Shown here piece by piece: positions 1 to 47,525 of a stretch of DNA of 47,525 nucleotides. Every line of letters begins with the position of its first letter. Position 1 is the stretch's first letter. Source of the stretch: a bacterium (GTDB lineage Bacteria; Armatimonadota; UBA5829); the NCBI GenBank assembly GCA_021373255.1, contig JAJFTD010000015.1, positions 1-47,525 of the forward strand. The letters run 5' to 3'. The position numbers and the translations under genes were made by a program. The notes under the pieces are model-generated. The model did no database searches. It was not told the origin of the DNA and was given only the letters and a program-made list of their open reading frames with translations.

Positions 1-419
1 ATAGCCACAGCATACCGCTTCTCACCGCGTGATAGAATACCGTCACCCTCTACTACAGGAGAAACAGCGGTAATCTGAGGGTCGAAACGCTCCAGCACGG
101 GCAGCCATCTCCGCCAGTCTTCTATCTTACGTTTGCGTTGCTCCAGAGTCGGAATCCGGCCAATGTAGAGCTTGCCGGATTTACTGAATGGCCCGACCTG
201 GCCCGGAGGGACCGGCTCACGTTCGGGTGGAGAGATCACGATCTGAGGGATCGCGCCGGTCACAGTTGTGATCAATCGCTTCTGCAACCCGCCGATCAGC
301 GAACTCAAGTAGATTATGAGTGTCACGCTGATTACCACCACTCCCATCGCCAGCAGCGTCTGAGCGAACCCGAAGCGAAGGTGCCTGAGACCTACGGATG
401 TAGTAAAACTATCCCACAT
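1..419 (-). CDS. ABC transporter permease (FtsX/MacB-like), N-terminal part
   Basis: This is the first ~139 residues of a protein whose rest lies beyond the left edge. It opens with a short cytoplasmic segment (MWDSFTTSVGLRHLRFG), then one hydrophobic helix around residues 20-42 (LLAMGVVVISVTLIIYL). A soluble, probably extracytoplasmic stretch with a PQIVISPPE motif follows. That layout is typical of FtsX-type permeases such as MacB and LolC, which move substrates from the inner membrane or periplasm using ATP hydrolysed by a partner. The ATG at 417-419 lies just past the TAG stop of the upstream HlyD-type gene, with a GGAGGAATAGG-like ribosome site overlapping that gene's end, so the two are probably co-translated. 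The ATPase is not in the window and is presumably further left. The family is fairly sure; the substrate is unknown. Confidence 0.75.
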   Translation of the reverse strand, partial: MWDSFTTSVGLRHLRFGFAQTLLAMGVVVISVTLIIYLSSLIGGLQKRLITTVTGAIPQIVISPPEREPVPPGQVGPFSKSGKLYIGRIPTLEQRKRKIEDWRRWLPVLERFDPQITAVSPVVEGDGILSRGEKRYAVA

Positions 420-422
420 TGC

Positions 423-1871
423 CTATTCCTCCGCAGCCCGGACGCGCTGCCCATCCTGGACCGCAGTGCCCTCGGTAATGACCCTGTCTTGAGTGCTAAC
501 ACCCTCTACAGCAGCGTAATCTTGCCCTCTACCAAGAACCCGAATACTACGCCGCACCGCCCGGCGGCTCTCTACGACAAAGACATAAGTTCGTTCACCC
601 TCCTCTATCAATGCGGAGTTCGGCACTGCGAGTGCATTGGGGAACCGCCCCACTTCTATGTAGGCATCCACGGTGATGTCAGGCCGTGCATAAGGCGGAA
701 GAGAGGTCGGTTTGAGCCTAAGCACCACCACCCCACGCTCGGTGTCAATCTCCGGACCCACCCGCGTGAGCACTGCATTGAACGGGTTTTGCTGATAAGC
801 TGGTGCGACTATTGTCGCAAGCTGGCCTGGCCGGAGTTTGGGCAGATTGACTTCATCGGTCTCTACATAAATCTCCGTGCGGCTCATATCGGCAACAGTA
901 AGGAGAGTGGTTCCGGGGTTAACAGACTGCCCTGGCTCCACGCTTCGCGTCACCACCAAGCCGTTTAGCGGCGATCTGATTATCCTTTTCGCAAGCTCAT
1001 CACGCGCGGCACGAACAGCAGCATCGGCCTCATTCACCCTCGACTCAGCAACCCGCACGTCCTCCAGCCTCGGTAGATTGAGTAGCCGCTGAAGGTCCTG
1101 CTGGGCGATGCGCACCGACTCTTCCAGGGTAGCGCGGGCAGCCTGCACATCGGCTTGTGCCGCCGCGATCTGTTCCCGGGATGCGGGTTGTCGAGCCAGC
1201 AGCAACTGTTGCCGAGCTGCATTCTCCGCTGCACGAGTCTGATCCGCCGTTGCCTGGGCCTTATCAAGATCGGCTCGTGATATAGCACCGCTCCCAAACA
1301 AACGCCTTGCCCGATTTAAATCAGCTTGAGCCTGCACCCGTGCAGCACGAGCCTGCGCCAGTTGGGCTTCAGCGCGACGTCGCTCCGCAGGCCGCCCTCC
1401 GCGCTGAAGTTCTCTTAGCCGTTCTTGAGCAGCAGCCAGCTTGGCGCCATTTACCCGCCGGGCCTGACTAACTTCTGCACGCGCACGGGCTATATCTTCT
1501 GGATACGCCCCTCTGCGGGTCTGTATGAGCTGTGCACGTGCTGTCTGCGCGGCGAGTTCCGCCCGCCTCACGCTCTGTAACTGTTCGCTGCGTTCAAGTA
1601 TTATCAGCACTTGTCCCACTGTAACCTTGTCACCCTCATCCACGAAAACACTCTCCACAGTCCCTTGCACTTGTGAACCGATGTTGCTCTGGCGGATAGC
1701 GCGGAGGCGGCCGGTGGCGATGACCAGTTCCACAACCTCACGCCGCTGAGGCTGCACAACAGTCACCTGCTTTATTGGTCTGAACAGGCGTAGAAGTACA
1801 ATCCCCACCAGCGTCAATCCCAGGACAACCAGCCCCGCTATGATTAATCGTCTCCGCCTGATCTGCAGCAA
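423..1871 (-). CDS. HlyD/MacA-type periplasmic adaptor (membrane fusion protein)
   Basis: This 482-residue protein should link an inner-membrane exporter to an outer partner. An Arg-rich N-terminus and one membrane helix (about residues 9-29) anchor it. A biotinyl-lipoyl-like half follows (GTVESVFVDEGDKVTVGQ). A long Ala/Arg/Gln-rich coiled-coil hairpin spans roughly residues 85-290. The second lipoyl half (RSPLNGLVVTRSVEPGQ) and beta-barrel segments with a VPNSALIEEG strand complete it. The hairpin is longer than in minimal MacA proteins. The start appears to be TTG at 1869-1871: a strong GGAGG lies 7 nt upstream, and no better in-frame start is seen. Three bases separate it from the FtsX-type permease downstream, which makes a MacAB/LolC-type efflux or export system likely. 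The exported substrate cannot be told from sequence. Confidence 0.88.
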   Translation of the reverse strand: MLQIRRRRLIIAGLVVLGLTLVGIVLLRLFRPIKQVTVVQPQRREVVELVIATGRLRAIRQSNIGSQVQGTVESVFVDEGDKVTVGQVLIILERSEQLQSVRRAELAAQTARAQLIQTRRGAYPEDIARARAEVSQARRVNGAKLAAAQERLRELQRGGRPAERRRAEAQLAQARAARVQAQADLNRARRLFGSGAISRADLDKAQATADQTRAAENAARQQLLLARQPASREQIAAAQADVQAARATLEESVRIAQQDLQRLLNLPRLEDVRVAESRVNEADAAVRAARDELAKRIIRSPLNGLVVTRSVEPGQSVNPGTTLLTVADMSRTEIYVETDEVNLPKLRPGQLATIVAPAYQQNPFNAVLTRVGPEIDTERGVVVLRLKPTSLPPYARPDITVDAYIEVGRFPNALAVPNSALIEEGERTYVFVVESRRAVRRSIRVLGRGQDYAAVEGVSTQDRVITEGTAVQDGQRVRAAEE

Positions 1872-1912
1872 TCTTTATCCTCCGCCAGTTCGAGTTTACC
1901 CAATGCGGGTCA

Positions 1913-1940
1913 TGCGTTGCGCGTTATGCGTCGTGCGTCG
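1913..1940. repeat. GCGTT-rich dispersed tract, copy 1
   Basis: A run of TGCGTTGCGCGTTATGCG-like units sits just upstream of the exporter operon. Related tracts lie at 13196-13227 and 37987-38022. The unit spacing is irregular, so this is a degenerate low-complexity repeat and not a CRISPR or regular tandem array. Confidence 0.6.
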
Positions 1941-1968
1941 TTTGGTTCCGGTCACATTGTGCGTCCGG

Positions 1969-1999
1969 CGGCTTCGGCAGCTTCGCAGTCCGAAGCAAC
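1969..1999 (-). repeat. REP unit (solo), minus orientation
   Basis: On the minus strand this reads GTTGCTTCGGACTGCG and continues through AGCTGCCGAAGCCG. It is the same 31 nt unit that flanks the RAYT gene at 28929-28959 and 29558-29588. The CTTCG/CGAAG arms can form a hairpin directly after GTTG. The 3' extension (GCCGGACGCACAA) is also shared with the copy at 29558-29588. Confidence 0.8.
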
Positions 2000-2028
2000 A
2001 TGCGTTATTTCTTTGTCCCTTTTCGCGT

Positions 2029-2057
2029 TTTCGCTCCTTCGCGCTGTCGCGATGAAA
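2029..2057 (-). repeat. 29 nt dispersed motif, copy 1
   Basis: On the minus strand it begins TTTCATCGCGACAGCGCG and ends AGGAGCGAAA. It matches 41558-41586 at 28 of 29 positions. In both places a REP unit follows on the same strand within about 20-35 bases, so the motif and the REP may be parts of one larger element. Confidence 0.7.
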
Positions 2058-2209
2058 AGTCGCTAAGTGAACGATGTTGAGATTAGAGGAAAAATGCCTG
2101 GCTGTTAGAGAAGAAAGAATGATGCAAGCGGGTATAATGTTTTCTGTACCCTCGGACACATCAGGCGCTGGTTCAAGCGTATGATTATAGAATAACAGTG
2201 GAGGTAGGT

Positions 2210-5077
2210 ATGATTAGGAAGTCGTTCGGCGGCGTCAGCCGGTTCTTCATTCTGGCAGTTCTTCTTCTGGCGATCAGCATGTCTTGTGCGTGGGCACAGC
2301 TCACCGGTGTGACCGAGACCAAGCTGGACAACGGGCTCACCGTGCTCACAAAAGAGGTTCACTCAGCGCCGGTGTTTACCGCACAAGTGTGGTTTAAAGT
2401 GGGCTCACGTGACGAGCACACAGGCATAACAGGAGTCTCGCACCTGCTGGAGCACATGCTTTTTAATTCAAGCAAGAACTTCAGAAAAGGCGAGATCAGC
2501 AATATGATCCGCAAGCGAGGTGGGATAGAAAACGCCGCCACATGGACTGATTTCACCTACTATTGGCAGCTTTTGTCCAGTGATAACCTTGAGTTTGCCC
2601 TGCAGACGCTGGCTGAGCGGGTTGGAAACGCAAGCCTACGTGAAGATGAGTTCAAAAACGAGAGGACTGTGGTGCTCTCCGAACTCGAAGGCCGTGAAAA
2701 TGACCCGGACTGGATTCTCTACCGCGATGATATGGCGGCGGCATTTATGGCTCATCCTTACCAGTGGCCGGTTATCGGTTGGAGGTCGGATGTCGAAAAT
2801 ATCGATGTTCAGCAGCTTCGGAACTATTACAACGCATACTATTATCCCAACAATGCCACGCTGGTGCTGGTGGGTGATTTCAGCTCAAAGAACGCAATTG
2901 CACTGGTAAAGAAATACTTCGGTGACAAGCCCAAGCACAACCTACCGGAGCCCATGCATACAGCCGAGCCGCCACAACGCGGCGAGCGTGATGTCACGGT
3001 ACGCATGGAAGGCAATGCCGAGCGAGTAATGCTTGCATATCACATCCCCAGTCTGACCGACACCGATACCTATCCGATTATGGTCCTCGATCAGGTAATG
3101 AGCGGCGGCAGGTCAAGCAGACTGTATCAAGCACTTGTGGAGACCCGGCTGGCTACCAGCGCGTGGTCTAATGCCAGCACGCGTAAGGACCCGTCGCTGT
3201 TCTTCTTTGGAGCCACCGCGCAGCGCGGAGTCAACGCCGATGCGCTTCGCAAGGAGCTTTTGAATCAGATCGACAAGGCAAAGAGCACGCTTCCGACTGA
3301 TCAGGAGATGCAGGCGGCGAAGAACCAGCTTCAGGCGTCATTCGTGTTCCAAAACGACAGTGTATCAGACCAGGGCGAGCAGTTGGGCTATTATGCCACC
3401 GTGGCTGATTGGACGTATTTGGACAAACTCATCCCGAATATCAATGCCGTGACCCCAGAGCAAGTCCAGGACGTAGCTAAAAAATATTTCACCACTGATA
3501 ACCTCACTGCGGCGACATTCATACCGACAGATGGCACAGCCACCGGTGGAGCACCAGAGGCCGCCCCGGCAGTGGGGCCGGTCGAACACAGCACATTGCC
3601 TACCAAAGCCCAGGGGCTCAGCTTCTACGATGACGGCGAATCGGCAGACCAGGCTGACACAGATTTGCAGGAAGCGACAGACGCACAGGTATCAGACGTT
3701 CAGGCAGAAGACACACAGCCGTCAGACGCGCAACCGGCAGATATTCAGTTGACGAGTCAACCGGCTACCACTCCCGCCGCCGGGCCTGCGAAAACTTCCG
3801 GGAACAACCTCGTGCGGCCACAAAGGGTGGTGCTGGACAACGGTATCGTCGTGATTGTGCAGGAAAACCACTCAAACCCCACAGTTGCAATATCAGGCGT
3901 CACTAAAGCAGGAGGCTACTTTGACCAACAGGGCAAGGACGGCGTGGCGGAGCTTACTGCGGAGATGGTCGGGCGTGGCACCAAGACACGTTCGGCACTC
4001 GATTTGGCTAGAGCATCGGAGTTTGTTGGGGCGAGCTTGAGCACATCAGCCGAAGTGGAAAGAATGAGCTTCGGGGCGAAGTCGCTTACCAAAGACTTCC
4101 CGCTGATGCTCGACCTGCTCTCCGATGAACTCAGAAACGCCACTTTCCCGCAGGATCAGTTCGATCGGGCCAGGGGTGAGAGGGCATCAGGTTTGGAGCA
4201 GAGCAAAGAATCGCCTGAAGCGGTGGCATTCCGTGCGTTCTATAACAGCATATATCCCGACGGGCACCCGTATCACGAGCCGACTATTGAGCAGGCACAG
4301 CAGGAGTTGCAATCGATCACGCGTGATGACCTGGTGTCGTTCTACAACAGCTATTACAGGCCGGACACCACCATCATCACGATTGTGGGTGATGTGAACG
4401 CTGCTGCGGCTGTAGATGCAGTGAAAAAATACTTCGGCGACTGGAAAGCCGAAGGAGCAGCGCCCAAGGTGGACATAGCCACAGTGCAGCCCCCGGCGCA
4501 GGCTGCTAAGATCGTGATGCCCATGATGGACAAGAGCGAGGTGGATATAGTCTACGGTTATCCATTGGGGCTCAAGCGCAGCGACCCGGATTACTACGCA
4601 TTTCGTGTCTTGAATCAGATACTCGGAGGCGCAGGGGCGCTCACGAGCATCCTGGGAGATGAAATCCGGGAGAAGAAGGGGCTGGTCTATAACGTCTATT
4701 CCAGCTTCAGCGCAACCCTTGGCGCGGGCCCATGGTATGCGGCGCTGGGCACAAACCCGAAGAACGCCGATAAAGCCATCGATGTGCTCAAAACCGAGAT
4801 TGTGGACTTCAAGCAGCGTGGGGCGAACCGCGAGGAGTTTGAGCAGGCCAGAGACTTTATAATAGGCGTCTTCCCAATCGCTCTGGAGACCAACGAAGGC
4901 GTCGCCTCGGCATTGCTCAACGCTGAATTCTACGGGCTGGGTATGGACTACCTGCGCAACTACGCGAACATCTACAGGGCAGTCACGCTGGACCAGGTGA
5001 ACGCTGCAGCGCAGAAATATCTGCACCCAGAGAGTGCAACGCTGGTAGTAGCGGGGCCGTATCAGGAGACGAAGTAG
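2210..5077 (+). CDS. Secreted M16-family zinc metallopeptidase, two M16 units
   Basis: This protein of about 955 residues belongs to the M16 (pitrilysin/insulinase) peptidase family. A signal peptide (residues 1-29, hydrophobic core FFILAVLLLAISM, ending AWA-Q) should export it. The first M16 unit carries the inverted zinc motif H-L-L-E-H at residues 78-82, followed about 75 residues on by the Glu-rich ERTVVLSELEGRE segment, as expected for a catalytic half. A low-complexity Asp/Gln/Thr/Pro linker (about residues 465-530) leads to a second M16 unit that lacks HxxEH, so it probably only helps form the substrate chamber. ATG at 2210 is chosen because the in-frame GTG at 2198 lies inside the GGAGGTAGG ribosome site. 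The gene is monocistronic and likely digests peptides in the cell envelope. Confidence 0.92.
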   Translation: MIRKSFGGVSRFFILAVLLLAISMSCAWAQLTGVTETKLDNGLTVLTKEVHSAPVFTAQVWFKVGSRDEHTGITGVSHLLEHMLFNSSKNFRKGEISNMIRKRGGIENAATWTDFTYYWQLLSSDNLEFALQTLAERVGNASLREDEFKNERTVVLSELEGRENDPDWILYRDDMAAAFMAHPYQWPVIGWRSDVENIDVQQLRNYYNAYYYPNNATLVLVGDFSSKNAIALVKKYFGDKPKHNLPEPMHTAEPPQRGERDVTVRMEGNAERVMLAYHIPSLTDTDTYPIMVLDQVMSGGRSSRLYQALVETRLATSAWSNASTRKDPSLFFFGATAQRGVNADALRKELLNQIDKAKSTLPTDQEMQAAKNQLQASFVFQNDSVSDQGEQLGYYATVADWTYLDKLIPNINAVTPEQVQDVAKKYFTTDNLTAATFIPTDGTATGGAPEAAPAVGPVEHSTLPTKAQGLSFYDDGESADQADTDLQEATDAQVSDVQAEDTQPSDAQPADIQLTSQPATTPAAGPAKTSGNNLVRPQRVVLDNGIVVIVQENHSNPTVAISGVTKAGGYFDQQGKDGVAELTAEMVGRGTKTRSALDLARASEFVGASLSTSAEVERMSFGAKSLTKDFPLMLDLLSDELRNATFPQDQFDRARGERASGLEQSKESPEAVAFRAFYNSIYPDGHPYHEPTIEQAQQELQSITRDDLVSFYNSYYRPDTTIITIVGDVNAAAAVDAVKKYFGDWKAEGAAPKVDIATVQPPAQAAKIVMPMMDKSEVDIVYGYPLGLKRSDPDYYAFRVLNQILGGAGALTSILGDEIREKKGLVYNVYSSFSATLGAGPWYAALGTNPKNADKAIDVLKTEIVDFKQRGANREEFEQARDFIIGVFPIALETNEGVASALLNAEFYGLGMDYLRNYANIYRAVTLDQVNAAAQKYLHPESATLVVAGPYQETK

Positions 5078-5100
5078 CTTCTGTCATGTTCGGCATATGT

Positions 5101-5217
5101 ACAGCGTGCTCCCTCGCCCAGGGGGAGAGGGCTGGGGTGAGGGCGCAATGTTACTCCGAAGATACGTTGCCCCCCTCACCTTAATCCTCTCCCGCCAGGG
5201 GAGAGGAAATACGCTGT
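5101..5217. repeat. Long imperfect inverted repeat with CCTCTCCC palindromes
   Basis: This 117 bp element lies between two convergent genes. Its ends are inverted (ACAGCGT at 5101 and ACGCTGT at 5211-5217), and both halves carry GGGAGAGG...GGTGAGGG-type blocks in opposite orientation, so the transcript could fold into a long hairpin. The right half closely matches 47336-47376. It may stop transcription from both sides; it could also be a MITE-like remnant. Confidence 0.7.
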
Positions 5218-5236
5218 GCGTGACCAACCATTACAG

Positions 5237-7156
5237 CTACATCCGGGCTTTTCTGGTGTCGTGACTCATCTCAGGCGGCGGTTGATAGAGCGTTTCGCTC
5301 GGCCGCCGCTTTTCGTCCACAAGAGCCGTTGGAGGACACAGCGCATTGAGCGCATAACGCAGCCCGAATGCCAGGTAGCCTGCGCAGCTTGCAAACGCGA
5401 GCCCGCTGATGGCCTGGCCGGTTTCGCAATCCACGCTCTCGCAGGCGATGCCGTCATCTAGCCCGGCGCGCCTTAGGAAGTCCAGCGCCTGCTCCTTGCG
5501 GCCGGTGAGCAAATCGTTTACCACACTCAACAGCGATGAGCCCTCACACCCGGAATGTGGGTTGTGTTCGGAATGAATCCACTGCACGGTGTTCTTATAC
5601 ACAGGATCATTCGGCGTGCAGAACCCGAAATAAGTCATTAACTGCAGGCTGCCGGCAGGGTCATCTCCCATCTCGTATTCGCCTTGCAGGTCTACACTGC
5701 GTGCGAACATCCTGCCGAACGGGCCTTCAACGATGAAGTGCTCAGTTATGGCATTCTTCACGCTGATTGCCAGACGTTTGGCATCGTCCGAGCGGTCGAT
5801 ATCGCGAATTCGGTCGTATATGCGTGCGACGTCCAGCAGCACTCGCCATACAAGCATGTTGGAGAAACATTCGTAAGGCAGCCGTGACGGAGCGCCTGAA
5901 GGAAGCAACAGTGTCTCGAACAGGGCTACTTCGGGATGCCGTTGCGCTGCGAGAATCTGTTGAATGGTGTTGACCCCACCCTGCACCCGCCTGTCGAATA
6001 GCACCGACATATCTCCTGTGAGATCCACATAGAGATCCAACGCACGAATGGGAGCACATAGCTGATCGAGTTGGAAACCGGGCTGGAGCACCTTGCCATT
6101 TATAAAGCGCGAGTGCATACCGACGTTAGGAAGCTGCTTGGTAAAGGCGTAAATAAGCATCTTCCGCGCCTGAGCCCAGTTGATCTGAAGAACAGCGGGC
6201 AGCGACCAACGCATGGCGTCACGGTCCCAATAAGCCGCGCACCAATCATTACTGGAACTGCGGGAAGTGGAAATCACCAACTCCTCTGTATCCAATGCGA
6301 TCGCCTGGGAGTAGAAGTAGTTATAAAAAGAGTTGATGTTCATAACCCGCTTGAAATGCGGGTCATCGCACTCGATAATATGCTTATCCAGCCAACTCTT
6401 GAGATTGGCAAGCAAACGATCCCATGTCTGGAGCCGCAACTCCTCGGCAGAAGCAATTGCAGATACTTCCTCCATACCAAGCCCTATGTACATAGGCATA
6501 TGCCTGGTCTCACCTGGCTGGAGGACATATTCGTCGGTGACTTCGTAGTAGACCGGCACATCCACCCCAGCCTTTACATAATCACCCGAACCTTCTGTAA
6601 TATTCTCCTGGCCTACAATCTTGGCAGTGGAAATGTCCGGAGAGAGCAGCGCGAAGGCGAACAGCGGCGTGTTGCCGCGATACTCCACGATTGGAACGCC
6701 GGGTTTCCAGTTACTGATGTACGCATACTTGGCGCCGAGCATTTGCTTGGATAAGTTCGCGGTGTGGAAGCAGGATTTCCAGCAACCCTTCCAGCCAGCT
6801 TTGACCGTAACGTCGTGGTCTGATGTATTTTCAATAGTCAGAACAGAAACATATCCCCTGCGCTCGATGGGAGCAACCACCAGCGATGTGGCCGTGATGC
6901 GCGGGCTGGAGACCCTGAAGCGGGGAATCCAATATGAGATAAGTTCGGCCTGGGTTTGCTCCTCGAATAGCTCATCGCCATCTACCTGCACTGTCGGTTT
7001 GAGAAGTGGGCAATTCTCAGCACCGTGGATCTCAACCACACCCCGAAAACCCTCGTGCACGAACCCAACGCGCTCTATTCCAGCCGTAGCTGTGGATATC
7101 CCCGGGAGCGAAACGTATTCATTACCGGTATTGAGATGGCGATAGGATATGCTCAT
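5237..7156 (-). CDS. Six-hairpin glycosidase-like protein (debranching/GH63-like)
   Basis: This 639-residue cytosolic-looking protein has no signal peptide. Residues 1-245 look beta-rich, like the N-terminal supersandwich of many (alpha/alpha)6 glycosidases. The rest is helical, with an AAYWDRDAMRW motif at about residues 307-317 and LQPGFQLDQLC near 357. Both resemble the segments that carry acidic residues in amylo-alpha-1,6-glucosidase, GH63 and GH15-type enzymes. A role in hydrolysing an oligosaccharide or a glycogen-like polymer is therefore plausible; the exact GH family and substrate are not assignable by eye. Its ATG overlaps the upstream DUF1015 gene by ATGA (7153-7156), so the two are translationally coupled. 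The C-terminal tail (SHDTRKARM) is basic and unlike the rest. Confidence 0.7.
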   Translation of the reverse strand: MSISYRHLNTGNEYVSLPGISTATAGIERVGFVHEGFRGVVEIHGAENCPLLKPTVQVDGDELFEEQTQAELISYWIPRFRVSSPRITATSLVVAPIERRGYVSVLTIENTSDHDVTVKAGWKGCWKSCFHTANLSKQMLGAKYAYISNWKPGVPIVEYRGNTPLFAFALLSPDISTAKIVGQENITEGSGDYVKAGVDVPVYYEVTDEYVLQPGETRHMPMYIGLGMEEVSAIASAEELRLQTWDRLLANLKSWLDKHIIECDDPHFKRVMNINSFYNYFYSQAIALDTEELVISTSRSSSNDWCAAYWDRDAMRWSLPAVLQINWAQARKMLIYAFTKQLPNVGMHSRFINGKVLQPGFQLDQLCAPIRALDLYVDLTGDMSVLFDRRVQGGVNTIQQILAAQRHPEVALFETLLLPSGAPSRLPYECFSNMLVWRVLLDVARIYDRIRDIDRSDDAKRLAISVKNAITEHFIVEGPFGRMFARSVDLQGEYEMGDDPAGSLQLMTYFGFCTPNDPVYKNTVQWIHSEHNPHSGCEGSSLLSVVNDLLTGRKEQALDFLRRAGLDDGIACESVDCETGQAISGLAFASCAGYLAFGLRYALNALCPPTALVDEKRRPSETLYQPPPEMSHDTRKARM

Positions 7157-8436
7157 TGATCCATCTTCCTGAGAACAAGTCCGCTGAGCAGCTTCGGATA
7201 GAAGTAGGTCGCCTTTTGCGGCATCTTTTCACCAGCTTCAGCGATGTCCAGCACAGCCTTGACCTCAATGTTATTTAAAAGGAATGCAATCTGCCTTTCG
7301 CCGGAATCTACCAGCCCTATAGCTTCTTCAGCGTCGCGGGTATAAATAATGTGCGTCTGGTTGCGGAGTTTGTCCTGGTCGATGTCCAGCGAGCGTTCGA
7401 GAACCAGCTTGTGCAGGACGTTAAGCTCCAGGCTGCGACTCGCCTCAGAGCCCTCCAGCACCGCACCTGGGTCCTGTTTGAGCTTGAGTGTGCGAGCATC
7501 GCCTTTGCTATATATTCCAATTGCGCCCAGCCGTGCCATGTCATCAAGCAGGCTCTCTTTGGATGATTCCCGCACATCGAACATCTCCGCCAAGCTGGCG
7601 TCGAGGTTGGCAAGGAGATCATCAGGCACATTGCCGACCACTCTATGAGTGGGGTAGACGGTCATGTCTTTCTGGAATACGTTCGCAATAGTCATCAGCG
7701 CATAGTCCGACGGCATCTCACAGCAGCCCGCCTGGCAACCGCACTTCTCACGCATCTCGTCACGGTATGCAAGGGCAGTCTCATAGCGATGGTGTCCATC
7801 AGCGATGGCAATCGGCTTATCCTTGAGGTAGTCGACCACAATGGCGATTTCACTTGGGTCGTTCACAATCCAGAGGATGTGCCGCACGCCGTCACGATCG
7901 CGAACATCGGCAACGGGGGTCTGCTTCGCGGCGCGGTCCATCACCTTGTCCAACGTGCCCTCTTCATCGGCATAAAGGCCATAGACGGAGTCCAGATTCG
8001 CCTGGGTTGCGCGGATCAGCGGTGACAGGTGCGACTTGGGTTTGGCCAGGGTGTTCTCATGCGGAAGAATAACTCTATCGGAATATGGATGGAGCTTCGC
8101 TGCAACGGTGAGGCCGCGGACTGTCTTAGACCGTCCATCACGCTCGAACTGTTGCTCATAGACATATATCGACGGCTGCTCGTCGCGAACAAACACGCCC
8201 TCTTCCAGCCACTGGTCCAGATAGCGGCGCGCACGAGTAAAGCGGTTCTCCTGCTCGCTGTCACCCTCAATGTCCTCACCAAGGATCAGCCGGACGAAGT
8301 TATTGGGATGCACATTGTAATAGTGCTTCTTGTCCTCTGGTGAGATGATGTCATAAGGTGGGCTGGTGACTTTATCGAGTTCGCCAACCACCGCTTGATT
8401 ATATCGAATGCCCTTGAATGCCGCTACTTCCGCCAA
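7153..8436 (-). CDS. DUF1015 family protein
   Basis: This 427-residue protein matches the widespread DUF1015 family from its first lines: FKGIRYN..., SPPYDIISPED and NFVRLILGE near the N-terminus, and an IADGHHRYETAL motif in the middle. The family is typically 400-450 residues, so this copy looks complete. Its biochemical role is not established; the conserved ADGHHRYETA segment suggests an enzyme. A cysteine-rich insertion (KCGCQAGCCEMP, around residues 230-245) could bind a metal. The ATG at 8436 follows a clear TAGGGAGA ribosome site. The stop overlaps the glycosidase-like gene by 4 nt, forming a two-gene operon. A TATAAT (8489-8494 on the minus strand) lies upstream without an obvious -35 box. 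Confidence 0.88.
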   Translation of the reverse strand: MAEVAAFKGIRYNQAVVGELDKVTSPPYDIISPEDKKHYYNVHPNNFVRLILGEDIEGDSEQENRFTRARRYLDQWLEEGVFVRDEQPSIYVYEQQFERDGRSKTVRGLTVAAKLHPYSDRVILPHENTLAKPKSHLSPLIRATQANLDSVYGLYADEEGTLDKVMDRAAKQTPVADVRDRDGVRHILWIVNDPSEIAIVVDYLKDKPIAIADGHHRYETALAYRDEMREKCGCQAGCCEMPSDYALMTIANVFQKDMTVYPTHRVVGNVPDDLLANLDASLAEMFDVRESSKESLLDDMARLGAIGIYSKGDARTLKLKQDPGAVLEGSEASRSLELNVLHKLVLERSLDIDQDKLRNQTHIIYTRDAEEAIGLVDSGERQIAFLLNNIEVKAVLDIAEAGEKMPQKATYFYPKLLSGLVLRKMDQ

Positions 8437-8676
8437 ATTATTCTCCCTACCACGTTCAATTGAGAGGCGGCCCGTGCGCCGCCGGGATATTATATCATAA
8501 GGCTATAGGGTTTCGGAACGGGCTGCAACTGTGCATGGCTCGGCCTATATATTTCATTTACAGAATTTCCAGGAATCTGCAGGAATTCTATACAGTCTGG
8601 GGAACGTAACTCATAGAGTAGCGGACCAATAAAACGGTCGGCCATATTTACTATCTCTTTAGGTAGGGAGCATGTA

Positions 8677-9417
8677 ATGAGCAGCGTTATACGCGTAACT
8701 GTATGGAATGAATTCCGCCACGAAAAAAACGAGGGCGAAGAGCCTTCAAAAGTTTATCCAAATGGAATGCACGAAGTAATAGCCGGCCAGCTCAGGAATC
8801 AGCCTGGGTTTGAAGTGCGCACGGCTTGGCTGGACCAGCCCGAGCACGGCCTCACCGATGAAGTGCTGGCAAACACCGATGTCCTGACATGGTGGGGTCA
8901 CATGGCTCACCACGAAGTCAGCGACGAGATTGTCAACAGGGTACACGCCCGAGTCCTTGATGGCATGGGGCTGATAGTCCTTCACTCAGGCCATTTTTCC
9001 AAGATATTCCAGAAACTTATGGGGACCACCTGTAATCTGAGGTGGAGAGAAGCTGCCGAGAAGGAGCGCCTATGGGTCATCGACCATTCGCACCCCATTA
9101 CCGCTGGACTTCCCGAATATTTCGAAATTCCGCATGAGGAGATGTATGGCGAAAGATTCGACATCCCGCAACCCGACGAACTGGTCTTCGTGAGCTGGTT
9201 TGAGGGCGGCGAAGTGTTCAGAAGCGGAGCCTGCTGGCATCGAGGCAAGGGCAAGATCTTCTACTTCCGCCCCGGCCATGAGAGCCACCCGACCTACTAC
9301 CAGAATGAAGTCATCCAGGTGATCGCCAATGCAGTGCGCTGGGCCGCACCAATGGACACCCCCACCCCGTTCTACGGCAACGCGCAGCCGTTGGAGGAAC
9401 TGGGCTCATCCAAATAG
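8677..9417 (+). CDS. ThuA-like domain protein
   Basis: This 246-residue protein fits the ThuA/trehalose-utilisation family, a class I glutamine-amidotransferase-like fold. Visible landmarks are [11 protein letters not shown] at the start, the [18 protein letters not shown] segment, [14 protein letters not shown] where other family members have a GxxxxH elbow, HPITAGLP in the second half, and the [11 protein letters not shown] end. There is no signal peptide, so it should be cytosolic. An AGGTAGGGA ribosome site precedes ATG 8677. The family is often linked to sugar catabolism, but the reaction is not settled. The gene stands alone between the DUF1015 operon and an unrelated minus-strand pair. 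Confidence 0.88.
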
Positions 9418-9587
9418 GGTACTAGATAACAACCTAATGAACAAGGGTCTCCGAATCCGACTGCTTCGGCAGGCGTTGCGGGCTCGGAGGCCCAATATGA
9501 CCGATGGGCGACGATTCGGAGGCTGGCAGGGTTGACTGCAATATATCGTTCAGTTCTCGGAGAAGAGCTACCAGCATACAAAATACA

Positions 9588-10010
9588 CTAATCGTCGATA
9601 GTCTGAATCACCCTATCTCCCACCTTTACATAACTTTCTTTCTCTGGCAGAGGAGGAGGCATTGAAGCGGCCTCAATCGCCAAGGTCTCTTTGACCTCAC
9701 GTGGAGCCTGGAGTAGTTCGCCTATTCCCGAGTTATATAATGAGCCACCAGGAATCGTTCTTATACGATATGTCCTACACACCGTTACCAGTTCACGCAC
9801 CTCGCTGGCCTCAACCCTAACCTTTTCGCGGTCTATCAGGTCGAGAATCCTGTTTGAATCAGGGTCACGTACCTCCAAAGGCCTTTCTGCCAACACAGCG
9901 AACTTCATCCCCTGCTTTACACCCTGTTCCTGACCGATATTGATAACCAGTTCTCTGGAGCTAGTTATCATTGCCACACGACCTTTTAGGCGTTTTGTTT
10001 CGTTACCCAT
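9588..10010 (-). CDS. Small protein with FlgT-C-like fold signature (hypothetical)
   Basis: I do not firmly recognise this protein of about 140 residues. The pattern VINIGQEQGVKQGMKFAVL followed by a VGDRV motif near the C-terminus resembles the small beta-domains found in FlgT C-terminal regions and some envelope proteins. A Pro-rich stretch (MPPPLPEKE) lies near the end. No membrane helix or signal peptide is visible. ATG at 10008-10010 is preferred because AGGTG lies 6 nt upstream; ATG 10016 and GTG 10019 are alternatives. It overlaps the end of the upstream membrane-protein gene by 8 nt, so the two are coupled. The DNA is visibly AT-richer than the neighbours. Confidence 0.7.
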   Translation of the reverse strand: MGNETKRLKGRVAMITSSRELVINIGQEQGVKQGMKFAVLAERPLEVRDPDSNRILDLIDREKVRVEASEVRELVTVCRTYRIRTIPGGSLYNSGIGELLQAPREVKETLAIEAASMPPPLPEKESYVKVGDRVIQTIDD

Positions 10011-10635
10011 TTTCATCACCTATAGACGTAATGAATGCCACTGCCGTTGGTGATACCATAGACTGCTGACTTCCACGCTCCATTATGAAGCCGAGCCAAA
10101 CAGCATCAATATATCCGTCTTGCCTACAAAGATAATGGTCATCATCTTGATTAATCACGCGAAAATGTCCTATGACATCATTCAGTTCAGTATCAACAAC
10201 AGTGACTTTTGATTCTACTGGCACCGTAGCACCTCGCTTCTTGCACAGCACCATAACAGGCTGATCTTTATAAATATAGCAATAGGCAATTGAATACTTC
10301 TTGCGATTTTGTCTCTCTTGCAGTAGATCAATAATTGTCTGCTGAGCCGATGCTAGTCTATCACTAAGCAGTTGAATATGTTTTACCAACACGTCAAACT
10401 GTTGTATGCGTTTATAACCAACTGAAGCTACCCTTACGAAATGCCAGGCAACGGTAAGCATTACGGGTGCCAGAAAAATGAATAACACTATTTCTAGACT
10501 ATTCTTAAGCGGCATTTTGGGGACAAAACCGAAATATAACGCTAGAACCACACCTAGTATTGCTGTATACCAACTCCAAGTCGCTCCTGTCCAGGAAAAT
10601 CGCGGATATTCGAGTTTTTCGTATTTTTGATCCAT
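10003..10635 (-). CDS. Membrane protein with coiled coil and C-terminal domain (hypothetical)
   Basis: This 210-residue protein is not recognised. Two hydrophobic helices (about residues 20-40 and 47-70) anchor it. An amphipathic, probably coiled-coil segment (QLLSDRLASAQQTIIDLLQER) follows, then a mixed alpha/beta domain of roughly 95 residues (YCYIYKDQPVMVLCKK...). The layout suggests a membrane-anchored protein with a cytoplasmic domain. Its gene overlaps the small FlgT-C-like gene, so the two products may act together, with the second beta-domain protein as partner. The AT-rich composition and lack of recognised homology suggest an acquired module. It is most likely a true gene, given its length and coupled downstream gene. 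Confidence 0.65.
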   Translation of the reverse strand: MDQKYEKLEYPRFSWTGATWSWYTAILGVVLALYFGFVPKMPLKNSLEIVLFIFLAPVMLTVAWHFVRVASVGYKRIQQFDVLVKHIQLLSDRLASAQQTIIDLLQERQNRKKYSIAYCYIYKDQPVMVLCKKRGATVPVESKVTVVDTELNDVIGHFRVINQDDDHYLCRQDGYIDAVWLGFIMERGSQQSMVSPTAVAFITSIGDENG

Positions 10636-10868
10636 TGTATCTCGACATATCAGAATTCTAGTGTTGAGCAGACATAAGATGATAGCATATACAAAGTCAA
10701 TAGTCGACTCGGGCTAAATACTACAGCAGTATTGTCAATCTCTACGCTGACCGGCCTGATGCTCGTAGGTGAGCTATGCGCTGCTCCTATGTGTATGACT
10801 TGAGCAACGTAGAGTAAGCCGCACTACTCACAAACGGCCAGATTCCGCAAGGTGCCGAGTCTCACGCA

Positions 10869-12152
10869 TTAGAACTTCCCACCAAACACCTTGTAGATCA
10901 ATAACGCATTCAAAAGAACGATAATGAGCCCGGTAATTACCATCAATGACGCTTCAGCCCATTTGTTAGCATACTTGCCCATCACACGCTTGCTCTGAGT
11001 GAGCAAGAACAGCGGGAGCATGGTGAACGGCAACTGCACGCTGAGGCAGACCTGGCTGATGATCAGTGCTTGGAATGTGTCTTTGATCAGCATTATTGCA
11101 GCCAAAGCAGGCAGGAGGGTGAGCAGCATCCCCGCGCGAAACCAGGGGCTCTCCACGGCAGTCTCCCTGCCCAGGTAGCCACTGAAAGTGGTCCCACCGG
11201 CTATGCCCGCAGTCATTGATGATGACAATCCCGCGAAAAGCAGGGCAATCCCGAAGAGCACCGATGCGAGACTGCCGACCAGTGGGCGAAGCGTGGCTGA
11301 GGCTTGGGTGAGTTGACCGATCTGAATACCATAACGGTAGAAAACCGCTGCTGCGACTATCACCATCGCAGCATTAATCGCCATTCCTGCAAGCATCGCT
11401 ACGAGCGTATCTACAAACTCGAACCTTAGAAGGCGTCTTGTCTCATCATCGGATTGCCCCTTCCAGTTACGGTTTTGGATCACTTCCGAATGCAGATACA
11501 TGTTATGGGGCATTACTACAGCGCCAAGCACACCCATCGCGACAAGAATGCTGCTGGAATTCAGCTTCGGCACCACCATGTGATATGCAGCCGCACCCCA
11601 ATCAGGCTTCACCAGATACAGCTCAATCAGGTAAGCGAACCCAATCGCGCTCACAAACCCGACTATCAGCTTTTCCAGCGACCCGTAACGCTGGAACCAG
11701 ACCACTGCAATCACAATGGCGGCAGCTATCACTGCAGCGAGACGAATGGGTATGTGAAACAGCAGGTTGAGTCCTATGGCGGCACCCAGGATTTCGGCCA
11801 GGGCTGTAGCCACGTTTGCGACCATCGCCGTGACACCATAAATCACTCTCGGTAGTGGACGCACATAATCGTGGATAGCCTCTGCCAGGCACTTGCCTGC
11901 GACTATACCCAGGTGAGCCGAAATGTGCTGCCAGAGGATGAGCATGAGCGTGCTCAGGGTCACCACCCACAGGAGGTCGTAGTTGAAGTGTGAGCCTGCG
12001 GCTATATTCGTGGCCCAATTGCCGGGGTCAATAAACCCGACAGTCACGAAAAAGCCCGGGCCGAGGTAAGCCAACACCTGTCGCAGCAGCCGGGCGCCGC
12101 TGCAGACAGGCAGGCCTGAATTATCAAGAAATGAGGGACATTTAATGCGCAT
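10869..12152 (-). CDS. mntH: Nramp-family divalent metal (Mn2+/Fe2+) transporter
   Basis: This 427-residue, about 11-helix transporter carries both signature metal-site motifs of the Nramp family: DPGN in helix 1 (residues 42-45) and MPHN in helix 6 (about residue 214, GAVVMPHNMYLHS). The Met in the helix 6 motif is the canonical transition-metal-selective form, so proton-coupled import of Mn2+ or Fe2+ is expected. MPHN also argues against the aluminium/magnesium branch of the superfamily. It lies 34 bases downstream of the ROK kinase gene on the same strand and may share its transcript. No strong ribosome site precedes ATG 12152, and no terminator is evident after the stop. I saw no Mn riboswitch or MntR box. 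Confidence 0.92.
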   Translation of the reverse strand: MRIKCPSFLDNSGLPVCSGARLLRQVLAYLGPGFFVTVGFIDPGNWATNIAAGSHFNYDLLWVVTLSTLMLILWQHISAHLGIVAGKCLAEAIHDYVRPLPRVIYGVTAMVANVATALAEILGAAIGLNLLFHIPIRLAAVIAAAIVIAVVWFQRYGSLEKLIVGFVSAIGFAYLIELYLVKPDWGAAAYHMVVPKLNSSSILVAMGVLGAVVMPHNMYLHSEVIQNRNWKGQSDDETRRLLRFEFVDTLVAMLAGMAINAAMVIVAAAVFYRYGIQIGQLTQASATLRPLVGSLASVLFGIALLFAGLSSSMTAGIAGGTTFSGYLGRETAVESPWFRAGMLLTLLPALAAIMLIKDTFQALIISQVCLSVQLPFTMLPLFLLTQSKRVMGKYANKWAEASLMVITGLIIVLLNALLIYKVFGGKF

Positions 12153-12186
12153 GCATTATTTCATATCCATTGCGAGAAAAATGAAA

Positions 12187-13170
12187 CTATGCCTGTATCT
12201 GCTGCAGCGCCATAGCCGCCCCACCGAGCACGCCGGCGTTATCACCAAGTTCAGCAGCAAGCACCTCACAGCCCTGAAGCTGCTGATATAGAGCGTTGAC
12301 CTCAACGGTTGTCCGTATCGGTGCAAACAACTGTTCACCAGCCTGAGCGATGCCGCCGCCTATGACGACCTTGTCCGGATTGAGCATATTGATAGCGTTA
12401 GATACTCCGATGCCGATGTAATAGCCGGTCTCCCTAAGCGTTTCGATAGCGATCTCATCACCCTCTGCCGCAGCCTCGGCAATCATAGCTGGTGTAACAT
12501 AGCGAAGGTCATGACCGGATTTGTCCAGAAGCAGCGTAGCCCTGCCCTGGTGTGCTTTGCGCGCCGCCCGGTCGATTATGGCATCCCGCCTTGCCAGCGC
12601 TTCGAGGCACCCATAACGGCCGCAACTGCACCGGGGACCGTCAGCGAGCACTATATGATGTCCCATTTCAGGGCCGCTCTCATTCACACCAGTCCATATC
12701 TTGCCATCGATAACCAATCCGCTCCCGATGCCTGTTCCAAGTGTAAACATAACCATACACTTCGCGCCCCTACCGGCACCAAACGCATACTCACCCAGCG
12801 CGGCGACATTGGCATCGTTGCCTATGAGCATCGGCACTCCGATCTCATCCCGTATAGGCTGAGAAATCTGCACACCGTCCCATCCCAGGAAATTAGGCGA
12901 CCACATCACCATGCCTTCCTGGCTTTTAACGGTCCCCGGCATTCCCATACCCACTCCGGCAATGTTATCCATAGTAACCGGCGAACCATCCACTGCCTGC
13001 CGAATGGCAATAACGATCTGGCCGATGGTTACGTTGAGGCCTTCCATCGCCCGGGAATCGGTGCGGCCTTCGCTGATGATGTCACCCGCCTGGTCGACTA
13101 CCGCCGCGCGGACATTCGTCCCGCCCAGATCCACACCTATAACATATTTAGCATTTCGCTTGAGTTCCAT
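12187..13170 (-). CDS. glk: ROK-family sugar kinase, probable glucokinase
   Basis: This 327-residue protein begins with the ROK phosphate-binding motif (VIGVDLGGTNVRAAVVD). It has the expected GMPGTV, GNDANVAALGEYAFGAG and FTLGTGIGSGLV segments. The structural zinc site is intact: C-x-C-G-x-x-G-C-L-E (RCSCGRYGCLEALA). The catalytic Asp is the one in GNDANVAA. Such enzymes phosphorylate glucose or related hexoses with ATP; N-acetylated sugars are an alternative. A GAGGAG ribosome site precedes ATG 13170. The gene sits between a TauE/SafE exporter gene upstream and the Nramp gene downstream. No repressor helix-turn-helix is present at the N-terminus, so this is the kinase branch of ROK and not a regulator. 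Confidence 0.9.
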   Translation of the reverse strand: MELKRNAKYVIGVDLGGTNVRAAVVDQAGDIISEGRTDSRAMEGLNVTIGQIVIAIRQAVDGSPVTMDNIAGVGMGMPGTVKSQEGMVMWSPNFLGWDGVQISQPIRDEIGVPMLIGNDANVAALGEYAFGAGRGAKCMVMFTLGTGIGSGLVIDGKIWTGVNESGPEMGHHIVLADGPRCSCGRYGCLEALARRDAIIDRAARKAHQGRATLLLDKSGHDLRYVTPAMIAEAAAEGDEIAIETLRETGYYIGIGVSNAINMLNPDKVVIGGGIAQAGEQLFAPIRTTVEVNALYQQLQGCEVLAAELGDNAGVLGGAAMALQQIQA

Positions 13171-13195
13171 CGTTGCTCCTCGATAACATTATGTT

Positions 13196-13227
13196 TGCGC
13201 GTTGTGCGTTAATGCGTTTTGCGTTGG
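13196..13227. repeat. GCGTT-rich dispersed tract, copy 2
   Basis: This tract fills most of the 58-base gap between the TauE/SafE and ROK kinase genes. It ends in GCGTTTTGCGTTGG, which is identical to the end of copy 3 at 37987-38022. It is degenerate, with no fixed unit length. Confidence 0.6.
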
Positions 13228-13228
13228 T

Positions 13229-14041
13229 TTATTGCTTTTTCAAGGCTAATAACACGGCAATTACTAATAGGAAGATGCTGAAGCTGATCTTGAGAACATG
13301 CTCGGGAGCTAATGCGGCAATACTTGCACCGGCTACGGCTCCGAATATCGCACCAGCACCAACAGTCGCTCCCACTGTAAGATCGACATTACCCATAGAT
13401 TTATGCATTAACATAGCCGTAAATGCAGTAGGGATAGCCGCTGCCAGAGACACACCTTGCGCTGCTTTCTGTGGCACGCCCAATAAAATCACCATCGCCG
13501 GAATCATCACCATTCCACCGCCAATGCCCAGCAATGCGCTCATAAAACCTGTGATCACACCTGTTCCTAACACTGTCAGAGCCGCTGGCCAGCCGCCGTC
13601 GGTAAACATTGACGCCGCAGAGCCTATGTGCCCCTTCACAAAAATCATCTGGACAGCCACCAGGATCAGAAAAACACTGAATGACTTCTGTAATGTGCTG
13701 CCTTTGATCGACTTCACTACTCTCCCGCCGATCATGGCTCCAATCACACCACCAGCCGCAATCTCCAGTGCCAGCCAAATGTCAACATGTCCGTGTAATG
13801 CGTAGGTAATGACTGCGGACACACCCAGCAGCAGTGCAGCCACCAGGCTGGTGCCATGCGCCCGATGCTGTTTGAAATCGAGAAAAAACACCAACACCGG
13901 CACGACCAGTGCGCCGCCCCCTATACCAAGCAGACCACCAAGCAACCCCGCCACGAGCCCAGTCCCGATCAGGATCAGAAGCACACGTTGTTTATATAGG
14001 AATGATTGTACTTTCATAAGGCGTGCAAAAACTTTCGACAT
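13229..14041 (-). CDS. TauE/SafE-family sulfite/organosulfonate exporter-like membrane protein
   Basis: This protein of about 270 residues has roughly eight hydrophobic helices. The family's repeated glycine motifs appear in both halves: GLLGGLLGIGGGALVVPVLV near the N-terminus and FMSALLGIGGGMVMIPAMV in the middle. Members export sulfite, sulfoacetate or similar anions, or have unknown substrates. The start is uncertain. ATG 14041 (MSKVFARL) is used here; ATG 14017 and GTG 14071 are also in frame, and none has a convincing ribosome site. It may be the first gene of a run with the ROK kinase and Nramp genes, all on the same strand. Confidence 0.85.
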   Translation of the reverse strand: MSKVFARLMKVQSFLYKQRVLLILIGTGLVAGLLGGLLGIGGGALVVPVLVFFLDFKQHRAHGTSLVAALLLGVSAVITYALHGHVDIWLALEIAAGGVIGAMIGGRVVKSIKGSTLQKSFSVFLILVAVQMIFVKGHIGSAASMFTDGGWPAALTVLGTGVITGFMSALLGIGGGMVMIPAMVILLGVPQKAAQGVSLAAAIPTAFTAMLMHKSMGNVDLTVGATVGAGAIFGAVAGASIAALAPEHVLKISFSIFLLVIAVLLALKKQ

Positions 14042-14136
14042 GCAGGTTTGCCGATCGTTAAATGGTACCACATTGAAAGCCCACAGGCAAGGGCACGCAT
14101 GTATACCATTAGAGGCTGGGAATGTAGTTGCAAGAT

Positions 14137-14165
14137 TTGACAGGTCTTTTACGTTGTGCTATTAT
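14137..14165 (+). promoter_or_regulatory. Sigma70-type promoter for topA
   Basis: TTGACA at 14137-14142 and TATTAT at 14160-14165 are separated by exactly 17 bases. This places transcription start near 14172 and leaves an untranslated leader of about 160 bases before topA. The match is 6/6 and 5/6 to consensus; use in vivo is inferred. Confidence 0.7.
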
Positions 14166-14331
14166 CACTCTTCGTGCCATTACCCCCTATAGAGTCCACC
14201 TCCGGAAGGGCATATTTAGATAGGGATGACATAGTGTCTGCCCGGCGTTTTGCAACATCCACAACAGGGAATCATCCGGAGTGCGATAGCCGGTCGGACC
14301 ACAAAGTTTTGTATACAAGGATAAGTCGACA

Positions 14332-16491
14332 ATGGCCAAATCACTGATAATAGTCGAGTCTCCGGCAAAAACCAAGACTCTTAAAAATTTCCTGGGTTCG
14401 AACTACACTATCGAAGCCAGCATGGGCCATATCCGCGACTTGCCGAAGAGTAAGCTTGGGGTTGATGTAGAGAACAACTTCCAGCCGCAGTACGTCTCCA
14501 TTCCCGAAAGGAAAGATGTACTTAAGAAACTCAAGGACGCGGCGAGCAAGGTGGATGTGGTATACCTGGCCTCAGACCCTGATCGCGAGGGCGAAGCAAT
14601 AGCCTGGCATCTGCAGGAGTCACTCAAGCTCAAGAACGCGAAGCGAATCCAATTCAATGAGATCACCAAAACAGCGGTGGTCGAAGCGCTGGAAAATGCG
14701 CATGAGATAGATATAGACCTGGTGAACGCTCAGCAGGCGCGCAGGGTACTGGACCGGTTAGTGGGCTACAAGCTCAGCCCGTTGCTTTGGCGCAAGGTCA
14801 AGCGAAATCTGAGCGCGGGACGAGTGCAGTCGGTGGCAGTGCGTTTGATATGTGACCGTGAGCGCGAGATTTTAGCGTTCGTGCCGATAGAGTATTGGTC
14901 TATAGCAGCCACGCTCACACCCCAGGAGAAAGAGCATCTCTTCGATGCCAAACTCTTCTCCAGGGACGGCGACAAGATTGAAATACACAATAAGCAGGAA
15001 GCTGATACTTTGCTCAAGGCACTCGAGGGCGCGGAGTATCGGGTGAAGAGCATAAAGAAGAGCGAGAGGAAGCGCAATCCCGCTCCACCGTTCATCACCA
15101 GCACACTGCAGCAGGAAGCCTCCCGTAAGCTGAACTACGGCGCACGGCGGACTATGATGATCGCCCAGCAACTCTACGAAGGCATCGAGCTTGGCGAGTC
15201 CGGCTCTGTAGGTTTGATCACTTATATGCGAACCGACTCAACCCGCGTCGCAAAAGAGGCGCAGGAAGAAGTGCGCGAGTATGTAACTAAGAATTTCGGG
15301 CAGGATTACATCCCCGCAACGGCAAAACAGGTTTCTCGCAAAGGCGCTCAAGATGCGCACGAAGCGATCCGGCCGACATCGGTGGTGAGACATCCCGAAG
15401 AGATCAAAAAGTACCTGAGCAACGATCAGTACAGACTCTACCGGCTAATCTGGCAGAGATTTATGGCCAGCCAGATGTCACCGGCGGTATTTGACGTGGT
15501 CTCGGTCGATATCTCGGCTGCCGGAATGATATTCAGAGCCACAGGATCCACGATCAAGTTCCAGGGCTTTATGAAGGTTTATACCGAGGGCAAGGACGAC
15601 GAGAAGCTGGTTGCTGATGAAGATCAGCCGCCGCTACCGCTTATGGTCGAGGGGCAGATTCTCGACTTGCGCAAGCTCACTCCTGAGCAGCACTTCACCG
15701 AGCCGCCGCCAAGGTACACTGAGGCGACGCTGGTGCGAACGTTGGAGGAGAAGGGCATCGGTAGGCCGAGCACCTATGCGACGATTATATCGACAATTCA
15801 GGACAGGAAATATGTCGAGCTAAAAGAGAAACGATTCTACCCGACCGAACTCGGGTTCATCGTTACCGACCAGCTCGTGAAGCATTTCCCAGCGATTATG
15901 GACATAGCATTCACTGCAGATGTCGAGAACAAGCTGGACACCGTTGAGGATGGCAAACTGGACTGGGTCACACTGCTCCGGGACTTCTATGGGCCGTTCG
16001 AGAAAGACCTCGAAGAAGCCCAGGAGAAGATGGAGCGTGTGAAAATCGAACCCAAGGAGAGTGACCAGGTCTGTCCGAACTGCGGCAAGAAAATGCTCAT
16101 AAGAGAAGGCCGCTTCGGCGAGTTCCTGGGCTGTGCAGGCTATCCTGAGTGCAAGACCACCGCACCACTGACTAAACCGGTGGATGTGAAATGCCCTGTT
16201 TGTGGCGAGGGTGATGTGGTCGAGAAGCGGTCCAAGAAAGGCAAGATATTCTACGGCTGCAACCGTTATCCCGAGTGCGCATTTGTCTCCTGGGACAAAC
16301 CGACAAACAAGAAGTGCCCGCAGTGCGGCGGCTTGCTGGGTGAGCGCAGGTTCAGGGGAAGACTGACCGGCTATCGGTGTCTAAACGCCGAAAGCGATTA
16401 TCAGAAGTCACGCGGCAGCGCCAATGAAGGTGAAGAAGCCGAGGGAAATGAAAAAACCACACCGGGACCCGATGAGCAGGCTGTAGCCTAA
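14332..16491 (+). CDS. topA: DNA topoisomerase I (type IA)
   Basis: This 719-residue enzyme relaxes negative supercoils by single-strand passage. The Toprim domain is at the N-terminus (LIIVESPAKTKTL with the catalytic Glu, then DPDREGEAIAWH). The nucleophilic tyrosine is Y298 in GLITYMRTDSTR. The cleavage-strand-passage core continues to about residue 570. The C-terminal region from about residue 580 has tetracysteine zinc ribbons: CPNCGKK...CAGYPEC, CPVCGEG...CNRYPEC, and a third that starts CPQCGG but looks incomplete. AAGGAT precedes ATG 14332. The gene has its own strong promoter with a long leader and ends at a clear hairpin terminator, so it is probably monocistronic. Confidence 0.96.
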   Translation: MAKSLIIVESPAKTKTLKNFLGSNYTIEASMGHIRDLPKSKLGVDVENNFQPQYVSIPERKDVLKKLKDAASKVDVVYLASDPDREGEAIAWHLQESLKLKNAKRIQFNEITKTAVVEALENAHEIDIDLVNAQQARRVLDRLVGYKLSPLLWRKVKRNLSAGRVQSVAVRLICDREREILAFVPIEYWSIAATLTPQEKEHLFDAKLFSRDGDKIEIHNKQEADTLLKALEGAEYRVKSIKKSERKRNPAPPFITSTLQQEASRKLNYGARRTMMIAQQLYEGIELGESGSVGLITYMRTDSTRVAKEAQEEVREYVTKNFGQDYIPATAKQVSRKGAQDAHEAIRPTSVVRHPEEIKKYLSNDQYRLYRLIWQRFMASQMSPAVFDVVSVDISAAGMIFRATGSTIKFQGFMKVYTEGKDDEKLVADEDQPPLPLMVEGQILDLRKLTPEQHFTEPPPRYTEATLVRTLEEKGIGRPSTYATIISTIQDRKYVELKEKRFYPTELGFIVTDQLVKHFPAIMDIAFTADVENKLDTVEDGKLDWVTLLRDFYGPFEKDLEEAQEKMERVKIEPKESDQVCPNCGKKMLIREGRFGEFLGCAGYPECKTTAPLTKPVDVKCPVCGEGDVVEKRSKKGKIFYGCNRYPECAFVSWDKPTNKKCPQCGGLLGERRFRGRLTGYRCLNAESDYQKSRGSANEGEEAEGNEKTTPGPDEQAVA

Positions 16492-16515
16492 AAACACAAT
16501 AACAATCTATATAAA

Positions 16516-16550
16516 CAGAGGCCGGGAGCATTGCCCCGGCCTCTGTTGCT
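16516..16550 (+). terminator. Hairpin terminator after topA
   Basis: A perfect 11 bp stem (CAGAGGCCGGG at 16516-16526 with CCCGGCCTCTG at 16535-16545) encloses an 8 nt loop. It begins 25 bases after the topA stop. A short, weak T-rich tail (TTGCTGT) follows. Confidence 0.75.
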
Positions 16551-16618
16551 GTACAAGAGCCAACACTCACAAATCCGTAGCATGCACTCATAAAGCCAGC
16601 ATAATCTAAGGCATATTC

Positions 16619-16648
16619 TTGACTATATGTCGTCACGCTAGCTATTCT
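16619..16648 (+). promoter_or_regulatory. Possible promoter for the secreted repeat-protein gene
   Basis: TTGACT (16619-16624) and TATTCT (16643-16648) are spaced by 18 bases, about 128 bases upstream of the ATG. The -10 box is a weak match, so this is tentative. Confidence 0.4.
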
Positions 16649-16775
16649 GTGATATATTGTTTACTCCCTACCTATGGAGGGTAGATTCGATGATAACCTG
16701 GTGAATGGCCGGTTTGGGCACAAAACCAGCGAGTTAACATCAAGATTTACCACGCACACAGAGGGAGGAGTTGCA

Positions 16776-19526
16776 ATGCGCAGACACATATTGCCTACAA
16801 TTGTCATTTTATGCCTGGTCGTCATGTTGATATGCCTGGCGTTGTCGGCCAATGCGACACCATTAATCAAGTTGGAAGCAAGCCAAAGCGGAGCCAACAA
16901 CGGCGGTATCGACTCGATTATATTCAGTTGGAATATCGTCTATGACACGACGTGTAATGGCGACTATACGCTGGAGGTTATCGGGCCGCAGGGAACAGTA
17001 GTCAACAAATCTTACCCGTGCTCAGCCAGCCCCATCTCCGACAGCTTCGTGTGGACAGTTCCCGGCGGCCTCAAGGTTGGATTATATACCGCCAAGCTCA
17101 CGTTTTTCTCACGTTCTAATGTCAACGACATCTGCTGTGCCGTTGACTTCACTAATCAGGCGCAGGTGCAGTTCAGAATCTGTCCAGCCGGGACATTCCG
17201 TGTGTGCAAGTTCAACGACTTGAATGGCAATGGCTACAGAGATACTGGTGAGCCGCCATTGAGTGATTGGGAATTCACTATCTCCGGCGGATTGCTGAAA
17301 ACCCCGATTGTGGTTAAGACAGGCGCTAACGGGTGCACGAATGTGATTGCGGTGCCGGTTAACGAAACTGGGACAATCAATTACCAGGTGAAAGAGACCA
17401 GCCAGAGCGGTTGGACACAGACCACTCCTGCAGCTAACCCCTTCACAATATCACTTGCAATGGGCGGTAATGCGGATGTAGTATTCGGCAACTGGAAGCC
17501 CGGCAAGATCAAAATATGCAAGTTCGAGGACAAGAACGGCAATGGCAAGCAGGACACCGGCGAGATGGGCCTTGCGAACTGGGATTTCATAATCACAGGT
17601 TCACTGCTGCAGAATCCGATTAATATCGAGACCGGCTCAGGCGGCTGCACTGAGCTTATCACAGTACCGGTGAATTCTGACGGCACCGCTACTTACCAGG
17701 TGGAAGAAGTTCAGCAGGCGGGATGGACACAAACCACCCCTGCGACCAATCCCACAACAGTGACGGTAAAGTCCTGCGAAACCACCAATGTATTGTTTGG
17801 TAACCTTAATGGCGGCAAGTTCAAGATATGCAAGTTTCAGGACAACAATGGCAACGGAACTGAAGATCCTGGCGAACCCAGGCTGCCGGGATGGAAGTTC
17901 ACTGTTGAGCGGCCTTTAGGTATAGTCGTGGCTATGGGGACAACTGGAACTAATGGCTGCACTGACATGATTAGTGTGCCTCTACAGGGCAGCAGCCCAT
18001 TGGAGTTCTTCATACGCGAAGAGATTCCCGCTGGATGGGTGAAAACCGCTCCAGATGGAAGCACCAACCCAATCTCAAAATATATATCGGTGGGAGATAA
18101 CACTGATATAGTATTTGGTAACTGGCAACCGACTGAGATTACTGGTCACAAGTATCTGGAAGATGCAAACCCACCCCTCATACCGCTCAGCGGCATCAAG
18201 ATGATTCTTGAAACCCGTGACGGCACACAGCTCGATACAACAACGACCGATGAGAACGGGTTCTACAAATTCAAACCGGTTGGATGGCGTGATTGTTTCG
18301 CTGTGAGAGAGGAAGTTGTCGATCATCCTCAGCTCGAATGCGATCCCTATCCGATGGATCAGCAGGAGTCTGATCACTTAGCACTGGTTCACAGTTATGA
18401 GCCATGGAGCCCCACATACATACTCAACAGGATAGAATCACCTTGGGGTGTGCAGGATGTCAACCAGCCACGGTTGATTATGAACAAGCTAACACCCGTC
18501 AGAGCGCTGTATGATGGCAACGATTTTGTCAACATGTGCCCTGTCCGGCTGTGGGGCAGTATATGTCCAGAGGCGCCCATTATCCCGAACGGACTTGTGA
18601 CAATCGAGAACCCGCAGAGCGGATACATGGTTAAGCTCCCATGGTGCTCTGACTGCGGAATCTTCCAGGCTCCTCCGCCGGATGGAGACGTGATGAAACC
18701 GGGCAGATACGTGGTTACACCTCCGGTGCTGCCCAATCAAAATGACTATCGATGGACCGCAAGTATCCATTGCGGCACACCCGTCAAAGTGGATGCGGCA
18801 ACGGGAGCTGTGACAGTAGACATCGGTCCCTGTGAGGATGTTAGAATTGACTTCTGCATTGAGCAACAGAATAAGCGGCAATGCTATCAGCCGACTACAT
18901 TCACCCAGGAGGGCTGGCACACGTTCTGCGACCCCGGCAACCCGATTATACCCGGGGGAATGATCTACAACAGGTTCAGTAAAGCCTTCGCTCAGTTCAG
19001 TTACTATAACCAGCTTTACCAGAACAAAATGATCGTAGGGAAAGATAAGACGATTACCTACGATGCCACTGCCAGCAGCTTGACCCGCCTTTGTATGTTC
19101 TTGCCACAGACAGGATCATGTGGCAAGCTGGATCACAGCTACCTCACCCCGTATGCTCCCACACCAGCGGGCGCTCTTGCGGGCGAAACGATAGCTCTGA
19201 TGATGAACATAGCATACAATGATATGCGTCTGATGCCCAGGACACCGGGTTATGACCTGGAGAAGTTCACCGTCGCATCGGGTCCGTTAAAGGGTAGGAA
19301 AGTTGGCGAGGTTCTCAATATCGCCAACGCAATGCTCGGAGGCGCGGCGGCAAGCAACTTCGGTCTGCCGGATTGTAACACACTGGTAAGCGTAATTCGC
19401 ACCATCAACTCGAACTACGAGTTTGTTGATTACGACACCTACAACGACAGGGGTTACCTGATCCCCAATCGTATGTTTGGACAACCGGACACGGCACATT
19501 CGCCAGTGGTCCCCTTCGTACCATAG
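16776..19526 (+). CDS. Large secreted protein with SdrD_B/Cna_B-like calcium-loop repeats
   Basis: This 916-residue protein has a signal peptide (MRRHILPTIVILCLVVMLICL, ending near SANA). An N-terminal beta domain follows, then three successive ~100-residue repeats (about residues 142-240, 244-344, 348-448). Each opens with a K-F-x-D-x-N-G-N-G-x-x-D-x-G-E-P/M motif, the Asp/Asn-rich calcium-binding loop of SdrD_B-type domains, and ends in VxFGNW/L. A fourth, diverged prealbumin-like domain (GHKYLEDANPP...LSGIKM, then DENGFYKF) follows. The last ~360 residues, with several Cys and Pro, are not recognised. No LPxTG anchor or C-terminal membrane helix is seen, so release or non-covalent attachment is likely. 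ATG 16776 is chosen because GAGGGAGGAG lies 5 nt upstream. A structural or adhesive role is plausible. Confidence 0.88.
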   Translation: MRRHILPTIVILCLVVMLICLALSANATPLIKLEASQSGANNGGIDSIIFSWNIVYDTTCNGDYTLEVIGPQGTVVNKSYPCSASPISDSFVWTVPGGLKVGLYTAKLTFFSRSNVNDICCAVDFTNQAQVQFRICPAGTFRVCKFNDLNGNGYRDTGEPPLSDWEFTISGGLLKTPIVVKTGANGCTNVIAVPVNETGTINYQVKETSQSGWTQTTPAANPFTISLAMGGNADVVFGNWKPGKIKICKFEDKNGNGKQDTGEMGLANWDFIITGSLLQNPINIETGSGGCTELITVPVNSDGTATYQVEEVQQAGWTQTTPATNPTTVTVKSCETTNVLFGNLNGGKFKICKFQDNNGNGTEDPGEPRLPGWKFTVERPLGIVVAMGTTGTNGCTDMISVPLQGSSPLEFFIREEIPAGWVKTAPDGSTNPISKYISVGDNTDIVFGNWQPTEITGHKYLEDANPPLIPLSGIKMILETRDGTQLDTTTTDENGFYKFKPVGWRDCFAVREEVVDHPQLECDPYPMDQQESDHLALVHSYEPWSPTYILNRIESPWGVQDVNQPRLIMNKLTPVRALYDGNDFVNMCPVRLWGSICPEAPIIPNGLVTIENPQSGYMVKLPWCSDCGIFQAPPPDGDVMKPGRYVVTPPVLPNQNDYRWTASIHCGTPVKVDAATGAVTVDIGPCEDVRIDFCIEQQNKRQCYQPTTFTQEGWHTFCDPGNPIIPGGMIYNRFSKAFAQFSYYNQLYQNKMIVGKDKTITYDATASSLTRLCMFLPQTGSCGKLDHSYLTPYAPTPAGALAGETIALMMNIAYNDMRLMPRTPGYDLEKFTVASGPLKGRKVGEVLNIANAMLGGAAASNFGLPDCNTLVSVIRTINSNYEFVDYDTYNDRGYLIPNRMFGQPDTAHSPVVPFVP

Positions 19527-19541
19527 GAAACAGAGATATTG

Positions 19542-19574
19542 CCCCACCCCGGCTGTTGAGGAGCCGGGGTGGGG
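19542..19574 (+). terminator. Hairpin terminator after the secreted repeat-protein gene
   Basis: A perfect 13 bp GC-rich stem (CCCCACCCCGGCT at 19542-19554 with its complement at 19562-19574) has a 7 nt loop. It starts 16 bases after the stop codon; the T-rich tail is poor. Confidence 0.75.
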
Positions 19575-19617
19575 AGATTTGGCGATCAATGTTGTCGAAA
19601 GTTAGCCGACGGATATA

Positions 19618-19648
19618 GTTGCTTCGGACCGCGAAGCTGCCGAAGCCG
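19618..19648 (+). repeat. REP unit inside the 212 bp element
   Basis: This reads GTTGCTTCGGACCGCG and continues through AGCTGCCGAAGCCG. Across 31 nt it is identical to the REP at 29558-29588 read on its minus strand. Confidence 0.8.
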
Positions 19649-19733
19649 ACGCCGAAGGCGGCGAGACAACGTATCACTGATAGACTAAACCTGTGAATTA
19701 TGCGAAACGTGGTCTTTTCGGCCTCTGCGAGGC

Positions 19734-19774
19734 CAGCTTCGGCAGCTCCGCTACGCTCTGCAGTCCGAAGCAAC
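19734..19774 (-). repeat. REP unit with hairpin insertion, inside the 212 bp element
   Basis: On the minus strand it starts GTTGCTTCGGACTGCAGAGC, then CGTAGCGGAGCTGCCGAAGC. Relative to the standard REP it has about ten extra bases in the hairpin. The same variant occurs at 47417-47457. Confidence 0.75.
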
Positions 19775-19815
19775 CTCAGTTTGCTCGCTAACTTTCGACA
19801 ACTATGATTTGGTGA

Positions 19816-20007
19816 TCATTCGGCTAAAGGGGAGTTCAGCGACAAATGTATCTTGAGCATACGCTTGACATAGCGGCTGGCATACTCCGGGCCTGACATT
19901 TCATTCTGTCTGCACTCCGATACGAGTTCACGTATCAGTCTTCTCTGCCCAAAGCCGAGTTTGTTGCTACGCAAGTATTGAAGCAGGTCTTCAGGAAGAT
20001 AATCCAT
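19816..20007 (-). CDS. Small basic helical protein (hypothetical)
   Basis: This 63-residue protein is not recognised. It is rich in Arg, Leu and Lys and predicted helical (MDYLPEDLLQYLRSNK...), with no membrane segment. A GAGTGAGGT ribosome site lies about 9 nt before ATG 20007, which supports it as real. It is 67 bases downstream of the WYL regulator gene on the same strand, so the two could be co-transcribed. The stop lies 13 bases beyond the TIR of the 212 bp element. It could be a small DNA- or RNA-binding factor, but nothing in the sequence proves this. Confidence 0.5.
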   Translation of the reverse strand: MDYLPEDLLQYLRSNKLGFGQRRLIRELVSECRQNEMSGPEYASRYVKRMLKIHLSLNSPLAE

Positions 20008-20074
20008 CCAATTACTACCTCACTCTTAATCTTATCTACTCCTGCAGTATACTTTGCAACTACGTCATTTTTTG

Positions 20075-21064
20075 TCAGTTTGCTAAAACCTCTTCAGCTT
20101 TTTTTTGCAATTTGCCATAATACTCGATCATCCCCGCCGCATGCTCGTAAATATAGCTGCGAAGAGCCTCAGGAGCGATCACCTCAGCCTCTTTACCATA
20201 GCCCATCACCCATATGGCAATCTCCTCAATACCTGAGACCGTGGCTTCAAACACGATACTGCCATCAGGTTCAAAATGGATTACCTGAGTAGGGTGGCGC
20301 TTGGACTCCGCGATCATCTCGGCTACCTTGGGAGAAAAACGCACTTTCACATCGACAGAGTCTCCCCCAGCCCATGCTTCCCAGCTCAGCTCGAAATAGT
20401 CGTCGAGGTTGAAATCAGCCGGGCGGGTGAATATCATGCCGGTGTTGGCTACGCTGTGGAATCTCACCAGCTTGAACATCGCTATGTCATCGTGTTCGTG
20501 GCAGAAGCCAACCACATACCAACTGTGTCGCCTGAATACTATCGCATAGGGATCGATAGTGTAGTCCTTTACGCACCCGCTGTGCTGAGATCGATATACT
20601 ATGCGCAAACGATGACGATTGTTAGCCGCGTTCTCAAGTGTCTCAAGAATGTTCGGTTCGATATCTGCGGCTGGGACACTAACCTTAACCGAATGACTGG
20701 AAGCCAAGTCACGTGAAGCGATCAACTCATCATAGCAGACGGCAGATCTGATCTTTTGCCACGCAGATTCGGCATGTTTGGCAATCGGTGACCCATCGCC
20801 GAAAAGAGAAGACTTCAATCCGAGTCGAAGCACAAGCAGCTCCTGAGGAGTAAGGTCTACCCTGCGCGCTTCACGTCCTCCCGTCAGGAAATACCCGCCA
20901 TCATGACAGCGGATTGCAGCCCCTAATTCAGCCGTAAGCTCATTAAGCCATCTGTAAACTGTGCGTGGCGACCTATCCAGGATCGTCGCAAGTTCTCGGA
21001 CACTAACCCCCGGCCGAACTCTGAGAATATCCATCATCCTGATCAAGAGCGCGGATTTTGCCAT
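20075..21064 (-). CDS. HTH-WYL transcriptional regulator
   Basis: This 329-residue protein has an N-terminal winged helix-turn-helix (residues 1-60: ALLIRMMDILRVRPGVSVRELA, SPRTVYRWLNEL) of the DeoR/HTH_11 type. A WYL domain is centred near residues 165-215 (YAIVFRRHSWYVVGFCHEHDDIAMFKLVRF), followed by a C-terminal WCX-like extension. WYL domains bind nucleic acids or nucleotide ligands and often control stress, DNA-damage or defence genes. A GGGAGGT ribosome site precedes ATG 21064. It is divergent from the FAD oxidoreductase gene 145 bases away, so it may control that gene and its own. No defence genes are adjacent. Confidence 0.9.
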   Translation of the reverse strand: MAKSALLIRMMDILRVRPGVSVRELATILDRSPRTVYRWLNELTAELGAAIRCHDGGYFLTGGREARRVDLTPQELLVLRLGLKSSLFGDGSPIAKHAESAWQKIRSAVCYDELIASRDLASSHSVKVSVPAADIEPNILETLENAANNRHRLRIVYRSQHSGCVKDYTIDPYAIVFRRHSWYVVGFCHEHDDIAMFKLVRFHSVANTGMIFTRPADFNLDDYFELSWEAWAGGDSVDVKVRFSPKVAEMIAESKRHPTQVIHFEPDGSIVFEATVSGIEEIAIWVMGYGKEAEVIAPEALRSYIYEHAAGMIEYYGKLQKKAEEVLAN

Positions 21065-21209
21065 ATATCAACCTCCCACTACAAGCCGAAGTGTAGCAAG
21101 CTGCAGACAAAGTGTCAAGCATGGCGTGTCGCGCTTTAGAACATTGATGCATTGTGATTCCAGATGGGTAAAGCTGCAAGAGGGATCAAGCTAAAATGGA
21201 GGCATCACA

Positions 21210-22421
21210 GTGCGCGCGATTACACAGGTGCATAAGTATATTATCGCAGGCGGAGGGTTGACTGGGGCATCAGCTATAGATGGCATCAGAGAGCTTGATA
21301 AGGATGGGTCCATACTCCTCATCGGCTCAGAACAGCACAAACCCTACGACCGACCGCCTCTAACAAAGAAACTGTGGTTTGGCAAAAAGACCGTAGAACA
21401 GATATTTGTACACGACGACGCCTACTATCACACCAACGGAGTCGACTTGGCGCTGGGAGTCGAAGTAACTCATTTAGATGTGGTCAATAAGATTGTGGAG
21501 ACAAGTCAGGGCGGCAGGTATCATTACGAAAAACTTTTATTAGCAACCGGCGGTGTGCCTCGTCGCCTGGGTACACCTGGCGGAGAACTTGATGGCCTCT
21601 TTTATTACCGTTATCTGGATGATTACCTCAAGCTGCGGTCTATCGTATCAGAGGACAAGAAGGCGGTTGCGATCGGTGGAGGGTTTATCGGCTCTGAAAT
21701 GGCGGCTGCGCTCAATATAAATGGAGTTGAGGTCACGATTATCTTTCCAGGAGCGTATCTGGTTGACCGGGTGTTCCCCGAGGATCTTGGCCAGGCTGTC
21801 CAAAGAGAGTTCGTGAAGCGCGGCGTCCGGTTACTTACAGGTAATACTTCTACATCGATTGAAGCAAGCGGGGGAGAGTTCATTACGCGCACCGATCAGG
21901 GGCATGAAATCATGTCAGATGCAGTTGTTGTGGGTGTGGGAATTGTGCCTTCAACTGCTCTTGCGGAAGCAGCAGGTCTTGCTGTCTCAAACGGAATCGT
22001 AGTTAACGATTATCTGCAGACATCAAATCTGGACATCTATGCGGCCGGAGACAACACGCGCTTTTACTACCAGGTTCTGGGCAAGCAAACCCGTGTCGAG
22101 CACTGGGACAATGCATTGAACCAGGGAAAGCAAGCAGGACGCAATATGGCAGGAGCCAGCGAGCCCTACACCTACATGCCCTACTTCTTCTCAGACCTGT
22201 TCGATTTTGGTTATGAAGCGGTGGGAGATGTTGACTCAAGGCTGGAGGTCTTTGAGGACTGGCAAGATCAGTATACTACAGGGGTCGTTTATTACCTTGA
22301 AGACCATAAGGTGAGGGGAGCTATGATGTGCAATGTCTGGGACAAGGTACCTGCGGCGCGTGAGCTTATACAAAGTGGCAGGCAAATGACCACAGACGAC
22401 CTGCGTGGAGCCATACACTAA
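21210..22421 (+). CDS. FAD-dependent NAD(P)H oxidoreductase (ferredoxin/rubredoxin reductase-like)
   Basis: This 403-residue flavoprotein has the two-dinucleotide-fold layout of the BphA4/AIF/rubredoxin-reductase group. The FAD-binding motif is near the N-terminus ([20 protein letters not shown]). [10 protein letters not shown] follows, where related reductases have RPPLSK. The ATGGVPRRL segment and NAD(P)-binding motif ([16 protein letters not shown], about residue 155) come next. The second FAD contact is [11 protein letters not shown]. The C-terminal domain (about residues 315-400) is of the ferredoxin-reductase type. GTG 21210 is used with GGAGG 7 nt upstream. It overlaps no gene, but folE follows after 28 bases, so a shared transcript is likely. 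The electron acceptor is not identifiable. Confidence 0.88.
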
Positions 22422-22449
22422 TACTGAGCGAGGTAAAAGGAAACCCGAG

Positions 22450-23016
22450 ATGGACTATGAGAGAATAGAACAACTTGTCAGGGAACTACTGATACAGATT
22501 GGCGAAAACCCGGACCGGGAAGGGCTGGTTGAAACACCGCATCGTATCGCCACAGCTCTTGATTTCCTAACTTCGGGTTACCACGTCGATATGAAAAAGA
22601 TGGTTAACAACGCGATCTTCTCCCAGGAAACCAACAATATGGTCATCGCTCGAGATATAGAACTCTATAGTCTCTGTGAACACCATATGCTGCCGTTCTT
22701 TGGCCGTTGCCATATCGGTTACATCCCCCGTGGGAAGATATTCGGGGTGAGCAAACTAGCTAGAATGGTTGATATGTATGCGAGGCGGCTGCAAGTGCAG
22801 GAAAGGCTCACTGAGCAGATAGCACATGCAATTATGGATTCATGCGCAGCAGAGGGGGTTGGGGTCATAATCGAAGCTCAGCACTTATGCATGATGATGC
22901 GAGGAGTCGAAAAGCAAAACTCGATGATGACTACATCATCAGTATTGGGGAGCTTCCATGAATCTCAGCCCACCAGAAACGAGTTTTTGACGCTGATCGC
23001 CAAGCCCAGACCATAG
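22450..23016 (+). CDS. folE: GTP cyclohydrolase I
   Basis: This 188-residue enzyme converts GTP to 7,8-dihydroneopterin triphosphate, the first step of folate/pterin synthesis. The start [14 protein letters not shown] and [17 protein letters not shown] are textbook family motifs. The zinc ligands are visible as C-E-H-H in [14 protein letters not shown] and the Cys in [15 protein letters not shown] 22450 is chosen because AAAAGGA lies about 8 nt upstream and the protein then begins as the family does; an in-frame start at 22405 lies inside the preceding gene. No other folate genes are adjacent; it follows the FAD reductase gene. Confidence 0.96.
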
Positions 23017-23040
23017 CTGTCTCAGAAACAAAGCCAATAC

Positions 23041-23391
23041 TCAATCATCAGAGCGATCAAGAAAATCTTTTAAGGCGACAGCGGCGTTGTGCTCCGTATC
23101 CTTTGCGGCATAGACGAATGTGACATCGCCTTTCCGGACAAGCTCTCGCAACTTGGCGACACTATCTTCATTCTGCCGGAGTTCATCCCAATAACGCTTA
23201 CGAAATTCTTCCCACTTCGCCGGGTCATGGCTGAACCATGTCCGCAGTTCCGTGCTTGGGGCCACATCTTTCAGCCAAAGATCAAGCTCTGCTCTATCTT
23301 TGCTGATTCCTCGCGGCCAGAGCCGTTCAACAAGCACCCGGCAACCATCTTCAGGATTTGCCAGCTCATAGACTCGTTTTAGCTTGATCAC
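23041..23391 (-). CDS. DUF488 family protein
   Basis: This protein of about 116 residues matches DUF488: IKLKRVYELANPEDGCRVLVERLWPRGI at the start, WFSHDPAKWEEFRKRY in the middle, and VTFVYAAKDTEHNAAV near the end. The function of the family is not established. GTG 23391 is preferred because GGAGG lies 5 nt upstream and the protein begins where the family does; an ATG at 23427 would add 12 unrelated residues. The gene converges on folE, with 24 bases between their stops. It lies downstream of a terminator that ends the neighbouring secreted-protein gene. Confidence 0.88.
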   Translation of the reverse strand: MIKLKRVYELANPEDGCRVLVERLWPRGISKDRAELDLWLKDVAPSTELRTWFSHDPAKWEEFRKRYWDELRQNEDSVAKLRELVRKGDVTFVYAAKDTEHNAAVALKDFLDRSDD

Positions 23392-23448
23392 ACATGCCTC
23401 CACAACGAGTTTACCCGTGAGAGGCATGTCTACACATATAACATAATG

Positions 23449-23478
23449 AAAAACCCCTGCGGTTAAAACAACAGGGGT
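23449..23478 (-). terminator. Intrinsic terminator after the small secreted-protein gene
   Basis: On the minus strand ACCCCTG (23472-23478) pairs with CAGGGGT (23453-23459) across a 12 nt loop, followed by a T-run (GGGGTTTTTC). It begins 18 bases after the stop at 23496. Confidence 0.75.
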
Positions 23479-23495
23479 ACACAGCCAAAAGCTAT

Positions 23496-24110
23496 CTAGA
23501 ACTGGAACGGCTGCAGTTCGGCACCGACGTAAAACTCGTCTCTGATGGTATAGCCCTTGAGCCGGAGCGCGCTTATCGGCTGCCAGCCGAAAGCAGCATT
23601 GAAGTCCCTGCTGTCGTATTCAGCTTGAGCAAAGAAACCGTAGGGCAGCTTGGCTTCGAGACCGAAGAACGGGCCATCTATACCGCCAAAGCCAACTCCT
23701 GCCGTCGCTGCAAGACTCTTTATTACCGGGTTGAAACGTCCAACAGCCAAGTGCTTGGTAACTACAGCATAGCCCGCGATGCCATCGTCGGAGTTGTCAG
23801 TCACGTCCTGCACTCCAAACGCCACCGCCGGGGTAATCATGGTTTCAGGAAGAAAATTCCACTGAGCGCTGAACTGGTCCTGATCATCACCAGCCGAGTT
23901 CTCGAACCGAAGAGCACTCACTTCGAGCTGCATAAGCCCCGCGCCAAGCCAGAAGTACTTGCCATCGTCGTTGCCGGGGCTGATAGCAGCTTCCGCTCGA
24001 ATTTGCCCTGTGGTAAGAGTTTCGCCACTGGGCGCCAGGAGTATCCTGTTTGCCGAAACCGAACCGGCCAGACAAACAATAAGTGCCATGATCAATACAA
24101 GAGTTCTCAT
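23496..24110 (-). CDS. Small secreted beta-rich protein (hypothetical, outer-membrane-like)
   Basis: This 204-residue protein has a clear signal peptide (MRTLVLIMALIVCLAGSVSA, cleaved before NRI). Alternating hydrophobic/polar strands follow (LGAGLMQLEVSALRF, SAQWNFLPETMITPAVAFGVQD) with frequent Gly and aromatic residues. It ends in Phe (LQPFQF), as many outer-membrane beta-barrels do. A barrel or periplasmic beta-protein is therefore likely, which agrees with a diderm envelope. ATG 24110 is chosen for its GAGGAGA site and because the signal peptide begins there. Upstream is the methylase gene, whose stop lies 52 bases away. I do not recognise a specific family; some resemblance to YjbH-type segments is only impressionistic. 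Confidence 0.75.
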   Translation of the reverse strand: MRTLVLIMALIVCLAGSVSANRILLAPSGETLTTGQIRAEAAISPGNDDGKYFWLGAGLMQLEVSALRFENSAGDDQDQFSAQWNFLPETMITPAVAFGVQDVTDNSDDGIAGYAVVTKHLAVGRFNPVIKSLAATAGVGFGGIDGPFFGLEAKLPYGFFAQAEYDSRDFNAAFGWQPISALRLKGYTIRDEFYVGAELQPFQF

Positions 24111-24162
24111 TATCTTTCTGTCTCCTCTCGAAAATAGGGTATTCGTCCCTTTATGATTTTTC

Positions 24163-25356
24163 TCATCGTTGAGCGGTGGTTGCCGCCTCATTACTTAATA
24201 TTACTTTGACGGCACGACTTACGTCATCTTGCCGTCCATCCGTCTGAGTATCTACAATCGCTACAAACTCTATAGTATGGGGCCTTGGAGACGGCCGCTG
24301 ACTGCTCACACGGTAGCGCTTATAACGCTTGACTACCACATCCAGCCGCCCACGCTCGCTCAGACATGAAAGCAAATCATCGACGGGAATAATGCCATCG
24401 GTTGAATAGCTGACCATTATCCACCGCGCGCGCAGCCTACCGATCAAATCCGAATAAGCATTCAAAGCACTTGACTTGTAACAATATGCGCTCCGCCGTT
24501 GGGTGCGCCAGTCGAGCCTGATTGCAGCTTTGTCACGTGTGCCATTGCCCGATATGTGCTTATTAATCGGCGGCTTGTCCCACAGAGCTACGGTGTTCAG
24601 CAGGTGATAGTTCGAGCCATACTGATGCTGGTTATACGGCGGATCCAGATATGCAATGTCGCAATCCAAGTTATCTGCCAACACCGACGCGTCTTCCTTT
24701 AGCACCAGGTTCTGCAGGCCGTTATCACGAAACAGCGGTGGACGCAGAGTGAGATAGCTGCGAATTCTATACAATGCCGTCTCTGTAGCCCCACCCCACC
24801 CACAGTGGAAGCCTTTGAACACTCCCGATGTGTTGCTGCAGTATGATGCTTGATAGATTAGCGGAGCCAACAGCACCGATTCTTCAACGTTGTCTATAAC
24901 ACCGTCCTCACGCCACTCCTTGATCTGTTCACGAATGGCATCTATGCGGCGCCCGTTCTCCTGGGTGTAGAACATCCTCTCGCGCGCGACATCGTATTTA
25001 TCGTCATCCGCAGGGCAATAGTGGGTAGCTATATAGCCTCTCACACCCACGAGTTCATTAAGCGATCCTATCGCGCGCTCTATTCCACCAAAGTACTCGA
25101 ACGGCGGGGGCGTGTTGGTCTCAATATAGGTTCTATTAATGATCTGAGAATACGGCTCCCAGTCGTTGGCAATCACCTTGAATCCGGCCATCTTCGCCAT
25201 CCGCGCAACCACTCCGCTTCCGGAGAACACATCCAGGAATGTGCCCGTGCTCAGGCCTGTCCGCAAAATTGCTTCGTGGATCAGGGGCAGAAGCTTACGC
25301 TTGTTGCCGATATAGGGAATCAACTGGTCAGTCAGATACGGGTGATCGAGGCGCAT
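24163..25356 (-). CDS. DNA N6-adenine methyltransferase (D12/Dam class)
   Basis: This 397-residue protein carries the D12-class motifs in the usual order. The SAM-binding region comes first (PYIGNKRKLLPLI and TFLDVFSGSGVVARMAKMAG). The catalytic DPPY is in DIAYLDPPYNQHQYGSNYH around residue 240. Between them is a long target-recognition insertion, and the C-terminal region ends in a basic tail. It should methylate adenine N6 in a specific sequence that cannot be deduced here. No restriction endonuclease or Mrr/McrBC-type gene adjoins it, so it may be an orphan regulatory methylase. Its ATG overlaps the stop of the beta-propeller gene (TAATG), so its expression is tied to that operon. This is an odd partner set. 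Confidence 0.88.
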   Translation of the reverse strand: MRLDHPYLTDQLIPYIGNKRKLLPLIHEAILRTGLSTGTFLDVFSGSGVVARMAKMAGFKVIANDWEPYSQIINRTYIETNTPPPFEYFGGIERAIGSLNELVGVRGYIATHYCPADDDKYDVARERMFYTQENGRRIDAIREQIKEWREDGVIDNVEESVLLAPLIYQASYCSNTSGVFKGFHCGWGGATETALYRIRSYLTLRPPLFRDNGLQNLVLKEDASVLADNLDCDIAYLDPPYNQHQYGSNYHLLNTVALWDKPPINKHISGNGTRDKAAIRLDWRTQRRSAYCYKSSALNAYSDLIGRLRARWIMVSYSTDGIIPVDDLLSCLSERGRLDVVVKRYKRYRVSSQRPSPRPHTIEFVAIVDTQTDGRQDDVSRAVKVILSNEAATTAQR

Positions 25357-26504
25357 TATTTTTCAGACACCGGCGACCATATCGCATCGAAGCTGCCGCC
25401 GTCCTTGGTAAGCTGCTTGAGCTGGCCGTCGGCAGGGTCCACTACGACGATATCACGCTTGCCATCGTGGAGCATGGTTGCCATTACCTGGTCACCGCTG
25501 GGTGAATAACATGGGTTCTCAAACAAGCCCTTGGCGATCGGCATTCCCTGTCCCGATTGCAGATCAACTTTCAATAATACGTTCGGGTTCTTTTTGTCTT
25601 TGGACTTCACCGGCACCACAAGCATGGTCGCATCAGGTGACAAACACGGCCTGCCGAACTCCTGCCGCTCGACGGTAGCGAGAGTTCCTTGCCGCTTATT
25701 TTCATCATCGATAATAAACAGAGCACTCTTCTTGCCCATCATGAGCGATGCGCACATCACGCGTTTTGCTGCAGCCCAGGAATATCCGATCACTCTATCC
25801 ACCGGTAAGTCGCTGCGCGGTGGTGCCTGACCGGCTCCGTGCTCGCCCTCGGATTCACTATCATGCTTGGGGATATAAGCCAGAATTTCGTGATTCTCGT
25901 GATCCCTGGTAACACCGGATACACCCTGGCCATCTGGAGACCACGCATATGAGAAATACGCAGGTATATCACGGCTCTCAGCCGTGCTGGACATCGCGGA
26001 GTGGATCTCATGCTCGGTGGGCAGCACGGGGCTGGGGTTGTCGCCATTGAGGTCAGCGACATACAGCTTGCCACTGGCGATGAACGACAGTCTTTTACCA
26101 TCAGGAGTGTAGCAGGGCTGCTTTTTCGGCCCTGTGGCGCTGGTGAGCTGCTCAGGGTTGCCACCAGCCGCGCCTATGGAGAGCACCTGCTCCTGGCCCC
26201 TAAACTTTCCGATATATGCGATGTGATTTCCGCTAAGTGAAATAGATGGCACCGAATCCACATCAGCGTGCTGAGTAAGCTGTTTTTGGTTCGAGCCATC
26301 GAGGTCCATCAAATAAATTTCATTTGATCCCGAGCGGTCCGATACGAATATGATCTTGTCGAGCACCTTGGGTCCCGAGAATAGAGTGATATTGAACCAC
26401 TGCTCCAGCTTGCCCGTGCTCGCCGCAAGCACGCCGCCAAGAATCAAGATTATTAGTGAAAGCATTACAATGCCCCGGAGTTCCGGGTTTTTGAAGAGTC
26501 TCAT
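25356..26504 (-). CDS. Membrane-anchored TolB/PD40-like beta-propeller protein
   Basis: This 382-residue protein starts with a short basic segment and one hydrophobic helix (residues 13-30, IVMLSLIILILGGVLAA). About six PD40/TolB-like repeats follow. Visible repeat cores include IIFVSDRSGSNEIYLMDLDG (with KQLT), ISLSGNHIAYIGKF, YTPDGKRLSFIASG, YAWSPDGQGVSGV, LSPDATMLVVPV and YSPSGDQVMATML. It should form a propeller in the periplasm or outside, binding proteins or peptides. ATG 26504 overlaps the D-aminoacylase stop by ATGA. The propeller and the deacylase may cooperate in handling cell-wall or exogenous peptides; this is inferred from coupling only. Confidence 0.85.
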   Translation of the reverse strand: MRLFKNPELRGIVMLSLIILILGGVLAASTGKLEQWFNITLFSGPKVLDKIIFVSDRSGSNEIYLMDLDGSNQKQLTQHADVDSVPSISLSGNHIAYIGKFRGQEQVLSIGAAGGNPEQLTSATGPKKQPCYTPDGKRLSFIASGKLYVADLNGDNPSPVLPTEHEIHSAMSSTAESRDIPAYFSYAWSPDGQGVSGVTRDHENHEILAYIPKHDSESEGEHGAGQAPPRSDLPVDRVIGYSWAAAKRVMCASLMMGKKSALFIIDDENKRQGTLATVERQEFGRPCLSPDATMLVVPVKSKDKKNPNVLLKVDLQSGQGMPIAKGLFENPCYSPSGDQVMATMLHDGKRDIVVVDPADGQLKQLTKDGGSFDAIWSPVSEK

Positions 26505-28114
26505 AAAGCTGACCTGTTATACCTCCGTCGCAGTACGACGCCGGGAAGTTGATCAGTGAGTTCACCATCATCAACCACCGGTCTGCCGTTCACGAAAACA
26601 AAATCTATGCCCCTTGCTATTTGATGCGGATTCTCATACGTGGCAGCATCGATGACCTTATCCTGATCAAACACCACCATATCCGCCCAGTTTCCAACCT
26701 TGAGCAGCCCCCGATCCGTCAGGCCAAGTTTCCTGGCGGGCATTGAGGTCATCTTGCGAATAGCAGCCTCAAGTGGGATCACATTCTGCTCTCTAACATA
26801 GCGCCCCAGCACTCTGGGATACGCGCCAAACGCTCGTGGGTGCGGCTTGCCCCCCGAAAGCTCGCCCAATGTGCTGCGTGACGATGCATCCGTGCCGAAC
26901 ATAGCGGCATCGCTTCGCATCACCGCCCTCACGTCGTCTTCACACTGGGTGAACTGCACCATCGACACCGCCAGCCGCTCCTCGCTCAACAGGTCCAGAA
27001 CAACCTCTTCCGGCTCTGCATGCCGCTCGCGGGCAATATCTTCAAGGCTCTTGCCCTCGCAGTCACGGCTAGTACGTCGACCAACACTGCTTATTAATAC
27101 GTTAGCCCAGCCACCATCGTTAGCAAGCCAACCGCCATCACGACTGATTTCCTTAAGATAACCCAGCAGCCCCTCACGGTTCACCCGAATCCTATGCAGC
27201 AACGCATCATCGCCACCATCGTGTGCCCACGTCGGCAGCAGGACCGAGAGCGATGTCGCCGAGGCGATATATGGATACTGATCAACGCTGATATCCATGC
27301 CAATATCTCTGCATTCGCGCACCATCGCAAGGGTCATCTTCACCCTGCCCCAGTTGCTCGCTCCGCAGGCCTTGTGGTGAGATATCTGCACACCGGCACC
27401 GCTCAACCGGCCAATGGATATCGCTTCCTCAACAGCATCCACCAGATCATCATGCTCATTCCTAACGTGGCTGGCGTAAATGCCGCCGTAGTCAGCCACC
27501 GCACGCGCAAGCTCCACAAGTTCAGCCGTGTTTGCATAACAGCTCGGCGGGTATATCAGCCCACTGGATATCCCGAACGCACCCTGCTCCATAGCCTGGC
27601 GCGTTAATGTTTTCATTTCATCGAGTTCACGCGGGGAGGCTTCCCTGTTGGCAAGACCGACCACAGCCGCGCGCAGGTTGGAGTGTCCCACTAACGTAGC
27701 AAAATTGATACCGATCCTGCGGCATTCCAACGCGGAAAGCATCTCGTCCAGCGTCTGCCAATCGTCTTCTATGTCGTGCTTGCGCCGCCAGCTTTCCTGT
27801 TCCGCCCGACCAGCCTCATCCAGACACGGGGCGGGCGAAAATCCACAATTACCGCACACCTCGGTAGTAATCCCCTGCGTGACCTTGCTCTCAGCCCTGG
27901 GGTCGATGAACAGCGCCGTATCAGTGTGCGAATGGATATCAATAAATCCTGGCGCAATCACCCGGCCTCCGGCATCGATAACACGCACAGCATCGCCATC
28001 GACCCGGCCAATTGCCGCAATCCTGCCATTATCGACAGCGACATCCGCGCCGTAAGCCGGTCCCCCGGAGCCATCGAGCACCGTCGCATTCCTGATGAGG
28101 AGATCAAATGTCAT
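26501..28114 (-). CDS. D-aminoacylase / N-acyl-D-amino-acid deacylase (amidohydrolase)
   Basis: This 537-residue metal-dependent hydrolase should remove acyl groups from N-acyl-D-amino acids. The start MTFDLLIRNATVLDGSG is typical. The first metal-binding pair is H61-x-H63 in GFIDIHSHTDTALF. TTEVCGNCGFSPAP contains the metal-bridging Cys region. YASHVRNEHDDLVDAVEE and QISHHKACG supply further His ligands, and MFGTDASS carries the catalytic Asp. The C-terminus (NWADMVVFD) closes the small beta sandwich. ATG 28114 is preferred over an in-frame GTG at 28138 because the family motif starts there, though its ribosome site is weak. It heads an operon with the propeller and methylase genes. Confidence 0.92.
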   Translation of the reverse strand: MTFDLLIRNATVLDGSGGPAYGADVAVDNGRIAAIGRVDGDAVRVIDAGGRVIAPGFIDIHSHTDTALFIDPRAESKVTQGITTEVCGNCGFSPAPCLDEAGRAEQESWRRKHDIEDDWQTLDEMLSALECRRIGINFATLVGHSNLRAAVVGLANREASPRELDEMKTLTRQAMEQGAFGISSGLIYPPSCYANTAELVELARAVADYGGIYASHVRNEHDDLVDAVEEAISIGRLSGAGVQISHHKACGASNWGRVKMTLAMVRECRDIGMDISVDQYPYIASATSLSVLLPTWAHDGGDDALLHRIRVNREGLLGYLKEISRDGGWLANDGGWANVLISSVGRRTSRDCEGKSLEDIARERHAEPEEVVLDLLSEERLAVSMVQFTQCEDDVRAVMRSDAAMFGTDASSRSTLGELSGGKPHPRAFGAYPRVLGRYVREQNVIPLEAAIRKMTSMPARKLGLTDRGLLKVGNWADMVVFDQDKVIDAATYENPHQIARGIDFVFVNGRPVVDDGELTDQLPGVVLRRRYNRSAL

Positions 28115-28189
28115 ATCACTACCGCGTATAGCTTCCACAGAGCGTGAGACAAATCCTTTTACATCCGATACTCAACCCGATTGCCTGCC

Positions 28190-28218
28190 TTGCCAGCAGC
28201 GCTGGCCTCTGGTATACT
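28190..28218 (+). promoter_or_regulatory. Sigma70-type promoter for rex
   Basis: TTGCCA (28190-28195) and TATACT (28213-28218), each 5/6 to consensus, are spaced by exactly 17 bases. Transcription would start near 28225, about 60 bases before the rex ATG. Confidence 0.7.
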
Positions 28219-28234
28219 GCAGGTAACACTGCTG

Positions 28235-28260
28235 GTTTCGGGATAAGGGTATCCCGAAAC
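28235..28260 (+). promoter_or_regulatory. Perfect inverted repeat in the rex leader (operator or hairpin)
   Basis: GTTTCGGGATA (28235-28245) and TATCCCGAAAC (28250-28260) form a perfect 11 bp inverted repeat with an AGGG centre. It begins about ten bases after the predicted transcription start. It could be an operator or an RNA hairpin. It lacks the usual Rex-box TTGTGA...TCACAA core, so classical Rex autoregulation is not supported by the motif. Confidence 0.6.
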
Positions 28261-28285
28261 AACCTCTATTACTAAGGAAAATAAA

Positions 28286-28918
28286 ATGTCCCACGGCACA
28301 AAAGTGCCGATGCCCACCCTGGAGCGGCTCGCCACTTACCTGACAGTCCTTACGGACCTCAAAATGCGAAATGTGGAAACTATCTCCTCCGCTGATATCG
28401 AGACGCGGACGGGAGTGAATGCCGCACAGTTCCGCAAAGACCTCTCATACTTCGGTGAGTTCGGCAAGCCGGGTATAGGTTATGACGTCCAGGAACTCCA
28501 TTCCCGCATCAGCAAAATTCTAAATCTTGAAAACAGGCAGCCGGTGCTCTTGATGGGTGCAGGAAACCTGGGCTCAGCACTGGCTGGATACCAACCCCTG
28601 CGAGCCGAAAACTTCCAGATAGTCGCCGCGTTCGACAACAACCCCGCCAAAATCGGCACCCAACTCTGGGACCTCACAATCAAAGACATCGCCACGATAG
28701 AGGAAGAAAACAAATTGCTCGGAGCACGAATGGGCATCATAGCAGTACCCGCAGCCGCAGCTCAAGACGCCGCTGATAGGCTGGTAAAAGCGAAAGTAGT
28801 AACTATCCTCAACTTCGCCCCCGTGCTGTTAAAGCTCCCCCCAACCGTTACTGTCCGCAACGTAGACTTCGTGCAGGAACTGGCTGTGCTGGCGTTTCAT
28901 CTGCCAGATAGTGGCTAA
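28286..28918 (+). CDS. rex: Redox-sensing transcriptional repressor Rex
   Basis: This 210-residue regulator senses the NADH/NAD+ ratio and releases DNA when NADH binds. The N-terminal winged helix (residues 1-80) holds TLERLATYLTVLTDL, the SSADIETRTGVNAAQFRKDL recognition region and SYFGEFGKPGIGY. The Rossmann fold starts with LLMGAGNLGSALAGY (about residues 91-105) and includes FDNNPAKIG. The C-terminus ends with the swapped helix (VDFVQELAVLAFHL). An AAGGA ribosome site precedes ATG 28286. It has its own promoter and a leader palindrome. The RAYT/REP element begins 11 bases after its stop. Targets usually include fermentation and respiration genes; none adjoins it except possibly the 2-hydroxyacid dehydrogenase further right. 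Confidence 0.96.
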   Translation: MSHGTKVPMPTLERLATYLTVLTDLKMRNVETISSADIETRTGVNAAQFRKDLSYFGEFGKPGIGYDVQELHSRISKILNLENRQPVLLMGAGNLGSALAGYQPLRAENFQIVAAFDNNPAKIGTQLWDLTIKDIATIEEENKLLGARMGIIAVPAAAAQDAADRLVKAKVVTILNFAPVLLKLPPTVTVRNVDFVQELAVLAFHLPDSG

Positions 28919-28928
28919 CGCGTGCCAA

Positions 28929-28959
28929 GTTGCTTCGGTCCGCGAAGCTGCCGAAGCCG
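28929..28959 (+). repeat. REP unit, left end of the RAYT element
   Basis: GTTG is followed at once by CTTCG-GTCCG-CGAAG, a perfect 5 bp hairpin (extendable by flanking GC pairs), then CTGCCGAAGCCG. A 5' tetranucleotide plus hairpin is the usual recognition layout of RAYT enzymes. Confidence 0.8.
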
Positions 28960-28983
28960 GTCCCGCAGGGGCCGCCATACAAC

Positions 28984-29466
28984 CTACCGAATGAAAATCT
29001 GCCCCCAGTCATCACAGACAAACTGCGCGTCATGATGTCCCAACACAAGTTGCCGAAAACTTGAATGCGGCCAGTCTTCAGGATTAACTACTAGCCCTTT
29101 GCGTAAGGGATTTCTGTGTAAGTAGTCTACTTTTATTCTGAGAAGAGATTCAGAGCGGACAGGCAGCACCCGTGGTCTTTCTTTCCAAAGACCACCTCCA
29201 ACTTTGATACGCGGCGCAACTTTTGAGAGAGTTCTTCGCTGGAATTTGGCAATCTGATCGCCATATTCAGACCACAGCATTATGTGGTAGTGATTCGGCA
29301 TTATCACGTATGCCAACACCTTCACCCCAATAGCATCACGTGCGGCATTCCACTCCTCGTATAGAACCGTTACAGCTTCGCCCTGCAGAAGCGGCTGCCA
29401 ATCCGATATGGTAGATGTACAGAAGTGCGCATATCCGTCTTCGTAATGGTTGTGCCATCTTGACAT
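28984..29466 (-). CDS. REP-associated tyrosine transposase (RAYT, Y1/IS200-like)
   Basis: This 160-residue single-strand transposase belongs to the HUH Y1 class. The metal-binding HUH motif is H59-Y-H61 in YVIMPNHYHIMLW, the form typical of REP-associated members. The nucleophilic tyrosine is most likely Y115 in IKVDYLHRNPLRKGLV. The C-terminus (PHSSFRQL...) follows the family pattern. It cleaves and joins single-stranded DNA at REP hairpins. The gene ends 25 bases from one REP, starts about 90 bases from an inverted REP, and matching REPs are scattered through the window. The reading frame and both motifs look intact, so the enzyme may be active. A weak GAGG ribosome site precedes ATG 29466. 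Confidence 0.9.
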   Translation of the reverse strand: MSRWHNHYEDGYAHFCTSTISDWQPLLQGEAVTVLYEEWNAARDAIGVKVLAYVIMPNHYHIMLWSEYGDQIAKFQRRTLSKVAPRIKVGGGLWKERPRVLPVRSESLLRIKVDYLHRNPLRKGLVVNPEDWPHSSFRQLVLGHHDAQFVCDDWGQIFIR

Positions 29467-29557
29467 GACAGTATAACCTCGGCAGGTGGTTAGGGGCCAA
29501 TCTGCTTCACATGTTGTGTGCTATTTGTTGCTGGCTCCATTCACGTTGTGCGTCCGG

Positions 29558-29588
29558 CGGCTTCGGCAGCTTCGCGGTCCGAAGCAAC
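29558..29588 (-). repeat. REP unit, right end of the RAYT element
   Basis: This is the inverted partner of 28929-28959, differing at one base in the hairpin loop. Its 3' extension (GCCGGACGCACAAC on the minus strand) is shared with the solo REP at 1969-1999. Confidence 0.8.
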
Positions 29589-29642
29589 TTACGTGATCTC
29601 ATTTTGAGCTGTTATAGGAATCATAATAACTCGACCCGCCGC

Positions 29643-30617
29643 TCAGTAACCTCGCTCCTTGTCGTACACATTGATCATCTCTTCACCGCTCACAAATGCG
29701 TCAAGGTTGCGTTTGAATATCTCGGCGGCACGTTCGCTGTAGCGGGCGCTGGAGCCGGCGGTGTGGGGGGTTATTATGGTGTGGGGGAGGTCATAGATTG
29801 GGCTGTCGGGCGGGAGTGGCTCGGTTGGGAAAACATCTAGAGCGGCGCCGTTGAGTTTGCCGCTTCGAAGGGCGTCACCTAGGGCATCGTGGTCTACCAT
29901 TACACCACGAGCCACATTTATCAGGTATGAGCCATCTTTCATCAGGGCGATCTCTTCGCGACCGATGAGAGCGCGGGTAACGGAGGTCAGAGGGACCACC
30001 AGCACTAGAAAGTCTGAGACCGGCAGGATTTTGTGGAGTTGATCGGGCGTGAACAGTTCGTCCACGTTGGGAATTGGTGAGTCTACTGTGCGTTTGGTCC
30101 CGACAACGCGCATATCGAATGCCTTGGCCAACCTGGCGATGTTGCTTCCGATCTTGCCGAGGCCGATTATACCGATGGTTTTGCCCGAAAGCTCGCTGCT
30201 GGTAGCGGCGAGTTCCGCGCGGTTGTAGCTGTGCTCGGCTTGCAGCATGGCGGCAGCATCGAGCCTGCGGGCAAGCGCAAGCATAATCGCGAGAACGTGC
30301 TCAGCAACCGGCACCGTGTGAATGCCGCTCATCGTGGTAACGATCACGTCGCTATGCAGGAGTTCCGGAAAGACAGTGTGGTCAATCCCCGAACTGCCGA
30401 ATTGAATCCACTTCAGGTTTCGAGCCTCGGCGAAGACCTCCGGCGTGATTCCCCAGCCGATCATCGCATCAGCATCGACTATCTCGCGCTTGATGGAGTC
30501 CAGGTCCTCACAGACTACAAAATCATGGTCTTTGAGGTAGGCCTGCAGCCGGTTTATGTAGTCATCAACTATATCACGCGATTCCAGGTGATATGCAATC
30601 CACACAACAAACTTCAC
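29643..30617 (-). CDS. D-isomer-specific 2-hydroxyacid dehydrogenase
   Basis: This protein of about 324 residues is a NAD(P)-dependent reductase of 2-keto acids. The nucleotide-binding motif is GIIGLGKIGSNIARLAKAF (about residue 140). The catalytic residues are visible: Arg in LINVARGVMVD, Glu in DVFPTEPLPPDSPIY, and His in HTIITPHTAG. The substrate (lactate, glycerate, phosphoglycerate or a sugar acid) cannot be set by motif. No C-terminal ACT domain is present, so it is not a full-length SerA. GTG 30617 is preferred: it overlaps the upstream stop as GTGA and has a GGGGACGAG site. It is coupled to the PtsI-like gene, which hints at a joint role in phosphoenolpyruvate or keto-acid metabolism. 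Confidence 0.92.
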   Translation of the reverse strand: MKFVVWIAYHLESRDIVDDYINRLQAYLKDHDFVVCEDLDSIKREIVDADAMIGWGITPEVFAEARNLKWIQFGSSGIDHTVFPELLHSDVIVTTMSGIHTVPVAEHVLAIMLALARRLDAAAMLQAEHSYNRAELAATSSELSGKTIGIIGLGKIGSNIARLAKAFDMRVVGTKRTVDSPIPNVDELFTPDQLHKILPVSDFLVLVVPLTSVTRALIGREEIALMKDGSYLINVARGVMVDHDALGDALRSGKLNGAALDVFPTEPLPPDSPIYDLPHTIITPHTAGSSARYSERAAEIFKRNLDAFVSGEEMINVYDKERGY

Positions 30618-31714
30618 TGCTCGTCCCCAATGCACCTGATAGCATATTTAGCAAAGCTGACCTTGTCCGGCAAAACGGCGATACTTCGCGCGCCTGCCCT
30701 TACAAGCAGTTCCAACGAGTCTACGTGCTTGCCGATCAGCAGCAGGACATCCTCGGGCTCCCTCCCACGAAGCCATGCACCGGCCCGCTCCTGTAGTTCG
30801 TCGTTATCGACTTGCCTTACCAACTCGGATCTACGCAGATCAAGCGTGAGGCAGCGGGTGGTAGTAAGGACGGGCGCATCACGCTCGACACCCCGGGCAA
30901 TAGTACCGATATCCACATTGGCAGCTTCGGCGTCCTGCTCGATATCAGCCAGAATGGGATCAATCGATGCGAACAGATTCTCAAACTGCGTCATTGGGAA
31001 CAGTACCGTAACCTGCCCCGGCCCCGAGTAACGTGCGGCAGCCTTGAGCAACTCACCACACGGGAAGTCCACGGCAAAGGCAAGCGGCTTGCCCGGCGCA
31101 GCTCGCATAATTGCCTTGTAGTAGTTGCTGTCTTCACTGCCGCCACGAAGGTCCATGAGCAGCCCGTCGGCACCCTCGGAGAGTGCCTGGTCTACCTCGC
31201 CTTCGTTGGCAATATATGCATATACGCACACCATCTCGCCAGCCTGTGTCCTTGCGGGTATGTGTTCGGATGATATAAATATCTTGCTGACGGACTCGCG
31301 CTGTGTCTCTATCTGCTGATAATGCATAATAGTCTGCGGGTCCGGATCTATATGCACTGTGCCGCTGTTGCCGTCGATGATCACAATATCACCGTTAGAT
31401 ACCGAGTCCAGAAGGTTCTCAGCGCCGAGCACGCATGGAACATCCGGGTTGATCCCCGGAATATCCACATCCGCCTGCGCAGCGATACCTATAGTTGACA
31501 CCCCCGGAATACGCAGCGACACACCCATTACCATGTTATCGCAGATCACCACTGCCTCGGGATAGTCCTCCGGCCTCAACCCCTGTTTGAGCGCGTGTAG
31601 ACCCTCTTCCAGAAGGTGCGGCGATACACCATTGATGCCGTTCTGAGTGTCAATAACAGCCGCCACCGCAATGGCGACCCCTTCTTTTCTTGCTTTACCT
31701 CGAATCGTTACCAT
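30614..31714 (-). CDS. Degenerate PEP-utilising enzyme (PtsI-like), catalytic His apparently missing
   Basis: This 366-residue protein resembles the second half of enzyme I of the PTS: a swivelling-domain end (VPCVLGAENLLDSVSNGDIVIIDGNSGTVHIDPDP, about residues 90-125) followed by a TIM-barrel-like region (ADGLLMDLRGGSED, FPMTQFENLFASIDPI, then GARSIAVLPDKVSFAKYAIR). The usual GG-x-x-SH-x-A-I phosphohistidine motif is not seen; the aligned stretch reads VSTIGIAAQADVDIPG. The MLPM and NLGS active-site segments also look altered. It is shorter than PtsI (about 570 residues). It is therefore probably a regulatory or repurposed paralogue. It overlaps the dehydrogenase gene by 4 nt. Assignment rests on partial sequence resemblance. 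Confidence 0.65.
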   Translation of the reverse strand: MVTIRGKARKEGVAIAVAAVIDTQNGINGVSPHLLEEGLHALKQGLRPEDYPEAVVICDNMVMGVSLRIPGVSTIGIAAQADVDIPGINPDVPCVLGAENLLDSVSNGDIVIIDGNSGTVHIDPDPQTIMHYQQIETQRESVSKIFISSEHIPARTQAGEMVCVYAYIANEGEVDQALSEGADGLLMDLRGGSEDSNYYKAIMRAAPGKPLAFAVDFPCGELLKAAARYSGPGQVTVLFPMTQFENLFASIDPILADIEQDAEAANVDIGTIARGVERDAPVLTTTRCLTLDLRRSELVRQVDNDELQERAGAWLRGREPEDVLLLIGKHVDSLELLVRAGARSIAVLPDKVSFAKYAIRCIGDEQ

Positions 31715-31764
31715 AAGACGAGTAGACCTAATGCCAGAAATAGTGTTATAACTAACTTACTCAT

Positions 31765-32217
31765 CTACTCTTCGGTTTCCTCGTCAGGTATGAATTTGTC
31801 GGGCATAACCTCTACCGGAATTTCATCACTGGTATCGTCCGGATCGACCTCACCTATGTCGTGTAACTGCGCCTCACGCACCTCGTCCATGTCATCCATG
31901 GCGCGGGTGTCTGTAGCTTCGTTGTAGCCATGTTCATAGTCTGTTGGCTGGAAGTCCTGATCCTCCCAATCCCAGGCCTGTTCGGAGTTTTCCTTGTGTG
32001 GAGTATCCATAAGCTCCACATCTTCAGCTCGCTTTTTATGCTTGGGATGTGGGAATGTGAGGGCATCATCTACATCTATGTCCTCTGGTATCTCTATGTC
32101 ATGCTCGAATGAATCTATATCATCAGCGATATGCGAAGTGTGCTCGCTGTGTGCATCGATTATATCTTCAAGGTTCTCGATATCGTCACTGTCCTTGCGC
32201 AGTCTGTCTTCTTTCAT
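31765..32217 (-). CDS. Highly acidic, probably disordered protein (hypothetical)
   Basis: This 150-residue protein is not recognised. More than a third of its residues are Asp or Glu, with few hydrophobics and no signal peptide, membrane helix or Cys, so it is probably intrinsically disordered. Clusters such as DDIDSFEHDIEIPEDIDVDD and EEQAWDWEDQD-like blocks alternate with a basic patch (HPKHKKRAED). An AGGAG site about 10 nt before ATG 32217 supports it as real. It lies 50 bases upstream of the PtsI-like gene on the same strand and may share a transcript. A role as a charge-based chaperone, DNA mimic or metal buffer is conceivable, but nothing proves one. Confidence 0.65.
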   Translation of the reverse strand: MKEDRLRKDSDDIENLEDIIDAHSEHTSHIADDIDSFEHDIEIPEDIDVDDALTFPHPKHKKRAEDVELMDTPHKENSEQAWDWEDQDFQPTDYEHGYNEATDTRAMDDMDEVREAQLHDIGEVDPDDTSDEIPVEVMPDKFIPDEETEE

Positions 32218-32370
32218 TGTAAATAACTCCTATAAATTCGGACTTTATGTCCTCTACAATAAGATTACCCGCGTGCGCAGGACGTTGAAACGACGCCGAA
32301 CATGGGTAACTGAACAGCAAGACGCATGACACAAGACCCACAACCCATGACGCTAATATAAATATATGAC

Positions 32371-32399
32371 TTGACAGCATTGCACTCAAGAAGTATACT
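32371..32399 (+). promoter_or_regulatory. Sigma70-type promoter for clpB
   Basis: TTGACA (32371-32376) and TATACT (32394-32399) are spaced by exactly 17 bases. Transcription should begin near 32406. The short leader contains a perfect 6 bp hairpin (GTGCCG/CGGCAC at 32420-32435) immediately before the ribosome site. Confidence 0.75.
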
Positions 32400-32449
32400 G
32401 TGGTTGATATAAAGTCAAAGTGCCGGCAGCGGCACGAGGAGTAGGTATT

Positions 32450-35089
32450 ATGAGGCTGGACAAGCTGACAATTAAGGCTCAGGATGCTGTGCAAGACGCG
32501 CAGCACGTAGCCGCAGAAAACGGACAGCAGCAGATAGAGCCGGAACACCTCCTGCTTGCCCTGCTGCAGCAAGAGGGCGGCATTGTGGCGCCGATTCTGC
32601 AGAAACTCGGAGCAAGCCCGGATACACTGGTGTCACACGTACAAGCGGAAATCGACAGACTACCGAAGATATCGGGAGCTGTGGCGGGAAGCCAGATGGG
32701 CCCGCATCTTCAGCGCGTTTTGCAGACCGCGTTTGAGGAGGCCGAGCGGCTCAAAGACGAGTATATATCCACCGAGCACTTGCTGATCGGGATAGCGTCC
32801 GAGACTGGAACGGCTTCCAAGTTGCTCGCCACCGCAGGCGCAGATCGTGACGCGATCTACCAGGCAATGGTGGAGGTAAGGGGAAGCCAGCGGGTAACCG
32901 ACCAAAACCCCGAAGATAAATATCAGGCGCTGGAGCGCTATGGTCGTGACCTTACCGAAGAGGCTCGCAAGGGCAAGCTGGACCCGGTTATCGGGCGCGA
33001 CGAGGAGATTCGCCGCGTCATCCAGGTACTTAGCCGAAGGACGAAGAACAACCCTGTTCTCATAGGCGAACCTGGTGTGGGGAAGACGGCTATAGTAGAA
33101 GGGCTTGCACAGCGAGTGGTGAGCGGTGACATCCCAGAATCGCTGAAGAACAAACGCGTGGTCGCATTGGACTTGGGTGGACTGGTAGCGGGCACCAAGT
33201 TTAGAGGCGAGTTTGAAGAGAGACTGAAAGCAGTCCTCAAGGAGATTAAAGAGTCCGAGGGGCAGATTATTCTGTTCATCGACGAGCTTCATACAATCGT
33301 AGGTGCAGGCGCGGCTGAGGGCTCGGTGGATGCCGCGAACCTGTTGAAGCCGATGCTTGCCCGTGGTGAACTGAAGTGCGTCGGAGCTACTACTCTGGAC
33401 GAATACCGTAAGCATATCGAAAAAGACGCTGCGCTGGAGCGCAGGTTCCAGCCCGTGGTTGTAGACCCACCCAGCGTGCCCGATACTATCGCTATCCTGC
33501 GTGGCCTTAAGGAGCGTTATGAGAACCATCATGGCGTGCGTATACAAGACTCCGCACTGGTGGCGGCGGCGGTGCTCTCGGACAGGTATATATCTGATAG
33601 ATTTCTGCCGGACAAGGCTATCGACCTGATAGACGAAGCTGCATCACGATTGCGGATAGAGATCGATAGCATGCCCACGGAGATCGACACGGTGGAGCGG
33701 CGCATCAGGCAGTTGGAGATCGAGCGAGAGGCGCTCAGGAAAGAGACCGATGCGGGGTCCAAGAAACAGTTGGACAAGCTCGAAAAGGAACTCGCCGACC
33801 TGCGTGAGAGCAGCACTGAGATGAAAGCGCATTGGCAGAACGAGAAAGATATCATCACCCAAATTCGTGATATCAAAGCCCGCCTGGAACAAGCCAGGCA
33901 AGAAGAAGCTAACGCCGAGCGCGGCGGTGATTTGGGCAAGGCCGCCGAGTTGCGTCACGGTGTGATACCTGGCCTTGAGCGTGAGCTTGAGCAGCAGACA
34001 GCGCGCCTGGCTGATCTGCAAAAGGACCGCAAGATGCTCAAGGAAGAGGTCGATGAAGAGGACATCGCTGAAGTCGTGAGCAAGTGGACCGGCGTGCCCG
34101 TGACCAGAATGATGGAGGGTGAGATACAGAAACTCATCCACATGGAAGATCGATTGCGGGATCGAGTGGTCGGTCAGGACGAGGCGATAACAGCTATATC
34201 CAACGCAGTGCGCCGCGCGAGGGCTGGCTTGCAGGACCCGAACCGGCCTATTGGGAGCTTCATATTCATGGGTCCCACAGGTGTAGGTAAGACTGAGCTT
34301 GCACGGGCGTTGGCGGAGTTTCTATTTGATGACGAGCGCGCGATGGTGCGTATCGACATGTCCGAGTTCATGGAGAAGCACTCTGTGGCGAGGATGATCG
34401 GAGCTCCTCCTGGCTATGGGGGCTACGAAGAAGGCGGTTACCTTACCGAACACGTGAGGCGTCGGCCATATAGTGTGGTGCTGTTCGACGAGATAGAAAA
34501 AGCGCATCCAGAGGTTTTCAACGTCCTCCTGCAGATTCTGGACGACGGTCGATTGACTGACGGCCAGGGGCGAACGGTGGACTTCAAAAACACCGTGATC
34601 ATATTGACCTCCAATGTGGGGTCCGACACGATACGCGAGCACGGCGCTCTTGGGTTCAGGCAGGGCGTAGGCGGCGCTGGTGCCGAGCACGACGAGATGA
34701 GACGGGCTGTAATGGACGCCTTGAGGATGCAGTTCAGGCCGGAGTTTTTGAACCGAATCGACGAGATAATCGTGTTCAACTCGCTCAGTGAGGAACACAT
34801 CAAGAGCATCGTTGATATTCAGCTAAAGCAGCTCAAGAATCGGCTGGCTGATAAGCGGCTGGATATCGAGCTAACTGATGCGGCAAAGGAAGTAATCGCC
34901 AAAGAAGGTTTTGACCCTGTATACGGCGCGAGACCTCTAAAGAGAGCGATCCAACGCGAGATCCAGGACAAACTGGCAATGCAACTACTGGAAGGCCGCT
35001 TCAAAGAAGGCGACCGTATCATAGTGGATGCAAATGACAAAGGCGAGATAGTTTTCGAGCACGCCGGACAATCGGCTGCCGCAATCTAA
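32450..35089 (+). CDS. clpB: ATP-dependent disaggregase/chaperone ClpB
   Basis: This 879-residue Hsp100 ATPase rescues aggregated proteins together with DnaK. The N-terminal Clp repeat domain is residues 1-145 ([28 protein letters not shown]). AAA-1 has Walker [10 protein letters not shown] near residue 205 and Walker [14 protein letters not shown]. The coiled-coil middle domain (about 400-530, rich in E/K/R/L) is what separates ClpB from ClpA and ClpC. AAA-2 has [17 protein letters not shown] near residue 606 and [15 protein letters not shown] full-length D2-small domain ends the protein. ATG 32450 is chosen: CGAGGAGTAGG lies just upstream, whereas a GTG at 32420 falls inside the leader hairpin. 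A strong promoter precedes it. Confidence 0.97.
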
Positions 35090-35110
35090 CCCGTATTATT
35101 CACCTTAGCC

Positions 35111-35138
35111 GAATACCACCAGCACTAGGGTGGTATTC
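35111..35138 (+). terminator. Hairpin after clpB
   Basis: GAATACCACC (35111-35120) pairs perfectly with GGTGGTATTC (35129-35138) around an 8 nt loop, 21 bases after the clpB stop. No U-tract follows, so termination strength is uncertain. Confidence 0.6.
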
Positions 35139-35186
35139 CATCTCATCATGAATAATGCGGGCTAACCCGCGCTAACTACCTTCGCA

Positions 35187-35215
35187 AAAGGGGGCGGGCA
35201 TTCGGGCCTGCCCCC
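35187..35215 (-). terminator. Intrinsic terminator after the FN3 protein gene
   Basis: On the minus strand GGGGGCAGGC (35206-35215) pairs with GCCCGCCCCC (35190-35199), with one G-T wobble and a 6 nt loop, followed by a TTTT run. It begins 5 bases after the stop of the gene that ends at 35221. Confidence 0.8.
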
Positions 35216-35220
35216 AATTA

Positions 35221-36747
35221 CTAATTATCTACCCTCACATAATCCCCACCATCACGCACTCTGATTACCGGCACGTACAGCATCTCCCCAACCAAATGCT
35301 CCTGACCATTTGCAACTGTTGGGCTTGTAAGGACGACTTTTTCGATTGTCCTGATGCCGGTCACTTTGTAATAGTGCTGATCGACTGGGGGAGTGGCGGT
35401 GGCGGGGTATTCCACGCGGATGCCTGTGCATAGACCGGCGGTAAGGCCGATTCCGTCGCTGAGCGAAGTGCCATCATCGATATAAAAGACATGCGCATTG
35501 GTATCCAGGCCGGTTACATTTCCCCATGTTGTTGCCAGGAGACCAACGGGATTTACACCAGTGTAGGAAAGAGACTGCGTCTTGTCGTTCGCCACAGCGG
35601 CATTACCCATACCTACCGGTCCAACCACGGTTGGTGAGGTTTTGGACTTGAGTTCGGGGTTGGTAAGGGTGGGAACGCCATCCTGCCAAGATACCACCCC
35701 TGCTATTGTGAGATTATCATCTCTGGAGGCAATTATGCCGGGAGCTATTCTCAGCGCGGCTGCTCTATTGCCGGACTCAGACCACAATCCGGGAAAGTCG
35801 GACGAGGCGGATGTCACAACCGCATCTGAAAGGCACACAGCGGAGCCGGTATATATCGTCCGAGCGTCGGCAATGGAGCATGGCCTTGCAGCAATAATGC
35901 CATCGCTTTCTACCGATGAGCCCCACCCCGTCGCATTCCTAGCCTTGACATACCAATAATAGGTCTGTCCCTGCTGGAGGGAAAGGCCAGTTTCTGTTGT
36001 CTGCGTATTCAATCCTGTGGACTTCCAATCTACAATGAGATTGGTCGGGTTTGTTCCAATAGCGTATTGGTATTCTAGAGTATCAGGTGCACTCCACGAA
36101 GCTTGAAGACTTGTGAGGCCAGAGGTATAAAAGCCATCGTCGGTAATGGTGACGGTCGGATCTGGGAGCTGCTGCGCACACTGGACCGCTACAAGTTGGA
36201 GTTCTATAGGGTTGGTGCCATCGTAGTCGAATATGTCACCCTGAACATCGCTGTCATAGTTGGGCAGGTCGAAAGTGGTACTCGTATTAGGCGCAAATTC
36301 CCAGATCAACTCCGTACCTCGCATCAGCTTGACCGTAATGGCATCCTCAGGACTATTATTGTTTATGACCCCGTCGGATTGTATATAAGCGATCAGCTTG
36401 ATTCTGCCGGGGTTGGGGGTTCCGTCGGCGTTTTTACTGATATACATTCGCAAGTTCCATACCTTGGTTTCCCCCCGCTGAAGTGGGAGGCGAATGTCCT
36501 TCTGCCAACGAGGATAGGTTGTGGTGGCAAGATCCGCGCAAGTAATTTCCGACGCTCCGGCTATTATGCTGTACGAGTATTTTCCGCTTGATGCGCTTGT
36601 ACCAGTCCCGCATGTCACTGTGTTCGGGATTCCAAAACCATTTAATGGCCGAATCTTCACTAACCAATTGTTATCGATCGTAGCGACCGCCGAATCGGCT
36701 GCAAAACAAAGCGTCAACAATGTAAAGACGACAAATCGACTAATCAT
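35221..36747 (-). CDS. Secreted protein with fibronectin type III domain and OB-like C-terminal part
   Basis: This protein of about 508 residues has a signal peptide (MISRFVVFTLLTLCFAADSAVA). A beta-rich N-terminal region follows (IRLPLQRGETKVWNLRMYIS), then a fibronectin type III domain at roughly 195-287 (LQASWSAPDTLEYQYAIGTN, then QGQTYYWYVKARNATGWGS). A C-terminal region comes last, in which VVTSASSDFPGLWSESG...RIAPG and IAGVVSWQDGVPTLTNPEL look like the OB-like modules of some secreted proteins. No anchor is visible. ATG 36747 is preferred over GTG 36750 for spacing from GGGGT. It may bind polysaccharide or surface ligands. It stands alone, with its own terminator, and could be a cell-surface or matrix protein. 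Confidence 0.8.
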   Translation of the reverse strand: MISRFVVFTLLTLCFAADSAVATIDNNWLVKIRPLNGFGIPNTVTCGTGTSASSGKYSYSIIAGASEITCADLATTTYPRWQKDIRLPLQRGETKVWNLRMYISKNADGTPNPGRIKLIAYIQSDGVINNNSPEDAITVKLMRGTELIWEFAPNTSTTFDLPNYDSDVQGDIFDYDGTNPIELQLVAVQCAQQLPDPTVTITDDGFYTSGLTSLQASWSAPDTLEYQYAIGTNPTNLIVDWKSTGLNTQTTETGLSLQQGQTYYWYVKARNATGWGSSVESDGIIAARPCSIADARTIYTGSAVCLSDAVVTSASSDFPGLWSESGNRAAALRIAPGIIASRDDNLTIAGVVSWQDGVPTLTNPELKSKTSPTVVGPVGMGNAAVANDKTQSLSYTGVNPVGLLATTWGNVTGLDTNAHVFYIDDGTSLSDGIGLTAGLCTGIRVEYPATATPPVDQHYYKVTGIRTIEKVVLTSPTVANGQEHLVGEMLYVPVIRVRDGGDYVRVDN

Positions 36748-36879
36748 CACTACCCCAGTCCACTCTCCAACGAGCTTGATTTCAGCGCATGGAAAGCTGT
36801 GTTTGATATTTGAACAAACTCATCAACTTAAATATAGCCATTGTGTGGCTGCTTGTCAACTGGGGGTGTATGGACTGAA

Positions 36880-37956
36880 TTAGCCTCTTCCCGCATTGCG
36901 GCGTATGCGCTCGATGTGCTCAGAGGTGACGGCTCTCTCGAAACTGCGGAAGCCGGCTAGCTTGAAGCCGTGTTTGTTGGCTATTTGGGTGATCTGTTCC
37001 ACCTGATCAACAGATACATCTTTGCCCAGCGTGAAGTTCTCATATCGACCGTCCAGGGCGAGCATCATGGTTTCACTCATGCAGGCGTAGGCGGTCTTGG
37101 GGGGGAAGCCGAAGTTGAAGTTTAGGTTGACGTCATCTCCCGGCACTTCTACTACGCCGCCCTCTATCACCAGCACATCATCACGCTCTTGCTGCACTCG
37201 CACGGATACGTCCCTGGGCCGGGCTACGTCACACACCACAGCCCCGCGCTTGATGAAGTGCGGTTCTATGATGGCATCCACAGCGCTGGAGACAGTGATG
37301 ACTATATCGGCATCTTTGATGCCCTGCTCAACATCTGTGGTGGTAGATACGGTGCCTTTAGCCACTTCGGCTATACGTGAAGCAGCTTCATCCAAACGGT
37401 CCACTGAGCGGCCTACGAGAGTGACGGAATCGGCAGTTTTAGAGAGAATGTGTGCGCAGGTTTTGCCGATAGAACCGGTGGCTCCAACGACCGCAACGTG
37501 TGCTTTATTGGGCTCGATACCCATCAACTTAGCGCCCTCTAAAGAGCCCTGGATGGCGGTCGCGACCGTGTAGCTATTACCAGTGGTGACGGCTATGTTC
37601 ACGTTATTAGCCACAGTGACCCCACCGTCTCCCACCACTGAAGTAAACGCTCCGAGGCCGATGATCTTCGCCCCGTGATCCTCAGCCAGCTTAGCGGTGG
37701 CAATGATCTTCTTCCAGACTTCCTCAATGGGAAGTTCAAGAAGCAGCTTAGGAGTAAGCGGGCAGCCTACGAACCATCCCTCAGCCTCCACACCCGTGAT
37801 TGACTTTACGCCGGTGATGTGCGAGACATCCATCGGGCTCTTGTATCTGAGCGCGAATTCAATCCACGATTCGGGCAGAACCTTTACAAAAGGGTATTTC
37901 CGCGAGATATCTCTCTTCGCAGAAAGAGGGTGCATTATAAAAGCAAATTTCTCCAA
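36880..37956 (-). CDS. COG5322 oxidoreductase, acyl-ACP-reductase (AAR)-like
   Basis: This protein of about 358 residues resembles cyanobacterial long-chain acyl-ACP reductase. Shared marks are IIGLGAFTSVVGDGG, VAVTTGNSYTVA, the nucleotide motif AVVGATGSIGKTCAHIL, and the end ACMSETMMLALDGRYENFTLG. The last contains a Cys at about residue 292, aligning with the acylated cysteine of AAR. Related proteins are often labelled shikimate or amino-acid dehydrogenases. It may reduce a thioester-bound acyl group with NADPH. TTG 37954-37956 (LEKFAFIMHPL) is preferred: AAGGACGG lies just upstream and the family begins there; GTG 37980 is the alternative. It follows its conserved partner gene and dusB in one operon. 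No aldehyde decarbonylase gene is in the window. Confidence 0.8.
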   Translation of the reverse strand: MEKFAFIMHPLSAKRDISRKYPFVKVLPESWIEFALRYKSPMDVSHITGVKSITGVEAEGWFVGCPLTPKLLLELPIEEVWKKIIATAKLAEDHGAKIIGLGAFTSVVGDGGVTVANNVNIAVTTGNSYTVATAIQGSLEGAKLMGIEPNKAHVAVVGATGSIGKTCAHILSKTADSVTLVGRSVDRLDEAASRIAEVAKGTVSTTTDVEQGIKDADIVITVSSAVDAIIEPHFIKRGAVVCDVARPRDVSVRVQQERDDVLVIEGGVVEVPGDDVNLNFNFGFPPKTAYACMSETMMLALDGRYENFTLGKDVSVDQVEQITQIANKHGFKLAGFRSFERAVTSEHIERIRRNAGRG

Positions 37957-37986
37957 GATTTTCCGTCCTTGCGTTGACACTGTTTC

Positions 37987-38022
37987 GCGTTATGCGTTGG
38001 CGCGTTGCGCGTTTTGCGTTGG
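37987..38022. repeat. GCGTT-rich dispersed tract, copy 3, overlapping a gene end
   Basis: This degenerate tract (GCGTTATGCGTTGGCGCG and on) matches copy 2 in its last 14 bases. It also encodes the last ~11 residues and stop of the gene ending at 37990, so the repeat seems to have invaded or extended the C-terminus. Confidence 0.65.
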
Positions 38023-38937
38023 TGGACATAGGTCCGTTATTGTTGGTTTCCAGTTCATCTTCTTTAAGAGGCCAAGGTAGTCTTCGGCGGTCACTTGTTC
38101 CTGCGGCTTGTTCAGCAGGGTTAGAAGGACGCCCTCGAAAACATTGGTGGCGTAATAGCGACCGTCGTATTGTGGGCTCGATGTTACCAGCATCCTTACC
38201 CCACGCTCCCGCAGAAGCTCAACATCGTCCGCCGTCACTGTGTTGCTGACGATCACCTTGCCATTGAGCACACCGGACTCCACTGTGGGCAGGGTGCGTT
38301 TGATGATTAGAAAGTCTCCGGCAATTACATCGGCCCACTGGTAGTAGTTGCCATACTTGGGCACAACCTTGTCCTGCTTCTCACCAGTAGGATATATCCA
38401 CGTAAACGGTAAGCGGCAGACAAGTGGCAGAAAGAGCGATGCTATTATGCGAAGGGTCCGATACGACCTCATCGGAACCGGCACCTGGCAACTGAACATC
38501 AGGTCGCCGTAGACCACCTCACCGGCGTATTCTGCGATGGTCTGTGCCATGCCAAACCTGTCCACCCCACAGACTACAAGCACCTTGCTTTTGCCGAAGT
38601 CCACAACGCCGTTGTCCTGCAAATACTTAATGGTCTCCCGCTCAAGGGTGTTCTTCACACCGCTGCCATCCACCACAGGAGTAACCTTGGCAATTTTCGC
38701 CAATCTATCGGCATCACGGATGGTGTAGCGCCTGCGGTCGGTCCAGAGGTAACGGTCAATGCCACCCAGACCGATAGCGGACACATTGCCGTCCAGCTCT
38801 CGCATCAATTCGGCAAAGCGGTCCATATCGCCATTGGTTCCTACTCGCGAAATTTCGAACTCCTGTCCGAGAATCTCCACATGTGATGTTTTGTCACGTT
38901 TAGAGGAACCAAGGCTAACACTTACTACGCGCTTCAT
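37990..38937 (-). CDS. Conserved protein paired with the COG5322 reductase
   Basis: This 315-residue protein begins MKRVVSVSLGSSKRDKT, a pattern I associate with a conserved partner of COG5322 proteins in some Firmicutes and related lineages; databases sometimes label it quinate 5-dehydrogenase without evidence I can confirm. Visible segments are VSAIGLGGIDRYLWTDRRRYTIRDA, VVDGSGVKNTLERETIKYL, VLVVCGVDRFGMAQTI, and GVRMLVTSSPQYDGRYYATNVFEGVLL. A hydrophobic stretch (IIASLFLPLVCRLPFTWIYP) could touch the membrane. ATG 38937 overlaps the dusB end by 23 nt. Its last residues (TQNAQRANA) are encoded by a dispersed repeat. The operon order suggests a role with the AAR-like reductase in acyl or polyketide-like metabolism; this is inferred. 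Confidence 0.72.
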   Translation of the reverse strand: MKRVVSVSLGSSKRDKTSHVEILGQEFEISRVGTNGDMDRFAELMRELDGNVSAIGLGGIDRYLWTDRRRYTIRDADRLAKIAKVTPVVDGSGVKNTLERETIKYLQDNGVVDFGKSKVLVVCGVDRFGMAQTIAEYAGEVVYGDLMFSCQVPVPMRSYRTLRIIASLFLPLVCRLPFTWIYPTGEKQDKVVPKYGNYYQWADVIAGDFLIIKRTLPTVESGVLNGKVIVSNTVTADDVELLRERGVRMLVTSSPQYDGRYYATNVFEGVLLTLLNKPQEQVTAEDYLGLLKKMNWKPTITDLCPPTQNAQRANA

Positions 38938-39895
38938 CCAAAACCTCTTCTATTTCCTGCACAGACTTAGTGGTCATCAACCGATTGCGCAACACTGGAG
39001 CGCCGGGCATTCCCTTGATATACCACGCCAGATGCCCACGCATCTCACGCGCGGCCCTGGTCGCACCCAATACTGTGGTAAGGAGAGCAAGGTGCTCTCT
39101 AGCCGTCACCAGCTTCATCGAATAGTCGGGCTCAGGCGGCACAATACCTGTCTTCAAATACTCCGTGATGCGGCTGAACAACCATGGATTCCCCATAGCC
39201 GCCCGGCCGATCATGATGGCGTCGCAGCCGGTCTTCTCGAAGATCTGCTCAGCGTCCTGGGGAGTTTTCACATCACCATTGGCTATCACAGGAATCCCAA
39301 CGCGCTTCTTTACCTCGGCTATTATATCCCAATCCGCCGTTCCTGAATATCCCTGAGATGCAGTACGCCCGTGGATAGTGATTGCATCGACACCGCATAT
39401 TTCCGCTGTCCGGGCTAAATCGAACACTGTCACGTCGTCCTCGGCCCACCCGATGCGGGTCTTGATGGTTAGCGGGACGCTGACCACCTGCCGCGCTCTG
39501 ATGAGTATTTCACGAGCTTTACCGACATCCTTGAGAAGAAATGCGCCCGAACCACTCCTGGCCACCTTGGGGACCGGGCAGCCGAAGTTTACATCGACTA
39601 TATCCGCCCCGGCTTCCTGCATAGCACGCGCGCCGATGGCTACAGTTTCAGGATCGCCGCCGAATACCTGCACTGAGATCGGGCGCTCTTCATCGGTCCA
39701 GTCGATCATCGTAGCTGTGCGTGGGTCACGAAATTTGATGGCATACGCGCTGAACATCTCCGATGTTACAAGCCCTACACCACCGATCTGCTTACATATT
39801 AATCTGAACGCGTGATTGGTGACTCCAGCCATCGGCGCAAGCACCAGGGGAGTCTCTACAACCACACTACCTATTTTGAACGAGTTCATATTCAT
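38915..39895 (-). CDS. dusB: tRNA-dihydrouridine synthase (DusB-type)
   Basis: This protein of about 326 residues is an FMN enzyme that reduces specific uridines in tRNA to dihydrouridine with NADPH. The start is typical (IGSVVVETPLVLAPMAGVTNHAFR). The catalytic Cys is in VDVNFGCPVPKVARSGSGAF. MTIKTRIGW-like LTIKTRIGW, AITIHGRTASQGYSG, PVIANGDVKTP and DAIMIGRAAMGNPW complete the TIM barrel. The C-terminal helical domain (about residues 250-326) is present. ATG 39895 or 39889 is likely; an in-frame start at 39913 has no ribosome site. It leads the operon with the COG5322 partner and reductase, a common place for dusB next to unrelated genes. Confidence 0.95.
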   Translation of the reverse strand: MNMNSFKIGSVVVETPLVLAPMAGVTNHAFRLICKQIGGVGLVTSEMFSAYAIKFRDPRTATMIDWTDEERPISVQVFGGDPETVAIGARAMQEAGADIVDVNFGCPVPKVARSGSGAFLLKDVGKAREILIRARQVVSVPLTIKTRIGWAEDDVTVFDLARTAEICGVDAITIHGRTASQGYSGTADWDIIAEVKKRVGIPVIANGDVKTPQDAEQIFEKTGCDAIMIGRAAMGNPWLFSRITEYLKTGIVPPEPDYSMKLVTAREHLALLTTVLGATRAAREMRGHLAWYIKGMPGAPVLRNRLMTTKSVQEIEEVLDEARSKC

Positions 39896-40086
39896 ATATC
39901 CGTGCCCGCACAATTTGTGATGCGGGCGTAGTCACCTATAGTAATATTGAGTTTCGACGGCCCAAGTTCCTCTACTTGAGATGGGAAGAGGAGGACCATA
40001 CGGCTATGTGGAACAAAAAACTGAGTAAAAACACGGGGCTGCCGGGTCCCCCGACACAAACTCCTGGCCCACCAAGGCGGTATATC

Positions 40087-41553
40087 ATGCGTATTCTCTA
40101 CCTCGATCTTGATACTCTTCGCCCCGATCACCTCGGGTGCTACGGCTACCATCGCAACACTTCACCAAACATCGATTCTATCGCAAAACAGGGTGTGCGG
40201 TTCACCGGATATCACTGTTCCGATGCTCCATGCCTGCCGTCTCGCGCAGCGCTGATGTCGGGACGGTTCGGAATCCACACCGGAGTCATCAACCACGGCG
40301 GTACCAACGCGGACATGAGGCTGGAGGGCAGCGACAGGCGGTTCCGTGACAAAATGGCAATATCCAGCCTGCCTGCGATCATGCGGCGCGCCGGATTGAA
40401 GACAGTCTCTATCAGCCCATTCGCCGAACGGCACAGCGCGTGGTGGTTCTACGCCGGGTTCAACGAGATGTACAACTCCGGCAAGGGCGGCATGGAATCT
40501 GCCGAAGACATTACCCCGACTGCCCTGGAATGGATCGAGACAAACGCAGCGGAAGACAATTGGTTCCTGCATATCAACTACTGGGACCCACACACACCAT
40601 ACCGAGCCCCTGCAGAGTTCGGTAACCCGTTCGAAAACGATCCGCTGCCGGATTGGCTGACGCCGGAAGTGTTGGAAGAGCACCGGAAGATGGTCGGCCC
40701 GCACGGCGCTCGCGAAATCAATATGTATGACAATGCCACCAACCCCAAGTATCCCAGGCACCCCGGTGAACTCAATAATATGTCTGATCTGCGCAGGATG
40801 ATAGACGGTTACGACTGCGGCATCAGATATATGGACGAGCACATCGGTCGCATATTCGAGGCGCTGGCGAAACAGGGTGTGGACAATGATTTGATAGTGA
40901 TCATCAGCTCAGACCACGGCGAGAACCTGGGTGAGTTGGGTCTGTGGGGCGAGCACGCCACTGCTGATTACCCCACCACACGAATTCCGATGATTATCCG
41001 TTGGCCTGGCAAGCAATCGGGCCACATAGATGATGGCCTGCACTACAACCTCGATCTGATACCGACTCTAGCCGAACTACTTGGCGTGAATGTGCCGAAC
41101 TCATGGGACGGAACCAGCTACGCAAACGTGATAAACAACGGCGCAGATTGCAGCCGAGATCATCTGGTGGTAAGCCAGTGCGCCCATGTATGCCAACGCG
41201 GTGTGCGGTTTGGAGACTGGATGTATATTCGCACTTACCACGACGGCTACCACCTGTCATTTACAGATGAAATGCTCTTCGATGTAACCGCCGATCCGCA
41301 CCAGCAGAACAACCTGGCTGACTCAAACCCTGAAATATGCGGGCAGGCAGCAAGAATACTCGAAAGCTGGCACCAGTCAATGATGAAGACAATGCCCCAC
41401 GACGTTGACCCACTGTGGACAGTAATGCAGGAGGGTGGCCCCGAGCACACCAGAGGCGCCCTGCCAGCATACTGCGAATTCCTGGAGAAGACTGACCGCG
41501 GATGGGCTGTGGTTGAATACAAAAGGAAGTATCCGAAAGAATTCGGTGGATAG
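40087..41553 (+). CDS. Type I sulfatase (Cys-type)
   Basis: This 489-residue sulfatase starts with the metal-binding ILYLDLDTLRPDHLG. It carries the formylglycine signature C49-L-P-S-R, so the cysteine must be oxidised by a maturase. Later metal and substrate residues appear in HINYWDPHTPYRAP, IIISSDHGENLGELGLWGEH and PMIIRWPGK. No signal peptide is seen at ATG 40087, which has AAGGCGG upstream; an in-frame start at 39976 adds an unrelated, non-signal tail. It is probably cytosolic, acting on imported sulfated sugars or esters. The maturase-like radical SAM protein at 43307-44539 is the likely activator. The size and motif order are complete. Confidence 0.93.
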   Translation: MRILYLDLDTLRPDHLGCYGYHRNTSPNIDSIAKQGVRFTGYHCSDAPCLPSRAALMSGRFGIHTGVINHGGTNADMRLEGSDRRFRDKMAISSLPAIMRRAGLKTVSISPFAERHSAWWFYAGFNEMYNSGKGGMESAEDITPTALEWIETNAAEDNWFLHINYWDPHTPYRAPAEFGNPFENDPLPDWLTPEVLEEHRKMVGPHGAREINMYDNATNPKYPRHPGELNNMSDLRRMIDGYDCGIRYMDEHIGRIFEALAKQGVDNDLIVIISSDHGENLGELGLWGEHATADYPTTRIPMIIRWPGKQSGHIDDGLHYNLDLIPTLAELLGVNVPNSWDGTSYANVINNGADCSRDHLVVSQCAHVCQRGVRFGDWMYIRTYHDGYHLSFTDEMLFDVTADPHQQNNLADSNPEICGQAARILESWHQSMMKTMPHDVDPLWTVMQEGGPEHTRGALPAYCEFLEKTDRGWAVVEYKRKYPKEFGG

Positions 41554-41557
41554 GGAA

Positions 41558-41586
41558 TTTCATCGCGACAACGCGAAGGAGCGAAA
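41558..41586 (+). repeat. 29 nt dispersed motif, copy 2
   Basis: It begins TTTCATCGCGACAACGCG and ends AGGAGCGAAA, matching 2029-2057 (minus strand) at 28 of 29 positions. A REP-like hairpin follows 19 bases later, as with copy 1. Confidence 0.7.
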
Positions 41587-41604
41587 TGGGATAAGAAAAA
41601 AGTG

Positions 41605-41736
41605 GAGAGCTTCGGTTCCGAAGGGGCCGAAGCGGGACGAGATCACATGACGGGATAACAGGACGGGATTCTAACCCGGCTATGCCCGCTTTGACTGTGC
41701 GCACGGCGGCTCCGGCCGCTTCGCAACCGAAGCACC
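41605..41736. repeat. Diverged inverted REP pair (REPIN-like)
   Basis: GAGCTTCGGTTCCGAAG (from 41605, plus) and GGTGCTTCGGTTGCGAAG (ending at 41736, minus) share the CTTCGG/CGAAG hairpin and the following GGCCG-AG-CG segment in opposite orientation. They differ from the RAYT-flanking REPs, so this is either an older copy or a second subfamily. Confidence 0.5.
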
Positions 41737-41770
41737 CCCCTTGGTTGTTGGGTGGCGTATGCAGTAATGT

Positions 41771-42298
41771 CTAGCGTCCAAAGACATAGAACACTGAAAA
41801 GGCTAGCAGTGCAATACCCAAGCACGCCAGCACGTCGGCCCAAAGAGGAACTTTAGGAAACACCACGCTTGCTGGTAGCCGTTTTGCTTTCTGGTGCAGC
41901 AGTTTATGTACGGACTTATCCACATTAATAGCTTCGATTTGGATGATATTCTCCTCACCCACAATTGCTATACCTAGAAGAGGAGGCAGCAGGGAAGGAA
42001 TTGCGTGCCCTTTCGGGCCAGCGACCAATCCCGCCCGCCACGGAAGAATGCAATAGCCCCTAATTTGTTCGATGTCTACCTTGATTACAGTGTCGTCGAA
42101 AAGAGAAAATACTAGTTGATTATCATCACAAACACACTTGCGTGCCCCTGTATACTCTGGTACAAACGAGTATGCCAATGTTATGATAGCGGCAGCTACA
42201 GCGGAAATGCACATACCAGGCAAATCCCAGTTCCAAAGAGCAGCAATGAATGGGATAAACGGGGGAAGAAAACTAACATAGTGAATAAAACGCCTCAT
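41771..42298 (-). CDS. Small membrane protein with soluble centre (hypothetical)
   Basis: This 175-residue protein is not recognised. Two hydrophobic helices lie at about residues 7-45 (PPFIPFIAALW, MCISAVAAAIITLAYSF), and another at the C-terminus (VLACLGIALLAFSVFYVF). Between them, residues 50-150 form a mixed beta domain (VCDDNQLVFSLFDDTVIKVDIEQIRGYCILPW), which resembles PH-like membrane-associated domains only in hydrophobic pattern. The helices would put that domain on one face of the inner membrane. GAGGA lies about 9 nt before ATG 42298. It is AT-richer than the neighbours, stands between two unrelated genes and has no evident partner. Confidence 0.6.
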   Translation of the reverse strand: MRRFIHYVSFLPPFIPFIAALWNWDLPGMCISAVAAAIITLAYSFVPEYTGARKCVCDDNQLVFSLFDDTVIKVDIEQIRGYCILPWRAGLVAGPKGHAIPSLLPPLLGIAIVGEENIIQIEAINVDKSVHKLLHQKAKRLPASVVFPKVPLWADVLACLGIALLAFSVFYVFGR

Positions 42299-42461
42299 TG
42301 GTCATTATCCTCGGTTGATGCATCAGCGACTCATTGTTCGGCTTTTGCATGTTTATTTCCTGCTGAACTTCACAAAACACTAGATTAGCTTGCGGCTGAG
42401 TTGGGTAGAGACATGTAGCATGAGTGCTTATTATTGTGTCGGGAGGCGGCTGTAGGCGGTT

Positions 42462-43298
42462 ATGATGAAACTTATTGTTTTTAACGTAGAACAAGGGCAG
42501 TGCGTGTATGTCAGGACTCCTAATGACTGCGGCATACTCATAGACTGCGGCAGGAGCAGGAATGGGGATACGGCTTCACCTACGGAGTGGTTGGCGAAGA
42601 ATGAGGGGGACGAACTCGCCGCAATGATCGTTACTCACCCACACGACCACCACCTTGAAGATATCGATACTGTAATGCGGCTCTTACCTCCCGCCGTGCT
42701 GATCCGTGACGCTGATTATGACTGGGAAGCAGTTCTCAGCCAGACCACGGGTGCAGATGACAATATACGAGCTTACCACGAATGGGAGTCTAATTTCGTC
42801 AATCCGGCTATACCTGACTTTGGCGCGGAGGTGCGCACGTTCTCGTTGAGCCGCCAGAAAGCAGAGCAACTCGGCGGCGATCTTCAGCACCAGATGAACA
42901 ACCGCAGCATCGTCACGGTTATCTCTTATAAGAGCACCGAGGGATATGCGTGGAAAGTTGTGATCGCGGGTGATAATGAGACTGACGGCTGGCAAGCGTT
43001 ACTTGAAAAACCCGAGTTCAAAAGTGCAATCAAAGAAACTGATTTCTTCGTGACATCACGTCATGGCAAGGAATCCGGTTTCTGCGCTGAGTTGTTCAAA
43101 GCCATGGGCAAGCCGATGGCAAACATCACATCCACGCGCGTTGGTGACCAGCGAGTCGACCCACGTTACAAGAAGAGCGCGCAGGGGGTGAAGTTCCCCG
43201 ACGGCTCCCGCACCCATTTCGAGACGCGAGACGACGGCAACATCACCATACAAATGAACGATGACGGCAGATATGACGTGTGGCTTTTCCAGCCGTGA
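42462..43298 (+). CDS. Metallo-beta-lactamase-fold hydrolase (ComEC-like), variant metal motif
   Basis: This 278-residue protein has the metallo-beta-lactamase fold seen in ComEC C-terminal domains and related hydrolases. VFNVEQGQCVYVRTP and GILIDCGRSRNGD match the first strands (compare DVGQG...ILIDCG). The metal motif reads THPHDHHLEDI, where ComEC-type proteins have THPHDDH; the second Asp is replaced by His. KVVIAGDNETDG and VTSRHGKESGFCAEL stand for the later metal ligands. There is no membrane helix, so it is a free cytosolic enzyme. Nucleic acid or phosphodiester hydrolysis is plausible. Start is ATG 42462 or 42465 (MMK) with GTAGGCGG upstream. It converges on the radical SAM gene with 8 bases between. 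Confidence 0.8.
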   Translation: MMKLIVFNVEQGQCVYVRTPNDCGILIDCGRSRNGDTASPTEWLAKNEGDELAAMIVTHPHDHHLEDIDTVMRLLPPAVLIRDADYDWEAVLSQTTGADDNIRAYHEWESNFVNPAIPDFGAEVRTFSLSRQKAEQLGGDLQHQMNNRSIVTVISYKSTEGYAWKVVIAGDNETDGWQALLEKPEFKSAIKETDFFVTSRHGKESGFCAELFKAMGKPMANITSTRVGDQRVDPRYKKSAQGVKFPDGSRTHFETRDDGNITIQMNDDGRYDVWLFQP

Positions 43299-43306
43299 GT
43301 ATAGCT

Positions 43307-44539
43307 TTACTTCGCCCCGTGGCACTTCTTATACTTAAGGCCGCTGCCGCAGGGGCATAGGTCGTTTCGGCCGATCTTGCCGGATGTTTGGGCTGATTGA
43401 ACGGCTCTTTCGCGGGCTAGTTGGTCCTGCCGGATCTGCTCTCGCACTTCAGCCGCCAGAGATTTAAACCTGGGGAGAGCATGCTCCAAAAACAGCTTGG
43501 TCCCGACGCAAAGCGTGCTGAGCTCTTTGCTGTCTGGAGTTCTATGCTTCAGGCAATCACCGAGGCAGAGCTGCAAATAATCGCATTCCGAACACACGGG
43601 GTTCCACTTGCTCTTCTGACAGGCAAATGCTTTGTATTTCTCCGACTGCTGCAAGGCGGGCCAGTCATCCACCATCACATTGCCCAGCTTCTTGTCTGGT
43701 TCTACAAAAAAGTCGCAGGGGTAGATATCACCGTTGTGTTCTACAAGGAAGTATGACGAGCAGTTGCCCTGCATTGTGCAGACATTGCGGGTGCCGTCCA
43801 CCAGGTAGGCGATTATAGAGTCGAACGCCCTTACCGATACCCTGCGGCAATCGCTCACTTGCCACTCGTCGAAGATATCGCACATAAACCGGCCCCAGCT
43901 CTCGCCAGAAACACTATATGGCATCAGACAGCCGTTGTCATCAAACTCAACACAGGGGATATACTGGTGATACAGAATGCCGAGGTCGCAGAGGTAGCGA
44001 TATACCTCTCTGCCCCGCTCGACATTGGCTGAGTTCACCAGCACCAGCACGTTATACTCTACCTTGTTTCGCTCCAGGCATTCTATCCCGCGGAGCACAG
44101 CATCGTGCGACCCCCGCCCGTCTACAGTCACCCTGTGGTGATTATGAATGTCAGCGGGACCATCGAGGCTAACACCTACAAGGAAGTTATATTCAGCCAG
44201 GTGCTCGGCTAATTCATCGTTCATTAAAGTGGCATTGGTCTGGAGGCCATTTGAAACAACAGCCCCGCTGCGGCCATATTTCTGCTGAAACTCGGTCACC
44301 TTGCGGAAGAACTCAACACCCATCAGCGTCGGCTCTCCGCCCTGCCAGCCGAATGCATACACGGGCTGGTCTGTAGCCATATAGCTCGAAATCAGCCGCT
44401 CCAGCACATCATCTTCCATGCGATGGCGCGATGCCTCGGGATAAAGCGCGCTCTTCGATAGATAGAAGCAGTACGCACACCTGAGGTTGCAATCCGCCGA
44501 TGCCGGTTTTATGAGTAATGAGAACGGCTTAGATGCCAT
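43307..44539 (-). CDS. Radical SAM/SPASM sulfatase-maturase-like protein with SEC-C tail
   Basis: This 410-residue enzyme fits the anaerobic sulfatase-maturating group. The radical SAM cluster motif is C17-x3-C21-x2-C24 in ADCNLRCAYCFYLSK. AFGWQGGEPTLMG and FLVGVSLDGPADIHN are typical of anSME. The SPASM region has CSSYFLVEHNGDIYPCDFF, CSECDYLQLCLGDC and further Cys for two extra 4Fe-4S clusters. The last ~20 residues (GRNDLCPCGSGLKYKKCHG) are a SEC-C metal-binding motif, also found in SecA and many unrelated proteins. It should convert the sulfatase Cys to formylglycine without oxygen. A Cys-type sulfatase lies 1.8 kb away. ATG 44539 follows the deacetylase end by 9 bases on the same strand. 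Confidence 0.9.
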   Translation of the reverse strand: MASKPFSLLIKPASADCNLRCAYCFYLSKSALYPEASRHRMEDDVLERLISSYMATDQPVYAFGWQGGEPTLMGVEFFRKVTEFQQKYGRSGAVVSNGLQTNATLMNDELAEHLAEYNFLVGVSLDGPADIHNHHRVTVDGRGSHDAVLRGIECLERNKVEYNVLVLVNSANVERGREVYRYLCDLGILYHQYIPCVEFDDNGCLMPYSVSGESWGRFMCDIFDEWQVSDCRRVSVRAFDSIIAYLVDGTRNVCTMQGNCSSYFLVEHNGDIYPCDFFVEPDKKLGNVMVDDWPALQQSEKYKAFACQKSKWNPVCSECDYLQLCLGDCLKHRTPDSKELSTLCVGTKLFLEHALPRFKSLAAEVREQIRQDQLARERAVQSAQTSGKIGRNDLCPCGSGLKYKKCHGAK

Positions 44540-44548
44540 GAAATACTC

Positions 44549-45325
44549 CTACCGCCGCCCATCAGCCAATTGTGTCGGCGGCTCTTTTGCCATATCAAGA
44601 AGCTCCGGCACAGTCACAAACCTGTATCCCTGTTCCTTTAGTTCATTGATAATCAACGGGGTGGCTTCAACGTCCTTCCAACGTGAACTGAACGTGCCGT
44701 CGTGAGCAAGAATTATCCCACCAGGGCGCATGTGATGAAGAACCCTAATCGCCATCGCCTGTGGAGTAGGCGCATCGTGATGATCCGCGCATACTGTCCA
44801 TAAAATGGTGCGGTAGCCTTCATCCTCCGCAACGGTAAACACAGTGCCGTCCACAAGCCCGCGAGGTGGGCGGAAAAGATACGTCCGACTACCGGTCATC
44901 TTTTCAATCACCTTCTCGCACTCCTCCAACTCCGTTATAACCTGTGTCCGGGTATCGGCCTCGATGTCGTGCGGATGCGTGTATGTGTGGTTTCCAATAG
45001 CATGCCCACGTTTGATCACATCCTGAACGATGTCTGGATACTCTTCCATTTGTTTGCCTATCATGAAGAATGTGGCTTTCACTCCCAGCTTATCGAGTTC
45101 GTTCAATATGGTGGGTGTGAACCTTGGATCAGGGCCGTCATCGAACGTCAATGCTGCCACTTTTTGATCAGTGGGAACAAAATAAACAACCTGATTATGC
45201 CATGAGGCCTTATTAATATGCCGCTCAGTAGGCTTGCTGAATAGAGCCACTCCTAACAGTGCAACGAGTACAATCTCAAAACCCATGCGGAACCATGCAT
45301 AATTTTTCTGTCTGTTAATACTCAT
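44549..45325 (-). CDS. Polysaccharide deacetylase (NodB-type), membrane-anchored
   Basis: This 258-residue protein has an N-terminal hydrophobic anchor (about residues 14-29, FEIVLVALLGVALFS) and a NodB domain. The metal and catalytic motifs are all present: TFDDGPDPRFTP, the zinc-binding HAIGNHTYTHPHDIE, RPPRGLVDG, and ILAHDGTFSSRW. It should deacetylate N-acetylated glycans such as peptidoglycan or chitin-like polymers at the cell surface. It overlaps the upstream deacetylase gene by 4 nt and is followed by the maturase gene 9 bases on. The C-terminal MAKEPPTQLADGRR tail is basic. The tandem arrangement suggests two activities with different glycan positions or chain lengths. Confidence 0.92.
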   Translation of the reverse strand: MSINRQKNYAWFRMGFEIVLVALLGVALFSKPTERHINKASWHNQVVYFVPTDQKVAALTFDDGPDPRFTPTILNELDKLGVKATFFMIGKQMEEYPDIVQDVIKRGHAIGNHTYTHPHDIEADTRTQVITELEECEKVIEKMTGSRTYLFRPPRGLVDGTVFTVAEDEGYRTILWTVCADHHDAPTPQAMAIRVLHHMRPGGIILAHDGTFSSRWKDVEATPLIINELKEQGYRFVTVPELLDMAKEPPTQLADGRR

Positions 45326-46152
45326 CGGTTCCTCAACATCTGATCAACCGTCACAAACTCGCAACCTTTGTCCTTAAGCTCCTGCAGCAGCTTTGGCAAG
45401 ATATTTATGGTCTGTTGTATACCATCGTGAATCAGTATAATCCCACCGTTGTCGATTTTGTCTAATGTGCGCTGTTCAATGAGTTTTTCGCCGGGGTTGG
45501 CGTAATCGGCCGGGTCGTCAGTCCACAGGACTATGTTATAGCCCAAAGCCTCTGCAACTCGCGCGACTTGATCGTTATAATCTCCACCCGGCGGTCTGAA
45601 CAGATGCGGCGGTCTTCCAATAATGTTATTAAGAACAGCACCACATGCTTTTATCTCAGCAGCCACATAAACACTGGGGATCTGCGTAAGATTCACGTGG
45701 TGATAAGTATGATTGCCGACACAGTGCCCGCCGCCGAGTTCGGCTTTCACCAATCTCGGATACTTCTCCGCTAGCTCACCCACCAGGAAGAATGTAGCTT
45801 TCACATGGTAGCGCCTCAGTATCTCCAGAATCTTCGGCGTGTAGCTCGGATGTGGGCCGTCATCGAATGTCAGCGCAATTTGCTTCTTTTCGACGTCACC
45901 ATGCATTAATTTCGCATGTGCAAGCCCGCGTTCGAGTTCTGATTTACGTGTTGCAAGAAGATTCGGTACGGTCTGGTAGACCGTCTCCCTGGCGTTTCTC
46001 CAGTAGTTATCATTCTCTTTCTTGACAATCTTCATTGGATCGGCATAGTGATGAACCACATGCTTTTGGACACCGGCTCCAGCCTGGGTAGCACATAGCA
46101 CTGCAGCAAATGCGGTCACTGCGATTAATTTGCGCATTAAACTATGATACAT
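45322..46152 (-). CDS. Polysaccharide deacetylase (NodB-type), secreted
   Basis: This 276-residue protein has a signal peptide (MYHSLMRKLIAVTAFAAVLCATQAGA) and a NodB domain. Its motifs are complete: LTFDDGPHPSYTP, HCVGNHTYHHVNL with the zinc His residues, RPPGGDYNDQVARV, and ILIHDGIQQT. It is likely a secreted or lipid-anchored N-deacetylase of glycans. It overlaps the downstream deacetylase gene by 4 nt (45322-45325), so both are made together. A GGGAGG ribosome site lies close to ATG 46152; an ATG at 46137 (MRKLIAV) would give an equally good signal peptide. The divergent membrane acyltransferase gene starts 103 bases away, so the pair may share a control region. Confidence 0.92.
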   Translation of the reverse strand: MYHSLMRKLIAVTAFAAVLCATQAGAGVQKHVVHHYADPMKIVKKENDNYWRNARETVYQTVPNLLATRKSELERGLAHAKLMHGDVEKKQIALTFDDGPHPSYTPKILEILRRYHVKATFFLVGELAEKYPRLVKAELGGGHCVGNHTYHHVNLTQIPSVYVAAEIKACGAVLNNIIGRPPHLFRPPGGDYNDQVARVAEALGYNIVLWTDDPADYANPGEKLIEQRTLDKIDNGGIILIHDGIQQTINILPKLLQELKDKGCEFVTVDQMLRNR

Positions 46153-46255
46153 ACAACCTCCCAGGGATATTATTATTACGTATGCACTGCAGCTAACCGA
46201 TCCATTAATTTTACGCTCAATTCAATCTTGGCATTAATGGCACGTATAGTTTATC

Positions 46256-47320
46256 ATGAGAACAGAGTCGAACAGTAAAATGAGCATACCAGAAGGCAAT
46301 AATAGCACAACTTCCAGCAGGATACTTGCCCTGGACGCCCTGCGCGGCCTGAGCGTATTCCTGATGCTGCTGGTCAATAATTTTGGGGTTGGAGAAGATA
46401 CCCCAAAGATGCTCAAGCACGCCAATTGGCAGGGCGGAGTGACGCTGGCGGACTTTGTCTTCCCCTGGTTCTTATTCTGTGTGGGAGTAGCAATAGCGTT
46501 TTCGGCAGCATCGTTTGCAAGACGCGGAATTCCACGCTGGCATTATGATCTCAGAATAGCCCGCAGAACAGTGCTGCTGCTGGCACTGGGGTTCCTGGTG
46601 ATGAGCGTTGATGCAGGTCACCCCGATTTTACCATAGGCGTGTTGCAGTTGATCGGCTTGTCTTATGCCATCAGTGCTCTGCTTTATGACTTGCCGATCC
46701 ACAGGCGCGTCTACTTCGCCCTTGCGCTGCTGTTGATACATTGGGCGGTGATCAAGTTCCTGCCAAACCCAGGGGTTCACGCGGGAGCGTTTGGTGAGGG
46801 ACACAACATCATCCACCACTTCAACAGGAAATACCTGGCTCCAATTGGGCTCGAAGGCCTGCCTTTGGTAGTTCCGACCACAGCCCTGGTGCTCATAGGG
46901 AGTTTTATAGGTGATCTGGCACGAAAGATCAATCTGGCGCCGTTTAGAAGAGCGGAATATATAATCGCATGTGGGCTCATCCTCACCCTGGGCGGATTCT
47001 TCTGGAGCCTGGACCTGCCGTTCAACAAACCCTTGTGGACACCGGCCTATGTGCTGCTTGCGGCCGGCACTGCGTGCATTCTTCTCGGGGCATTCCACAT
47101 TGCAATAGATATCAAGAAGTGGTCCGCGTGGGCATTTCCATTTATCGTCTACGGCTCAAATGCCATACTGGTCTATGTGCTCCCGATAGTGTTCAAAGAC
47201 CTGGTCCTTAGGCCATTGCACATTTCCACAGGAGGTTGGCTCCGGTCTCTCGGTTACGCAGCGTTCTGGTGGGTTGTGATGTGGGTGCTTTATAGGAAAA
47301 AGCTGTTCTTGAAGGTATAA
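46256..47320 (+). CDS. HGSNAT/DUF5009-type membrane acyltransferase
   Basis: This 354-residue protein has about ten hydrophobic helices. It begins the membrane part with RILALDALRGLSVFLMLLVNNFG, the mark of the HGSNAT/DUF5009 group (heparan-glucosaminide N-acetyltransferase-like). ANWQGGVTLADFVFPWFLFCVG follows, with the conserved FP and F(C)VG. The loop FGEGHNIIHHFNRKYLAP carries His residues that could be catalytic. Members move acetyl or similar groups from cytoplasmic donors across the membrane to outside glycans. ATG 46256 has no strong ribosome site; ATG 46280 is an option. It is divergent from two deacetylase genes, which suggests linked control of glycan N-acetylation: one adding and two removing acetyl groups. 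Confidence 0.85.
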   Translation: MRTESNSKMSIPEGNNSTTSSRILALDALRGLSVFLMLLVNNFGVGEDTPKMLKHANWQGGVTLADFVFPWFLFCVGVAIAFSAASFARRGIPRWHYDLRIARRTVLLLALGFLVMSVDAGHPDFTIGVLQLIGLSYAISALLYDLPIHRRVYFALALLLIHWAVIKFLPNPGVHAGAFGEGHNIIHHFNRKYLAPIGLEGLPLVVPTTALVLIGSFIGDLARKINLAPFRRAEYIIACGLILTLGGFFWSLDLPFNKPLWTPAYVLLAAGTACILLGAFHIAIDIKKWSAWAFPFIVYGSNAILVYVLPIVFKDLVLRPLHISTGGWLRSLGYAAFWWVVMWVLYRKKLFLKV

Positions 47321-47335
47321 TGGCTCCGAATTACG

Positions 47336-47376
47336 TTCCCCCTCACCCTGACCCTCTCCCGCCAGGGGAGAGGGAA
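47336..47376. repeat. CCTCTCCC palindrome, half copy
   Basis: CCCCCTCACCCTGACCCTCT then CCCGCCAGGGGAGAGGG matches the right half of the inverted element at 5101-5217. It follows the acyltransferase stop by 16 bases and could form a terminator-like hairpin. Confidence 0.65.
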
Positions 47377-47382
47377 TAGGTT

Positions 47383-47525
47383 ATCATAGTTGTCGAAAGT
47401 TAGCGAGCAAACTGAGGTTGCTTCGGACTGCAGAGCGTAGCGGAGCTGCCGAAGCCGGCCTCGCAGAGGCCGAAAAGACCACGTTTCGCATAATTCGAAC
47501 GGTTTGGTCTATCACAATTACGTTG
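47383..47525. mobile_element. Second copy of the MITE-like REP element, cut by the window edge
   Basis: This is the reverse complement of roughly 19666-19808. From 47383 for about 115 bases I see only one mismatch, then the copies drift and share ACGTTG at the end. The TIR GTTGTCGAAAGTTAGC is at 47389-47404 and the hairpin-insertion REP at 47417-47457. The other TIR would lie past the right edge. Near-identity suggests recent movement or gene conversion. Confidence 0.8.

Follow-up and report, generated by a model that had tools for sequence, protein, structure and literature searches.

A probable REPtron with GTTG-tagged REPs in a member of the Armatimonadota

The locus and its gene product

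The stretch of DNA that we analysed (contig JAJFTD010000015.1, 47,525 nucleotides, hereafter the window) comes from a member of the Armatimonadota whose genome, labelled G000, comprises 4.19 Mb in 201 contigs. A gene for a redox-sensing repressor of the Rex type (28286–28918, plus strand; Pfam CoA_binding and Put_DNA-bind_N) and one for a D-isomer 2-hydroxyacid dehydrogenase (29643–30635, minus strand; Pfam) enclose a reading frame of 160 codons (28984–29466, minus strand) that starts with ATG and contains no internal stops. Its translation agrees with the first-pass annotation, which had described a 160-residue Y1 transposase: residues 59–61 form the HUH motif H59-Y60-H61, residue 115 is the catalytic tyrosine, and residue 94 is the tryptophan of a guide-loop motif, W94-KERPRV.

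The gene is bracketed by two inverted REPs, one at its 5′ end (GTTGCTTCGGACCGCGAAGCTGCCGAAGC; 29560–29588, minus strand) and one at its 3′ end (GTTGCTTCGGTCCGCGAAGCTGCCGAAGC; 28929–28957, plus strand), which differ by one base. They lie exactly where that annotation had placed a matching inverted pair. The two GTTG...GAAGC cores are enclosed in 33-nt inverted arms (28927–28959 and 29558–29590) that are 97% complementary, and both strands of the 29-mer are predicted to fold into hairpins as single-stranded DNA. Immediately behind the 3′ REP, a second small hairpin can be read from the sequence (CGGTCCCGCAGGGGCCG; 28958–28974, plus strand); at several RAYT (REP-associated tyrosine transposase) loci of relatives, a different perfect hairpin takes this place. 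Comparison of the flanks of REP copies further delineates a left-end extension of the element (CGCCGGACGCACAACGTGAATGGAGCC; 29531–29559, minus strand). An Rfam scan of the whole window and a plasmid search gave no match, and a sigma-70 scan around the gene gave no more matches than expected by chance.

In a sequence alignment, the surroundings of Y115 (YLHRNP) conform to the Y---NP signature, and H59, H61, Y115 and N119 are invariant in 69/69 homologues. The NCBIfam model NF047646 (REP-associated tyrosine transposase) scores the protein at 74 bits (E 1e-20), below its cut-off of 80, which is an annotation (equivalog) threshold and not a biological definition; by its sequence, the protein is a divergent relative narrowly under that threshold. 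No Pfam match was obtained at E ≤ 1e-3. A profile of eight relatives retrieved E. coli TnpAREP (PDB 4er8) at E 4e-10, with ISDra2 ranking behind. An AlphaFold2 model based on an alignment of 69 sequences reached a pLDDT of 95 and was used in place of one based on 8 sequences, for which the pLDDT was 70 and the fold search uninformative. Its best PDB match in Foldseek was again 4er8 (E 2.8e-10, TM 0.79/0.77), followed by the ISDra2 and IS608 transposases. Judged by its motifs and predicted fold, the protein is a RAYT (TnpAREP), and by analogy it would work like TnpAREP.

A tree built from 91 homologues of numerous phyla places the window RAYT in a ten-member Armatimonadota clade (SH-aLRT 98) nested within a fifteen-member one (99); E. 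coli is the sole named reference in this tree and sits on a long branch, which bears on placement among RAYT groups 1–5. Relatives beyond the ten-member clade are at most about 37% identical to the window RAYT. Every named relative of the subfamily is a MAG from the Armatimonadota, and the clade appears, as far as found, to be restricted to this phylum. Five genomes of the survey below (G005, G016, G017, G018 and G024) are probably among these MAGs, since the coordinates of their matches are identical. RAYTs and REPs beyond Proteobacteria are already on record from Cyanobacteria, Bacteroidetes, Planctomycetes, Verrucomicrobia and Chloroflexi. The lineage had been called notable on first reading, and the host is indeed a non-proteobacterium with dispersed REPs; given the published cases, the lineage by itself is moderately notable.

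REPs in the host genome and across the phylum

The REP core pattern has four matches in the window at ≤3 mismatches versus none in 100 dinucleotide shuffles. Throughout the host genome, the 31-mer occurs 40 times at ≤3 mismatches and the pattern GTTGCTTCGG-N(4-30)-CCGAAGC 82 times, the reversed control giving 0 in either case. These pattern searches set a lower bound, since composite elements (see below) break contigs. The census bears out the dispersed REPs of the first-pass annotation, which had proposed a genome-wide count. Sorted by loop, the 82 copies comprise window-type REPs, of which 43 are 29-mers and 17 are longer variants, together with 12 copies of a type named after contig C118 (TTGCAYGCAG), 9 of the C9/G005 type (YATCCTGATG) and 1 reverse-reading match. 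Within the window, a solo-type copy (1971–1999, minus strand), found by pattern search and intergenic by its position among the ORFs, is joined by a copy at 19618–19646 (plus strand) and its 39-nt partner at 19736–19774 (minus strand), which share one composite element; all three lie between long ORFs. A further long variant (47417–47455, plus strand) belongs to a composite element that is truncated where the contig stops. The left-end extension (CGCCGGACGCAC, ≤3 mismatches) accompanies 17 of the 22 non-composite 29-nt copies read, a set that includes the window 5′ REP.

Across 291 Armatimonadota genomes, we recorded subfamily RAYTs at E ≤ 1e-20 and scored REPs as present from five copies upwards. 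A subfamily RAYT was found in 11 genomes, or 10 without a weak match in G034, and GTTG-tagged REPs in 10: the host (82 copies), G004 (12), G005 (140), G017 (70), G018 (51), G048 (8), G236 (5), G237 (8), G238 (6) and G239 (8). Six genomes contain both (10 with REPs and 10 with a RAYT, of 291; Fisher p = 5e-8, or 2e-9 with the GATN-tagged sister clade left out); these counts are uncorrected for shared ancestry, and the six genomes span four families (f1, f2, f3 and f22). The congeners G001–G003 have neither RAYT nor REP.

Each RAYT, those of G004 and G237 included, is flanked by a REP that also occurs in dispersed form in its genome, as the dominant type or as one of those listed. Cognate REPs are TATCCTGATG in G005, with 123 exact copies, TAGCCTGCTG in G018 and CTGCTTGTCTG in G017. 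Over ten REP types, the hairpin is paired in 100% of cells, with double changes at three pairs, and 0 of 500 shuffles attained as high a covariation score. The REP is cognate to the RAYT across relatives. A lack of correlation between the two had been named at the outset as the outcome that would count against a REP–RAYT system; what we find is that the two occur together far more often than by chance (p about 5e-8) and that the REP type follows the RAYT.

Four REP-positive genomes (G048, G236, G238 and G239, all of family f22) have no detected subfamily RAYT; they adjoin the RAYT-positive G237 within f22 and contain other RAYT-like genes or none. Their REPs are possibly orphans left after RAYT loss. 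Loss of the RAYT or incomplete assembly would explain such genomes, as would persistence of REPs independently of a RAYT.

The settings of the REPs vary among these relatives. Most REPs read in G017 (L325–L344) lie between the two arms of a longer palindrome and form its centre (TAGCCCGGATTATGCATCAGCA|REP|CTGCTGATGCATAATCCGGGCTA), and in G018 the REP is accompanied by a second hairpin. G005 (L275–L304, L345–L364) contains direct tandem arrays in which the flank is duplicated and the spacer is often a copy of what lies directly downstream and ends in TTA or TTG; from their sequence, these arrays look like local duplications of a REP plus its flank. Tandems of REPs and REPINs are known from Pseudomonas (PMC3116915).

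The tag and the loop predicted to read it

The published tag of REPs is GT[AG]G (PMC6006769, PMC3733652). Both REPs that flank the window RAYT, and those at the RAYT ends of its relatives, carry GTTG, which departs from this canonical form. The initial description of GTTG plus hairpin as the usual target layout therefore does not hold; GTTG is the unusual part. A literature search returned nothing on REP-associated transposases with Armatimonadetes or Armatimonadota, nor on GTTG together with RAYT.

A second tag occurs in a sister clade formed by the RAYTs of G016, G024 and G223 (SH-aLRT 87), all of which have a one-residue insertion just before W94. These RAYTs are flanked by REPs tagged GATC, GATA or GATG, which are also dispersed, with 122 copies in G016, 187 in G024 and 9 in G223; the GATN pattern has mostly 0–12 matches in control genomes. 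The 31 matches in G018 belong mainly to a separate repeat family, GATGCTTCGGCTTGTAGTTCAAAGCCGAAG. On these sequences, the GTTG/GATN split has moderate support in the tree.

In 4er8, the positions that read GTAG are W94, Q95, E100, H101 and R104 (PMC6006769). The aligned positions here hold W, K, V, L/F/I and a variable residue, respectively; the clade motif WKERPRV replaces the GTAG-reading residues of the E. coli enzyme, and none of Q95, E100 and H101 is kept in the window clade. Subclass 2.2 is defined by W[QE] and YIHYNP, in place of which we find WK and Y[ILV]H[RNA]NP. Judged from the alignments, tag and loop have changed together, and we infer that the altered loop reads the new tag. In Marinomonas, a guide rule links GTAG to CT or CA and GTGG to CC (PMC8266576); extended to GTTG by our own reading, this rule would predict cleavage at CA. 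In G005, 48 of 76 REP copies are followed by CT, which is at odds with that prediction.

With these results in hand, we consider it likely that the window locus is a REPtron, that is, a RAYT (TnpAREP) gene with its own REP on either side, and that it belongs to a GTTG clade restricted to the Armatimonadota. Directly supported here are the anatomy, the fold family, the match between REP and RAYT in different genomes and the way in which the tag varies along with the protein clade. As a member of the RAYT/REPtron class, the locus has the catalysis motif, the fold, the flanking cognate REPs and their dispersal, and it departs from the class in its tag and in scoring under the NCBIfam cut-off. By analogy with the chemistry of TnpAREP and of the IS200/IS605 family, the RAYT would recognise GTTG at the base of the folded REP, cut beside it by means of Y115 and rejoin the ends in single-stranded DNA. 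REPs, singly or in pairs, and now and then the entire REP–gene–REP unit might in this way be copied or moved without target duplication.

Gene copies, miniatures and mobility

The host genome contains three copies of the subfamily: the window gene, a gene split over the ends of contigs C118 and C102, whose halves overlap by 64 bases, and a broken copy on C9. The C9 copy is a pseudogene, and the nearest paralogue of the window gene is 56% identical to it. The C118/C102 RAYT has given rise to six derivatives of about 190 bp by internal deletion (two each on C26 and C130, one on C140 and one on C127, the last cut by the contig end). They retain both REP ends along with the two extremities of the RAYT gene (its first codons and final bases), the middle having been lost, and the deletion junction corresponds to a direct repeat of about 15 bp that is present in the full gene. 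The left joint reads TTTA|GTTG in 6/6 readable cases (five derivatives and the C118 gene copy) and the right joint of C118-type copies mostly CAAC|AA; no target duplication was seen. In G005, 41 of 76 REPs have TTA ahead of them, compared with a background of 1.8%. By their sequence, the TTTA and TTA joints would fit Y1 transposition at T-rich sites. The six internal-deletion derivatives of the second RAYT copy argue for an IS-like mobility of the unit.

For the window copy itself, an empty site at rex was sought in four congeners, which have no RAYT at that position and none of which offered a usable site; because the gene order beside rex is not conserved in these congeners, a precise insertion is not demonstrable. 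The first-pass annotation had called the locus a complete single-gene element. The anatomy is fairly described by this phrase; the evidence for mobility comes from the sister copy on C118/C102 and its miniatures.

These observations bear on an alternative that shares the family and the cognate REPs with the REPtron reading and differs from it only on gene movement, namely that the RAYT is domesticated and immobile and serves a host function in DNA structure or regulation, with REPs being slowly copied in trans. The low copy number of the gene would agree with this, as would the published statement that evidence for a mobility of tnpAREP is lacking (PMC8266576), and differing RAYT locations between genomes could reflect rearrangement and loss. 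Against it stand the presence of three diverged members of the subfamily, including a pseudogene, within a single genome, six two-ended deletion derivatives at separate sites, and a patchy distribution over 10 or 11 of 291 genomes. We regard domestication as unlikely, though it is the alternative that retains most weight.

A broader reading of the REPtron, which we put forward tentatively as one that may well prove wrong, is that one Armatimonadota clade of RAYTs consists of still-mobile, IS-like units that generate MITE- or REPIN-like derivatives by internal deletion and in which the guide tag (GTTG, GATN) and the reading loop have changed together. If true, they would provide a natural series that illustrates both how a transposon turns into a domesticated RAYT and how tag recognition is re-coded. 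Published work on TnpAREP concerns proteobacterial GTAG-reading enzymes, and the co-evolution of tag, cleavage site and enzyme is open (PMC8266576). Since sister clades within one phylum combine different tags with matching loop changes, tag swapping becomes testable on natural pairs. The miniatures with gene vestiges would likewise bear on whether RAYT units move and on how REP pairs are born.

Composite elements as a second route of spread

Some REPs of the host lie within elements of another kind. The composite element at 19588–19805 has terminal inverted repeats (TIRs; AATGTTGTCGAAAGTTAGC and its reverse complement), contains a REP pair and is flanked by GATTTGGYGATC, a 12-bp target duplication with one mismatch (19576–19587 and 19806–19817). 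Such elements measure about 215 bp, have the TIR GTTGTCGAAAGTTAGC, 12-bp GAT...ATC duplications and palindromic targets, and enclose an inverted REP pair; their inner segment occurs in both orientations. MITE-like composites in the window span 19576–19817 and 47389–47525. In the host genome, composites with a REP pair occupy about 15 or more sites, often contig ends, and a strict TIR test assigned 7 of the 29 window-type 29-mers read with their flanks to them. We searched for an autonomous partner of the composite element and found none.

The TIRs and 12-bp duplications are the mark of another transposase, which makes the REPs inside hitchhikers, and as many REPs reside in a TIR element, their dispersal is not due to the RAYT alone. 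Taken further, REPs might be spread mainly as cargo by that other transposase, the RAYT being a passenger or a domesticated relic between two of them. Besides the composites, the central position of most REPs read in the G017 palindromes would suit this scheme. The TIRs, however, are missing from 22 of the 29 window-type 29-mers read, the dispersed REPs of relatives have flanks of their own and no such TIR, the REP loop sequence tracks each genome's RAYT, and the miniatures hold vestiges of the RAYT gene and no TIR. We therefore judge spread chiefly as cargo improbable.

Comparison with known systems

The REPtron of the window resembles class 2 REPtrons (E. coli TnpAREP, 4er8; group 2 of Bertels, equivalent to subclass 2.2) in its HUH motif and single tyrosine with Y---NP, its length of about 160 residues, the inverted cognate REPs at both ends, the dispersed intergenic REPs, and a mismatch or bulge in the stem of the window-type REP. 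It differs from 4er8 in having about 23% identity over the structural alignment, GTTG in place of GTAG and W-K in place of W-Q/E, and from class 2 REPtrons in the second hairpin that follows the REP at many RAYT ends here. With the TnpAY1 of subclass 2.6 and class 3 (PMC6006769) it shares the occurrence of RAYT-like genes in other phyla, flanking structures with tags other than GT[AG]G and dispersed copies, but it has a strong canonical stem and a constant GTTG or GATN foot, and the Y and W motifs differ.

TIRYTs and TIRtrons (PMC3733652) offer a precedent in REP units fused, at the ends of RAYTs, to unrelated stem-loops (P. putida, P. fluorescens); unlike most TIRYTs, the window RAYT is too short for a C-terminal HTH domain and its ends are true REPs with dispersed cognates. 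REPINs (PMC3116915) are likewise inverted REP pairs acting as miniature mobile units, for which tandem arrays that include the flank have also been reported. In contrast to REPINs, the C118-type miniatures still hold the initial codons and final bases of the RAYT, so that their origin by internal deletion is plain to see, and solos or direct tandems account for many of the REPs here and in relatives.

The similarities to the IS200/IS605 family (IS608, ISDra2), which include the Y1 fold, the single-strand logic and a T-rich or TTA-type left joint without target duplication, together with the single hairpin-bounded gene and its miniature derivatives, might suggest a true insertion sequence with a subclass 1.1 TnpA and subterminal hairpins that are merely REP-like, but this is very improbable and largely refuted by sequence class: YLHRNP is the Y---NP signature of class 2 RAYTs and not Y---Q, tnpB is absent, the NCBIfam name is REP-associated and the fold is nearest to 4er8, ahead of the ISDra2 and IS608 structures, the element ends in two inversely oriented copies of one hairpin and not in two hairpins of the same orientation, identical gene copies are lacking (nearest paralogue 56%), and solo REPs far outnumber gene copies. 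We reject membership in IS200/IS605 on the Y motif and the end architecture.

Further repeats were noted in passing. A GCGAAA-rich block, AATCGCGACAGCGCGAAAGGGCGAAAACGCGAAAAGGGACGAAGAGATAACGTA, lies upstream of many solo REPs (e.g., L033, L036, L039 and L042) and seems to represent a separate repeat family. The same phylum-specific group includes a second RAYT lineage (L256 on contig C82 of the host, L253 in G017 and L254 in G018), on whose flanks lies a different GTTG-tagged hairpin, GTTGTTTCGGG...CCCGAAAC, which recurs elsewhere in the genome.
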